From: Bacteroidaceae bacterium
GTDB lineage: Bacteria > Bacteroidota > Bacteroidia > Bacteroidales > Bacteroidaceae
Length of the DNA stretch: 43,899 nucleotides
Assembly: GCA_017617635.1 (NCBI GenBank)
Contig: JAFZVW010000016.1
Coordinates: 1-43,899, forward strand
Direction: 5' to 3'
Shown: positions 1 through 43,899 of the stretch, in pieces
Position numbering within the stretch: position 1 is the first letter of the stretch
How the letters are laid out: each line of letters begins with the position of its first letter
Translations under genes and position numbers: made by a program
The notes under the pieces: generated by a model
The model's input: only the letters and a program-made list of their open reading frames with translations
Databases searched by the model: none
Told to the model about the DNA's origin: nothing

Positions 1-867
1 CAGGTACAGGGTGTGAAGTACGAGACGTTTGATGTCTATGACTTCCGTGGCGACAAGCTGCGCGGCAAGTTGGAGAGCTACCTGCAGAAGGATAACATCT
101 GCGCCATTGTCTACTCGAACCCCAACAACCCGTCGTGGGTCTGCCTGACGGAGAGCGAACTGCAGACGATTGGCGAACTGGCTACACAGTACGATACAAT
201 CATCATGGAGGACCTGGCTTACTTTGCCATGGATTTCCGTCAGGACCTGAGCGTTCCGTTCGAGGCTCCGTATCAGCCAACCGTTGCCCGCTATACCGAT
301 AATTATATGCTGCTGATCAGCGGCTCGAAGGCATTCAGCTATGCCGGTGAGCGAATAGGTGTGGTGTGCATCAGCGATAAGCTGTTCCTCCGTCACTACG
401 ACGACCTGGCTGCCCGTTACGAGGGTCTGCCATTCGGATTGGTATTCAGCACGCGTATGCTGTATGCCCTGTCGAGCGGTACCAGCCATTCTGCCCAGTA
501 TGCTTTGGCTGAGATGTTCCGTGCTGCCTGCGACGGCGAATACCGTTTCCGTGACGACATAAAGGTCTATGGCGAGCGTGCCAGGAAACTGAAGGATATA
601 TTCTGCCGTCACGGCTTCTACATTGTATATGACAAGGACGGCGACCAACCCGTTGCAGACGGCTTCTACTTCACCATCGGTTACCCTGGCATGACCAGCG
701 GACAGCTGGCTCAGGAGCTGATGTACTACGGCGTGAGTGTCATCTGCCTGGTGACCACGGGTTCGCATCAGGAAGGACTGCGTGTATGTACCTCGTTCAT
801 CGAGGACCATCAGTACGAGCAGCTGGAAGAGAGGATGAAGGTTTTTGAAGCAATTCATAATTCATAA
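1..867 (+). CDS. Pyridoxal-phosphate aminotransferase, class I/II (5' truncated)
   Basis: The reading frame is open from base 1, so the start lies outside the window; 288 codons are visible. A fold-type I PLP aminotransferase is shown by the segment YSNPNNPSWV (substrate/PLP Asn region), the Asp in IIMEDLAY (pairs with the pyridine nitrogen) and the Schiff-base lysine in SGSKAFSYAGERIG (Lys codon at 328-330). The reaction would be transfer of an amino group between an amino acid and a 2-oxo acid in the cytoplasm. The porin gene follows after 18 bp of AT-rich repeats, and aryl-CoA ligases lie further downstream, so an aromatic amino acid substrate is a reasonable inference. The sequence does not fix the substrate. 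Family call is firm, specificity is open. Confidence 0.88.
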   Translation, partial: QVQGVKYETFDVYDFRGDKLRGKLESYLQKDNICAIVYSNPNNPSWVCLTESELQTIGELATQYDTIIMEDLAYFAMDFRQDLSVPFEAPYQPTVARYTDNYMLLISGSKAFSYAGERIGVVCISDKLFLRHYDDLAARYEGLPFGLVFSTRMLYALSSGTSHSAQYALAEMFRAACDGEYRFRDDIKVYGERARKLKDIFCRHGFYIVYDKDGDQPVADGFYFTIGYPGMTSGQLAQELMYYGVSVICLVTTGSHQEGLRVCTSFIEDHQYEQLEERMKVFEAIHNS

Positions 868-885
868 TTCATAATTTATAATTCA

Positions 886-2016
886 ATGAAAAAGAAAACA
901 TTTTTCGTGAAGGCTACGCTGGCTGTGGCACTTGCCATCTTCAGCAGCACGGCCGCAATGGGACAAGAGACAGAGAAGGGTGACTCCACCTCAACCAAAT
1001 CTTTTCTGGAAAAGAAATGGGTGAAGGAACTGGTAAGCCGCATCAAACTGCATGGCTATGCCCAAGCCGGCTACTCGTACAACCACAACGCAATCGGCAA
1101 CACCAATACTTTTGAGCTGAAGCGCGTTCTATTTTGGGCAGAAGCAAGAATCACCGACCGCTGGTCGTTCCTATTCATGCACGACTTCTCGAGTGTCGTA
1201 CAGGAATATTACACAGACTTCAGGATTACAAGGAACAAGGCCCTCACCGTCAGGGTAGGACAATTCAAGAATGGTCTGTCACTCGAGAATCCCCTCTCCC
1301 CCACCTCTATGGAAGCAATCGACGTCTACAGCGAAGGCGTTACCTATCTGACAGGTTGCGGCAGCGACCCGCTCATGGGCGTTCAGTATGGCCGTGACCT
1401 GGGTCTCTCGCTCTATGGCGAGACCAACAACGGCAAATTCCGTTACGAGTTGGACGTGATGAACGGACAGGGAATCAACAGGAAAGACGGTAATAACTTC
1501 AAGGATTTTATCCTCCGGCTGGAATATCGTCCGGTTAAAGGTCTGAATCTGGTGGCTACCGGACAGATCGGACGGGGACATAATATCCTGACCGACGGAA
1601 AGGTTTCCGTTTATAATCCGACAATCCAGAACGGACAGGATTACAAGCGCAACCGTTGGACTTTAGGTTTTGACTACAAGAGTAAGGCGTTTAATGCTCA
1701 CGGCGAGTACTTGGAAGGCATCGACGGCGATGCTGTAAGCCGAGGCGGCTATCTGACAGGTGCTGTGCCCCTGGGAACACCCAAGGTTGAATTTGTGGGC
1801 AGCTACGACTACTTCAACTATAACACAACGCTGGGATTGGACCAGCACAAGGCAATTGCAGGACTTCAGTATTGGTTTTACAAGAAATGCCGCCTGCAGG
1901 TACAGTATGTGTACAAGAGTGCCTATCTGACAGGCAAGGCGTCCGAGCCGGGCACAGAGTTTGTCCACGGCGGAAACCATGGTATCATGTGCCAGTTGCA
2001 GGTAAGATTTAATTAA
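886..2016 (+). CDS. Outer-membrane porin, OprO/OprP-like
   Basis: A 376-residue protein with a signal peptide (MKKKTFFVKATLAVALAIFSSTAAMGQ, cut after about residue 26). The mature part has alternating hydrophobic/polar strands typical of a beta-barrel and ends in a short aromatic-containing strand (QLQVRFN). The order of features (KLHGYAQAGYSY near residue 55, LKRVLFWAEARITDRWSFLFMHDF, VRVGQFKNGLSLEN) matches the phosphate-selective porin O/P family common in Bacteroidota. It should let small, perhaps anionic, solutes cross the outer membrane. It sits between an aminotransferase (18 bp upstream) and an inner-membrane symporter (8 bp downstream), so the three are probably co-transcribed and the porin and symporter may serve the same substrate. 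The substrate itself cannot be read from the sequence. Confidence 0.8.
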   Translation: MKKKTFFVKATLAVALAIFSSTAAMGQETEKGDSTSTKSFLEKKWVKELVSRIKLHGYAQAGYSYNHNAIGNTNTFELKRVLFWAEARITDRWSFLFMHDFSSVVQEYYTDFRITRNKALTVRVGQFKNGLSLENPLSPTSMEAIDVYSEGVTYLTGCGSDPLMGVQYGRDLGLSLYGETNNGKFRYELDVMNGQGINRKDGNNFKDFILRLEYRPVKGLNLVATGQIGRGHNILTDGKVSVYNPTIQNGQDYKRNRWTLGFDYKSKAFNAHGEYLEGIDGDAVSRGGYLTGAVPLGTPKVEFVGSYDYFNYNTTLGLDQHKAIAGLQYWFYKKCRLQVQYVYKSAYLTGKASEPGTEFVHGGNHGIMCQLQVRFN

Positions 2017-2024
2017 TTTCTGAG

Positions 2025-3551
2025 ATGATAATAAAAGTTCTTCTTACCATTATCTTTCTGGTCGTAATGGTTGGTGTGGGAGTGTACTCCCGTAAGCAGG
2101 CCAGTAGTGTAGAGGGTTTTGTACTGGGCGGTCGTGCCGTAGGTCCATGGCTGACGGCTTTCGCCTTCGGAACAAGTTATTTCTCGGCAGTAGTATTCGT
2201 GGGTTATGCCGGTCAGTTCGGTTGGAAGTACGGTCTCTCCAGCGCCTGGATTGGTGTCGGCAACGCTATCATAGGTTCGCTCCTGGCATGGATAATCCTG
2301 GGCAGGCGCACAAAGCTGATGACACAGCATATCGAGAGCCGCACAATGCCCGATTTCTTCGGTACACGCTTCAGCGATCAGGGCTTGCGTGTGGCAGCAT
2401 CTATCATCGCATTCGTATTCCTGATTCCCTATACGGCAGGTGTGTACAGCGGTATCTCGCGTCTCTTCGAGATGGGTTTCGACATTCCATACGAATACTG
2501 TGTGATTATCATGTCCATACTGACGGCTGTCTATGTGATAATAGGCGGCTACAAGGCAACGGCCATGAACGACTTCATCCAGGGTATCATCATGCTCTTC
2601 GGTATTGTGGCTGTCATCATTGCCGTGCTGAATGCACAGGGCGGACTGACAACAGCTGTCGGGAAGCTGGCTGCCATCCCCTCTGACGCCAATCCTGCGG
2701 TGAACGGCGGCTTTGCATCGTGGTTCGGTCCTGACCCATGGGGCTTGCTGGGTGTTGTTATCCTGACATCGCTGGGAACAATGGGATTGCCTCAGATGGT
2801 GGGTAAGTTCTACTCGATTACCGACGAAAGCGCCATCAAGCGCGGTACTGTCATAAGCACCATATTCGCCTTCATCGTGGCTGGCGGCTGCTACTTCCTG
2901 GGTGGATTCGGCCGTCTGTACGAACCTGTTATCAACGAGGCAACCGGCAAGATTGCCTTCGACTCTATCGTACCTGCCATGCTTGTCACTTTGCCTGATA
3001 TCCTGATTGCCCTGGTGGTGCTGCTGGTGCTGAGTGCCTCGATGTCGACACTGGCATCGCTGGTACTGACATCCAGCTCGACCATGACTCTCGACCTTAT
3101 ATACCGCGACAAGAAATCCCTGCCAGGTGAGGTGGAGGAAGGCGAAATCAACGACATCGTATCAGAAAGGGTTGAACGCCGTAAGGTAGTGGTGATGCGT
3201 GTGCTGATAGTATTCTTCATTGTCATTTCCCTGATGATAGCGCTGAACCCGCCAACCTTCATTGCACAGCTGATGGGTATCTCGTGGGGTGCTCTGGCAG
3301 GTGCCTTCCTGGCTCCATTCATGCTGGGTCTCTACTGGCGCGGTGTCACCCCGACTTCTGTATGGGCATGTTTTATCTGGGGCGTAGGCCTTACCGTAAT
3401 AAACATGCTGGCAGGCAACCCAATCAACCCCATCAACTGCGGTGCAATTGCCATGCTGGGAGGATTCCCCGTGGTGCTGCTTGTCAGCCTCTTCACAAAA
3501 AAACTGCCTATGGCTGATGTGAACCGCATGTTCGAATGCTACAAGAAATAA
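2025..3551 (+). CDS. Sodium:solute symporter (SSS/SLC5 family)
   Basis: A 508-residue polytopic inner-membrane protein with about 13 hydrophobic helices. The SSS signature is visible: FAFGTSYFSAVVFVGYAGQF with WKYGLSSAWIG near residues 45-80, the loop GRRTKLMTQHIESRTMPDFFGTRF, and the SASMSTLASLVLTSSSTMTLD segment near residue 340, which in this family contributes to sodium binding. It should import an organic solute together with sodium. It starts 8 bp after the porin stop, so the two probably form one transcript. A new promoter lies after its stop, before the aryl-CoA ligase gene. Relatives carry sugars, amino acids, nucleosides, pantothenate or carboxylates. The context of aryl-CoA ligases hints at an aromatic or carboxylic acid, which is inference only. 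Confidence 0.85.
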   Translation: MIIKVLLTIIFLVVMVGVGVYSRKQASSVEGFVLGGRAVGPWLTAFAFGTSYFSAVVFVGYAGQFGWKYGLSSAWIGVGNAIIGSLLAWIILGRRTKLMTQHIESRTMPDFFGTRFSDQGLRVAASIIAFVFLIPYTAGVYSGISRLFEMGFDIPYEYCVIIMSILTAVYVIIGGYKATAMNDFIQGIIMLFGIVAVIIAVLNAQGGLTTAVGKLAAIPSDANPAVNGGFASWFGPDPWGLLGVVILTSLGTMGLPQMVGKFYSITDESAIKRGTVISTIFAFIVAGGCYFLGGFGRLYEPVINEATGKIAFDSIVPAMLVTLPDILIALVVLLVLSASMSTLASLVLTSSSTMTLDLIYRDKKSLPGEVEEGEINDIVSERVERRKVVVMRVLIVFFIVISLMIALNPPTFIAQLMGISWGALAGAFLAPFMLGLYWRGVTPTSVWACFIWGVGLTVINMLAGNPINPINCGAIAMLGGFPVVLLVSLFTKKLPMADVNRMFECYKK

Positions 3552-3568
3552 TAATGTAAACTGAAATC

Positions 3569-3599
3569 TTGTCCATACGCAGATTTTGTTGTAAATTTG
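3569..3599 (+). promoter_or_regulatory. Bacteroidota-type promoter before the first aryl-CoA ligase
   Basis: TAAATTTG at 3592-3599 fits the -7 box TAnnTTTG, and CTTG at 3569-3572 lies 19 bp upstream as a near -33 box. Transcription should start near 3606. This decides the ligase start: the ATG at 3601 would be at or before the transcript end, whereas the ATG at 3631 follows the purine-rich AGAAGAAAA. Confidence 0.7.
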
Positions 3600-3630
3600 C
3601 ATGGGACAAAACCAAAATAACAGAAGAAAA

Positions 3631-4938
3631 ATGATTTGGAATCAGAACAAAGAATGCATGAGTCGCGACGAGATGAGCGCCTTGCAAGGCAAACGCCTGC
3701 ACAAGATTGTGGAATATGTCTACCACAATGTGCCCTTCTATCGCAACAAACTGCAGGAGATGGACATCCGTCCCGATGACATCCAGACAATCGAAGATAT
3801 CAGGAAACTGCCGTTCACAACGAAGAAAGACCTCAGGGACAACTATCCTTTCGGTCTCCAGGCAGCTCCGCAGAGCGAGATTATCCGTGTTCACGCCAGC
3901 AGCGGCACAACGGGCAACCCCACCATCGTGGGCTATACACGCAAGGACATAGGTGTATGGAGCGAATGTATGGCACGCTGTCTGACGGCATACGGCATTA
4001 CACGCGACGACACTTTCTCGGTAGCATACGGCTACGGATTATTCACAGGCGGCCTGGGTGCCCACTATGGTGTGGAACACCTGGGAGCGAGTGTAATACC
4101 TGCCGGAACGGGAAATACCGAGAAGCATCTGAAACTGATTCGCGACCTGGGCATAACAGGTATCGCATGTACCCCTTCATACGCCCTGTATCTGGCAGAG
4201 ACAATGGACAAGATGGGCATCAGGAAGGAGGACCTGAAGTTGCGTTCGGGTGCCTTCGGTGCAGAGCCTTGGACAGAGAGCATGCGCAAGGAGATTGAGG
4301 AACGTCTGGGATTGAAGGGCTACAACCTGTATGGCCTCAGCGAGATAATGGGTCCCTGCGTCAGCTATGAATGTCAGGAGCAGAACGGTTCTCACATCAA
4401 CGAGGATCATTTCTATCCCGAGATTATCAATCCCGTCACTTTGGAGTCGTTGCCCAACGGTCAGTCGGGCGAGCTGGTGTTTACCACTCTTACCAAGGAG
4501 GGAATGCCTCTGCTCCGCTACCGTACACGTGACCTGTGCTCGCTTATGCCCGGACAGTGCAACTGCGGCCGTACCAGCATTCGCATGAGCCGTATCGAAG
4601 GCCGTTCGGACGATATGCTCATCATTCGCGGTATCAATGTATTCCCGTCTCAGGTGGAGAGTGTCGTACTGAGCATGCCCGAATTTGCTCCGCGCTACCT
4701 GCTTGTCGTGGATCGCGTCAACAACCTGGATACATTGCAGGTACAGGTCGAACTCCGTCAGGAATACTTCACAGCAACTTTCGATACACCTGCCGCCATT
4801 GACGACCTGGAAAAGAAACTGGCATCGAAGCTGAAGAGCGTGCTCAGCATCTCGGCCAAGGTACAGCTGAAGGCACCGGGCACCATCGAACGCAGTCAGG
4901 GCAAGAGCGCCCACATTATCGACAAGCGCAAGCTCTAA
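3631..4938 (+). CDS. Phenylacetate-CoA ligase family protein (copy 1)
   Basis: A 435-residue AMP-forming aryl-acid:CoA ligase of the PaaK family, activating an aryl acid with ATP and CoA in the cytoplasm (the reverse reaction is also possible). Visible motifs: SSGTTGNP (about 90-97, ATP loop), YGLSE (about 234-238), YRTRDL (about 297-302), GRSDDML and GINVFPSQ (about 324-341, hinge and C-terminal domain) and a C-terminal basic KRKL tail with the lysine-containing GKSAHIIDKRKL region. Length fits the family. I chose the ATG at 3631 rather than 3601 because a promoter -7 box ends at 3599. An ACT-domain gene and a second ligase follow. In Bacteroidota this ligase/ACT/ligase set is often found near indolepyruvate:ferredoxin oxidoreductase genes, which are not in this window. 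Its acid may be phenylacetate, an indole or phenol analogue, or another arylacetate. Confidence 0.88.
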   Translation: MIWNQNKECMSRDEMSALQGKRLHKIVEYVYHNVPFYRNKLQEMDIRPDDIQTIEDIRKLPFTTKKDLRDNYPFGLQAAPQSEIIRVHASSGTTGNPTIVGYTRKDIGVWSECMARCLTAYGITRDDTFSVAYGYGLFTGGLGAHYGVEHLGASVIPAGTGNTEKHLKLIRDLGITGIACTPSYALYLAETMDKMGIRKEDLKLRSGAFGAEPWTESMRKEIEERLGLKGYNLYGLSEIMGPCVSYECQEQNGSHINEDHFYPEIINPVTLESLPNGQSGELVFTTLTKEGMPLLRYRTRDLCSLMPGQCNCGRTSIRMSRIEGRSDDMLIIRGINVFPSQVESVVLSMPEFAPRYLLVVDRVNNLDTLQVQVELRQEYFTATFDTPAAIDDLEKKLASKLKSVLSISAKVQLKAPGTIERSQGKSAHIIDKRKL

Positions 4939-4949
4939 GAAGATTTAAT

Positions 4950-5017
4950 AATTTAAAGATTAAAGATTAAAAGATTAAATACCAATACTTTAAACTGTAA
5001 ACCTTAAACTTTAAACT
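4950..5017. repeat. AT-rich direct repeats between ligase 1 and the ACT gene
   Basis: The 84-bp gap holds short tandem repeats: three copies of an AAAGATT-type unit, then three TTAAACT/TAAACC-type units. It contains no Shine-Dalgarno sequence and no clear TAnnTTTG box, so the ACT gene is probably read from the upstream promoter. Similar low-complexity leaders occur before the porin gene (TTCATAATTCATAATT) and around the ABC-F gene. Confidence 0.55.
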
Positions 5018-5022
5018 GAAAT

Positions 5023-5445
5023 ATGACAATCCATCAGTTATCCATTTTCATTGAGAACCGTTCAGGTACACTTATCAAGGTTCTCGAGGCTCTGAAAGAA
5101 GCAAACATTCAGATTATAGCCTCAACAATTGCCGATACGGCAGAGTACGGAATCCTTCGCATCGTATGTGCAGAGCCAATGCGTGCCTGCGAGGAACTGA
5201 AGAAGGCAGGCATTGCCGTTGCCATCTCCGACGTCTTTGCATTGCAGCTTGACAACAAGCCTGGCTGTGCCGCAGATGTCATCGAGCTGTTCAGCAAGGC
5301 CGGAATCAGCATTACATACATCTACAGCTTCCTGTATGGCGGCAAGGGCATACTGGTGTTCCGCACCGACAATACCGAGCTGGCACGCGAGACGATAACA
5401 CGTAACAATCTGCCTTTCATCGACGAGAATGCACTCGCCCTGTAA
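5023..5445 (+). CDS. Tandem ACT-domain protein
   Basis: A 140-residue protein built from two ACT domains. The first begins with QLSIFIENRSGTLIKVLEALKEANI (residues 5-29), the usual beta-alpha-beta opening with the Gly/Leu turn, and the second covers about residues 71-140 (LDNKPGCAADVIELFSKAGISITYIYSFL). ACT domains bind amino acids or other small ligands and are usually regulatory. There is no catalytic domain, so it is likely a small-molecule sensor or modulator for the two ligases that flank it. It is 84 bp after ligase 1 and 33 bp before ligase 2. Which ligand it binds is unknown; an aromatic amino acid would fit the context. Confidence 0.85.
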   Translation: MTIHQLSIFIENRSGTLIKVLEALKEANIQIIASTIADTAEYGILRIVCAEPMRACEELKKAGIAVAISDVFALQLDNKPGCAADVIELFSKAGISITYIYSFLYGGKGILVFRTDNTELARETITRNNLPFIDENALAL

Positions 5446-5478
5446 GGCAAAAAGAATTTAATGATTTAACATTTTAAT

Positions 5479-6795
5479 ATGGACGTAAAATCCCAATACT
5501 TCCACCCTGAATTCGAGACACTCTCCCGTGAGGAAATCAACAGGTTGCAGACGCAACGCCTGCAGGAGACTGTCAAGAGATGCGCAAACGTACCATTCTA
5601 TGCCGCCAAGTTCAAGGAAATGGGAATCAAGGCAGAGGACATCACTTCGCCCGAAGACGTGCGCAAGCTGCCTTTCACCACGAAGCAGGACTTGCGCGAC
5701 AGCTATCCCTTCGGTCTTGCGGCTGTACCACTGGACGAATGCGTACGACTGCATTCGAGCAGCGGTACAACAGGTAACCCGACAGTTATCCTGCACACAA
5801 AGAACGACCTGGACGAATGGGCGAACCAGGTGGCCCGTAACCTGTGGATGGTAGGTCTCCGTCCCGGTGACGTATTTCAGAATTCGTCCGGCTACGGTAT
5901 GTTCACCGGTGGTCTTGGCTTCCAGTACGGAGCCGAGAAGCTGGGCATGCTGACGGTTCCTGCAGCAGCAGGCAACTCGTTGCGCCAGATCAAGTTCATC
6001 AAGGACTTCGGCACTACGGCAATACATGCCGTCCCCTCGTACCTGACAAGACTGTACGAAGTCATGCAGGAGCAGGGTGTTGATCCACGCAAGGATACCA
6101 GGCTCAAGGTCTTTGCCATAGGTGCTGAACCTCATTCGGAGGAACAGCGTCAGCGCATCGAGAACATGTTCGGTGTGAAGGCATACAACAGCTTTGGCAT
6201 GAGCGAGATGTGCGGCCCCGGTGTAGGATTCGAATGCAAGGAGCAGAACGGCCTGCATTTCTGGGAAGACTACTATATCGTGGAGATTGTCGACCCCGAG
6301 ACGCTGGAGCCGGTACCCGACGGAGAGATAGGCGAACTGGTGCTCACTACCCTGCGCCGCGAGGCAATGCCTCTGATCAGATACCGTACACGCGACCTTA
6401 CACGTGTTTTGGGCAGGACCTGTCCCTGCGGACGCAACCATGTACGCATCGACCGCATGAAGGGCCGCAGCGACGATATGATGGTGCTGCGTGGCGTGAA
6501 TATCTTCCCCATCCAGATCGAGAAGATACTGATGCAGTTCAGCGAACTTGCCAGCAACTACCTGATTACCCTTACTACCGACAACGACAACGACAACATG
6601 ACCGTCGAAGTGGAACTGGCAGAGATGTTCACCGACGACTATGCCCGACTGCAGGCACTGTCTAAGAACATCACACGTGCGCTCAAGGACGAAATCCTGC
6701 TGACACCAATCGTCAAGCTCGTCCCCAGAGGCTCTCTGCCTGTCAGCGAAGGCAAAGCCGTCAGGGTCGTTGACAAGAGAAAGGTTTACCAGTAG
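5479..6795 (+). CDS. Phenylacetate-CoA ligase family protein (copy 2)
   Basis: A 438-residue second member of the PaaK family. The same order of motifs is present: SSGTTGNP near residue 94, SFGMSEMCGPG in place of the YGLSE motif of copy 1, YRTRDL, GRSDDMMVLRGVNIFPIQ and a C-terminal GKAVRVVDKRK segment holding the catalytic lysine region. The two ligases share long stretches (for example KLPFTTK-DLRD-YPFGL and AMPLIRYRTRDL or its close variant) but differ in the binding-pocket half, so they are paralogues with probably different aryl acids. It lies 33 bp after the ACT gene, on one transcript. A 22-bp tandem repeat begins directly after its stop. The activity class is firm; the exact acid is not known. 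Confidence 0.88.
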   Translation: MDVKSQYFHPEFETLSREEINRLQTQRLQETVKRCANVPFYAAKFKEMGIKAEDITSPEDVRKLPFTTKQDLRDSYPFGLAAVPLDECVRLHSSSGTTGNPTVILHTKNDLDEWANQVARNLWMVGLRPGDVFQNSSGYGMFTGGLGFQYGAEKLGMLTVPAAAGNSLRQIKFIKDFGTTAIHAVPSYLTRLYEVMQEQGVDPRKDTRLKVFAIGAEPHSEEQRQRIENMFGVKAYNSFGMSEMCGPGVGFECKEQNGLHFWEDYYIVEIVDPETLEPVPDGEIGELVLTTLRREAMPLIRYRTRDLTRVLGRTCPCGRNHVRIDRMKGRSDDMMVLRGVNIFPIQIEKILMQFSELASNYLITLTTDNDNDNMTVEVELAEMFTDDYARLQALSKNITRALKDEILLTPIVKLVPRGSLPVSEGKAVRVVDKRKVYQ

Positions 6796-6798
6796 TGG

Positions 6799-6885
6799 TT
6801 AAATAGTGGTTCCATAGTTGTTAAATAGTGGTTCCATAGTTGTTAAATAGTAGTTCCATAGTTGTTAAATGATGGTTCCAGATTG
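6799..6885. repeat. 22-bp tandem repeat, four copies
   Basis: Four units with a 22-bp period start at 6799, 6821, 6843 and 6865 (the last is one base short and diverged). Each carries TTAAATAGTGGTTCCATAG or a close variant. The array fills the gap between the convergent stops of ligase 2 and the dehydrogenase. The reverse complement of part of the unit, TTAACAACTATGGAAC, reappears at 35286-35301. Confidence 0.85.
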
Positions 6886-6902
6886 TTGAACAATTGTTTA
6901 AC

Positions 6903-6952
6903 GCGGCGGAGCCGCATGGAACTACTTTTTAACGGCGCAAAGCGCCACTGGA
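6903..6952. repeat. Two small GC hairpins each followed by TGGAAC
   Basis: GCGGC-GGA-GCCGC at 6903-6915 is followed by ATGGAAC, and GGCGC-AAA-GCGCC at 6933-6945 is followed by ACTGGAAC. The same design occurs at 35260-35331. These are REP-like elements at a convergent junction and may act as weak bidirectional terminators; a short T run lies at 6926-6930. Confidence 0.6.
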
Positions 6953-6953
6953 A

Positions 6954-7901
6954 CTATTTACTTTCCAGGAACTTCTTTACAATCTCCTCTGTTTTGTCCC
7001 AGAGTTCCTGCATCTGTTTGTGGTGATAGTACTTGTCACCGACGTTGATGATGCGGTTCGAACGGTTGAAGGTTCCCGTCTGAGAGGCCTTGTCCTCGTC
7101 CAGCAACAGGCGGATGGCTGTATCTGCACCCTTTCGTGGAGTGTAGATGCAAGGACGGAAGAAGATGTCCGCCAGGAAATCTACCACAGGGATATTCATG
7201 TGAATTATGTTGGTCGAAACCATCCAGGGGTCGGCAGCATTCACCGTGATGCCCTTGTCCTTCAGGAGCTTGGCAAGCTGGAAGGTGAAGAGCGTAATCG
7301 CCAGCTTGGTGTTGCAATATATATGGATGCGATGGAAACCCTTCTTCCTGCCGCGATTGAAGAACTCGGGGAAATCCAGTCGTCCCATCCAGTAGGTTAG
7401 CGAAGCCATATTCACAATACGGCTACCCTTCCCCATCAATGGCAGCAGAAGTCGCGTAAGCAGGTATGGACCAACATAGTTCACGCTGACGGTATGCTCG
7501 ATATTGTCGGGTGTAAGACGGAACTCCGTCTGTATGGTTCCGGCATTGTTCATCAGCAGATCCAGATGGTCGAAACGCGCCTTGATTTCGTCGGCAAAGC
7601 GCCTGACGGCACTCAAGTCAGCCAGTTCGATGCCCATCACCTCGACATTTTCGTTGCCTGTTGCACGGATGATTTCCTGTCTCTTTGCCTCAGCCTCGTC
7701 GGGATGATGGCAAGCCATGATTGTATGATACCCTTTTGCGGCTACAGCCTTAGCTTCCTCGAAGCCCATTCCTGTGCCGGCTCCGGTTATGATGGCAAGG
7801 CGGCCCCCCTCCTTCTCCCCCGAGGGGGAGTGACCATAAGTCTCCCCTCGGGGAGATTTAGAGGGGGCAGCTCTGTTCTCTTTCGATTCGTTCGATTTCA
7901 T
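6954..7901 (-). CDS. Short-chain dehydrogenase/reductase, candidate hydroxysteroid dehydrogenase
   Basis: A 315-residue classical-type SDR. The cofactor loop TGAGTGMG is at 39-46, NNAG at 118-121, the structural Asn in VNYVG at 141, and the catalytic Ser167, Tyr195 and Lys199 in NMASLTY and IYCNTK. It would oxidise or reduce a hydroxyl/ketone with NAD(P)H in the cytoplasm. It ends the three-gene unit with a steroid 5-alpha-reductase and an Old Yellow Enzyme-type reductase, so a 3-hydroxysteroid (3-beta) role is inferred. The first 33 residues are odd: they come from the end of the preceding gene in another frame (MKSNESKENR) plus a GC-rich palindromic repeat (AAPSKSPRGE...EGGR), and no other in-frame ATG, GTG or TTG precedes the Rossmann fold. 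It overlaps the preceding gene by 44 bp. Family is certain, substrate inferred. Confidence 0.88.
   Translation of the reverse strand: MKSNESKENRAAPSKSPRGETYGHSPSGEKEGGRLAIITGAGTGMGFEEAKAVAAKGYHTIMACHHPDEAEAKRQEIIRATGNENVEVMGIELADLSAVRRFADEIKARFDHLDLLMNNAGTIQTEFRLTPDNIEHTVSVNYVGPYLLTRLLLPLMGKGSRIVNMASLTYWMGRLDFPEFFNRGRKKGFHRIHIYCNTKLAITLFTFQLAKLLKDKGITVNAADPWMVSTNIIHMNIPVVDFLADIFFRPCIYTPRKGADTAIRLLLDEDKASQTGTFNRSNRIINVGDKYYHHKQMQELWDKTEEIVKKFLESK
7803..7868 (-). repeat. GC-rich palindromic element, copy A (inside coding sequence)
   Basis: Read on the minus strand, an outer stem GCCCCCTC...GGAGGGGGGC encloses two hairpins: CTCCCCGAGGGGAG (7842-7855) and CTCCCCCTCGGGGGAG (7815-7830), giving a cloverleaf-like fold of 66 bp. 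It contains the last codons and stop of the OYE gene in one frame and encodes about 23 N-terminal residues of the SDR in another. Copy B at 9128-9192 has the same order of parts in the opposite orientation. Confidence 0.85.
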
Positions 7902-9108
7902 TTATAATATTTTTTGGTAATTGTTCACTTATATGCTGATGACAAGCCATCTCCAAGGTGTACATCCTGCCTATGCAGTAGTTGCTGTGCCGACAGCCGC
8001 AACGATGATGCGGATCTTTCTTCAGACGGTTCACGAAATCAGGTTCGTTCAGCAAACTGCGTGCCATCTGCACCGCCTCGAACCCGTGACCAAGCACCTC
8101 GTTTATCTTGTCGCCGGCAACCAGGCCGCCCACGTAGATGAACTTCATGTCAGGCAGGGCTTCGCGGAACTTGAGCGCATCCTGCAGGAAGAAAGCCTCC
8201 TCGTACGGGACAGGCTTTGTCATGATGTTGCGAACGATTGGCTTGAACGAACGGATGCAGTACTTGAGCCAGGGCTTGTCCATATATTGCGTCATCGTTT
8301 CCAGAGGCAGTTCGCCACGCATCACATACATGGGTGTAGCACTAACCAAACCGCCGCTCAGCACTATGGCATGCACGCCCAGTTCCTGCAGGCGACGGGC
8401 AACGGGGATGCTGTGCTCTTCCAACGAGACACCGTTCTTCAATCCGTCGCGCATATTCATCTTGCACACGACGGCCATATCGTCCTTGGCAGCCTTCATA
8501 ACCTCCTCGATACAGAGTGTCATGAAACGCATACGGTTCTCCAACGAGCCTCCGTATTCGTCCTTGCGATGGTTGAAGTATGGATTCAGGAACTGGTCAA
8601 TCAGATAGCCGTGACCGCAATGGATTTCCACCTCGTCAAAACCTGCCTCTCGGGCCATGTTGACGGCATCACCGAACTTCTTAGCCAACACCGGCAGCTC
8701 CTCCTTGCGCAAGCCACGCACTATTGTGGGGCTGTACAGGTTGAATCCCGTACTTGCGCTCACGGGAATACAGCCGCAGATATTCTTGTGGCTCATATTA
8801 CCGCAATGTCCCAGCTGTATGCCTGCAGCTGCACCTTCCTTGTGAATACCATCCGTCAGGCGGCGAAGCCCCGGAACAATCTCAGGCTTCATCACCAGCT
8901 GGCGGTCGAAACTCAATCCGCTATCAGTCACAGCAGCGTATGCAACGGTAGTCATACCCATACCGCCACGGGCAACACTCGTATGGTAGTCATACAGCAT
9001 CTGGCTGGGTTCATGCCCCGGGCACATGCTCTCGAAAGCCGCACTCCTTATCGTACGGTTCCTCAACGTCAGCGGCCCTATGTGAGCCTCCTCGAAAATC
9101 TTGTTCAT
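7858..9108 (-). CDS. Old Yellow Enzyme-type FMN reductase, candidate 3-oxosteroid reductase
   Basis: A 416-residue TIM-barrel flavoprotein of the NADH:flavin oxidoreductase/OYE family. Features: the N-terminal LTLRNRTIRSAAFE, GIQLGHCGN near residue 97, the FMN/substrate-binding EVEIHCGHGYLIDQFLNPYFNHRKDEYGG region near 168-195 with SLENRMRF, the barrel end FIYVGGLVAGD and ALxMAR-like QMARSLL, and a Cys-rich segment (CGCRHSNYCIGRMYT) like that of the 2,4-dienoyl-CoA reductase/BaiCD/BaiH branch. It lacks the C-terminal FAD/NAD domain of those larger enzymes. It should reduce an activated C=C bond. Lying between a 5-alpha-reductase and an SDR it may be the 5-beta- or another ring-A/B enone reductase of a steroid or bile-acid unit; this is inference. 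Its last codons and stop (SCPL, TAA) fall in a palindromic repeat, and the SDR start lies within its 3' end. Confidence 0.85.
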   Translation of the reverse strand: MNKIFEEAHIGPLTLRNRTIRSAAFESMCPGHEPSQMLYDYHTSVARGGMGMTTVAYAAVTDSGLSFDRQLVMKPEIVPGLRRLTDGIHKEGAAAGIQLGHCGNMSHKNICGCIPVSASTGFNLYSPTIVRGLRKEELPVLAKKFGDAVNMAREAGFDEVEIHCGHGYLIDQFLNPYFNHRKDEYGGSLENRMRFMTLCIEEVMKAAKDDMAVVCKMNMRDGLKNGVSLEEHSIPVARRLQELGVHAIVLSGGLVSATPMYVMRGELPLETMTQYMDKPWLKYCIRSFKPIVRNIMTKPVPYEEAFFLQDALKFREALPDMKFIYVGGLVAGDKINEVLGHGFEAVQMARSLLNEPDFVNRLKKDPHHRCGCRHSNYCIGRMYTLEMACHQHISEQLPKNIINEIERIEREQSCPL

Positions 9109-9127
9109 TAATTAAATTAATTATTCG

Positions 9128-9192
9128 GCCCCTACCAAACCTCTCCCAGGGAAGGCTTCTATCTCTCCCCCTCGGGGGAGACGGAGGGGGGC
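9128..9192 (+). repeat. GC-rich palindromic element, copy B (intergenic, reaches the stop of the 5-alpha-reductase gene)
   Basis: A 65-bp copy with the same layout as copy A but in the other orientation: outer GCCCCTACC...GGAGGGGGGC, a worn hairpin CCTCTCCCAGGGAAGG (9140-9155) and a perfect hairpin CTCCCCCTCGGGGGAG (9165-9180). Its last C is also the first base (complement of G) of the TAG stop of the 5-alpha-reductase gene at 9192-9194. It lies between that gene and the OYE gene and could form a strong RNA structure in the operon transcript. Confidence 0.85.
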
Positions 9193-9962
9193 TAGTATAT
9201 ATATGGTATTATCCTTTTCCGTCCGGCAAGAGCATCCTGACCGAACTCTTCCCTGTACTTTTTATATATCGAATGCGCGCGAGGCACCAGGTTAGCAGCC
9301 GTCCACCACACAAACACCCACGCAGCAGGCGAACCTGCAACGATGGCAAAGCCCGTCCACTCGATGATTTCACCCAGATAGTTGGCCGAGGTCACATAGC
9401 GGTACATACCCTTCCCGGGCAGATAGTGGCGCGTATCCCCAGGCTTGCGAAGATGGCGGATTACATAATCCGAATGCAGGTTTATGGCCATTCCGGCAAA
9501 GAATACCACCAATCCTATAGCCGGCGTGCTGTGCGTGAAATACTTCCAACCCTCCTGATAAGCCTCCACAGGGAACCAGAAAAGCGCCCCGCCCTGCATG
9601 ATGCCGTTGATGATGTTGAACGTCACCCCCGACAGCATGATTGCTACAGGCATCCTGCTATGTCCCGACATCAGCAGCGGGAAAATGAAACTGCGCTGGA
9701 AATAATGCAGCAGGAACAATCCCAGCAGCACCACCTGCGGAGCAACCGTCGGACAGCCCTTTGCATACCATATACCCAGCATCATCAGGAATGCCGGAGC
9801 CTCCATCAGCACCCAGGCGACCTTGTTGTCAATACTCCATCCCCACTGCCTGGTGCGGAACTGACCATACCCTGCCGTAATGAAATACAGACAGACGAAT
9901 ACCACAACACCCAAACCCGTCATGGTATATATCAAACCGTTGAAAAAATCCATACAATTCAT
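9192..9962 (-). CDS. Steroid 5-alpha-reductase family protein (3-oxo-5-alpha-steroid 4-dehydrogenase type)
   Basis: A 256-residue integral membrane protein, the usual length of SRD5A enzymes, which reduce the delta-4 bond of 3-oxosteroids with NADPH. The match is across the chain: MEAP near 53-56 (Glu54 at the place of the catalytic Glu of SRD5A2), LLHYFQRSFIFPLLMSG at 84-100 (Tyr87 at the place of the catalytic Tyr91), GMAINLHSDYVIRHLRKPG at 157-175, GMYRYVTSANYLGEIIEWTG at 185-204 and the end RKRIIPYIY. It opens a minus-strand unit with an OYE-type reductase and an SDR. A -7 box at 9985-9992 gives a very short leader before the ATG at 9962; an alternative ATG lies three codons in. Family call is very firm; whether the substrate is a bile acid, steroid hormone or other enone is inferred. 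Confidence 0.9.
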   Translation of the reverse strand: MNCMDFFNGLIYTMTGLGVVVFVCLYFITAGYGQFRTRQWGWSIDNKVAWVLMEAPAFLMMLGIWYAKGCPTVAPQVVLLGLFLLHYFQRSFIFPLLMSGHSRMPVAIMLSGVTFNIINGIMQGGALFWFPVEAYQEGWKYFTHSTPAIGLVVFFAGMAINLHSDYVIRHLRKPGDTRHYLPGKGMYRYVTSANYLGEIIEWTGFAIVAGSPAAWVFVWWTAANLVPRAHSIYKKYREEFGQDALAGRKRIIPYIY

Positions 9963-9984
9963 AAGACGCTCTCCATCTTGATGG

Positions 9985-10017
9985 CAAAATTACAAAAAAA
10001 CTGCCATTATCCCCAAG
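9985..10017 (-). promoter_or_regulatory. Promoter of the 5-alpha-reductase operon
   Basis: On the minus strand TAATTTTG (9985-9992) fits TAnnTTTG and CTTG (10014-10017) lies 21 bp upstream. Transcription would begin near 9978, about 16 bases before the ATG at 9962. It overlaps, in the opposite direction, the region holding the promoter of the SIMPL-domain gene. Confidence 0.6.
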
Positions 10018-10035
10018 CAATTACGGATATTTCTG

Positions 10036-10043
10036 TATATTTG
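10036..10043 (+). promoter_or_regulatory. -7 box of the SIMPL-domain gene
   Basis: TATATTTG fits TAnnTTTG and lies 29 bp before the ATG at 10073. I see no good TTTG at the -33 distance, so only the -7 part is supported. Confidence 0.5.
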
Positions 10044-10072
10044 AATTCCGAAAACCCGAAATTGAAAAGACT

Positions 10073-10765
10073 ATGAAAGAGAATCGTTTAATAGCAGCTG
10101 CTATAATAGCTGTTGGTATCATTTGCCTGGGGTGGTTCGTAAAGGCCGGCATAGACAACTTCGCCAACAAGGACCGCCATGTGACGGTAAAGGGACTGGC
10201 CGAGCGCGAAGTGCCTGCGGACAAGGTGACATGGAGCATCGGCACGAAGGTGACGGGAAACGACCTGCCAATGCTCTACGAAAGCATTAACCTGCAGACG
10301 GACAAGATCAAGAAGTTCCTGAAACTGAACGGACTTGACGAGAAGGAAATCACCGTCAACCCGCCAACCATCAACGACCTTGAGGCACGCGAGTGGGGCG
10401 AGAACAACAAGAGCTTCCGCTACATCGTCTCAACAACCATCACGGTGGCCACAGGTAAGGTGGACGAGGTGAACAAGGCCATCTTCCGTCAGGCAGAGCT
10501 CCTGAAACAAGGTGTAGCCATCGACAACAGCAATGCACAGTACGAGTATGCCTCGTTCCAGCAAATGAAGCCCGAGATGATGGCCGAGGCAATCAAGAAC
10601 GCACAGAAGACGGCGGAACAGTTTGCCGAGGCAAGCAACGCACGCCTGGGTGATATCCAGACAGCCGGCCAGGGACAGTTCGAAATTGACAACCGCGACG
10701 AAAACACACCCTACATCAAGAAACTGCGCGTAGTAACCACCATCACCTATTCGTTGAAGGAATAA
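10073..10765 (+). CDS. SIMPL-domain (DUF541) protein, membrane-anchored
   Basis: A 230-residue protein with one N-terminal membrane segment (about residues 7-25, [17 protein letters not shown]) and then a SIMPL/DUF541 domain facing the periplasm, shown by [39 protein letters not shown] and the closing [15 protein letters not shown]. Proteins of this family are periplasmic or surface-associated oligomers with poorly defined roles, some linked to oxidative or envelope stress. It is transcribed away from the 5-alpha-reductase gene, from a -7 box at 10036. A fragment of a broken gene begins just after its stop. No catalytic function can be assigned. Confidence 0.85.
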
Positions 10766-10771
10766 ATCCTC

Positions 10772-10857
10772 TCGCCTCCGACCCTTCAACCGGCATCATA
10801 AGCCAAGGCCGCAAAAGCAGCAAGCTGTACCTCCTGGCTGATGCAGAAACTGCTTAG
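10772..10857 (+). pseudogene. 3'-end fragment of a winged-helix-type gene (copy 1)
   Basis: In frame, this stretch reads ...SDPSTGIISQGRKSSKLYLLADAETA and a TAG stop at 10855-10857, with no start of its own. Bases 10772-10842 match 18501-18571 with five differences in 71, including a 40-base identical core. The text resembles the C-terminal winged helix of Fic or AlbA/Schlafen-type regulators, where TAxRxL and a GRxxKY.L strand occur; this family hint is weak. It marks the left edge of the AT-rich accessory block. Confidence 0.6.
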
Positions 10858-10911
10858 TACCCCCACAAGCTACAGAACACCTGCCCCTGTACGAGATATT
10901 AACAAAGAAAA

Positions 10912-11412
10912 ATGGAAGAAATTAAAATTTATAATTCAGCCTGGCGGGGTCTACTATTACACCTGGGATGTCTTGTCTGCTGCGCTATAAGTGTATTCTT
11001 GATTTATCATCCTGAGAATATATTCCATTTGATCATAGGATGGGTAGGAGTCGTATTTTTCGTATTCGGATATATAATTATACTCTTAGACATAGTAATA
11101 CAGTTAGCTACCGGACAGCCTTTCATGACAATTACAGATAAAGATATCATATTACACGGAAGGAAACAGACGGTGATTAAATTTGCTGATGTTGAATCGT
11201 TTAGTGTTGTCAAAATGAATAAGCAAAAATTTATAGTCATCCACTACAAACCGAATGTGGAAAGGACGAAGATGGATAAAGCTGGAACATTTGGCCGTTT
11301 TATCCGTTCCATAAACTATATGTTGGTAGGCGGACAGGAAACCATCTCCACTATAGGAACTAGTATGGATACGCAAGAACTGTGTAACATGCTTAACGAG
11401 CGGCTGAAATAG
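10912..11412 (+). CDS. STM3941-like small membrane protein
   Basis: A 166-residue protein with two close membrane segments (about residues 12-31 and 38-63) and a soluble C-terminal part (about 70-166: FMTITDKDIILHGRKQTVIKFADVESF...) with the strand pattern of a bacterial PH-like domain. This arrangement is that of the STM3941 family of uncharacterised membrane proteins. The ATG follows the purine-rich AACAAAGAAAA. It is the first gene of the AT-rich block, is alone on the plus strand there and converges on the lipoprotein gene pair. No function is known for the family, and none is suggested by the context. Confidence 0.65.
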   Translation: MEEIKIYNSAWRGLLLHLGCLVCCAISVFLIYHPENIFHLIIGWVGVVFFVFGYIIILLDIVIQLATGQPFMTITDKDIILHGRKQTVIKFADVESFSVVKMNKQKFIVIHYKPNVERTKMDKAGTFGRFIRSINYMLVGGQETISTIGTSMDTQELCNMLNERLK

Positions 11413-11476
11413 TCCTCCCTACCCTACAAGTCATTAACTTATAGTTGATGAATTAGGACAACAAAAAATATTTTTT

Positions 11477-11499
11477 TTATATTTACTTTATAAATATAA
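11477..11499. terminator. AT-only inverted repeat between convergent genes
   Basis: TTATATTTA (11477-11485) and TAAATATAA (11491-11499) form a 9-bp stem with a CTTTA loop. A run of eight T lies just before it at 11471-11478. It sits in the 167-bp gap between two convergent genes; an all-AT stem is weak, so the terminator role is tentative. Confidence 0.3.
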
Positions 11500-11579
11500 C
11501 TGTGCCACCCTCTTCTGAATGAACACGGCGCAAATGTACTAAAGTGCATTCTCCATTAAATGAAAAGAACAAATATTAA

Positions 11580-12308
11580 TCACTTGATTTCTTTATAATC
11601 TGGGGTAAGAAGAGTATCCTTGATAATAGCGTTCACACCTTGCGTTTCATATTTTATCCTTACTAACCCCTTTTTCCCTGAAGGAGTCGCAATCTCGTAT
11701 CCGCTTCCCCGTAGAAGATATCCTGTTTCAAACAACCCACCACCATATTTATCTTTCGTTTCTGTGTTGGGATTAATCAGATATTTCCATTTTCCATCTT
11801 TAAAAGTGAAGATAAAATATCCTCTCCATTGTGACGTTCGCCATACATACAGATATCCGACCTCGCAAGTTCCATTCCCATCCAAATCGCCTTCGTTAAC
11901 CAGTCGTGGAGCGAGCAATGCACATCCAAACAACTCTACCCGTCCCAAGGCAGGATTGGTTGAAGTAAGATAGTATTTCACCAACTCATCATCCATCTCA
12001 TGATCAAGATGCTCTTCCTCGTCATAACCCTTGCTTAAGTTACATTTGCAGTCAACCACTCTTTCTACATATAATGTATCGATGCCGATTCCAGTGAAAT
12101 TGCCAATGATGCTGTCTTTTTCCTCATGTCCCTTTACCGAATTGATGTAGAGGGTGTCATTAGATGCGAATATTAGTAGCCTACTACCAATGTCGGTACT
12201 ATTATACTCATCGTTCTTTTCCTGTTTTTCCAATGAGTTCTCATTATTCTGCACTTTGTTATGGCAACTAGCTAACAGAATTGCACAGATTAATAATATC
12301 TTCTTCAT
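11580..12308 (-). CDS. Putative lipoprotein with EF-hand-like loop (paralogue 1)
   Basis: A 242-residue protein with a lipoprotein signal peptide ending in LLASC (lipid-attached Cys15), so it is probably anchored in the outer or inner membrane facing the periplasm. The mature part carries the acidic loop VNEGDLDGNGTCEVGYL near residue 137, with the DxDGNG spacing of calcium-binding EF-hand or FG-GAP loops, and then the strand pattern WRGYFIFTFKDGKWKYLINP. The next gene upstream (12312-12962) encodes a protein with the same plan, only 3 bp away, so the pair is a tandem duplication in one operon. I recognise no characterised family and assign no function. Confidence 0.7.
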   Translation of the reverse strand: MKKILLICAILLASCHNKVQNNENSLEKQEKNDEYNSTDIGSRLLIFASNDTLYINSVKGHEEKDSIIGNFTGIGIDTLYVERVVDCKCNLSKGYDEEEHLDHEMDDELVKYYLTSTNPALGRVELFGCALLAPRLVNEGDLDGNGTCEVGYLYVWRTSQWRGYFIFTFKDGKWKYLINPNTETKDKYGGGLFETGYLLRGSGYEIATPSGKKGLVRIKYETQGVNAIIKDTLLTPDYKEIK

Positions 12309-12311
12309 GGT

Positions 12312-12962
12312 TTATTGCCTTTTAATTTTCATAAATGGGATACTATCGCATGAATTTACAGGTATGGGATTTACCTTAACAATAGTGTCTAATAACAAGG
12401 CGACATCATCAAACAAACTATAGTGAACCTGAACATAACTTTTCTTTTTTGTTGACTTTACTACATCCTGTCCTTGATTCAGGTCTTCATAAAAGTGTGT
12501 CCGATATAGGGTGATAGTAGGAATCAAGTACATCCACTTGCCATTTCTGTATGTATATACGCTATAGTCTTGCCAGTTCCCCATTTCCTGCTCTCTTCTT
12601 ATACCAATCTCTTCAGTTCCGTTTCCGTCCAAATCTCCCTCAGAAACTATAAATAGCATCAATGCATTATCAACGGTTAATGGAACCATTCTTCCACTCT
12701 TGTCACATAATTTCCATGACATACTATCCACATGTTCAACCAGTAGAGTATCAAGTCCTTTCCCTCTGAAATGGCCAAACACAGTATCTTTGTTTGTATA
12801 GTGAAAGCTATCTACTGGCTGTACAGTATCAGTTCTTTCAGAATATCTGTAGAATCCTTCTGTTGCATTCTGCACCTTTTCACGGCATCCAGACAAAGCT
12901 ATCACACACACTAAGCAGAGAGCCAATCTTTTTGACCACATCTTAAAAGAAGAGTTCTTCAT
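12312..12962 (-). CDS. Putative lipoprotein with EF-hand-like loop (paralogue 2)
   Basis: A 216-residue lipoprotein with signal peptide ending in IALSGC (Cys26). It shares the plan of its neighbour: a short text with FRGKGLDTLLVEHV against FTGIGIDTLYVERV, the loop VSEGDLDGNGTEEIGI near residue 108 and a YRNGKWMYLIP strand against FKDGKWKYLINP. The acidic DLDGNG loop suggests calcium binding. It is 3 bp from the next lipoprotein gene and 72 bp from the cyclase-like gene upstream on the same strand. The two copies have drifted far apart apart from these blocks. Function unknown. Confidence 0.7.
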   Translation of the reverse strand: MKNSSFKMWSKRLALCLVCVIALSGCREKVQNATEGFYRYSERTDTVQPVDSFHYTNKDTVFGHFRGKGLDTLLVEHVDSMSWKLCDKSGRMVPLTVDNALMLFIVSEGDLDGNGTEEIGIRREQEMGNWQDYSVYTYRNGKWMYLIPTITLYRTHFYEDLNQGQDVVKSTKKKSYVQVHYSLFDDVALLLDTIVKVNPIPVNSCDSIPFMKIKRQ

Positions 12963-13034
12963 TTGCTATATCTTATCATCATTTAAGTTTTCAACACTAT
13001 TTTTTCAAATTCATTCACTTTAATACCTAAAAAC

Positions 13035-13802
13035 TCATGTAAGTTCCATTTTCCATGGGTTGATTGATCCTATATAATTAGAGTTTATTACAAAAGGCAT
13101 AAACCCTTTTTCTTCAAACAACTTAAAGAATTTAGGAGTCCTTTCTTTATACCAGTTATATACTGCTACGTATTTGTTTCTGATTTTTTCACATGGACAT
13201 ATCTCTTTCATTTCTGCTATCTGTCTTAAAAACATCAAGTCCTCATCAATCCTATCAAAATCGTCAGTCTCCGTAATTATTTCTAACTCAACAGGCAATA
13301 TCCCTTTAGCTCTTTTATACAGGTTAATGTATGACTGACAGAGAAATATAAAATCATATTTCCCTCCCATATCCATCTTATCAAAGATAAGTATATCTTC
13401 GGAAACATCTTTACTAACAAACAAGCCAAATCCTAATAATTTATCTTCATCTTCGTAAGAATCTAACAAAGCTTTTCCCCAGTACGCTTGTATGTTCTCT
13501 AATTGTTTGAACTCAAACTCTCCATATGTTATCAGCCCCCTATAATATACATCAATTGATAACAATCTGTAAAACAATTGTTGAGCAAATTCAACCATAT
13601 AGGTTAAGTAATAATGGGTCGGTTTATCATTTTCTTTATTATACACTAGAATTGTATCTGAAAAGACAATCGTTTGAAAAGCATAATGTTTATAGACGCT
13701 CAACTCGTTTATTATATTAAATATTTGTGGTATCTTGGGCGATTGTTCATTAATCATCGAACTAAATCCTAATATATCTATGTATAATAACTCTCGTTTC
13801 AT
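13035..13802 (-). CDS. Hypothetical protein, nucleotide-cyclase-like fold suspected
   Basis: A 255-residue soluble protein without signal peptide or membrane segment. The opening LLYIDILGFSSM (Asp9) and the strand TIVFSDTILVYN (Asp49) resemble the two metal-binding aspartate regions of class III nucleotidyl cyclases (DIxGF and the later D strand), and the alternating pattern between them would fit that fold. The usual GD in the second strand is SD here, and I see no clear base-specifying residues, so catalysis is doubtful. A run of acidic and basic residues follows (VELEIITETDDFDRIDEDL). It is 47 bp downstream of the large LRR gene and upstream of the lipoprotein pair on the same strand. The ATG follows TTCAAAGAAAAC. 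Codon use is AT-rich, like the surrounding block. Confidence 0.55.
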   Translation of the reverse strand: MKRELLYIDILGFSSMINEQSPKIPQIFNIINELSVYKHYAFQTIVFSDTILVYNKENDKPTHYYLTYMVEFAQQLFYRLLSIDVYYRGLITYGEFEFKQLENIQAYWGKALLDSYEDEDKLLGFGLFVSKDVSEDILIFDKMDMGGKYDFIFLCQSYINLYKRAKGILPVELEIITETDDFDRIDEDLMFLRQIAEMKEICPCEKIRNKYVAVYNWYKERTPKFFKLFEEKGFMPFVINSNYIGSINPWKMELT

Positions 13803-13849
13803 GTTTTCTTTGAACTTTACTTACTTTTTTCTGATGCGGTAGGACACGA

Positions 13850-16792
13850 TTACTCCTTTATTAACACTTTAGGATCTGATTTACATTCGGTTAATGTGTA
13901 TGTGTCTAATTTCTTTATTTCTGTTTTCCTTAAATCAATAAGTTCCAGACTTCTGCATCCAGAAAAAACTCTTTCTCCTAATATTTGCAAAGATGAAGGC
14001 ATTTGTATGCTTTTCATTTCTTTTCTACCTGCAAATGCTTCTTTTGAAATTTCAACTACCCCCTCTGGAATAACAATTTTAGATTTTCTGTTAAAACTAC
14101 AAATAAGAGTTCTTAGTCCCTTTGTATACAATATATTGTCTTTCACCTCAAAATAGGATGTCTCACATAGAATATTTTTTATGCCACTCCCTACAAATGC
14201 AGATTCACCTATCTGCATTACATTCTTTGGTAATACTAATTTCGTTAAATTATGACAATCTTTAAATGCCCCTTCCCCTATGATTTGTGTATGCTCATTA
14301 ATTATTACAGACTTAAGATTATCACAATGATTAAACATATATGCATTTACCAGTTCAGAATATGGCATTACTATCTTTTTCAATGATTTACATCCAGAAA
14401 AACAACCTTCTCCAATGACACTTACATTGTTTATATTAATTGTTTCTAAATTTCTACAATAATCGAATGCTGACTTCCCCATTTGCTTTACAGAAAATGG
14501 GATACTGATGCTTTTTAATGGAAGTTGCGAGAAAGCGTAATCATCTATTGATACTACAGTTTCTGGTACTTTAATGTAATCTTCATGGTTAAAGCAATAG
14601 ATGAGCCTTTTCATATCGCTAGTGTAAAGAATGCTGTCTATTATTTTGAAATTTGGGCTGAGACATTCTACCTCAGTATAATACCACTTTTGCCAAGTGT
14701 TTGCAAATGGGTTCGTTCCAATATGGGATACTGTCTTTGGAATAATTAATTTTTCTTTGATGATTGAGTCTTTAAATGCAAAATTCCCAATATGTTCTAG
14801 ATTATCCGGTAAGTCTAATTTGTTTAATTCTGTATCTTCGAAAGCATAATCACCTATTGCTATTGTTGTATCTGGTATAATCACAGATTTAAGTTTGCTT
14901 GTTGTATTATGATAGTCTTTGAATGCGTTGTTACATATGTACTTTACCCTTTTGTCAAGTGCAATTTTGTTAACACAATTGGATGAATAATTGTCAAATA
15001 AAGAAATAAAACACTCCATATCACCAGAATAAGTGCCTGGCTTACTGACATCTATTACAGGATGTCCGTATTCATCATAATGCATATGGCGGTATTCTCC
15101 CATATCCTTTCCAGATAGCCTTTCTGCAAGTGTCCATTCTTTGAATGATGGGACAATATGCCAATACTCCTTGATCTCATGATGACATTTCATGTCCCGT
15201 ACATATCGTGTAGGGATCTGAATAATTAACTCATGTTCCCTACGTCCTACCCCGTAATCTCCCATTTGCATCGAGGTATTGGAGATTGTAACTTTCTTTT
15301 GTATATTGAATGCATAAGTTCCAATCTTCTGTACGTTTTTTGGAATATACAGTTCTTCGACTTTGTCAGAATCGCTAAATGCAAAACTTCCTATTTCTTC
15401 TAGCTTCTCGTTTAAAATTATAGTTTTTAAATTATTACAGCCTTGGAATGCACATTTCTCAATTATTCTTAATTCCTTAGGCATCGATAATTCATGAAAG
15501 GAACATTCATCGAATGCATATTCACCAATTCTAACGATTGTATTCGGTAATACGATACTGTCAATTGATGGGCAATTGTTGAAAGTTCTTTCGGGTATTT
15601 CTTTAATATTATTTGGAAGAGTAATATACTTTAGACTTATACAATCTGAGAAAACGGATTTTCCTAATTCAATATCATTTGTTTCAAAATAGACACTTTT
15701 TAAGTTATAACAATACCTAAAAGCTTCATTTCCTATGTATTTTATATTTGGGGGAATAATCAACCGCTCAATACTTTGGATACCTTCAAATGCACATCCC
15801 ATTATACATTCAACGCTCTCTGGAATAGCTATTGTTTTTAATCCACCAAGACAATTATATATTACCTTCCCATCAGTGGAGAGTAACAGGTTGTCATTAA
15901 TTATATAATTACGGGATTTGCTTTGTATTTTCGATATACATGCAAATGCTTCTTTTCCAATATACTTTGTATTTGCGGGAATCACTATTTCCAAAGGAAT
16001 ATTACGAAGCCTTCTTTTTCGAGTGTCAAGATAATACTCCCGTTCATCTTCAGAGAAATGAGGAGATGCTACCTTTTGCTTAAAAGCTTTCACACCAATT
16101 TTTTCAAGTTTGTCAGGAAGACTTATATATTCCAAGTTAGGGCAATTGTAGAATACTTTGTCTCCTATTTCTTTCACATTAGAAAGAATAACTGTTCTCA
16201 AATTTTGTTGACTTGCAAATGCTGAATCACTAATGATTGTTGTGCGTGAGTTAGAAATAAAAGACTCTAATTGGGTAAAACAATGTATCAAAGAGTCCTT
16301 CGTTTGCGTGTACAATATTCCATTTTCCAACTCGAAAAATGGAGATAGATTCTTAATTATTGTTATATCTGAATATGAGAAAGGATTCCCATATATTGTT
16401 TTAACAGTCTTTGGAATAGTTATCTTATAAAAGCAAGAATTTGTAAAGGCATTTTTTCCAATTACTTCTAAACCATCAGGCAGTACTAATTCTGTCTTGT
16501 TGTCATTATCAAACTTTATCTCTAATCCACATGCCTGGTAAGATCCAGAACAATGGCTCACAATATACTTTTCGTATGCTTTACAATTACGAAATGCATC
16601 TTCACAGATAATCTTTGTTTTGGGATTAATAATTATCTTCTTCAAATTGCGAGGCATTTTGTCCTGCTTCTCATATGGATTTTTATAAGAAAGTAAACGT
16701 TTATAGTCCCTACTATAATAAAAACCATATTCATCACAAATTGCTTCAGAAAAATCTGTTAAAAATACTTCCGTTAGTAATTTAGTTTCCAT
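13850..16792 (-). CDS. BspA-type leucine-rich repeat protein (LRR_5), no signal peptide
   Basis: About 980 residues, nearly all repeats of the BspA/LRR_5 type (unit of about 23 residues: ...IGxxAFxxCxxLKxIxLPxxLxxI...), for example EIGSFAFSDSDKVEELYIPKNVQKIGTYAF. Such repeats form a solenoid for protein binding and are common on the surface of Prevotella and relatives. Here no signal peptide or C-terminal sorting domain is visible, so a cytoplasmic location is likely. An interruption near residue 560-620 (Trp/Arg/Tyr-rich, YRHMHYDEYGHPVIDVS) divides two repeat blocks that each begin with a longer spacer. I chose the ATG at 16792, preceded by TAAAGAAACAAAC; an in-frame ATG at 16822 is also possible. 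A strong promoter lies at 16885-16915. The gene is markedly AT-rich against its neighbours. Confidence 0.85.
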   Translation of the reverse strand: METKLLTEVFLTDFSEAICDEYGFYYSRDYKRLLSYKNPYEKQDKMPRNLKKIIINPKTKIICEDAFRNCKAYEKYIVSHCSGSYQACGLEIKFDNDNKTELVLPDGLEVIGKNAFTNSCFYKITIPKTVKTIYGNPFSYSDITIIKNLSPFFELENGILYTQTKDSLIHCFTQLESFISNSRTTIISDSAFASQQNLRTVILSNVKEIGDKVFYNCPNLEYISLPDKLEKIGVKAFKQKVASPHFSEDEREYYLDTRKRRLRNIPLEIVIPANTKYIGKEAFACISKIQSKSRNYIINDNLLLSTDGKVIYNCLGGLKTIAIPESVECIMGCAFEGIQSIERLIIPPNIKYIGNEAFRYCYNLKSVYFETNDIELGKSVFSDCISLKYITLPNNIKEIPERTFNNCPSIDSIVLPNTIVRIGEYAFDECSFHELSMPKELRIIEKCAFQGCNNLKTIILNEKLEEIGSFAFSDSDKVEELYIPKNVQKIGTYAFNIQKKVTISNTSMQMGDYGVGRREHELIIQIPTRYVRDMKCHHEIKEYWHIVPSFKEWTLAERLSGKDMGEYRHMHYDEYGHPVIDVSKPGTYSGDMECFISLFDNYSSNCVNKIALDKRVKYICNNAFKDYHNTTSKLKSVIIPDTTIAIGDYAFEDTELNKLDLPDNLEHIGNFAFKDSIIKEKLIIPKTVSHIGTNPFANTWQKWYYTEVECLSPNFKIIDSILYTSDMKRLIYCFNHEDYIKVPETVVSIDDYAFSQLPLKSISIPFSVKQMGKSAFDYCRNLETININNVSVIGEGCFSGCKSLKKIVMPYSELVNAYMFNHCDNLKSVIINEHTQIIGEGAFKDCHNLTKLVLPKNVMQIGESAFVGSGIKNILCETSYFEVKDNILYTKGLRTLICSFNRKSKIVIPEGVVEISKEAFAGRKEMKSIQMPSSLQILGERVFSGCRSLELIDLRKTEIKKLDTYTLTECKSDPKVLIKE

Positions 16793-16884
16793 GTTTGTTT
16801 CTTTAGAAGTAAATTTGCACATTGGATTGAGATAATTTTATGGTAAGATTTACTAGATGGTAAAAATCTTCAATCTTAACACCA

Positions 16885-16915
16885 CAAAAATAGGAAAAGT
16901 CGAGAACAGAACAAA
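16885..16915 (-). promoter_or_regulatory. Strong promoter of the large LRR gene
   Basis: On the minus strand TTTG (16912-16915), a 19-bp spacer and TATTTTTG (16885-16892) match the full Bacteroidota consensus. Transcription would begin near 16878 and likely continue into the cyclase-like gene 47 bp after the LRR stop. Confidence 0.7.
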
Positions 16916-17006
16916 ACAAAATGCCATTATTTTTCCAATTCTCAACTTTTCTATAATCGTAGCTATTTAATCTTCATCGAAGAATTTGCCTTTGGGAATA
17001 ATACAT

Positions 17007-18197
17007 TTATTTCACCACCTCCCCTTTGCCGTTGACAATGATTTTATTACGGATGGGAGTAGTGCAAAGATACAGATCATACCCAATCGCATCAATGTCA
17101 CAATACAAAGGCATTGTCACGATACGGCCGTCAGCCGTCATCAATCCCTCATACTCATCGCCAGCCCTATAGGCACGCAGTCGTGCTATCGCTTTGGGAT
17201 GATAATACGTTCCGGGCTCCTCTCTGTCATAATCATCCGCAGCAGAATTCTTCATATACACTATTTCATCCTTCTCATACTCCATCACACGTACTTGCGA
17301 TATACAGAAGTCATTAACCACATTACCCTTAAAATCATACTCGCATATCGTATGGTCAGGCTTTGTCACACTAATCAAACTATCACTTATGTAAATATCA
17401 CATTCCATCAACGGAACAATAGTATTCAGATTACTGTCCAGGACAGCCTTCTCATCGCCTTTCCATAATAGCCACAGCTTGAAATCATTCGTAGGACTGA
17501 TAACGCTGTATTCCAACGGCAATACCATATTGCCCTTCCTGTCCAGCAATCCACGCAAATGTCCCTCATCCGATTCAACTACACAGTAGCCGCCGTGAAA
17601 CACATATCCCTCCACATTCGGGAAATATGGCATCTTTTTGTCAATAACAACCTTGCCCGTTCCGTCTATGAACTTTATGTAGCCGCCGTCATCAACACAA
17701 GCCAAACCATCCGAGAACACCCATGCATGATCATACTTAGGCTCAACAACCACCCTACCCGTCATCCTGCTGAAGTAGCCACGTTTTACACCATTACTGA
17801 AGCAAACCAGCGAATCACCAGTCAAAGGTCCCGCTATCCACTCAACATTCTTCAGCAACTTCTCTCCAGTCTTGGCATTGCAGACATAACCCTTGCCGTC
17901 ACCATGATTATGAAACGATATAACACTACTGAGATACTCGTTTGCCTTACACTCAGGATCATCACATGTCACAAGCCTCTTGCCATACGACCGCCATAAA
18001 TCGTCGCAGGCATAATAGACCAATACCGACGCCACAATGCACGTTATTACGGCAGCACTCATGGCAAACATACCCCATACACACTTGGCAAACCAGCCGT
18101 CCCTTTTGTACCCGAACAGACCGAAGAACCACCCCAATACCTGACACACACCACTCCACAATACCGTGAAGAACTCTTTTGCTGAAACTTTTCTCAT
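17007..18197 (-). CDS. WG-repeat protein with membrane anchor
   Basis: A 396-residue protein with one strong membrane segment (about residues 38-62) after a basic, aromatic N-terminus; a weaker hydrophobic stretch lies near 12-28. The rest is built of WG/KWG-like repeats, as in VKRGYFSRMTGRVVVEPKYDHAWVFSDGLACVDDGGYIKFIDGTGKVVIDKK and later EYEGLMTADGRIVTMPLYCDID, each holding the G-x-ID/x-G-K/x-VV pattern. Such repeats form beta-propeller-like folds. The domain should lie outside the cytoplasmic membrane. A TAGCTTTG box at 18236-18243 (minus strand) may drive it. It is the last intact gene of the accessory block and is less AT-rich than the genes to its left. Function unknown. Confidence 0.75.
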   Translation of the reverse strand: MRKVSAKEFFTVLWSGVCQVLGWFFGLFGYKRDGWFAKCVWGMFAMSAAVITCIVASVLVYYACDDLWRSYGKRLVTCDDPECKANEYLSSVISFHNHGDGKGYVCNAKTGEKLLKNVEWIAGPLTGDSLVCFSNGVKRGYFSRMTGRVVVEPKYDHAWVFSDGLACVDDGGYIKFIDGTGKVVIDKKMPYFPNVEGYVFHGGYCVVESDEGHLRGLLDRKGNMVLPLEYSVISPTNDFKLWLLWKGDEKAVLDSNLNTIVPLMECDIYISDSLISVTKPDHTICEYDFKGNVVNDFCISQVRVMEYEKDEIVYMKNSAADDYDREEPGTYYHPKAIARLRAYRAGDEYEGLMTADGRIVTMPLYCDIDAIGYDLYLCTTPIRNKIIVNGKGEVVK

Positions 18198-18235
18198 TTT
18201 CTTGCCGTGATTAAATTATACATGATTTTTCACAG

Positions 18236-18243
18236 CAAAGCTA
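18236..18243 (-). promoter_or_regulatory. -7 box before the WG-repeat gene
   Basis: TAGCTTTG on the minus strand fits TAnnTTTG and lies about 38 bp before the ATG at 18197. No convincing -33 element is seen. Confidence 0.45.
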
Positions 18244-18448
18244 CTGAGTATTTTTCCAACTTCAGCCCTCAACGAAGCACCTCTGTACGAATCCCGCCTT
18301 CTACTGTACGAAAAGGGGGAACTTTTGCTTCTGAGTATCGCTACGCTATCCGAACGGTATTGAATAGAGACTAAAGGAGTACCAAAGTAACACTTTATGT
18401 CCAATGCTGTTTCTTGAGTTTCTCGATCATGTTTCTGACCATCTTTAG

Positions 18449-18577
18449 TGTCTACTCACAGGACTTGCCTATTCAACCGCCGCACGCGAGCTCTGCGACA
18501 TCGCCTACGACCCCACAACCGGCATCATAAGCCAAGGCCGCAAAAGCAGCAAGCTTTACCTGCTGGCTGATACATGA
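18449..18577 (+). pseudogene. 3'-end fragment of a winged-helix-type gene (copy 2)
   Basis: A frame without a start reads LLTGLAYSTAARELCDIAYD, then PTTGIISQGRKSSKLYLLADT, stop at 18575-18577; a TAG stop closes it upstream at 18446-18448. The STAARELxDI text followed by a GRKSSKLYLL strand looks like the C-terminal winged helix seen in Fic or AlbA/Schlafen-type proteins. It matches copy 1 at 10772-10842 in the same orientation. The rest of the 389-bp gap 18198-18586 shows only the WG-gene -7 box and nothing else recognised. Confidence 0.6.
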
Positions 18578-18586
18578 TGTAGTTTT

Positions 18587-19399
18587 CTAACCCTTGTCGT
18601 CCAGATCTGCGGCCTTGCCCTTGTACTGTGGCTGGCGCTTCTCGAAGAAGGCGGTGATGCCTTCCTTGTAGTCGTCGCCGCAATATACCTTGGTGCGGTA
18701 GGCATTGATGCGCTCGAAACTTTCGCTGGACATCGTGGATGTTGCACGGCTCAGGATGCGGAACTGCCTCTTGATTGCCGATACGCTAAGCACGGAGTTG
18801 CGTCGCAGCGGTGCACGGAATTTCTCCTCGAGCAGGGCGTCCAGCTGGTCTTCGGGTGCGATATGGTTCACAAGACCAACGTTGAGCGCATCCTGTGCAG
18901 TTATGGGATTGGCTGTGAAGAACATCTCGCGGGCTTTGTTGATGCCAAGCTGGTTGATGAAGTGCATGATACCCGACGCATTGTACGGTATGCCTATCTT
19001 AGCCGGTGTGATGGCGAATGTGGCTGTGTCTGCTGCAACAATCATATCGCAACTGAGGCACAGGTCGCATGCTCCGCCCCATACAGTACCGTTGGCGCAT
19101 GCAATGACGGGAATGGGTATGTCCTGCACCTTGCGCAGCAGCTGCTCCATCGGAACCTCGTATGCCAAAGGATCGGAACCGTCGGTAGGAAGTTCGTGGA
19201 TATTGTGTCCTGCCGACCACACGCCTCGCTTGCACTCGGCATTGATGATGATGCCCACACACTCGGCAGCGTATGCCTGGTCGATGGCCTGCATTAGTCC
19301 TGTACACATTTTCTCGCTCAGGCAATTGAAATGCTCTGCGTCCTGCATCGTAATCAAAGCGATGCGGTCGTCTATCTGTAAATTGACAATCTTTTCCAT
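18587..19399 (-). CDS. scpB: Methylmalonyl-CoA decarboxylase (crotonase superfamily)
   Basis: A 270-residue crotonase-fold enzyme closely resembling E. coli ScpB/YgfG, which decarboxylates methylmalonyl-CoA to propionyl-CoA. Shared marks: WSAGHNIHELPTDGSDPLAYE (residues 61-81; E. coli has SAGHDIHELPSGGRDPLSYD), NGTVWGGA (103-110, oxyanion-hole Gly residues), ITPAKIGIPYNASGI (130-144, with the active-site Tyr139) and TANPITAQDALNVGLVNHI. It would support propionate production from succinate in the cytoplasm, common in Prevotella-like bacteria. It stands alone, divergent from cytidine deaminase, with a -7 box at 19424-19431. Other crotonases are possible, but the HELP and VWGGA text is specific to this branch. 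Confidence 0.82.
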   Translation of the reverse strand: MEKIVNLQIDDRIALITMQDAEHFNCLSEKMCTGLMQAIDQAYAAECVGIIINAECKRGVWSAGHNIHELPTDGSDPLAYEVPMEQLLRKVQDIPIPVIACANGTVWGGACDLCLSCDMIVAADTATFAITPAKIGIPYNASGIMHFINQLGINKAREMFFTANPITAQDALNVGLVNHIAPEDQLDALLEEKFRAPLRRNSVLSVSAIKRQFRILSRATSTMSSESFERINAYRTKVYCGDDYKEGITAFFEKRQPQYKGKAADLDDKG

Positions 19400-19423
19400 A
19401 TTATTTCCTGGTTTTTCCGTTTA

Positions 19424-19431
19424 CAAATTTA
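19424..19431 (-). promoter_or_regulatory. -7 box of the methylmalonyl-CoA decarboxylase gene
   Basis: TAAATTTG on the minus strand fits TAnnTTTG, 25 bp before the ATG at 19399. No clear -33 box is present. Confidence 0.5.
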
Positions 19432-19505
19432 ACAATTTTCCAGTAATTAGTATGAGATACTGAGTAAGATTAGGGCAATCGGTGGTCTTTTTCAAGAATT
19501 TTTAG

Positions 19506-19513
19506 TATCTTTG
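19506..19513 (+). promoter_or_regulatory. -7 box of the cytidine deaminase gene
   Basis: TATCTTTG, followed by CACGAG, fits TAnnTTTG and lies 23 bp before the ATG at 19536. The -33 position has only a weak match. Confidence 0.55.
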
Positions 19514-19535
19514 CACGAGATTTAACCTGCATATT

Positions 19536-20024
19536 ATGAAGGAATATGAACTGAACGTCCGTGTAAAGGTATTGATGCCTGCGGAATTGGAGAAGTCTGA
19601 TGCCGAGTTGGTGGAAGCTGCCAAACAGGCAACGGAGACAAGCTATTCTCCATATAGTCATTTTCAGGTAGGTGCTGCCTTGCGCATGGAAAGCGGCGAA
19701 ATAATCAAGGGCAGCAATCAGGAGAACGCATCGTATCCTGTTTCGTGCTGTGCCGAACGTACGGCATTGTTCTGGGCAGGTGCCAACCGTCCGGGACAGG
19801 CTGTCAGGGCGATTGCCATTGCGGCACAGTCGAAGGGACGTTTCACCGATGATGTTACGGGGCCTTGCGGTGTCTGCAGGCAGGCATTGCTGGAAGTGGA
19901 GCACAGGCAGGGTTCGCCTATACGTCTGCTGTTGTACAGCGAAAGCGGTGTACATGTAACTGACAGCATAGAGGAAATTGTTCCGTTCAGCTTCTATGCG
20001 GAAAGCATGGGAAGTGAAGAGTGA
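19536..20024 (+). CDS. cdd: Cytidine deaminase
   Basis: A 162-residue zinc enzyme that deaminates cytidine and deoxycytidine to uridine forms in pyrimidine salvage. The zinc site is complete: CCAERTALF (Cys72, catalytic Glu74) and PCGVCRQ (Cys111, Cys114). The substrate loop is SPYSHFQVGAAL (38-49). Length fits the homotetrameric or dimeric short form, and the text around NQENASYPVS is that of Bacteroidota enzymes. It is followed after about 50 bp of GTGAAAAGTGAA-type repeats by the ABC-F gene, so read-through is possible. Confidence 0.93.
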   Translation: MKEYELNVRVKVLMPAELEKSDAELVEAAKQATETSYSPYSHFQVGAALRMESGEIIKGSNQENASYPVSCCAERTALFWAGANRPGQAVRAIAIAAQSKGRFTDDVTGPCGVCRQALLEVEHRQGSPIRLLLYSESGVHVTDSIEEIVPFSFYAESMGSEE

Positions 20025-20047
20025 AGAGTGAAAAGTGAAGAGTGAAA
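20011..20047. repeat. GTGAAGAGTGAAAA low-complexity repeat
   Basis: The end of the cytidine deaminase gene and its downstream gap carry four or five GTGAA(A/G)A units, and a related run GTGAAAAGTGAAAAGTGAAA occurs after the ABC-F stop (21701-21720). Slippage-type repeats; no role seen. Confidence 0.5.
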
Positions 20048-20057
20048 AATCGGTTAG

Positions 20058-21695
<1,638 letters not shown>

Positions 21696-21750
21696 TGCGA
21701 GTGAAAAGTGAAAAGTGAAAAAATGCGGGAATTGCCGTTATGACATGAAG

Positions 21751-21782
21751 TGTGCCAAATTGACGTTTGGCACATTTCTTGT
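21751..21782 (+). terminator. Perfect 9-bp inverted repeat between the ABC-F gene and grpE
   Basis: TGTGCCAAA (21751-21759), a 6-base loop and TTTGGCACA (21766-21774), followed by TTTCTTGT, look like a factor-independent terminator for the ABC-F transcript. An alternative reading exists: TGGCAC (21768-21773) with TTGT (21779-21782) is close to a sigma-54 -24/-12 promoter (TGGCAC-N5-TTGC), though the -12 GC is GT. No TAnnTTTG box was found before grpE. Confidence 0.5.
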
Positions 21783-21812
21783 ATAACAAGACATGTAAGT
21801 ATTTTAACGACT

Positions 21813-22370
21813 ATGGCAAAGGAAAATATAGAAAAAGAAGAATTGGAGAAGGAGAACATCCCTGAGGAGGAAGTAAAGGAAGAGGTCAAGGAAGAACCTG
21901 CGGAACAGGAAGTTGAAGTTGATCCGCTGGAGAAGGCCGAGGCTGAGATTGCCGACCTGAAGAAGCAGCTGCTGTACAAGATTGCAGAGTTTGACAACTA
22001 CCGCAAGCGTACAATGGCTGAGAAGGTGGAACTGATAATGAATGGCGGCGAGAAGACTATCACGGCCATCCTGCCCGTTATGGATGATATGGAACGCGCC
22101 CTGGAGCAGATGAAGAAAGCCGAGGATGTCTCGGCAGTCGTCGAGGGTGTCGAGCTGATTCAGAAGAAATTCATGGGCATCCTGGAGAAACTGGGCGTCA
22201 AGGCAATCGAAACTGAAGGTGCGGACTTTAACGTCGACCTGCACGAGGCAATTGCACAGCTCCCCGCTCCTACCGAGGAGATGAAGAACAAGATAATGGA
22301 TTGTACCCTGAAGGGTTACAAGCTGAACGACAAGGTTATACGACACAGTCAGGTTGTTGTCGGAATGTAA
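21813..22370 (+). CDS. grpE: GrpE, nucleotide exchange factor of DnaK
   Basis: A 185-residue protein. An acidic, Glu-rich N-terminus (KENIEKEELEKENIPEEEVKEEVKEE) leads to a long coiled-coil helix (about 45-75, DPLEKAEAEIADLKKQLLYKIAEFDNYRKRTMAEK) and the C-terminal beta domain with GVKAIETEGADFNVDLHEAIAQ and DKVIRHSQVVVG, all typical of GrpE. It drives ADP/ATP exchange on DnaK. The ATG at 21813 is chosen since an upstream in-frame ATG at 21750 would overlap the inverted repeat and has no family sequence. dnaJ starts 16 bp after its stop, so the pair is one heat-shock operon. Confidence 0.93.
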   Translation: MAKENIEKEELEKENIPEEEVKEEVKEEPAEQEVEVDPLEKAEAEIADLKKQLLYKIAEFDNYRKRTMAEKVELIMNGGEKTITAILPVMDDMERALEQMKKAEDVSAVVEGVELIQKKFMGILEKLGVKAIETEGADFNVDLHEAIAQLPAPTEEMKNKIMDCTLKGYKLNDKVIRHSQVVVGM

Positions 22371-22386
22371 ATGAATTAAAGGAAAC

Positions 22387-23556
22387 ATGGCACAAAGAGA
22401 TCCATACGAAGTACTGGGTGTAGCCAAAAACGCTACGGATGCAGAGATCAAGGCTGCATACAAGAAGATGGCCATCAAGTACCATCCGGACAGAAACCCG
22501 AATAACAAGGAAGCTGAGGAGAAGTTCAAGGAAGCTGCCGAGGCCTACGATATCCTGCGAGACAAGGACAAGCGTGCACGCTATGACCAGTTCGGTTTTG
22601 CCGGCATGGGCGGAGCCGGAGGTTTCGGAGGCGGACAGGGCTTTGACATGAACGACATCTTCAGTATGTTTGGCGATATCTTCGGTGGACACATGGGTGG
22701 CGGAGGCGGTGGCTTCGAAAGCTTCTTCGGAGGCGGTGGCGGCAGCTACGGAGGCCCGCAGAAACACCGTGGAGGTGACCTGCGCATCAAGGTTCGACTT
22801 ACTCTCGAGGAGGCAGCCACGGGTACCACGAAGAGATTCAAGGTACACAAGAACATGACCTGTACGCACTGTAACGGTTCGGGCAGCGAGGACGGAAAGA
22901 CAGATACATGTCCTACATGTCACGGCTCGGGGTATGTTTCCCGTACGATGAACACCATGTTCGGACGCATGCAGCAGCAAAGCGTATGTAACGCCTGCGG
23001 AGGAACAGGCACAACGATAAAGAACAAATGTAAGCATTGTGCAGGTACCGGTGTTGTTGCCGGCGACGAGACAATCGAGGTAAAGATTCCGGCAGGTGTT
23101 GACACAGGCATGATACTGAACGTGCAAGGCAAGGGTCATGCAGGACGCAACAACGGCTATGCAGGTGACATAAAGGTTGCCATTGAGGTTGAGGAGCATC
23201 CGGAACTGCACCGTCAGGACACGGATCTGATATACAACCTGCTGCTGGATCTTCCGACAGCGGTGCTTGGTGGCAGCGTTGAGATACCGACAATCGACGG
23301 AAAAGTAAAGATCAAGATTGAACCGGGCACACAGTCGGGCAAGACATTGCGCCTGCGCGGCAAGGGCATGCCTTCGCTGCATGGATACGGACAGGGCTAC
23401 GGTGATGAGATAATCCGCATTTCGATATATATACCTGAACACCTGAACAAGGAGGAGCAGGAAATATTTGAAAAGCTGCGCAACAGCGAGAACTGCAAGC
23501 CTTCGGCACATACCAGGAAGACGTTCTTCGACAGATTCCGCAACCTGTTCTCCTGA
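22387..23556 (+). CDS. dnaJ: Chaperone protein DnaJ
   Basis: A 389-residue type-I Hsp40. The J domain holds the HPD motif at 33-35. A Gly/Phe-rich region (about 70-125) is followed by four CxxCxGxG zinc motifs (Cys159/162, 175/178, 201/204, 215/218) and the two C-terminal substrate-binding domains (VKIPAGVDTGMIL, RLRGKGMPSLHGYGQGDE-like end). It delivers unfolded proteins to DnaK and stimulates its ATPase. It follows grpE by 16 bp and is followed after 24 bp by folC, which may be co-transcribed. Confidence 0.95.
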   Translation: MAQRDPYEVLGVAKNATDAEIKAAYKKMAIKYHPDRNPNNKEAEEKFKEAAEAYDILRDKDKRARYDQFGFAGMGGAGGFGGGQGFDMNDIFSMFGDIFGGHMGGGGGGFESFFGGGGGSYGGPQKHRGGDLRIKVRLTLEEAATGTTKRFKVHKNMTCTHCNGSGSEDGKTDTCPTCHGSGYVSRTMNTMFGRMQQQSVCNACGGTGTTIKNKCKHCAGTGVVAGDETIEVKIPAGVDTGMILNVQGKGHAGRNNGYAGDIKVAIEVEEHPELHRQDTDLIYNLLLDLPTAVLGGSVEIPTIDGKVKIKIEPGTQSGKTLRLRGKGMPSLHGYGQGYGDEIIRISIYIPEHLNKEEQEIFEKLRNSENCKPSAHTRKTFFDRFRNLFS

Positions 23557-23580
23557 TTCAACCATACTATAATTATATAT

Positions 23581-24822
23581 ATGTCTTATCAGGAAGCAAT
23601 AGAATACCTGTTCAACTCAGCCCCGATGTTTCAGAATATCGGGGCTGGCGCATATAAGGAGGGTTTGGACAACACGCTGTTGCTGGACAGGCTTTCGGGA
23701 CATCCGCACCGCAGCTACATGACAATACATGTAGGCGGAACAAACGGCAAGGGAAGTGTTTCGCATACCTTGGCTGCAATATTGCAGTCGGCTGGATACA
23801 AGGTCGGATTATATACAAGTCCGCACTTGGTTGACTTCCGCGAACGCATACGGGTAAACGGTGAAATGATACCCGAGGAGCGTGTCGTGCGGTTTGTCAA
23901 ACAACTTAAAGCCTCTCCCCGGGGAGGTATGGAGGGGGCCTGTTCGTTCTTTGAGCTGACGACTGCGCTTGCATTCAAGTATTTTGAGGAGGCCGGGGTT
24001 GACATTGCCGTAATCGAGGTAGGCCTGGGCGGAAGGCTTGACTGCACCAATATCATCACGCCGATTATGTCGATTATAACCAACATCAGCTTTGACCATG
24101 TCCAGTTCCTGGGCGACACGCTTGAAAAGATAGCCAGGGAGAAAGCCGGAATAATCAAAGAGGGCGTACCGGTTGTAATCGGGGAAACTAACGGAAACAT
24201 TGAAGTAAGGAGCGTCTTTGAGCTGACTGCCAACAGATTACACTCCAGGATATACTTTGCAGACGAGCTGCATCACGAGCCTGTTGAATCAGAGCTGAAG
24301 GGTGACTGTCAGGTAAAGAACACGCAGACGATACTGACGGCATTGGACTGCCTGAGGGAAAACTGTCCCGACCTGCATATAAGCGAAAAGGCTGTCGGGG
24401 AGGGGTTCCTGAACGTCTGCAAACTGACAGGGCTTATGGGCAGGTGGCAGACACTCAGCCAGAAGCCGCTGGTAATCTGCGACACGGGTCACAACGTGGG
24501 CGGCTGGGAATATCTTTCCAGGCAGCTTGACAGGATGCCCCGCCCGTTACATATTATAATAGGTATGGTTTCGGACAAGGACGTGACTCACGTGCTGAAA
24601 TTGATGCCGCGGGATGCGCAGTATTATTTTACTCAGGCGTCCGTAAAACGCGCCATGCCCGTTGAGCAGTTTGCAGCTATCGGAAAGCAGTGCGGACTGA
24701 CCGGCAATTCGTTCCCTAATGTTGCTGTTGCATACGAAAATGCATTGCAGAATGTGGGTAACGGAAGCATTTTTGTGGGCGGAAGCACATTTATTGTATC
24801 TGATTTGCTTAGCAGGCAGTAA
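23581..24822 (+). CDS. folC: Folylpolyglutamate synthase / dihydrofolate synthase
   Basis: A 413-residue Mur-ligase-family enzyme that adds glutamate to (dihydro)folate using ATP. Markers: P-loop GTNGKGS at 53-59, TSPHLVDFRERIRVNG at 79-94, the FFELTTALAF segment at 123-132, VIEVGLGGRLDCTN near 143-156 and the C-terminal DTGHNVGG. The ATG at 23581 follows a TATATAT run. It lies 24 bp after dnaJ. One oddity: residues 111-120 (ASPRGGMEGA) are encoded by a GC-rich palindromic repeat half-copy in the surface segment just before the FFELTT strand. The rest of the enzyme looks intact, so the insertion appears tolerated. Confidence 0.93.
   Translation: MSYQEAIEYLFNSAPMFQNIGAGAYKEGLDNTLLLDRLSGHPHRSYMTIHVGGTNGKGSVSHTLAAILQSAGYKVGLYTSPHLVDFRERIRVNGEMIPEERVVRFVKQLKASPRGGMEGACSFFELTTALAFKYFEEAGVDIAVIEVGLGGRLDCTNIITPIMSIITNISFDHVQFLGDTLEKIAREKAGIIKEGVPVVIGETNGNIEVRSVFELTANRLHSRIYFADELHHEPVESELKGDCQVKNTQTILTALDCLRENCPDLHISEKAVGEGFLNVCKLTGLMGRWQTLSQKPLVICDTGHNVGGWEYLSRQLDRMPRPLHIIIGMVSDKDVTHVLKLMPRDAQYYFTQASVKRAMPVEQFAAIGKQCGLTGNSFPNVAVAYENALQNVGNGSIFVGGSTFIVSDLLSRQ
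23911..23940 (+). repeat. GC-rich palindromic element, half copy C (inside folC)
   Basis: GCC, a palindrome CTCCCCGGGGAG (23915-23926), then GGTATGGAGGGGGCC. It corresponds to the second hairpin plus right outer arm of copies A and B. It is read in frame as ASPRGGMEGA; copy A is read in the same frame to give SPRGE, so both keep a stop-free phase. Confidence 0.75.
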
Positions 24823-24838
24823 TTTTCCTCGGGTAATA

Positions 24839-24870
24839 TTTGGACTTTAGTTGTTTTTATGTTATATTTG
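24839..24870 (+). promoter_or_regulatory. Promoter of the galactose operon
   Basis: TTTG (24839-24842), a 20-bp spacer and TATATTTG (24863-24870) fit the Bacteroidota consensus. Transcription should start near 24877. The inverted repeat CATTG-CAAA-CAATG (24871-24884) lies at the start point and could be an operator or part of the 5' leader. Confidence 0.75.
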
Positions 24871-24905
24871 CATTGCAAACAATGTAAATCTAAATATTAC
24901 TTTCA

Positions 24906-25982
24906 ATGGAAAATACACTGATTTCGGGCCTGAAGCGTGAAGACTTTCAGGCTGTCGTACAGGGCAAGGAAACAGACCTGTACACATTGACTAATGATAA
25001 CGGGATGGAAGTATCCATCACGAATTACGGAGGTGCAATCGTGGCCATCATGGTTCCTGACAAGGAAGGCAAGATGGCCAATGTCATTCAGGGACATGAC
25101 TGCATACAGGACTGCATCGCAAGCCCCGAGCCGTTCCTGAGTACACTTGTGGGCCGCTATGGCAACCGTATATGCAAGGGAAAGTTCACTCTTAACGGCA
25201 AGGAGTATAACCTGAAGATTAACAACGGCCCCAACCATCTGCATGGCGGTCCTACCGGTTTCCATGCACGTGTATGGGATGCCGAGCAGATAGGCAACAA
25301 TGTACTGGTTCTGCGTTATGTATCCGCATACTACGAGGAGGGTTTCCCGGGTGAATTGACCATGACTGTAAGGTATTCGCTGACTGATGACGACGAACTG
25401 GTTATCGACTACCGCGGCACGACCAACAAGAAGACAATCGTCAACATGACAAGCCACGGTTTCTTCTCGCTGACCGGAATAGGCACCCCTACCCCTTCAC
25501 AGCTGGATTGTGTCCTGCAGATAAATGCAGACTTCTACGTTCCCATTGACGAGAATTCGATCCCGACAGGCGAAATACTGAAGGTCGAGGGTACGCCTTT
25601 CGACTTCCGTACTCCAAAGCCTATCGGCAGGGATATCGCACAGGATGACGTTCAGCTGAAGCACGGTGCCGGTTATGACCACAGCTTCGTACTGAACAAG
25701 AAGGAGCCGGGTGAGCTGTCGCTCGCTGCCACATTGTGGGAACCGAAGAGCGGCCGTGTAATGGAGACATGGACGACCGAGCCTGCAGTACAGTTCTACT
25801 CGGACAACTGGGCAGACGGTTACAAGGGACAGCACGGTGCGACATTCGGCAAGCATAGCGGCATGTGCTTCGAGGCACAGCACTTCCCCGACAGCCCTAA
25901 CCACCCGCACTTCCCCAGCTGCGTGCTGAAACCGGGTGAGGTTTATACCCAGAAGACAATCTACAAGTTCGGTATCAAGTAA
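24906..25982 (+). CDS. galM: Aldose 1-epimerase (galactose mutarotase)
   Basis: A 358-residue enzyme interconverting alpha and beta anomers of galactose and other aldoses. The family marks are GGAIVAIMVPDKEGK near 42-56, VGRYGNRI, NHLHGG (110-115, catalytic His region), TSHGFFSLTG (His184), and GYDHSFVL with the C-terminal AVQFYSDNWADG strand. No signal peptide, so cytoplasmic. It opens the galM-transporter-galK operon (60 bp to the next gene) behind a strong promoter. Together the three genes import galactose, set the anomer and phosphorylate it; the same set occurs in Bacteroides. Confidence 0.92.
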   Translation: MENTLISGLKREDFQAVVQGKETDLYTLTNDNGMEVSITNYGGAIVAIMVPDKEGKMANVIQGHDCIQDCIASPEPFLSTLVGRYGNRICKGKFTLNGKEYNLKINNGPNHLHGGPTGFHARVWDAEQIGNNVLVLRYVSAYYEEGFPGELTMTVRYSLTDDDELVIDYRGTTNKKTIVNMTSHGFFSLTGIGTPTPSQLDCVLQINADFYVPIDENSIPTGEILKVEGTPFDFRTPKPIGRDIAQDDVQLKHGAGYDHSFVLNKKEPGELSLAATLWEPKSGRVMETWTTEPAVQFYSDNWADGYKGQHGATFGKHSGMCFEAQHFPDSPNHPHFPSCVLKPGEVYTQKTIYKFGIK

Positions 25983-26042
25983 GAACTGTTGCTGAAACTG
26001 AAATACAAGAATCTTAACAAATAATCTAAACAAACTAAATTT

Positions 26043-27305
26043 ATGGCTAAACAAGCAAAACAATGGGGTGCCATCATCGTTATGATTGCCCTCTTTGCGA
26101 TGATTGCCTTCGTGACGAATCTGTGTTCACCAATGGCAACAATCATCAAGGCACAGGGTCCTATCTCGAATGTGCTGGCACAGATTGGCAACTACGGAAA
26201 CTTTGTTGCATATCTGGTAATGGGTATTCCTGCCGGTATGCTGATTTCCAAGTTCGGTTACAAGAAGACAGCCCTTATCGGTCTGTGCGTAGGTATTGCC
26301 GGTATCCTGATCCAGTGGGCAAGCGGTTTCTTCGACCCTGCTACCGACGGCGTAGGCACTATCTTCGGTGTATACCTGTGCGGTGCTTTCCTCGCAGGTC
26401 TGTGCATGTGTATCCTGAACTGTGTCGTAAACCCGATGCTGAACCTTCTGGGCGGCGGCGGTAACGGCGGTAACCAGCTGATTCAGGTGGGCGGCGTATT
26501 CAATTCAGCTGCTGCCGTAGGTTGCTACATCCTGATGGGTGCGCTGATTGCAGATCCTCTGAAAGCCAAGATGGCTGATGCTACTCCTGCGCTGATGATT
26601 GCCCTTGCAATATTCGTTATTGCATTCATCGTTATCTGCTTCACAAAGATTGACGAACCCGAGCAGGCTCCTGTTGACCTGAGCATGATTCCAAAGGCTC
26701 TGGCATTCCGCCACTTCGCACTGGGTGCCCTGGCTATCTTCCTGTATATGGGTATCGAGGTTGGTGTTCCCAACTTTGTAAACCTGTACCTGATTGACTC
26801 TGATGTAACACCTGCCATCGCAGGTCTGCTGGTTGCCGTTTACTGGGCAAGCATGATGATCGGCCGTTTCGTAGGTGCAAGCATCGGTTCGAAGGTCAGT
26901 GCACGCGCAATGGTTACTATTGTAAGTACCGCTACCCTGCTGCTCGTAGGATTCGGTATTTTTGCACCGACGGATATCCTTGTTCCGTTCCCGGGCGTTA
27001 ACTGGTCGACACTGACAGTTATCACACAGGATGTTCCCGTAGGTATCTTTGCCATGTTGCTGGTAGGTCTTTGCACATCGGTAATGTGGGGTGCCATCTT
27101 CGACATGGCCGTTGAGGGTCTTGGCAAATACACAGCTATCGCCAGCGGTATATTCATGACAATGGTATTCGGTTGTGCCGTTATGATGGGTATACAGGGC
27201 TTCGTTGCAGACATCGCAGGCTATATGACAAGCTTCTGGGTTGTTATGTTCTGTGCTGCATACCTGCTGTTCTATGCCCAGATCGGCAGCCGCGTAAAGA
27301 AATAA
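26043..27305 (+). CDS. Major facilitator sugar transporter, FucP/GluP-like
   Basis: A 420-residue protein with 12 predicted membrane helices. The start WGAIIVMIALFAMIAFVTNLCSPMATIIKAQ and the loop LISKFGYKKTALIGLCVG between helices 2 and 3 mark the FucP/glucose-galactose permease branch of the major facilitator superfamily, and the later MMIGRFVGASIGSKVSARAM segment is its repeat in the second half. It should take galactose, perhaps glucose, into the cell by proton or sodium symport. It sits between galM (60 bp) and galK (37 bp) in one operon, which supports galactose. Specificity is inferred from context. Confidence 0.88.
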   Translation: MAKQAKQWGAIIVMIALFAMIAFVTNLCSPMATIIKAQGPISNVLAQIGNYGNFVAYLVMGIPAGMLISKFGYKKTALIGLCVGIAGILIQWASGFFDPATDGVGTIFGVYLCGAFLAGLCMCILNCVVNPMLNLLGGGGNGGNQLIQVGGVFNSAAAVGCYILMGALIADPLKAKMADATPALMIALAIFVIAFIVICFTKIDEPEQAPVDLSMIPKALAFRHFALGALAIFLYMGIEVGVPNFVNLYLIDSDVTPAIAGLLVAVYWASMMIGRFVGASIGSKVSARAMVTIVSTATLLLVGFGIFAPTDILVPFPGVNWSTLTVITQDVPVGIFAMLLVGLCTSVMWGAIFDMAVEGLGKYTAIASGIFMTMVFGCAVMMGIQGFVADIAGYMTSFWVVMFCAAYLLFYAQIGSRVKK

Positions 27306-27342
27306 TTCCCTTAAACTCTTAAACCATTAAACTTTAAATACA

Positions 27343-28503
27343 ATGAGACTTACAATCGATGATGTAAGAAGTCGCTTTATCAAGCACTTTGACGGTACAA
27401 CAGGCAGTGTATATGCTTCACCAGGTCGTATCAACCTGATTGGCGAGCATACAGACTATAACAACGGCTTTGTCTTCCCCGGCGCTGTACAGCAGGGCAT
27501 GATTGCCGAGATTAAGCCTAACGGCACACGTAATGTAAACGCATACTCTATCGACCTGAAGGACAAGGTTACATTCTGTCTGGATGACCCCGAAGGTCCA
27601 AAGGCTACATGGGCACGTTATATATTCGGTGTATGTCGTGAGATGATGGCACTGGGCGTACCTGTTGAGGGTTTCAACACTGCGTTTGCAGGTGATGTAC
27701 CCCTGGGTGCCGGCATGAGTTCAAGTGCTGCACTGGAAAGCTGCTTCGCATTCGCTTGCAACGACCTGTGGGGCGAGAACAAGATTGAGAAGATGGAACT
27801 GGCCAAGGTCGGTCAGCGTACAGAACACAAATACATTGGCTGTAACTGCGGTATCATGGACCAGTTCGCTTCTGTATTCGGCAAGGCAGGCAGCTTGATG
27901 CGCCTTGACTGCCGCAGCGGCGAGTTTGCATACTTCCCATGGAAGCCGGAGGGTTACAAGCTGGTTCTTGTAAACTCATGCGTAAAGCACGAGCTGGCAG
28001 GTTCTCCATACAACGACCGCCGTCTATCGTGCGAGCGTGTTGCTGCCGTTATCAACAAGCACCATCCCGAGGTCGAGACTCTGCGTGATGCAAACATGGC
28101 TCTTCTTGACGAGGTGAAGGCCGAGGTTTCGGAAGAAGACTACAAGCGTGCACGCTACGTAATCGGTGAGGTTGACCGTGTGCTGGCTGTCTGCGACGCC
28201 CTGGAGCGCGGTGACTATGAGACAGTAGGTCAGAAGATGTACGAGACACACTATGGCCTGTCCAAGGAGTACGAGGTATCTTGCGAGGAGCTTGACTACC
28301 TGAACGACATTGCCAAGGATTGCGGTGTTACCGGTTCACGTATCATGGGCGGCGGCTTCGGTGGCTGTACCATCAACCTGGTTGCAAACGAGCTTTATGA
28401 CAACTTTGTAAAGGTTGTGAAGGAGAAGTATGCTGCCAAGTACGGCAAGGAACCGATTGTAATTGACGTTGTAATCGGTGACGGCTCACGCAAGCTCTGC
28501 TAA
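27343..28503 (+). CDS. galK: Galactokinase
   Basis: A 386-residue GHMP kinase that phosphorylates galactose at C1, the first step of the Leloir pathway. The three GHMP motifs are present: GRINLIGEHTDYNNGFVFP (galactokinase signature, about 28-46), PLGAGMSSSAALE (about 123-135, ATP-binding loop) and GGGFGGCTINL near 337-347. The Asp in CGIMDQFASVFG is the catalytic base. It ends the galactose operon and is followed by a good terminator. No galT or galE is seen in the window. Confidence 0.95.
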   Translation: MRLTIDDVRSRFIKHFDGTTGSVYASPGRINLIGEHTDYNNGFVFPGAVQQGMIAEIKPNGTRNVNAYSIDLKDKVTFCLDDPEGPKATWARYIFGVCREMMALGVPVEGFNTAFAGDVPLGAGMSSSAALESCFAFACNDLWGENKIEKMELAKVGQRTEHKYIGCNCGIMDQFASVFGKAGSLMRLDCRSGEFAYFPWKPEGYKLVLVNSCVKHELAGSPYNDRRLSCERVAAVINKHHPEVETLRDANMALLDEVKAEVSEEDYKRARYVIGEVDRVLAVCDALERGDYETVGQKMYETHYGLSKEYEVSCEELDYLNDIAKDCGVTGSRIMGGGFGGCTINLVANELYDNFVKVVKEKYAAKYGKEPIVIDVVIGDGSRKLC

Positions 28504-28528
28504 TCCGTCTTACACGTTTATACTTACA

Positions 28529-28566
28529 GGTCTCAGTCTCATTGTCGGGATTGAGACCTTTTTTTT
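28529..28566 (+). terminator. Terminator of the galactose operon
   Basis: GGTCTCAGTC (28529-28538) pairs with GATTGAGACC (28549-28558), a 10-bp stem with one G-T pair and a 10-base loop, followed by eight T (28559-28566). A textbook factor-independent terminator 26 bp after the galK stop. Confidence 0.85.
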
Positions 28567-28588
28567 ATATTTATATGTATTTAGCGGA

Positions 28589-28603
28589 AAATGTGTCACA
28601 TTT
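28589..28603. promoter_or_regulatory. Palindromic candidate operator before the NUDIX regulator
   Basis: AAATGTG-T-CACATTT is a perfect 15-bp palindrome. It lies 27 bp upstream of a TACCTTTG -7 box (28630-28637), over the expected -33 region, where a repressor would block its own promoter. It may be the site of the NUDIX-family regulator encoded just downstream. Confidence 0.5.
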
Positions 28604-28629
28604 ACACTCGAATATATAAATATATTTCT

Positions 28630-28637
28630 TACCTTTG
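28630..28637 (+). promoter_or_regulatory. -7 box of the NUDIX regulator / tkt / rpiB operon
   Basis: TACCTTTG fits TAnnTTTG and lies 45 bp before the ATG at 28683. The -33 position is occupied by the palindrome's neighbourhood and has no TTTG. Confidence 0.5.
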
Positions 28638-28682
28638 CTGAGGTATATATCAAGTAAGACAAACTACACATACATTTAAGTG

Positions 28683-29363
28683 ATGGCAAATACGCTTTAC
28701 GCCGGTGTCCCCCAATTCTACGTTGCCGTTGACTGCATAATATTCGCATACGAGAACAACGACATACAAGTGCTGCTGCAAAAACGCAAAATCGAACCTT
28801 TTGTTGGAGAACCCACACTGCTTGGCGGTTTCGTGGGAGCAGAAGAATCCCTGGACGATGCAGCACATCGCGTATTGCTTGAGCGCACAGGTATGAAGGA
28901 TGTGTTTCTTGAACAGGTTGAGACATTCGGTGAACCTGACCGCGACCCGGGCGGGCGTGTGATAAGTACGGCATATTACGCCTTGCTGAACAAGAAACTG
29001 CACGATACAAGGCTGATTCAGAAATTCGGCTGCGAATGGTACAGCCTCAAGAACCTGCCAATGCTGCACTTTGACCACAGCAAGATGCTTGCCAAGGCTA
29101 TCGGTATCCTGCGCGACAGAATAGGTTACTCGCCCGTTGCACTGAATCTGCTGCCGGCAGAGTTTACGCTGACACAGCTTCAGCGTGTGTACGAGGGCAT
29201 ACTGGGCATGGAACTGGACAAGAGGAATTTCCGTAAACGCCTGAAGGAAATGCCTTACTTCATAGAAACGGGCAAGAAGGACAAGTCATTCAGCAAACGG
29301 GCTGCTGCCTTGTATAATTTCGACTGGATGATGTACAAACAACTGAAATACTATCATCTGTAA
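28683..29363 (+). CDS. NUDIX-family transcriptional regulator (NrtR/AraR-like)
   Basis: A 226-residue protein with an N-terminal NUDIX domain (about 1-140) and a C-terminal winged helix (about 155-226: TLTQLQRVYEGILGMELDKRNFRKRLKEMPYF, then KRAAALYNFDWMMY). The NUDIX box is worn: GFVGAEESLDDAAHRVLLERTGM has Val in place of the Glu after Arg and Arg for the second Glu of EExG, so it probably binds, rather than cleaves, a nucleotide or sugar ligand. AraR of Bacteroides thetaiotaomicron belongs to this group and controls arabinose use. Here it precedes tkt (33 bp) and rpiB, so pentose-phosphate genes are its likely targets. A GTG lies just before the ATG; I chose ATG. Ligand unknown. Confidence 0.85.
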   Translation: MANTLYAGVPQFYVAVDCIIFAYENNDIQVLLQKRKIEPFVGEPTLLGGFVGAEESLDDAAHRVLLERTGMKDVFLEQVETFGEPDRDPGGRVISTAYYALLNKKLHDTRLIQKFGCEWYSLKNLPMLHFDHSKMLAKAIGILRDRIGYSPVALNLLPAEFTLTQLQRVYEGILGMELDKRNFRKRLKEMPYFIETGKKDKSFSKRAAALYNFDWMMYKQLKYYHL

Positions 29364-29396
29364 TCCAAACCGATAATCAAATAACAATATACTACA

Positions 29397-31424
29397 ATGA
29401 ATTCCATCAAGACACTGAACATTGCTGCAGACAATATCCGAGTTCTTACGGCTGCAATGGTTGAGAAAGCAAAAAGCGGACATCCTGGTGGTGCCATGGG
29501 CGGAGCTGATTTTATCAATGTATTATACAGCGAGTATCTGATACATGACCCCGAAAACCCGTTGTGGGAAGGTCGCGACCGTTTCTTCCTCGACCCGGGT
29601 CACATGTCACCTATGCTGTACAGTGTACTGACATTCACGGGTAAATTCACTCTTGACGAACTGAAACAGCTGCGTCAGTGGGACTCTCCTACCCCGGGAC
29701 ATCCTGAACTGAACTATGCCAGGGGCATTGAGAACAGCTCGGGGCCGCTTGGTCAGGGCCATACATACGCAGTAGGTGCTGCTTTGGCAGCCAAATGCCT
29801 GTATGCACGTACCGGCAACGACACGTTCAAGAAGGAGACAATATACACCTATATCAGCGACGGTGGAATTCAGGAGGAGATTTCGCATGGTGCTGCACGC
29901 ATTGCCGGAACACTGGGTTTGGACAATCTTGTCATGTTCTATGATGCTAACGACATACAGCTGAGTACGGAAACACAGGTTGTCACTGTCGAGGATACTG
30001 CTGCACGCTACCGTGCAATGGGTTGGAACGTCCTGGCAATAGACGGCAACGACGCACAGCAGATACGCGAAGCGCTGAATACAGCACTTGTGCGCAACGG
30101 CAAGCCTACGCTGATTATCGGACACTGCGTGATGGGCAAGGGTGCCGTACAGGCAGACGGCAGCAGCTACGAACGCTCATGCAAGACACACGGAGCTCCC
30201 TTGGGCGGAGATGCATACCGCAATACAATTACTAACCTGGGGTTTGATCCCGACAACGCCTTTGTCATCCGTCCCGAGGTTCAGGAACTGTACGAACAGC
30301 GCCGCAAGGAACTGCTGGGAATTGTTGCCAAGCGACATGAGGAGGAAAAGGCATGGGCAGCTGCCAATCCCGAAAAGGCTGCACAGCAGGATGACTGGTT
30401 TGCAGGCCGTCTGCCAAATATCCCCTGGGAGACACTTGAACAGAAGCAGGGAGATCCTACACGCAATGCATCCAGCACATGTCTTTCACTTCTTGCAAAG
30501 ACTGTCCCCAATATGATTGTAAGCAGTGCAGACCTTTGCAACTCGGACAAGACGGACGGATTCATTAAAGGCGGTGCTACGGTGATTACACGCGACAACT
30601 ATGCCGGCGGTTTCCTGCAGGCAGGTGTTGCCGAGCTCACAATGGCATGCGTATGTATAGGTATTACTCTGCACGGAGGCATGCTTGCCGCATGCGGCAC
30701 GTTCTTTGTCTTCAGCGACTACATGAAGCCCGCAATACGTATGGCGGCATTGATGCAGCTTCCGGTGAAGTTTATCTGGAGCCACGATGCATTCCGCGTT
30801 GGCGAGGACGGACCTACGCACGAGCCTGTTGAACAGGAGGCACAGATTCGTCTCATGGAAAGGATGAAGAACCACAGCGGACGTAACAGCATGCTTGTCC
30901 TGCGTCCTGCCGACTGCAATGCAACGACCGTATGCTGGCAGATGGCTATGGAGAACATGAATACTCCGACCGCCCTGATACTGTCCCGTCAGAACATCGT
31001 ACCCCTGCCTGCCGGCACACCATACGAACTGGTAAGGAAGGGTGCATATATCAGTGCCGAGAGCGACGAGAATCCTGATATAATCCTTGTCGGCAACGGA
31101 TCTGAAGTAAGCACACTGATCGAAGGAGCACGTCTCTTGCGTAAGGACGGGTACAAGGTTCGTACCGTCAGTGCCCCCAGCGAAGGCCTGTTCCGTCAGC
31201 AGCCCATTGAATACCAGCGACAGATATTCCCCGTAGGCAGCAAGGTATTCGGTTTGAGCGCAGGTCTTCCCGTAACACTCGAGGGCTTCCTGGTAGGTGC
31301 ACATCCCGACAGTTTCATCTACGGTCTTGACTCATTCGGCTTCTCGGCACCTTACAAGGTACTTGACGAGAAACTTGGCTACACCGCCGAGAATGTATAC
31401 AAGCAGGCAAAGAAAATCCTATAG
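29397..31424 (+). CDS. tkt: Transketolase
   Basis: A 675-residue thiamine-diphosphate enzyme moving two-carbon units between sugar phosphates in the non-oxidative pentose phosphate pathway. Visible are KAKSGHPGGAMGGADF (21-36, phosphate/His), SSGPLGQGHTYAVGAALAAK (near 115), the ThDP motif ISDGGIQEEISHGAARIAGTLGLDNL...NDI (near 150-190), and the pyrimidine domain with FFVFSDYMKPAIRMAALM and SHDAFRVGEDGPTHEPVEQ near 475. Length fits the full-size bacterial enzyme. It starts 33 bp after the regulator and is followed by rpiB after 15 bp. Confidence 0.95.
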   Translation: MNSIKTLNIAADNIRVLTAAMVEKAKSGHPGGAMGGADFINVLYSEYLIHDPENPLWEGRDRFFLDPGHMSPMLYSVLTFTGKFTLDELKQLRQWDSPTPGHPELNYARGIENSSGPLGQGHTYAVGAALAAKCLYARTGNDTFKKETIYTYISDGGIQEEISHGAARIAGTLGLDNLVMFYDANDIQLSTETQVVTVEDTAARYRAMGWNVLAIDGNDAQQIREALNTALVRNGKPTLIIGHCVMGKGAVQADGSSYERSCKTHGAPLGGDAYRNTITNLGFDPDNAFVIRPEVQELYEQRRKELLGIVAKRHEEEKAWAAANPEKAAQQDDWFAGRLPNIPWETLEQKQGDPTRNASSTCLSLLAKTVPNMIVSSADLCNSDKTDGFIKGGATVITRDNYAGGFLQAGVAELTMACVCIGITLHGGMLAACGTFFVFSDYMKPAIRMAALMQLPVKFIWSHDAFRVGEDGPTHEPVEQEAQIRLMERMKNHSGRNSMLVLRPADCNATTVCWQMAMENMNTPTALILSRQNIVPLPAGTPYELVRKGAYISAESDENPDIILVGNGSEVSTLIEGARLLRKDGYKVRTVSAPSEGLFRQQPIEYQRQIFPVGSKVFGLSAGLPVTLEGFLVGAHPDSFIYGLDSFGFSAPYKVLDEKLGYTAENVYKQAKKIL

Positions 31425-31439
31425 AACACTATTTAGGCT

Positions 31440-31871
31440 ATGGTAATAGGTCTGGCATCGGATCATGCTGCATTCCAGCTGAAGCAGTATGTAAAGCAAT
31501 ACCTCGAGGAGAAAGGTCTGGAATACAAGGATTACGGCACGTATACCGAAGACAGTTGCAACTATGCTGAATTCGGTCATGCACTGGCCGAAGGTATCGA
31601 ACGCGGCGAGGTATATCCCGGCATTGCAATGTGCGGCTCAGGCGAGGGTATATCAATGACACTGAACAAACACCAGGGCATACGTGCAGGACTATGCTGG
31701 ATTCCCGAGATTGCACATCTCATACGTCAGCACAATGATGCAAACGTACTGGTTATGCCTGGGCGCTTCATCGACAACGACACTGCAAGGGGTATTATGG
31801 ACGAGTTCCTTAATACTCCTTTCGAAGGCGGCCGTCACGAGGCACGTGTGGCATCGATACCTGTAAAGTAA
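31440..31871 (+). CDS. rpiB: Ribose-5-phosphate isomerase B
   Basis: A 143-residue RpiB/LacAB-family isomerase interconverting ribose-5- and ribulose-5-phosphate. The active-site Cys65 lies in GIAMCGSGEGISM, with the phosphate-binding SDHAAF (7-12) and the loop KHQGIRAGLCW. It works with the transketolase encoded 15 bp upstream and lies in the operon of the NUDIX regulator. Its TAA (31869-31871) directly abuts the stop of the convergent FtsB-like gene, with no base between. Confidence 0.93.
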   Translation: MVIGLASDHAAFQLKQYVKQYLEEKGLEYKDYGTYTEDSCNYAEFGHALAEGIERGEVYPGIAMCGSGEGISMTLNKHQGIRAGLCWIPEIAHLIRQHNDANVLVMPGRFIDNDTARGIMDEFLNTPFEGGRHEARVASIPVK

Positions 31872-32189
31872 TCACTGGAACGAACTGGTATCCGGACGGT
31901 TTGTGATGACGAAGACATCCTCGTTCTCACGCTTCATCAGATAACGTTCACGGGCAAACTTCTCAACATAGTCACGCTGGTTGAGAAGTTTCAGTTCCCT
32001 TGTATCATTCTCGTACATATCCTTGTACGACTGCATCTCCATACGCAGCTTGTCAATATTCTGCAAACGCTGATAGCGGTTATACCAACTGTTCTCGTCC
32101 AGAAGACCGACAATCAGTATAATGAGGAATACGGTGACTACGTATTTATGTCTGCCAAGGAAATCTACAAGAGAGTGCATTCTGCTCAT
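31872..32189 (-). CDS. FtsB/DivIC-like septum formation initiator
   Basis: A 105-residue protein with a short cytoplasmic N-terminus, one membrane helix (about 15-31, YVVTVFLIILIVGLLDE) and a periplasmic coiled coil (about 35-70, RYQRLQNIDKLRMEMQSYKDMYENDTRELKLL), then the short conserved end RDYVEKFARERYLMKRENEDVFVI. This is the plan of FtsB/DivIC, a divisome scaffold acting with FtsL and FtsQ. It is divergent from dnaX; a minus-strand TATCTTTG box at 32233-32240 can drive it. Its stop abuts the rpiB stop. Confidence 0.85.
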   Translation of the reverse strand: MSRMHSLVDFLGRHKYVVTVFLIILIVGLLDENSWYNRYQRLQNIDKLRMEMQSYKDMYENDTRELKLLNQRDYVEKFARERYLMKRENEDVFVITNRPDTSSFQ

Positions 32190-32232
32190 AAAGCCGTAAT
32201 TCTGTTGCCTGGGATATTTGCTAATTTTGTCG

Positions 32233-32240
32233 CAAAGATA
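32233..32240 (-). promoter_or_regulatory. -7 box of the FtsB/DivIC-like gene
   Basis: TATCTTTG on the minus strand fits TAnnTTTG, about 44 bp before the ATG at 32189. No -33 TTTG seen. Confidence 0.5.
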
Positions 32241-32284
32241 GAAAAAAAAGACTTCACATGTGTAGAATAATGGATAAAATATTC

Positions 32285-32292
32285 TAAATTTG
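32285..32292 (+). promoter_or_regulatory. -7 box of the dnaX operon
   Basis: TAAATTTG fits TAnnTTTG and lies 42 bp before the ATG at 32334. A TGTG at 32259-32262 is the nearest -33 candidate, 22 bp away. Confidence 0.5.
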
Positions 32293-32333
32293 TAGCAATT
32301 AAATACTAACCGAACCTATAACATCAAATTATA

Positions 32334-34049
32334 ATGCAAGAGTACATTGTATCTGCACGCAAGTACCGCCCAATGACATTTGATACAGTTGTCGGCCAGC
32401 AGTCGCTGACGACTACGCTGAAGAATGCCATACACAGCGGAAAGCTTGCACACGCATACCTGTTCTGTGGTCCCAGGGGTGTTGGCAAGACCACCTGTGC
32501 GCGTATCTTTGCAAAGACCATCAACTGCCTTTCGCCCCAGGCAGACGGCGAAAGCTGCGGACAATGCGAGAGCTGCAGGAGCTTTGACGAAGGACGCAGC
32601 ATGAACATCCACGAACTGGATGCTGCCAGCAACAACAGCGTCGAGGATATACGCGAACTGATCAAACAGGTGCAGATTCCGCCACAGACAGGCAAATACA
32701 AGGTATTTATCATTGACGAGGTCCACATGCTGTCGACCTCGGCCTTCAATGCCTTCCTGAAAACGCTCGAGGAACCGCCACACTACGTTATCTTCATACT
32801 GGCAACAACCGAGAAGCACAAGATATTGCCCACAATCCTGTCACGCTGCCAGGTTTATGACTTCAGTCGCATTACACTCAGCGACACTGTCAACCACCTG
32901 AAACAGGTTGCACAGAAAGAAGGCTATACCGTAGACGACGAAGCACTGAAGCTGATTGCCGAGAAAGCCGACGGTGGTATGCGCGATGCACTCAGCATCT
33001 TCGACCAGATGATTGCATTCACCAACGGCAACCTCAGCTACGAAACAGTGTGCCAGAGCCTCAATGTTCTCTCGTCCGAGTACTATTTCCGCATTGTAGA
33101 TCTTTTCCTGGAGAACAATACCGAGGCATGCATGCTGCTGCTTAACGAGATCATACAGAAGGGCTTTGACCCCGGCAACTTCGTATCAGGACTGGCAAAC
33201 CACATGCGACAGCTGCTCGTGGCAAGGGACGAAAGCACCCTGCCCCTTCTGGAATGCAGCCAGCAGACACGTGAGCGCTATTGCACACAGGCAAAGAAAT
33301 GCAACTTCAAGTTCATATACCGCGTAATAAAGCTTGCCAACGACTGTGACCAGGCATACCGCCAGAGCCATAACAAACGCCTGCAGGTAGAAATCTGCCT
33401 GATACAATGTGCGCAGATAACACAGGGAGAAGATGAACCCGGCTCGGGGCGTAGCCCCAGGCGTATATTAAAACCCATATTCAAGACCCAGGTGCAGGCT
33501 CAGCCGGCGCCACAGGTCAGTGTCCCCGCGTCCAAGGTCGGTGTTTCTGCTCCCAAGTTCCAGAGTACGCCCAAACTTGCAACAGTGAAACTGTCAAATC
33601 TGGGACCACGCATCCACAATACCGTTAATGCAGACGTTGCAAAGGACAAGGAAGAGAAGCAAGTAACCGTAAGTCCGGAACTTGAAAGCCCATACACCGA
33701 AAACGACGTAATATTTCAGTGGAACAGGATGATAAATGCAATGCCTCAGGAACAAAAGGCAATGCAAATACGTATGCGCAGCATGACTCCCGTCTGGATT
33801 GAAGGCGACATCTACCAGGTTACAGCCAATAATGCACAGATTGCACAAAACCTGAACAACATGATGGCCGGCATCCTGTCCACGATGCGCCAGAATCTAA
33901 AGAACGGCAAATTCACGATCAACGTACGCATAGCCGAGGCACAGGAAATAAAGCGGATGATTTCCAAACCCGAAATGTTCAAAGCGTTTATGGAACAAAA
34001 CAGCGGAATATCAATGCTACACAAAATGCTGCATTTGGAACTGATTTGA
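32334..34049 (+). CDS. dnaX: DNA polymerase III subunit gamma/tau
   Basis: A 571-residue AAA+ clamp-loader subunit. Walker A GPRGVGKT (46-53), four zinc-binding Cys (65, 75, 78, 81), Walker B IIDEVHML (126-133), the sensor ATTEKHKI near 155 and the SRC motif SRCQVYDF are all present. A lid/collar domain reaches about residue 365, followed by a low-complexity linker and a C-terminal domain to 571. It loads the sliding clamp at replication forks. The linker holds a GGGGC-GTA-GCCCC hairpin (33446-33458) that encodes part of SGRSPRR. queF starts 19 bp after its stop. Confidence 0.95.
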
Positions 34050-34068
34050 AAACAACAACACATATACA

Positions 34069-34524
34069 ATGAACAGAACAGACGAAGGCCTGCAGCAGTT
34101 AGGTCAGAATACACAATACCGACAGGACTATGCACCCGAGGTACTGGAGACATTCCAGAACCGCCATCCCGACAACGACTACTGGGTACGGTTCAACTGT
34201 CCCGAATTTACCTCGCTATGCCCCATTACAGGTCAGCCAGACTTTGCCGAGATACGCATCAGCTACATTCCCGACCAGCGAATGGTCGAGAGCAAGAGCC
34301 TGAAACTATACCTCTTCTCGTTCCGCAATCACGGAGATTTCCACGAGGATTGCGTCAACGTCATAATGAAGGATCTGATAAAACTCATGGATCCACGCTA
34401 CATCGAGGTCACAGGCATCTTTACGCCACGCGGCGGCATCAGCATCTGGCCATACGCAAACTACGGCCGACCTGGGACAAAGTACCAGAAACTGGCAGAA
34501 CAACGCCTTGCAACACACGAATAA
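34069..34524 (+). CDS. queF: NADPH-dependent 7-cyano-7-deazaguanine reductase (type I)
   Basis: A 151-residue tunnelling-fold enzyme that reduces preQ0 to preQ1 in queuosine synthesis. The nucleophile Cys51 in [15 protein letters not shown] (with Asp58) and the QueF signature [21 protein letters not shown] (74-94) are intact. The length marks the short single-domain form. It lies between dnaX (19 bp) and a C_GCAxxG protein (12 bp), in one operon. No other queuosine genes are in the window. Confidence 0.95.
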
Positions 34525-34536
34525 CACAACAAGACC

Positions 34537-35016
34537 ATGACACCTAAAGAGGCAGACGCCTGCGTACAGCAGGCCGTAGAAAACTTCAAGCAAGGTTACA
34601 ACTGCTGCCAGGCAGTTGTCGCAGCATTTGCACCATACTACAATCTTGACCAGGATATGGCACTGCGCATCAGCGCCGGTTTTGGCGGAGGTGTCGGACG
34701 TATGCGCATGATGTGCGGAGCAGTGTCAGGCATGGTTGTAGTTGCAGGATTGCAGGACGGACAGACACAAGGGTCGGACAATGCCGGGAAAGCCGAATGC
34801 TACAAGACCGTACAGCAACTGGTCAACGCATTCAAGGAAGAGAACGGAAGCATAATATGTGCCGAGCTCCTTGCAATGAACAAATGCCCCGTCGTTAAGA
34901 ACACCAATGTCCCCGATGCACGCACCGTAGAATACTACAAGGCACGCCCCTGTGCCCAAAAGGTCGAATCCGCTGCCCGAATCGTAGCAGACTATCTGCT
35001 AAGCAAAGCCGGTTAA
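34537..35016 (+). CDS. C_GCAxxG_C_C family protein
   Basis: A 159-residue protein of the C_GCAxxG_C_C family, named from its spaced cysteines. Here NCCQAVVAAFAP (Cys pair near 24-25), RMMCGAVSGM (the CGAxxG core near 59-66), the IICAELL cysteine near 107 and KCPVV plus PCAQKV further on are seen. Members are thought to be redox proteins or metal-cluster binders; no function is proven. It follows queF by 12 bp. Directly after its stop begins a 24-bp tandem repeat, which stays open in the same frame for 57 more codons, so the stop TAA alone ends the protein. Confidence 0.8.
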   Translation: MTPKEADACVQQAVENFKQGYNCCQAVVAAFAPYYNLDQDMALRISAGFGGGVGRMRMMCGAVSGMVVVAGLQDGQTQGSDNAGKAECYKTVQQLVNAFKEENGSIICAELLAMNKCPVVKNTNVPDARTVEYYKARPCAQKVESAARIVADYLLSKAG

Positions 35017-35025
35017 CGGTTATAT

Positions 35026-35169
35026 CACATCAACCCTCGGTTCATTCACCACATCAACCCTCGGTTCGTCCACCACATCAACCCTCGGTTAATCTACCAC
35101 ATCAACCCTCGGTTCGTCCACCACTTCAACCCTCGGTTGATTTACCACATCAACCCTCGGTGGATTTCG
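35026..35169. repeat. 24-bp tandem repeat, six copies
   Basis: Six units with an exact 24-bp period starting at 35026, each with the core CA-CATCAACCCTCGGTT and a variable tail (CATTCAC, CGTCCAC, AATCTAC or GATTTAC). Each core holds a small palindrome AACC-CTC-GGTT, widened to TCAACC...GGTTGA in copy 5. The array lies between convergent genes. The period is a multiple of three, but no start codon precedes it, so it is not taken as coding. Confidence 0.85.
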
Positions 35170-35214
35170 GGACACAGTTCTTTACAATAATCGGTCCCTC
35201 CGCCGTTCAATAAC

Positions 35215-35249
35215 AAGCGCCTGCTGGAAGGAATATCCAGTAGGCGCTT
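35215..35249. terminator. 13-bp inverted repeat at the convergent junction
   Basis: AAGCGCCTGCTGG (35215-35227) and CCAGTAGGCGCTT (35237-35249) form a stem with one mismatch and a nine-base loop. No strong T run follows on either strand, so it may be a bidirectional terminator of modest strength. Confidence 0.5.
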
Positions 35250-35259
35250 AACTATTTAT

Positions 35260-35331
35260 CGCGGCAAGTCGCGTGGAACTACATTTTAACAACTATGGAA
35301 CAATATGGAACGCGCCAACGGCGCATGGAAC
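35260..35331. repeat. REP-like hairpins with TGGAAC tags
   Basis: CGCG...CGCG at 35260-35273 followed by TGGAAC, then TTAACAACTATGGAAC (35286-35301), another ATGGAAC, and GCGCC-AAC-GGCGC at 35312-35324 followed by ATGGAAC. The middle part is the reverse complement of the 22-bp repeat at 6799-6885. The element reaches the stop of the LRR gene at 35333, as the one at 6903-6952 reaches the SDR stop. Confidence 0.6.
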
Positions 35332-35332
35332 C

Positions 35333-36964
35333 TCATTCTCCCGCCATTATCGTCAGTATCGTTGTAATGTCGCCAATCTCAATAGCACCACTCTTGTTTG
35401 CATCAGCCGCCTTGTTGTCGTAACCGGTAGCCTCGGGCGTAGCCATCAGGGTCAAGACAGATGTAACATCACCGATTTCCACTTCACCATTGCCGTTTGC
35501 ATCGCCAACGATATATGTGGGCTCTGCAATAGGCAGGATAGTGCCAAATTTATTCCAAGGATAAGTAGACTTGTATGTATCTAAAGCAGAAGCCGGAACA
35601 TACAAAATAGCAGATGCGATGCTGGAGTTCCAGAAAATATTTGGTCCGGTAGTCGGCACCTGTTTTGCCAAACACAACATTTCCTGTAAACCGGAGCATC
35701 CATAGAAAGCTTCCTTACTAATATATTCCATGCTCTCGGGAATGGTAATTGATGTTAGACCCGAGCAATTACCGAAAGCTAATATACCAATGCGACTCAC
35801 GCTGTTGGGGATAGTGATGGATGTAAGATCAGGACAACTGTAGAAAGCTCTGTCTGCAATTCCCAATGTACCCTCTTCCAACTCAATATGTGTTTCTGCC
35901 GGCATAGAACCCTTGTATGTATATGCGACTTTACCTGCATATATCAATCCATCCGGATGATTTTTGTACCATGGAGTACCAGCAAAAGCCTGATCACCTA
36001 TGCTTGTGACACTGTTAGGGATAGAGATATCGGTTAAATTCCAGCAACTGTAGAAAGCTTCATCTCCTATGCTCGTCACGCCGTCACATATCGTGGCAGA
36101 GACTATTCCACAAAAGAAGAAAGCTGTCTCTCCTATGCTCTTCACACTGCCAGGAATTGTAACCTCTGTCAGTCTGAGGCAGCTATAGAAAGCTCTGTCT
36201 CCAATTGATGTAACACCATTGCCAATCGTGACAGATGTAAGACTTAGGCATTTACGGAATGCTTCATCTCCTATGCTGGTCACGCTGTTGGGGATTATCA
36301 CCTCCTTCAGAGCGCTGCATTCATAGAAAGTCCTGTTTCCTATTGCTGTAACGCCATCGCTGATTGTTACATTTGTCAGGTTGGGGCATTCATGAAAAAC
36401 ATATTCTCCAATATTCGTCACACTGCCGGGAATAATTACAGAGGTTAAGGCATCGCACCATCTGAAAGCATAATCTCCTATGTCCGTCACACTGTTGCCT
36501 ATTGTGATTGACGGCAGGCTGGTGCACCCACCAAATGCCTCATATCCAATGCTCGTCACGCCGTCGCCCATTGTAATTGAGGTTATGCGCGTGCAACTGT
36601 AAAAAGCACGAGTTCCTATGCTCTTCACGCTGTTGGGAATAGTGAGGGAGGTCAGATGGTTGCAATCACAGAAAGCATCATTTCCTATGGTTGTCACGCT
36701 GTTGGGAATTGTCACCTCTGTCAACTCGTAGCAGTGATAAAAAGCACTGCCTTTAATTGTTGTCACGTCATAAGTAGTAGCATCGTATTGTACAGTCGCT
36801 GGAATCATCACACTGCCTGTGTATTTGGTGTCGCCGGATGTTACCTCAGCTTCCATATTACCGGTATCGAAATTGTAATAGATACCATCAATTTCAGCAT
36901 CATATGCACTTACCGTCAGCGTTGACAGCATAACTAAAATATAAAGTAGAGGCCTTTTTTTCAT
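35333..36964 (-). CDS. Secreted BspA-type LRR protein with dockerin-like C-terminus
   Basis: A 543-residue protein with a signal peptide (MKKRPLLYILVMLSTLTVSAY), a short beta-rich start, then about 17 LRR_5 units (for example ...SIGDEAFRKCLSLTSVTIGNGVTSIGDRAFYSC...) from about residue 60 to 460. The C-terminus carries two EF-hand-like repeats, VGDANGNGEVEIGDVTSVLTLM and ADANKSGAIEIGDITTILTIM, the plan of a type I dockerin. It should be exported and bind other proteins or the host surface. The ATG at 36964 is chosen because a promoter -7 box lies at 36986-36993. It is transcribed alone. Confidence 0.88.
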   Translation of the reverse strand: MKKRPLLYILVMLSTLTVSAYDAEIDGIYYNFDTGNMEAEVTSGDTKYTGSVMIPATVQYDATTYDVTTIKGSAFYHCYELTEVTIPNSVTTIGNDAFCDCNHLTSLTIPNSVKSIGTRAFYSCTRITSITMGDGVTSIGYEAFGGCTSLPSITIGNSVTDIGDYAFRWCDALTSVIIPGSVTNIGEYVFHECPNLTNVTISDGVTAIGNRTFYECSALKEVIIPNSVTSIGDEAFRKCLSLTSVTIGNGVTSIGDRAFYSCLRLTEVTIPGSVKSIGETAFFFCGIVSATICDGVTSIGDEAFYSCWNLTDISIPNSVTSIGDQAFAGTPWYKNHPDGLIYAGKVAYTYKGSMPAETHIELEEGTLGIADRAFYSCPDLTSITIPNSVSRIGILAFGNCSGLTSITIPESMEYISKEAFYGCSGLQEMLCLAKQVPTTGPNIFWNSSIASAILYVPASALDTYKSTYPWNKFGTILPIAEPTYIVGDANGNGEVEIGDVTSVLTLMATPEATGYDNKAADANKSGAIEIGDITTILTIMAGE

Positions 36965-36985
36965 ATTTACATCAATTTGCCGAGA

Positions 36986-37017
36986 CAAATATATCCACTT
37001 AACAGATATTATGCAAG
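36986..37017 (-). promoter_or_regulatory. Promoter of the secreted LRR gene
   Basis: On the minus strand TATATTTG (36986-36993) with CTTG 20 bp upstream (37014-37017). Transcription near 36979 leaves only the ATG at 36964, not the one at 36988, inside the mRNA. Confidence 0.65.
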
Positions 37018-37034
37018 TTTTCGTAAAAAAAAAG

Positions 37035-37110
37035 GGCTCACAAACTCAATTCTTTTTACACCTTTTTAGCAACATGTGTTCGTGAGCCTATGAAGCTAGC
37101 TTCGTGAGCC
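37035..37110. repeat. GGCTCAC/GTGAGCC cluster with a perfect palindrome
   Basis: Upstream of the LRR gene promoter: GGCTCAC at 37035-37041, then TTCGTGAGCC twice (37079-37088 and 37101-37110) flanking the 12-bp palindrome GAAGCTAGCTTC (37092-37103). The layout suggests either a regulator-binding cluster or a remnant of nested hairpins. No gene is seen between 36965 and 37315. Confidence 0.5.
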
Positions 37111-37202
37111 AAGTAACATATTATATCCAACACGCCTCCAGATGTGTGAAAAAACAACCAAGGGGAAAATCTGCGTTGCTATCTCTTACGCCAGTATTAG
37201 AC

Positions 37203-37253
37203 TTAGTGGGCAACTCTATTATAGTTAGTGGGTAACTCTAATATGGTTAGTGG
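37203..37253. repeat. 22-bp tandem repeat, about 2.4 copies
   Basis: TTAGTGGG units start at 37203, 37225 and 37247, a 22-bp period, with the second unit nearly identical to the first (ACTCTATTATAG against ACTCTAATATGG). It lies downstream of the Rnf operon terminator. No role seen. Confidence 0.55.
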
Positions 37254-37257
37254 AAAC

Positions 37258-37301
37258 ATAAAAATAGAGTGCAGTACAAAGCAATGTAACTGCACTCTAT
37301 T
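37258..37301 (-). terminator. Terminator of the Rnf operon
   Basis: A perfect 13-bp stem, AATAGAGTGCAGT (37263-37275) with ACTGCACTCTATT (37289-37301) and a 13-base loop. On the minus strand it is followed by TTTTT (37258-37262), 14 bp after the rnfA stop. Confidence 0.85.
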
Positions 37302-37315
37302 AAAGTGATAAAATC

Positions 37316-37936
37316 TTACAACCCCAATGCCTTTGCGAGGCCGCTGTCTACACCGCTGAAGCCCATGAAGGCCATGGCCAGGAGACCTGCGGTAACAAGG
37401 GCTATTGCCATTCCCTGCATGCCGCGTGGAATATTGGCCATGCTCAGCTGCTCGCGTATGCCGGCGAAGATAACCAATGCAAGTCCAAAGCCTATCGCAG
37501 TGCTGATGGCGTAGACGACACCTGTAAGCAGGTTAGGTTCCAGACCCTGGGAATTGTATGTTCCCTGGGCAACGAGGATAGCGACACCCAGTATACAGCA
37601 GTTGGTGGTAATCAGGGGCAGGAATACGCCCAAGGACTGATACAGGGCAGGCGAAACCTTCTTCAGGACAATCTCGACCATCTGTACCAGTGCTGCAATT
37701 ACCAGGATGAAGGCAATTGTCTGGAGGTATTCCAGATGCAGTGTATTCAGCACATAGACCTGAATCAGGTATGTAACGATTGTTGCCAGGGTGAGCACGA
37801 ATGCAACTGCTGCGCTCATGCCCAGTGCAGTGTCGACTTTCTTACTTACACCCAGGAAGGGGCAGATACCCAGAAACTGTGACAGCACAACGTTATTAAC
37901 GAAGATTGCTGTGATGAAAATCAATATGTATGCCAT
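37316..37936 (-). CDS. rnfA: Rnf complex subunit RnfA
   Basis: A 206-residue polytopic membrane protein with six hydrophobic helices. The conserved start ILIFITAIFVNNVVLSQFLGICPFLGVSKK and the LPLITTNCCILGVAIL segment (the two Cys take part in a membrane [2Fe-2S] centre shared with RnfE) identify RnfA. The Rnf complex moves electrons between reduced ferredoxin and NAD while pumping sodium or protons across the membrane. It is the last gene of the B-C-D-G-E-A operon, 28 bp after rnfE, and is followed by a strong terminator. Confidence 0.94.
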   Translation of the reverse strand: MAYILIFITAIFVNNVVLSQFLGICPFLGVSKKVDTALGMSAAVAFVLTLATIVTYLIQVYVLNTLHLEYLQTIAFILVIAALVQMVEIVLKKVSPALYQSLGVFLPLITTNCCILGVAILVAQGTYNSQGLEPNLLTGVVYAISTAIGFGLALVIFAGIREQLSMANIPRGMQGMAIALVTAGLLAMAFMGFSGVDSGLAKALGL

Positions 37937-37964
37937 GCTTATTTACGATTTGACAATTTACTAT

Positions 37965-38546
37965 TTACGATTTTAGCCTGTTGACAATTGCAATCAGGTA
38001 GCCAAGGGCGATGAAGGCACCGGGAGCAAGGACGAATACCAGGGCTCCGTAGCTTTCGGGGAACATCGTAAACGAGAATATCTTGCCGGTACCCAGCAAT
38101 TCGCGTGTTGCACCCAGCAGTGTCAGGGCAAGGGTAAAGCCAAGTCCCATACCTATACCGTCCATGACCGAGGAGACGGGACCATTCTTGGCGGCAAATG
38201 CCTCGGCACGGCCCAGGATAATGCAGTTTACGACAATCAGCGGAATAAAGAGTCCCAGTGACTTGTCAATCTCGGGAGCATACGCCTTGATCAGCATCTG
38301 CAGGATTGTAACAAGTGATGCGATGACAACGATGAACGATGGAATACGCACCATATCGGGAATCAGATTCTTGATAAGCGAGATAATCAGGTTGGAGAAA
38401 ACAAGCACGGCCATTGTGGCAAGTCCCATGCTCATACCGTTAAGTGCACTGCTGGTCGTACCCAATGTGGGACACATACTCAGGAGAAGCACAAAGGTGG
38501 GGTTTTCCTTGACTATACCATTCCACAGAACTTTAAGACTATTCAT
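37965..38546 (-). CDS. rnfE: Rnf complex subunit RnfE
   Basis: A 193-residue membrane protein starting MNSLKVLWNGIVKENPTFVLLLSMCPTLG, the conserved RnfE opening with its cluster-binding Cys, and a second conserved IPLIVVNCIILGRAEAFA segment. It is the partner of RnfA in the membrane electron path. The ATG at 38546 is chosen over an upstream in-frame ATG (38600): it has the strong AAGGAGG Shine-Dalgarno (minus strand, 38552-38558), rare in this window, and overlaps the end of rnfG by 8 bp. Confidence 0.94.
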   Translation of the reverse strand: MNSLKVLWNGIVKENPTFVLLLSMCPTLGTTSSALNGMSMGLATMAVLVFSNLIISLIKNLIPDMVRIPSFIVVIASLVTILQMLIKAYAPEIDKSLGLFIPLIVVNCIILGRAEAFAAKNGPVSSVMDGIGMGLGFTLALTLLGATRELLGTGKIFSFTMFPESYGALVFVLAPGAFIALGYLIAIVNRLKS

Positions 38547-39126
38547 GACTATCCTCCTTTCTATTATTATGCTTGGTTGACGAATATGCAACGTATGCAT
38601 TGTTCACGGCAGCAAGGAAAGCACGGCTGGTGATTGTGCTGGCAGTGATTGCATCTACCTCGCCGCCGTCCTTGGAAACGGTCAGCCTGCCTGCAGTCTT
38701 ACCGATAATATTGCCTTTGCCGTTCTTCTGAAACCACTCGCCGGCCTTAGCACCAAGGCCTGGAGTCTCGTTACTGGTCAGTATCGAATAACCCAGGACA
38801 TGGAATTCGCAATCAAGGCCTACCATGATTGAGAGACCGCCGCCAAAACTCTTGTTGCCGGGATCGCCGGTCTTGACGGCAGCACCCTTGTCCGTAATAT
38901 ATACAGTGGCGGCATCCTTGCCCTCGCCTACGACAACGGTATCGGTAACAGTAACGTCATCGGCACAGAGGACAGCCTTGATTGCTGCTGCCTCGTTTGC
39001 TTCTGCGATTTCGCGGATAGGACCCTCGGTCAGATGATTGACATAGGCCAAGGCTGCGCCTGCACATACGGCAATCAGAGTAAGTACAACAACCATATTG
39101 TACCATGTAGATTCCAGTTTCTTCAT
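38539..39126 (-). CDS. rnfG: Rnf complex subunit RnfG (covalent FMN)
   Basis: A 195-residue protein with one N-terminal membrane helix (about 9-29) and a periplasmic FMN-binding domain. The flavinylation motif is DAITASTITSRAF; Thr164 should carry FMN through a phosphodiester bond. GYSILTSNETPGLGAKAGEWF is the usual second signature. It overlaps rnfD by 4 bp and rnfE by 8 bp, so the genes are translationally coupled. It carries electrons in the Rnf chain. Flavin transfer would need ApbE, which is not in the window. Confidence 0.94.
   Translation of the reverse strand: MKKLESTWYNMVVVLTLIAVCAGAALAYVNHLTEGPIREIAEANEAAAIKAVLCADDVTVTDTVVVGEGKDAATVYITDKGAAVKTGDPGNKSFGGGLSIMVGLDCEFHVLGYSILTSNETPGLGAKAGEWFQKNGKGNIIGKTAGRLTVSKDGGEVDAITASTITSRAFLAAVNNAYVAYSSTKHNNRKEDSHE
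38552..38558 (-). promoter_or_regulatory. Shine-Dalgarno sequence of rnfE
   Basis: AAGGAGG on the minus strand, 5 bp before the ATG at 38546. It fixes the rnfE start inside the end of rnfG. Confidence 0.7.
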
Positions 39127-40118
39127 TTTGCAGCCTCCTTTCCTGGCTTCTCGCCAAAGCGTTTGGGTTTACAATAGGTATTGATCAGGGGAGTAAAGGC
39201 ATTCATAATAAGTATTGCAAAGCTCATGCCCTCGGGATAGGAGCCCCAGTTACGTATCACAACTGTAAGAATACCAATGGATACGCCATAGATAAGCTGC
39301 CCCTTGGGAACCATAGGGCTGGTGACATAGTCGGTAGCCATAAAGCAGGCGCCCAGCATCAGACCTCCACTGCACAGTACTGCAACCGGAGATGCATATA
39401 CAGGATCGGCAACATGCAGGACTGCACTGAGTACGGCAACGGTTCCCAATATGCTGACAGGGATATGCCATGTGATAATCTTGCGCACAAGCATGAATGC
39501 ACAACCCAGCAGGAGCAGAATGGCACTGACCTCGCCCAACGAACCGCCTGTCCTGCCGACAAGCATGTCAAGGCTGTCGGGCAGTTGGCTGAGAATCCCG
39601 GAATCACCCTCGGTAATCGCATTCTGCATGATACTCAAAGGCGTAGCAGCGGTTTCGGCATCCACATAGGCTACCGAACCACTAACAGGCCATATCGTCA
39701 TCTGGGCAGGGAACGAAATCAGGAGGAATACACGTCCTACCAGTGCAGGGTTGAAGGGATTCTGGCCAAGACCGCCAAAGGTCATCTTGCCGATACATAT
39801 TGCAACCATCGCACCAATCACGATAATCCATACAGGAAGGGTACTGGGCAGATTGAATCCCAACAGGATACCTGTAAGAATTGCGCTTCCGTCCCAGACA
39901 GTAACTTTCTCGCGACGCAGGATGAAGCGCGTAACGGCCCATTCAAACAGCACGCAGCTGACGACACTGGTCAGCATAACCACTGCAGCTCCCAGACCGA
40001 AGAAGTAAAGGCTGGCAATCATCGCCGGAACCAGCGCAATACATACACCATACATGTTCTTCTGCACGCTGTCGCCAGAATGAACATGAGGTGAAAGGGA
40101 AACTATAAGTCTATTCAT
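39123..40118 (-). CDS. rnfD: Rnf complex subunit RnfD (covalent FMN)
   Basis: A 331-residue membrane protein with about 9-10 helices. Early markers are SPHVHSGDSVQKNMYGV and later GGLGQNPFNPALVGRVFLL. The FMN-attaching Thr159 lies in DAETAATPLSI (the SGATPLS-like motif), and FMATDYVTSPMVPKGQLIYG is conserved. With RnfG it forms the flavin part of the ion-pumping chain. The end overlaps the rnfG start by 4 bp, and it follows rnfC after 35 bp. Confidence 0.94.
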   Translation of the reverse strand: MNRLIVSLSPHVHSGDSVQKNMYGVCIALVPAMIASLYFFGLGAAVVMLTSVVSCVLFEWAVTRFILRREKVTVWDGSAILTGILLGFNLPSTLPVWIIVIGAMVAICIGKMTFGGLGQNPFNPALVGRVFLLISFPAQMTIWPVSGSVAYVDAETAATPLSIMQNAITEGDSGILSQLPDSLDMLVGRTGGSLGEVSAILLLLGCAFMLVRKIITWHIPVSILGTVAVLSAVLHVADPVYASPVAVLCSGGLMLGACFMATDYVTSPMVPKGQLIYGVSIGILTVVIRNWGSYPEGMSFAILIMNAFTPLINTYCKPKRFGEKPGKEAAK

Positions 40119-40153
40119 CTTAATTGATAATTCTTAATACAAAAAACTCCTGA

Positions 40154-41506
40154 TTAACTCTTGGCTGCGGCAGCACGACTGCGGATAATACCCATTACCG
40201 TCGTCTTGCCCAGGCGGATATTGTCCAGCAATGGGCGGTGTGACGGACAGGTAAACGCACAAGAGCCACACTCGATACATGATGTAATACCCTCGGCCTC
40301 GGCACGGTCCCATACATGCTGGGATGAGAGTGTCGACAGCAGATAAGGCTCAAGTCCCATGGGGCATGCACCTACGCACTTGGCACAGCGGATACATGGC
40401 TCAACTTTAGCACGACGTGCTTCCTTGTCGTTCATTATAAGAAGACCGGACGAACCCTTGGTCATGGGAATGTCGGTGGAAATCAAAGCCTTGCCCATCA
40501 TCGGGCCGCCGCCTATAATCTTTCCCGTATCGGCAGGCAAACCGCCACACTCGTCGATAAGCTGGCTGAACGGAGTACCCAGACGTGCCATCAGGTTGCT
40601 GGGATTCTTCAGGCTCTTGCCCGTAACAGTAATTACGCGGCTGATCAGAGGCTTGTTCTTCATGACAGCCTCGTAAATCGCAAACGCAGTACCGACGTTC
40701 TGCACGACAGCACCTACGTTGATAGGTATTGCAGGAGGAGCAGGTACCTGACGTCCGATTACGGCATCTATCAGCTGCTTCTCACCACCTTGCGGATACT
40801 GGACCTTGAGCGGAACAATCTCGATATCGGGATATTCGGCAGCAGTCTCCTTCATCAGACGTATTGCGTCAGGCTTGTTGTTTTCAATACCGATGTAGCC
40901 CTTCTGTACATTAACTGCCTTCATAATCAGCTTTACGCCCACCAGAATCTCGGCAGCATGTTCCAGCATCAGGCTGTGGTCGGCAGTCAGATAAGGCTCA
41001 CACTCAACTGCATTGATAATAACGCACTCTGCCTTCTGGCCGGGAGGCGGACACAGTTTCACGTGACAGGGGAATGTAGCACCGCCCATGCCTACTATGC
41101 CGGCAGCCTTCACCTTGTCAATAATAGCCTTGCTGTCAAGTTCAGGACGGTCGGAGAGTTTTACCAGGTCTGTCGAACGGTCAATAGAGTCCTCCCACTC
41201 ATCACCCTCGACATCAACGTAAACAGCCATACGGCGTGTGTCACTGGCATCAAGGGCGACATCGACCTTGGAAACCTTGCCGCTGACCGACGAATATATT
41301 GGAGCACTGACAAAGCCGTTGGCTTCACCCAACAGAGTGCCGACCTTGACGACATCACCTTTTTTCACCACGGGAACAGCAGGGGCGCCAATATGCTGGA
41401 ACATACTGAAAACTGCCTGCTTGGGCAGGGCTGCCTGACGTATCGGGCATCCTGCACTCAGTTTATTCTCTTCGGGGTGGACACCACCCATGCTAAATGT
41501 CTTCAT
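40154..41506 (-). CDS. rnfC: Rnf complex subunit RnfC
   Basis: A 450-residue soluble, membrane-associated subunit carrying NADH/FMN binding and two [4Fe-4S] clusters. Features are the N-terminal GGVHPEENK, GMGGATFPCHVKL (139-151, FMN/NADH domain), VECEPYLTADH, and the clusters CIRCAKCVGACP (Cys371, 374, 377, 381) and CIECGSCAFTCP (Cys410, 413, 416, 420). It is the NAD-side entry or exit of electrons. It overlaps the rnfB end by 4 bp. Confidence 0.95.
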   Translation of the reverse strand: MKTFSMGGVHPEENKLSAGCPIRQAALPKQAVFSMFQHIGAPAVPVVKKGDVVKVGTLLGEANGFVSAPIYSSVSGKVSKVDVALDASDTRRMAVYVDVEGDEWEDSIDRSTDLVKLSDRPELDSKAIIDKVKAAGIVGMGGATFPCHVKLCPPPGQKAECVIINAVECEPYLTADHSLMLEHAAEILVGVKLIMKAVNVQKGYIGIENNKPDAIRLMKETAAEYPDIEIVPLKVQYPQGGEKQLIDAVIGRQVPAPPAIPINVGAVVQNVGTAFAIYEAVMKNKPLISRVITVTGKSLKNPSNLMARLGTPFSQLIDECGGLPADTGKIIGGGPMMGKALISTDIPMTKGSSGLLIMNDKEARRAKVEPCIRCAKCVGACPMGLEPYLLSTLSSQHVWDRAEAEGITSCIECGSCAFTCPSHRPLLDNIRLGKTTVMGIIRSRAAAAKS

Positions 41507-42378
41507 GCTTTGCCCTCCTCTTTTACCGGTTCTTCAACTTTAGGCTTGCGTGGCGGGAAATTGAATGCCTTGATGGCACCGCGCGGACATGCCTCCTCGC
41601 ACTTGCGGCATAACTTGCACTTGTCAGGATCGATATGAGCCAGGTTTGTGCCCAGTGTAATTGCCTCGAACTTGTCACAGGTCTTGACGCACTTGCCGCA
41701 TCCTATGCAACTGACCTTACACTCCTTGGTTGCAAGGGCACCCTTGTCCTTGTTGTTGCAGAGAACAACCACCTTGCGGCCTTTAGGTCCCTGGGGGCGC
41801 AGCTCGATAATACCGCGTGGACAGGTCTTGGCACAGGCACCGCAACCCGTACACTTGCTTTCATCAACCTCGGCGATACGTGTTGCAGGATTCACGGTAA
41901 TTGCACCGAACAGACATACAGCGGCACAGTCGCCCTCACCCAGACAGCCATACTGGCACAAAGTCTCGCCCATACCTGTCATGTTCTGGATACGGCAGGA
42001 ATGAGCACCGTCGAACTCGACGCCATGCGGACGCACGTCACAAGTGCCCTGACAGCGTACGACAGCTACCTTGGGTGCTGCAGCACTTGCCTGAAGGCCA
42101 AGTATGGCCGCAACCTTTTCCATCACGGCCTGTCCACCCGGAGCACAGTTCAGGTCCGAAAGGCTTCCGTCCTCGGCAGCCTTGACACATGCTCCTGCAA
42201 AGCCCGCACATCCAGGATAGCCGCAGCCGCCGCAGTTAGCCTGCGGAAGCACTTCGTTTACCTCCTTGATGCGGGGATCTTCCCATACAGCAAACTTCTT
42301 GCTGGCAATGAACAATACCGCAGCGGATATCAAGCCAATGCCACCCAAGACGCATACTGCAATCAAGATTACATTCAT
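41503..42378 (-). CDS. rnfB: Rnf complex subunit RnfB (ferredoxin side)
   Basis: A 291-residue protein with an N-terminal membrane helix (about 3-25), the four-Cys Fe-S domain CGGCGYPGCAGFAGAC (Cys49, 52, 57, 64) and several ferredoxin-type clusters: CTGCGACAKTCP, CIGCGKCVKTCD and CKLCRKCEEACP. It is the site where ferredoxin electrons meet the complex. It is the first of the six rnf genes and follows the RseC-like gene by 24 bp. The 4-bp overlap with rnfC indicates coupling. Confidence 0.95.
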   Translation of the reverse strand: MNVILIAVCVLGGIGLISAAVLFIASKKFAVWEDPRIKEVNEVLPQANCGGCGYPGCAGFAGACVKAAEDGSLSDLNCAPGGQAVMEKVAAILGLQASAAAPKVAVVRCQGTCDVRPHGVEFDGAHSCRIQNMTGMGETLCQYGCLGEGDCAAVCLFGAITVNPATRIAEVDESKCTGCGACAKTCPRGIIELRPQGPKGRKVVVLCNNKDKGALATKECKVSCIGCGKCVKTCDKFEAITLGTNLAHIDPDKCKLCRKCEEACPRGAIKAFNFPPRKPKVEEPVKEEGKA

Positions 42379-42402
42379 AATATTATTAGTTTGGTTTGTT
42401 TC

Positions 42403-42648
42403 TCAGAATTTAGGTTTAATCAATCTGATAGCCAGGAAATAGAGTATCAGGAAACAGAGAATGGCAAGAGCGGACACTATCTCGTCAAAATACAGCTGCC
42501 CGACAGCCAGAATCACGACAATGGCAATCAGTGGGATGACGAAGGCAATGGCAACTGCCTTCAGGCTTGTCTCACAGGCAACTCCCTCATCCTTATGGCC
42601 GCAAAACATACTTATCTTGCAACCCGAGCAACCGAACTTCTCCTTCAT
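42403..42648 (-). CDS. RseC-like small membrane protein (short form)
   Basis: An 81-residue protein with two membrane helices (about 30-47 and 52-73) after a cysteine-bearing start (CSGCKISMFCGHKD). This matches the cysteine region and the helix pair of RseC/SoxR-reducing system proteins that often stand at the head of Rnf operons in Bacteroidota. Those are usually near 140 residues with an N-terminal beta domain; here that part is missing. The ATG at 42648 follows CAGGGCAG. A TTG at 42660 directly after the dipeptidase stop is the alternative. It lies 24 bp upstream of rnfB and probably shares its transcript. Confidence 0.65.
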   Translation of the reverse strand: MKEKFGCSGCKISMFCGHKDEGVACETSLKAVAIAFVIPLIAIVVILAVGQLYFDEIVSALAILCFLILYFLAIRLIKPKF

Positions 42649-42660
42649 CTGCCCTGTCAA

Positions 42661-43899
42661 CTATCTGGAAAGATACTTGTCACCGCTCTCCCTGACAATG
42701 GCACGCCGGTATTCCTCAGGGTATCCTGGACGAATGACACGGTCGGGCTCACCGCCGGGAGTCTTCAGGTAATTACCTGCCGAATCGGTCTTCTTGATAA
42801 CCATATCATTGTACTTGACGATAATACGCTGAGCCAGCTGCATCCATTCGTCGGTCATCATACCTGACATACGGTGGCTGTAGTCACTCAGGAACTTGGC
42901 AGCATCCTCGGCATTCATGCTCTCGGCATCTTTCTCGACCAGAATATTCATCGTGGTGAAATCATTCTCAAGACGGTCACGGACAGCCTTCAGTTCAGGG
43001 AACAGGGCATTGTAACGGTAGTAAACCATGTTGCTCACACAGTTACACATCCAATATGCATTCTTGAAGCTGAAGGTAAACGCATTGGCAAGCTTCCTGC
43101 TGAAACACTCGGGAACCTCGCTGGTACAACAGTAGATTGGCACAAAAGCTATCATGTTGGCATCGTCGTTACCGAACCACAGTATGCCGCCCATATAGTC
43201 AGGCAGCCACGAACGCAGCTGGGCAACGTACACCGCACTCGTCTGCTGGGTACTGATAGGACGCTCGTTAAAATACTTCTTTCCGTCAACATCAAACTGC
43301 AAAGGAGTCGGACGATAAGGCATTTCGTAAGGTCCGGCACCCAGTCCTGTAGTGATATCCATAGGCGTACCCTCGTAATGGTCACGCATCATATCCTTGA
43401 CATCCTGAACGCTCAGATATCCTTTGGGCTTAACCCATAGGGGCATCTCGTGGGCAATACCGTCCAAAGGATTCTTGGTCACAGGATCAAAATCCTCGCC
43501 CATCGCATATTTCAGATATGGAGTCATATCATCCTGTGCCCACTTGTTGAAGAAGCTCCACACCCTGGCATCACAGAAACGCTGAGCACCGAAATCTGTC
43601 GGAGCATAGGCGGCAGAGAATGAGAAATCAGCATCCTTACCGTTGAAATAACCTTTCTTGCGGGCGAAGGAAATAACATCCTTGCTGTAAATACAGTTCT
43701 TTTTGTCGTTTAACGGGAACTGACGAATACGACTGTGGTTGGCATGGCCGCATATCATGTCATCAGGCACACGGCGGGCAACCCATACGGCACCTTTCTC
43801 GCCCTTGCCCTTGCCAATCAGGTCCATTATCCAAACCTCGTTCTTGTCGGCAATCGTGAAACTCTCTCCCTCGCTGATATAGCCATACGTCTGGCACAA
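42661..43899 (-). CDS. C69-family dipeptidase (5' truncated)
   Basis: Open at the right edge; 412 residues are visible. Text such as CQTYGYISEGESFTIADKNEVWIMDLIGKG, WVARRVPDDMICGHANHSRI and QTSAVYVAQLRSWLPDYMGGILWFGNDDA marks the peptidase C69 (PepD-like) Ntn-hydrolase family, which cleaves dipeptides. The N-terminal nucleophile Cys and any signal peptide would lie beyond 43899. Many Bacteroidota members are exported. The TAG stop at 42661-42663 is directly upstream of the RseC-like gene, so it may lead the Rnf transcript. Confidence 0.88.
   Translation of the reverse strand: MCQTYGYISEGESFTIADKNEVWIMDLIGKGKGEKGAVWVARRVPDDMICGHANHSRIRQFPLNDKKNCIYSKDVISFARKKGYFNGKDADFSFSAAYAPTDFGAQRFCDARVWSFFNKWAQDDMTPYLKYAMGEDFDPVTKNPLDGIAHEMPLWVKPKGYLSVQDVKDMMRDHYEGTPMDITTGLGAGPYEMPYRPTPLQFDVDGKKYFNERPISTQQTSAVYVAQLRSWLPDYMGGILWFGNDDANMIAFVPIYCCTSEVPECFSRKLANAFTFSFKNAYWMCNCVSNMVYYRYNALFPELKAVRDRLENDFTTMNILVEKDAESMNAEDAAKFLSDYSHRMSGMMTDEWMQLAQRIIVKYNDMVIKKTDSAGNYLKTPGGEPDRVIRPGYPEEYRRAIVRESGDKYLSR

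Follow-up and report, generated by a model that had tools for sequence, protein, structure and literature searches.

A putative steroid ring A operon of a known Bacteroidota kind in an uncultured genus of Bacteroidaceae with ruminant members

A gene cluster for isoallolithocholic acid, consisting of a 5-alpha-reductase, a 5-beta-reductase and a 3-beta-hydroxysteroid dehydrogenase (HSDH), is described for Parabacteroides merdae in a review that credits it to Sato et al. 2021 (PMC10382948). Allo-bile acids are also the products of BaiP and BaiJ, the bile acid 5-alpha-reductases of Firmicutes, which are stated to differ from the membrane-associated 5-alpha-reductase of Bacteroidetes (PMC9645264), and OsrB and ci2350 have been presented as steroid 5-beta-reductases (Arp et al., PMC11722256). 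In the present study, the window, a stretch of 43,899 nucleotides from a Bacteroidaceae bacterium, was found to carry the same three gene kinds in a cluster, namely a 5-alpha-reductase (5AR), a BaiCD-like flavin oxidoreductase (OYE) and an HSDH-type gene (SDR). Unlike the P. merdae cluster, that of the window belongs to an uncultured genus, and its sequences were compared with those of other named genomes of Bacteroides, Phocaeicola and Parabacteroides. Moreover, the 5AR of the window is of the SRD5A type, which sets it apart from BaiP and BaiJ. The three open reading frames named in an earlier sequence-only reading were all present on the minus strand, and the features of the locus are as follows.

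9192..9962, minus strand: 5AR of 256 aa, a membrane protein homologous to steroid 5-alpha-reductases (SRD5A family)
7858..9108, minus strand: OYE of 416 aa, a short FMN ene-reductase that is proposed to act as a 3-oxo-delta4-steroid 5-beta-reductase / dehydrogenase
6954..7901, minus strand: SDR of 315 aa, a proposed 3-beta-hydroxysteroid dehydrogenase whose N-terminus is extended by about 33 aa
9985..10016, minus strand: promoter-like match of the Bacteroides type, TTG-N21-TAATTTTG, 22 bases ahead of the start codon of 5AR

The genes are transcribed in the order 5AR, OYE, SDR, with a gap of 83 bp between the first two and an overlap of 44 bp between the last two. A scan of the whole window with what we take to be the Bacteroides-type promoter consensus gave 12 matches, whereas 30 first-order Markov sequences had 2.6 on average (range 0-7); a sigma-70 promoter scan returned 0 sites.

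The 5AR matched PF02544 (Steroid_dh) with 120.2 bits against a cut-off of 22.6 (9.8e-35), a match that covered the C-terminal domain, and it also matched two solved steroid reductases, PDB 7c83 (5.5e-48) and the SRD5A2 structure 7bw1 (2.4e-40). These results agree with the earlier assignment of this protein as a steroid 5-alpha-reductase homologue, and the motifs quoted for it, with Glu and Tyr at residues 54 and 87, were present in the protein. Both residues were invariant in all 117 aligned rows, the window included, and they aligned with positions 57 and 91 of the 7bw1 chain (the query lacked Met1, so that its numbers ran one lower, and chain numbers were taken less 4), presumably the catalytic pair Glu57/Tyr91 of human SRD5A numbering. 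The 5AR thus shares with SRD5A2 and 7c83 the family, the catalytic Glu and Tyr and conserved Arg and Asn residues, but it lies in a bacterial operon and its substrate is a predicted one. By family and catalytic residues it is of the SRD5A type, with a predicted NADPH-dependent 5-alpha-reduction of a 3-oxo-delta4 steroid. It might instead be supposed that the substrate of the 5AR homologue is not a steroid (but, for example, a polyprenol, as in SRD5A3, or an enoyl-CoA), that the OYE detoxifies enones in general and that the SDR is unrelated. PF02544 presumably includes polyprenol- and enoyl-CoA-acting enzymes, and DUF1295 and a very-long-chain enoyl-CoA reductase relative were weak matches of the 5AR. 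However, the latter scored only 2.7e-4, far behind the steroid reductases, so that the protein did not cluster with non-steroid families, and OYE and 5AR adjoin and co-occur across many families. A non-steroid PF02544 role for the 5AR was therefore rejected, and this explanation as a whole appears very improbable.

The second protein matched Oxidored_FMN at 3e-49, and its model had the fold and active site of the OYE type. His163, His166 and Tyr168, which were found in all 111 OYE rows, correspond in an alignment with 1z41 to a His/His substrate pair and a Tyr proton donor, and we take their YqjM counterparts to be residues 164, 167 and 169. The BaiCD model NF041087 reached 175 bits against an equivalog cut-off of 825 and aligned over positions 2-258 only of its 642. 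After the barrel follows a segment of the form C372-x2-S375-x2-C378-x10-C389; position 375 was never Cys in the 111 rows, and C370 was present in 81 of them. Matches to 6qkg and 1ps9 in the VIA-align output covered residues 1-413, and the PETN-reductase rows of the same output likewise extended to residue 392. Since the cysteine segment was not covered by the five displayed alignments of the profile search against solved structures, the comparison with 4Fe-4S enzymes draws on the VIA-align ranges and on the spacing that we assume for the four-cysteine 4Fe-4S motif after the barrel. The OYE resembles BaiCD and BaiH, 2,4-dienoyl-CoA reductase (1ps9) and 2-naphthoyl-CoA reductase (6qkg) in the FMN barrel and the segment behind it, and differs from them in having no FAD/NADH domains and in the replacement of one of the four expected cysteines. 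The protein thus appears to keep a degenerate Fe-S-like segment without the FAD domain, a feature that looks less familiar. The sequence-only reading had noted the absence of the FAD domain, which holds, and had considered the enzyme possibly distinct on that account; within its group, however, the missing domain does not set it apart, as its homologues are similarly short (405-442 aa, with start codons chosen by a script and L112 and L170 set aside as damaged or cut). For the same reason, a truncation peculiar to the genome of the window was rejected.

The SDR matched PF00106 (adh_short) with 107.9 bits (6e-31) and is intact, with both the Asn-Ser-Tyr-Lys tetrad and the glycine motif; Ser167, Tyr195 and Lys199 occurred in 87 of 87 rows and Asn118 in 86. 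Whole-genome searches covered eight named genomes from Bacteroides, Phocaeicola and Parabacteroides and placed the best matches of the three proteins at one locus in five of them, namely Parabacteroides massiliensis and four of Bacteroides/Phocaeicola, in the same gene order and with identities of 52-62% for 5AR, 66-69% for OYE and 48-59% for SDR. The reverse search was made with the P. massiliensis SDR only, which found the SDR of the window at 242 bits with the next match at 32, and the best match of the window SDR in P. massiliensis was that same protein. In addition, the genome of the window yielded no second member of the Pfam family of either 5AR or OYE. As the trio of the window appears to correspond to the cluster credited to Sato et al., the sequence-only reading, which had likened it to the reported Bacteroidota trio, was largely right, and the kind of cluster was already known. 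The other three named genomes, all Parabacteroides (P. chinchillae, P. bouchesdurhonensis and P. distasonis An897), kept the OYE, and neither a 5AR nor this SDR was found in them. This distribution links the SDR to the 5AR and not to the OYE, an association that looks less familiar, and the SDR is a candidate 3-beta-hydroxysteroid dehydrogenase for 5-alpha steroids.

Gene order was also compared across Bacteroidales, as the earlier reading had suggested, and the order 5AR-OYE-SDR proved conserved and recurred in many families, by which a chance neighbourhood was rejected. Of the OYE-led loci, 67 had 900 bp or more of upstream sequence; in these a 5AR lay within 700 bp upstream in 54 and 1.4-4.1 kb upstream in 3, and the fetched flank of the remaining 10 held none. 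Conversely, 53 of the 5AR-led loci belong to the gut-type clade, and in 42 of these the OYE stood within 700 bp downstream; no such OYE was nearby in the other 11, nor in any of the 7 fetched loci of a distant 5AR class. The SDR type of the window came next in 51 of the 96 loci with a 5AR near, a more distant SDR (28-39% identical) was found further down in 24, and 21 had neither type, some of them ending at contig ends. Within the genus of the window, an OYE of more than 80% identity was present in 14 of 15 genomes with a 5AR (on another contig in 2 of these 14) and in 0 of 22 without one (Fisher 2.5e-9, with relatedness ignored). This last count argues against an OYE that is only reductive and serves as an independent 5-beta-reductase, a rival of the 5AR rather than its feeder. 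The three Parabacteroides genomes with an OYE and no 5AR match are consistent with such independence, as are G006 and G007 of the genus, which carry an OYE of 53-58% identity without a 5AR; on the whole we consider it unlikely.

Beyond the gene content, catalytic residues, modelled OYE fold, conserved order and co-occurrence described above, we infer the reactions, their direction, substrate and stereochemistry. The three genes probably form an operon that remodels ring A of 3-oxo steroids, and the trio most likely reshapes this one ring of bile acids or of other steroids. The OYE would interconvert 3-oxo-5-beta and 3-oxo-delta4 steroids, with hydride transfer at FMN and protonation by Tyr168. 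The membrane 5AR would then reduce the 3-oxo-delta4 compound to the 3-oxo-5-alpha form with NADPH, with Glu54 and Tyr87 polarising the 3-oxo group, and the SDR would next reduce the 3-oxo group of this product to give a flat 3-beta-hydroxy-5-alpha steroid. Such an end product would parallel the isoallolithocholic acid reported in Parabacteroides (PMC10382948).

Two trio loci of the same genus came from genomes titled goat omasum (L183) and roe-deer omasum (L184). Bile does not normally reach the ruminant forestomach, and bile acids are present in cecum and feces. Moreover, no bile-salt hydrolase (CBAH) was found in the genome of the window, which is 85% complete. In view of the omasum carriers and this negative result, the substrates may not be confined to bile acids. 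The same enzymes may have physiological substrates in the genus other than bile acids, such as plant sterols or steroids from the diet or steroid hormones of the host, used as electron sinks or detoxified in forestomach or hindgut. In line with this, a search of 25 genomes of the genus found three with a CBAH (G007, G021 and, by a partial match, G006), all of which lacked a 5AR, but with a 5AR in 9 of the 25 such non-overlap would arise by chance in roughly one case out of four. Other trio carriers, furthermore, are titled cattle cecum (L166, also within this genus) and horse feces (L163), sites with bile acids, and we regard a non-bile substrate as possible though rather unlikely. A more specific proposal, which we offer tentatively and think doubtful, is that in this herbivore-gut genus the trio might be a bile-independent steroid A-ring isomerase unit that acts in the forestomach on steroids from the diet or the host, in which the OYE would work with its three-cysteine Fe-S remnant and a further electron donor, and that the same unit would have been turned to bile acids in hindgut Bacteroidota later or in parallel. 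Among the matches listed in a search for earlier reports of the unit in the genus of the window or in the rumen, no title was on point.

In conclusion, the putative steroid-remodelling trio, a kind of unit known from related bacteria of the human gut, now extends to an uncultured genus with ruminant members, some carriers of which live ahead of the bile duct. According to reviews, isoallolithocholic acid promotes regulatory T cells (PMC11271093) and inhibits Gram-positive pathogens (PMC10382948). The habitat of the carriers and the association of the SDR with the 5AR make the question of the substrate directly testable and provide sequence markers for surveys.

Three genes, in the order 5AR (steroid 5-alpha-reductase homologue, 256 aa), OYE (short FMN ene-reductase, 416 aa) and SDR (short-chain dehydrogenase, 315 aa), occupy the minus strand of the window from 6954 to 9962. 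The features are as follows:

9962-9192, minus strand: 5AR, first gene of the trio
9108-7858, minus strand: OYE, second gene
7901-6954, minus strand: SDR, third gene
10016-9985, minus strand: Bacteroides-type promoter-like match from a pattern scan, 22 bases before 5AR
10073-10765, opposite direction to the trio: SIMPL gene, next gene upstream of 5AR

With 83 bp between 5AR and OYE and a 44-bp overlap of OYE and SDR, the trio is arranged as in an operon. Promoter-like matches of this type numbered 12 in the window versus a mean of 2.6 in 30 simulated sequences. The window is one of 65 contigs of a 2.05 Mb genome that is 85% complete. A single PF02544 (Steroid_dh) gene and a single PF00724 (OYE family) gene were found in this genome, both inside the trio. 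On the plus strand at 3601-6795, the gene for an ACT-domain-pair protein (ACT_8) sits between two PaaK-type genes resembling phenylacetate-CoA ligases. Eight neighbours of the trio were sought in 60 relatives' loci, with no matches.

The sequence-only reading had described 5AR as an SRD5A-type homologue retaining the catalytic Glu54 and Tyr87, and both points were borne out. The protein scored 120.2 bits against Pfam Steroid_dh, and its solved relatives were 7c83 (5.5e-48), 7bw1 (3-oxo-5-alpha-steroid 4-dehydrogenase 2, the human enzyme; 2.4e-40) and, in third rank, a very-long-chain enoyl-CoA reductase (2.7e-4). In the SRD5A2 alignment, whose query lacked Met1 and was numbered one lower, Glu54 and Tyr87 lay opposite positions 57 and 91. 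Moreover, these residues, Arg172 and Arg228 were invariant in 117/117 rows, and Asn194 was conserved in 114 (window counted as one row). The OYE (7858-9108) lacks the FAD domain of its long relatives and carries at residues 370-390 a degenerate three-cysteine Fe-S-like motif, retained in 111/111 rows. Pfam placed the third product among short-chain dehydrogenases; in 87 rows, each a locus's best SDR match, Ser167, Tyr195 and Lys199 were invariant and Asn118 was present in 86. The N-terminal ~33 residues of SDR varied across 21 aligned relatives, a pattern influenced by start-codon choice, and the longest reading frame also starts at the OYE end in several relatives (e.g. L052, L053, L058). C/G-rich palindromic stretches (CTCCCC...GGGGAG) were observed in the 5AR-OYE gap (9109-9191) and at the SDR gene start (7804-7901); the two regions have a common 25-27 bp stretch in opposite orientation (96% identity), which may be the source of this variable N-terminus.

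In a sample of 295 genomes from the order, own genome included, 70 yielded a 5AR; within the genus, 15 of 37 did. Gene order across Bacteroidales, a proposed check, proved conserved. Sixty of the listed 5AR places were fetched, comprising 53 of a gut-type clade (at least 44% identity) and 7 of a distant class; OYE lay within 700 bp downstream in 42/53 of the former, was absent from the fetched stretch in 11, and was nearby in 0/7 of the latter. An OYE-led search gave 80 named loci, the best 80 of at least 530 confirmed places; 70 were kept after 10 repeats of earlier loci were dropped, and 67 after 3 with less than 900 bp upstream were set aside. Among the matches listed, 5AR lay within 700 bp upstream in 54/67 and 1.4-4.1 kb upstream in three (L146, L190, L171), and ten had a fetched flank without 5AR. 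In the 96 loci of both sets with 5AR near, a window-type SDR came next in 51, a more distant relative (28-39% identical) occurred in 24, with a different recognised SDR preceding it in 15, and neither kind was found in 21, some of which end at contig ends. Most groups in the OYE and 5AR trees followed family boundaries, consistent with predominantly vertical descent accompanied by loss. In L112 (Parabacteroides sp. BH.2_3) the OYE frame was interrupted, with no 5AR in 4.3 kb upstream, and the 5AR of L132 was short (212 aa), aligning in two pieces.

Within the genus, OYE at >80% identity was found in 14/15 genomes with 5AR versus 0/22 without (Fisher test, 2.5e-9, or 2.7e-7 with G006 and G007 counted; relatedness ignored, genomes incomplete); G006 and G007 have a 53-58% OYE homologue without 5AR. 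5AR lacked an adjoining OYE in G002, G029 and G019 (loci L062, L055, L057): the first two, counted in the 14, carry OYE on a separate contig, and in G019 no OYE was found and a second, partial 5AR stands at a contig end. Between the window and 11 same-genus trio loci (L051-L054, L056, L058-L061, L064, L065), OYE identity (81-91%) was well above that of 5AR (51-68%) and, mostly, SDR (56-89%). Eight named genomes were searched with the three proteins, and the best matches adjoined in five: Parabacteroides massiliensis, Phocaeicola massiliensis, Bacteroides gallinarum, Phocaeicola coprophilus and Bacteroides oleiciplenus. In the reverse direction, the Parabacteroides massiliensis SDR matched the window's SDR at 242 bits (runner-up 32). 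Parabacteroides chinchillae, P. bouchesdurhonensis and P. distasonis An897 had OYE at 65-66% identity, no match to 5AR, and a best SDR match of at most 36 bits. Since SDR tracks 5AR across these eight genomes and the locus table, the evidence points to the 5-alpha product as the putative SDR substrate.

According to PMC10382948, which credits Sato et al., 5AR disruption in P. merdae blocked alloLCA derivatives, and that gene shares its cluster with genes for a BaiCD/BaiH-like NADH:flavin oxidoreductase and a predicted 3-beta-HSDH; PMC9645264 also sets out this indirect pathway and terms the Bacteroidetes enzymes membrane-associated. The proposed resemblance to a reported Bacteroidota cluster held: the trio is alike in gene kinds and order, with likeness judged on other Parabacteroides and Bacteroides loci, and this agreement fits its assignment to the already described P. 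merdae kind.

Same-genus trio loci were titled goat omasum (L183), roe-deer omasum (L184), RUI210 (L185) and dairy cattle cecum (L166); three further loci with OYE at 84-91% identity came from horse feces (L163) or were titled by run number (L186, L187). In the digestive tract the omasum is upstream of the bile duct. Furthermore, CBAH (bile-salt hydrolase family) had no match in the own genome (85% complete), and the 3 of 25 genus genomes with a match (G006 partial) were all without 5AR. With these sources and this CBAH pattern, bile acids would be a plausible substrate of the window's trio, and steroids of plant or host origin are a realistic alternative.
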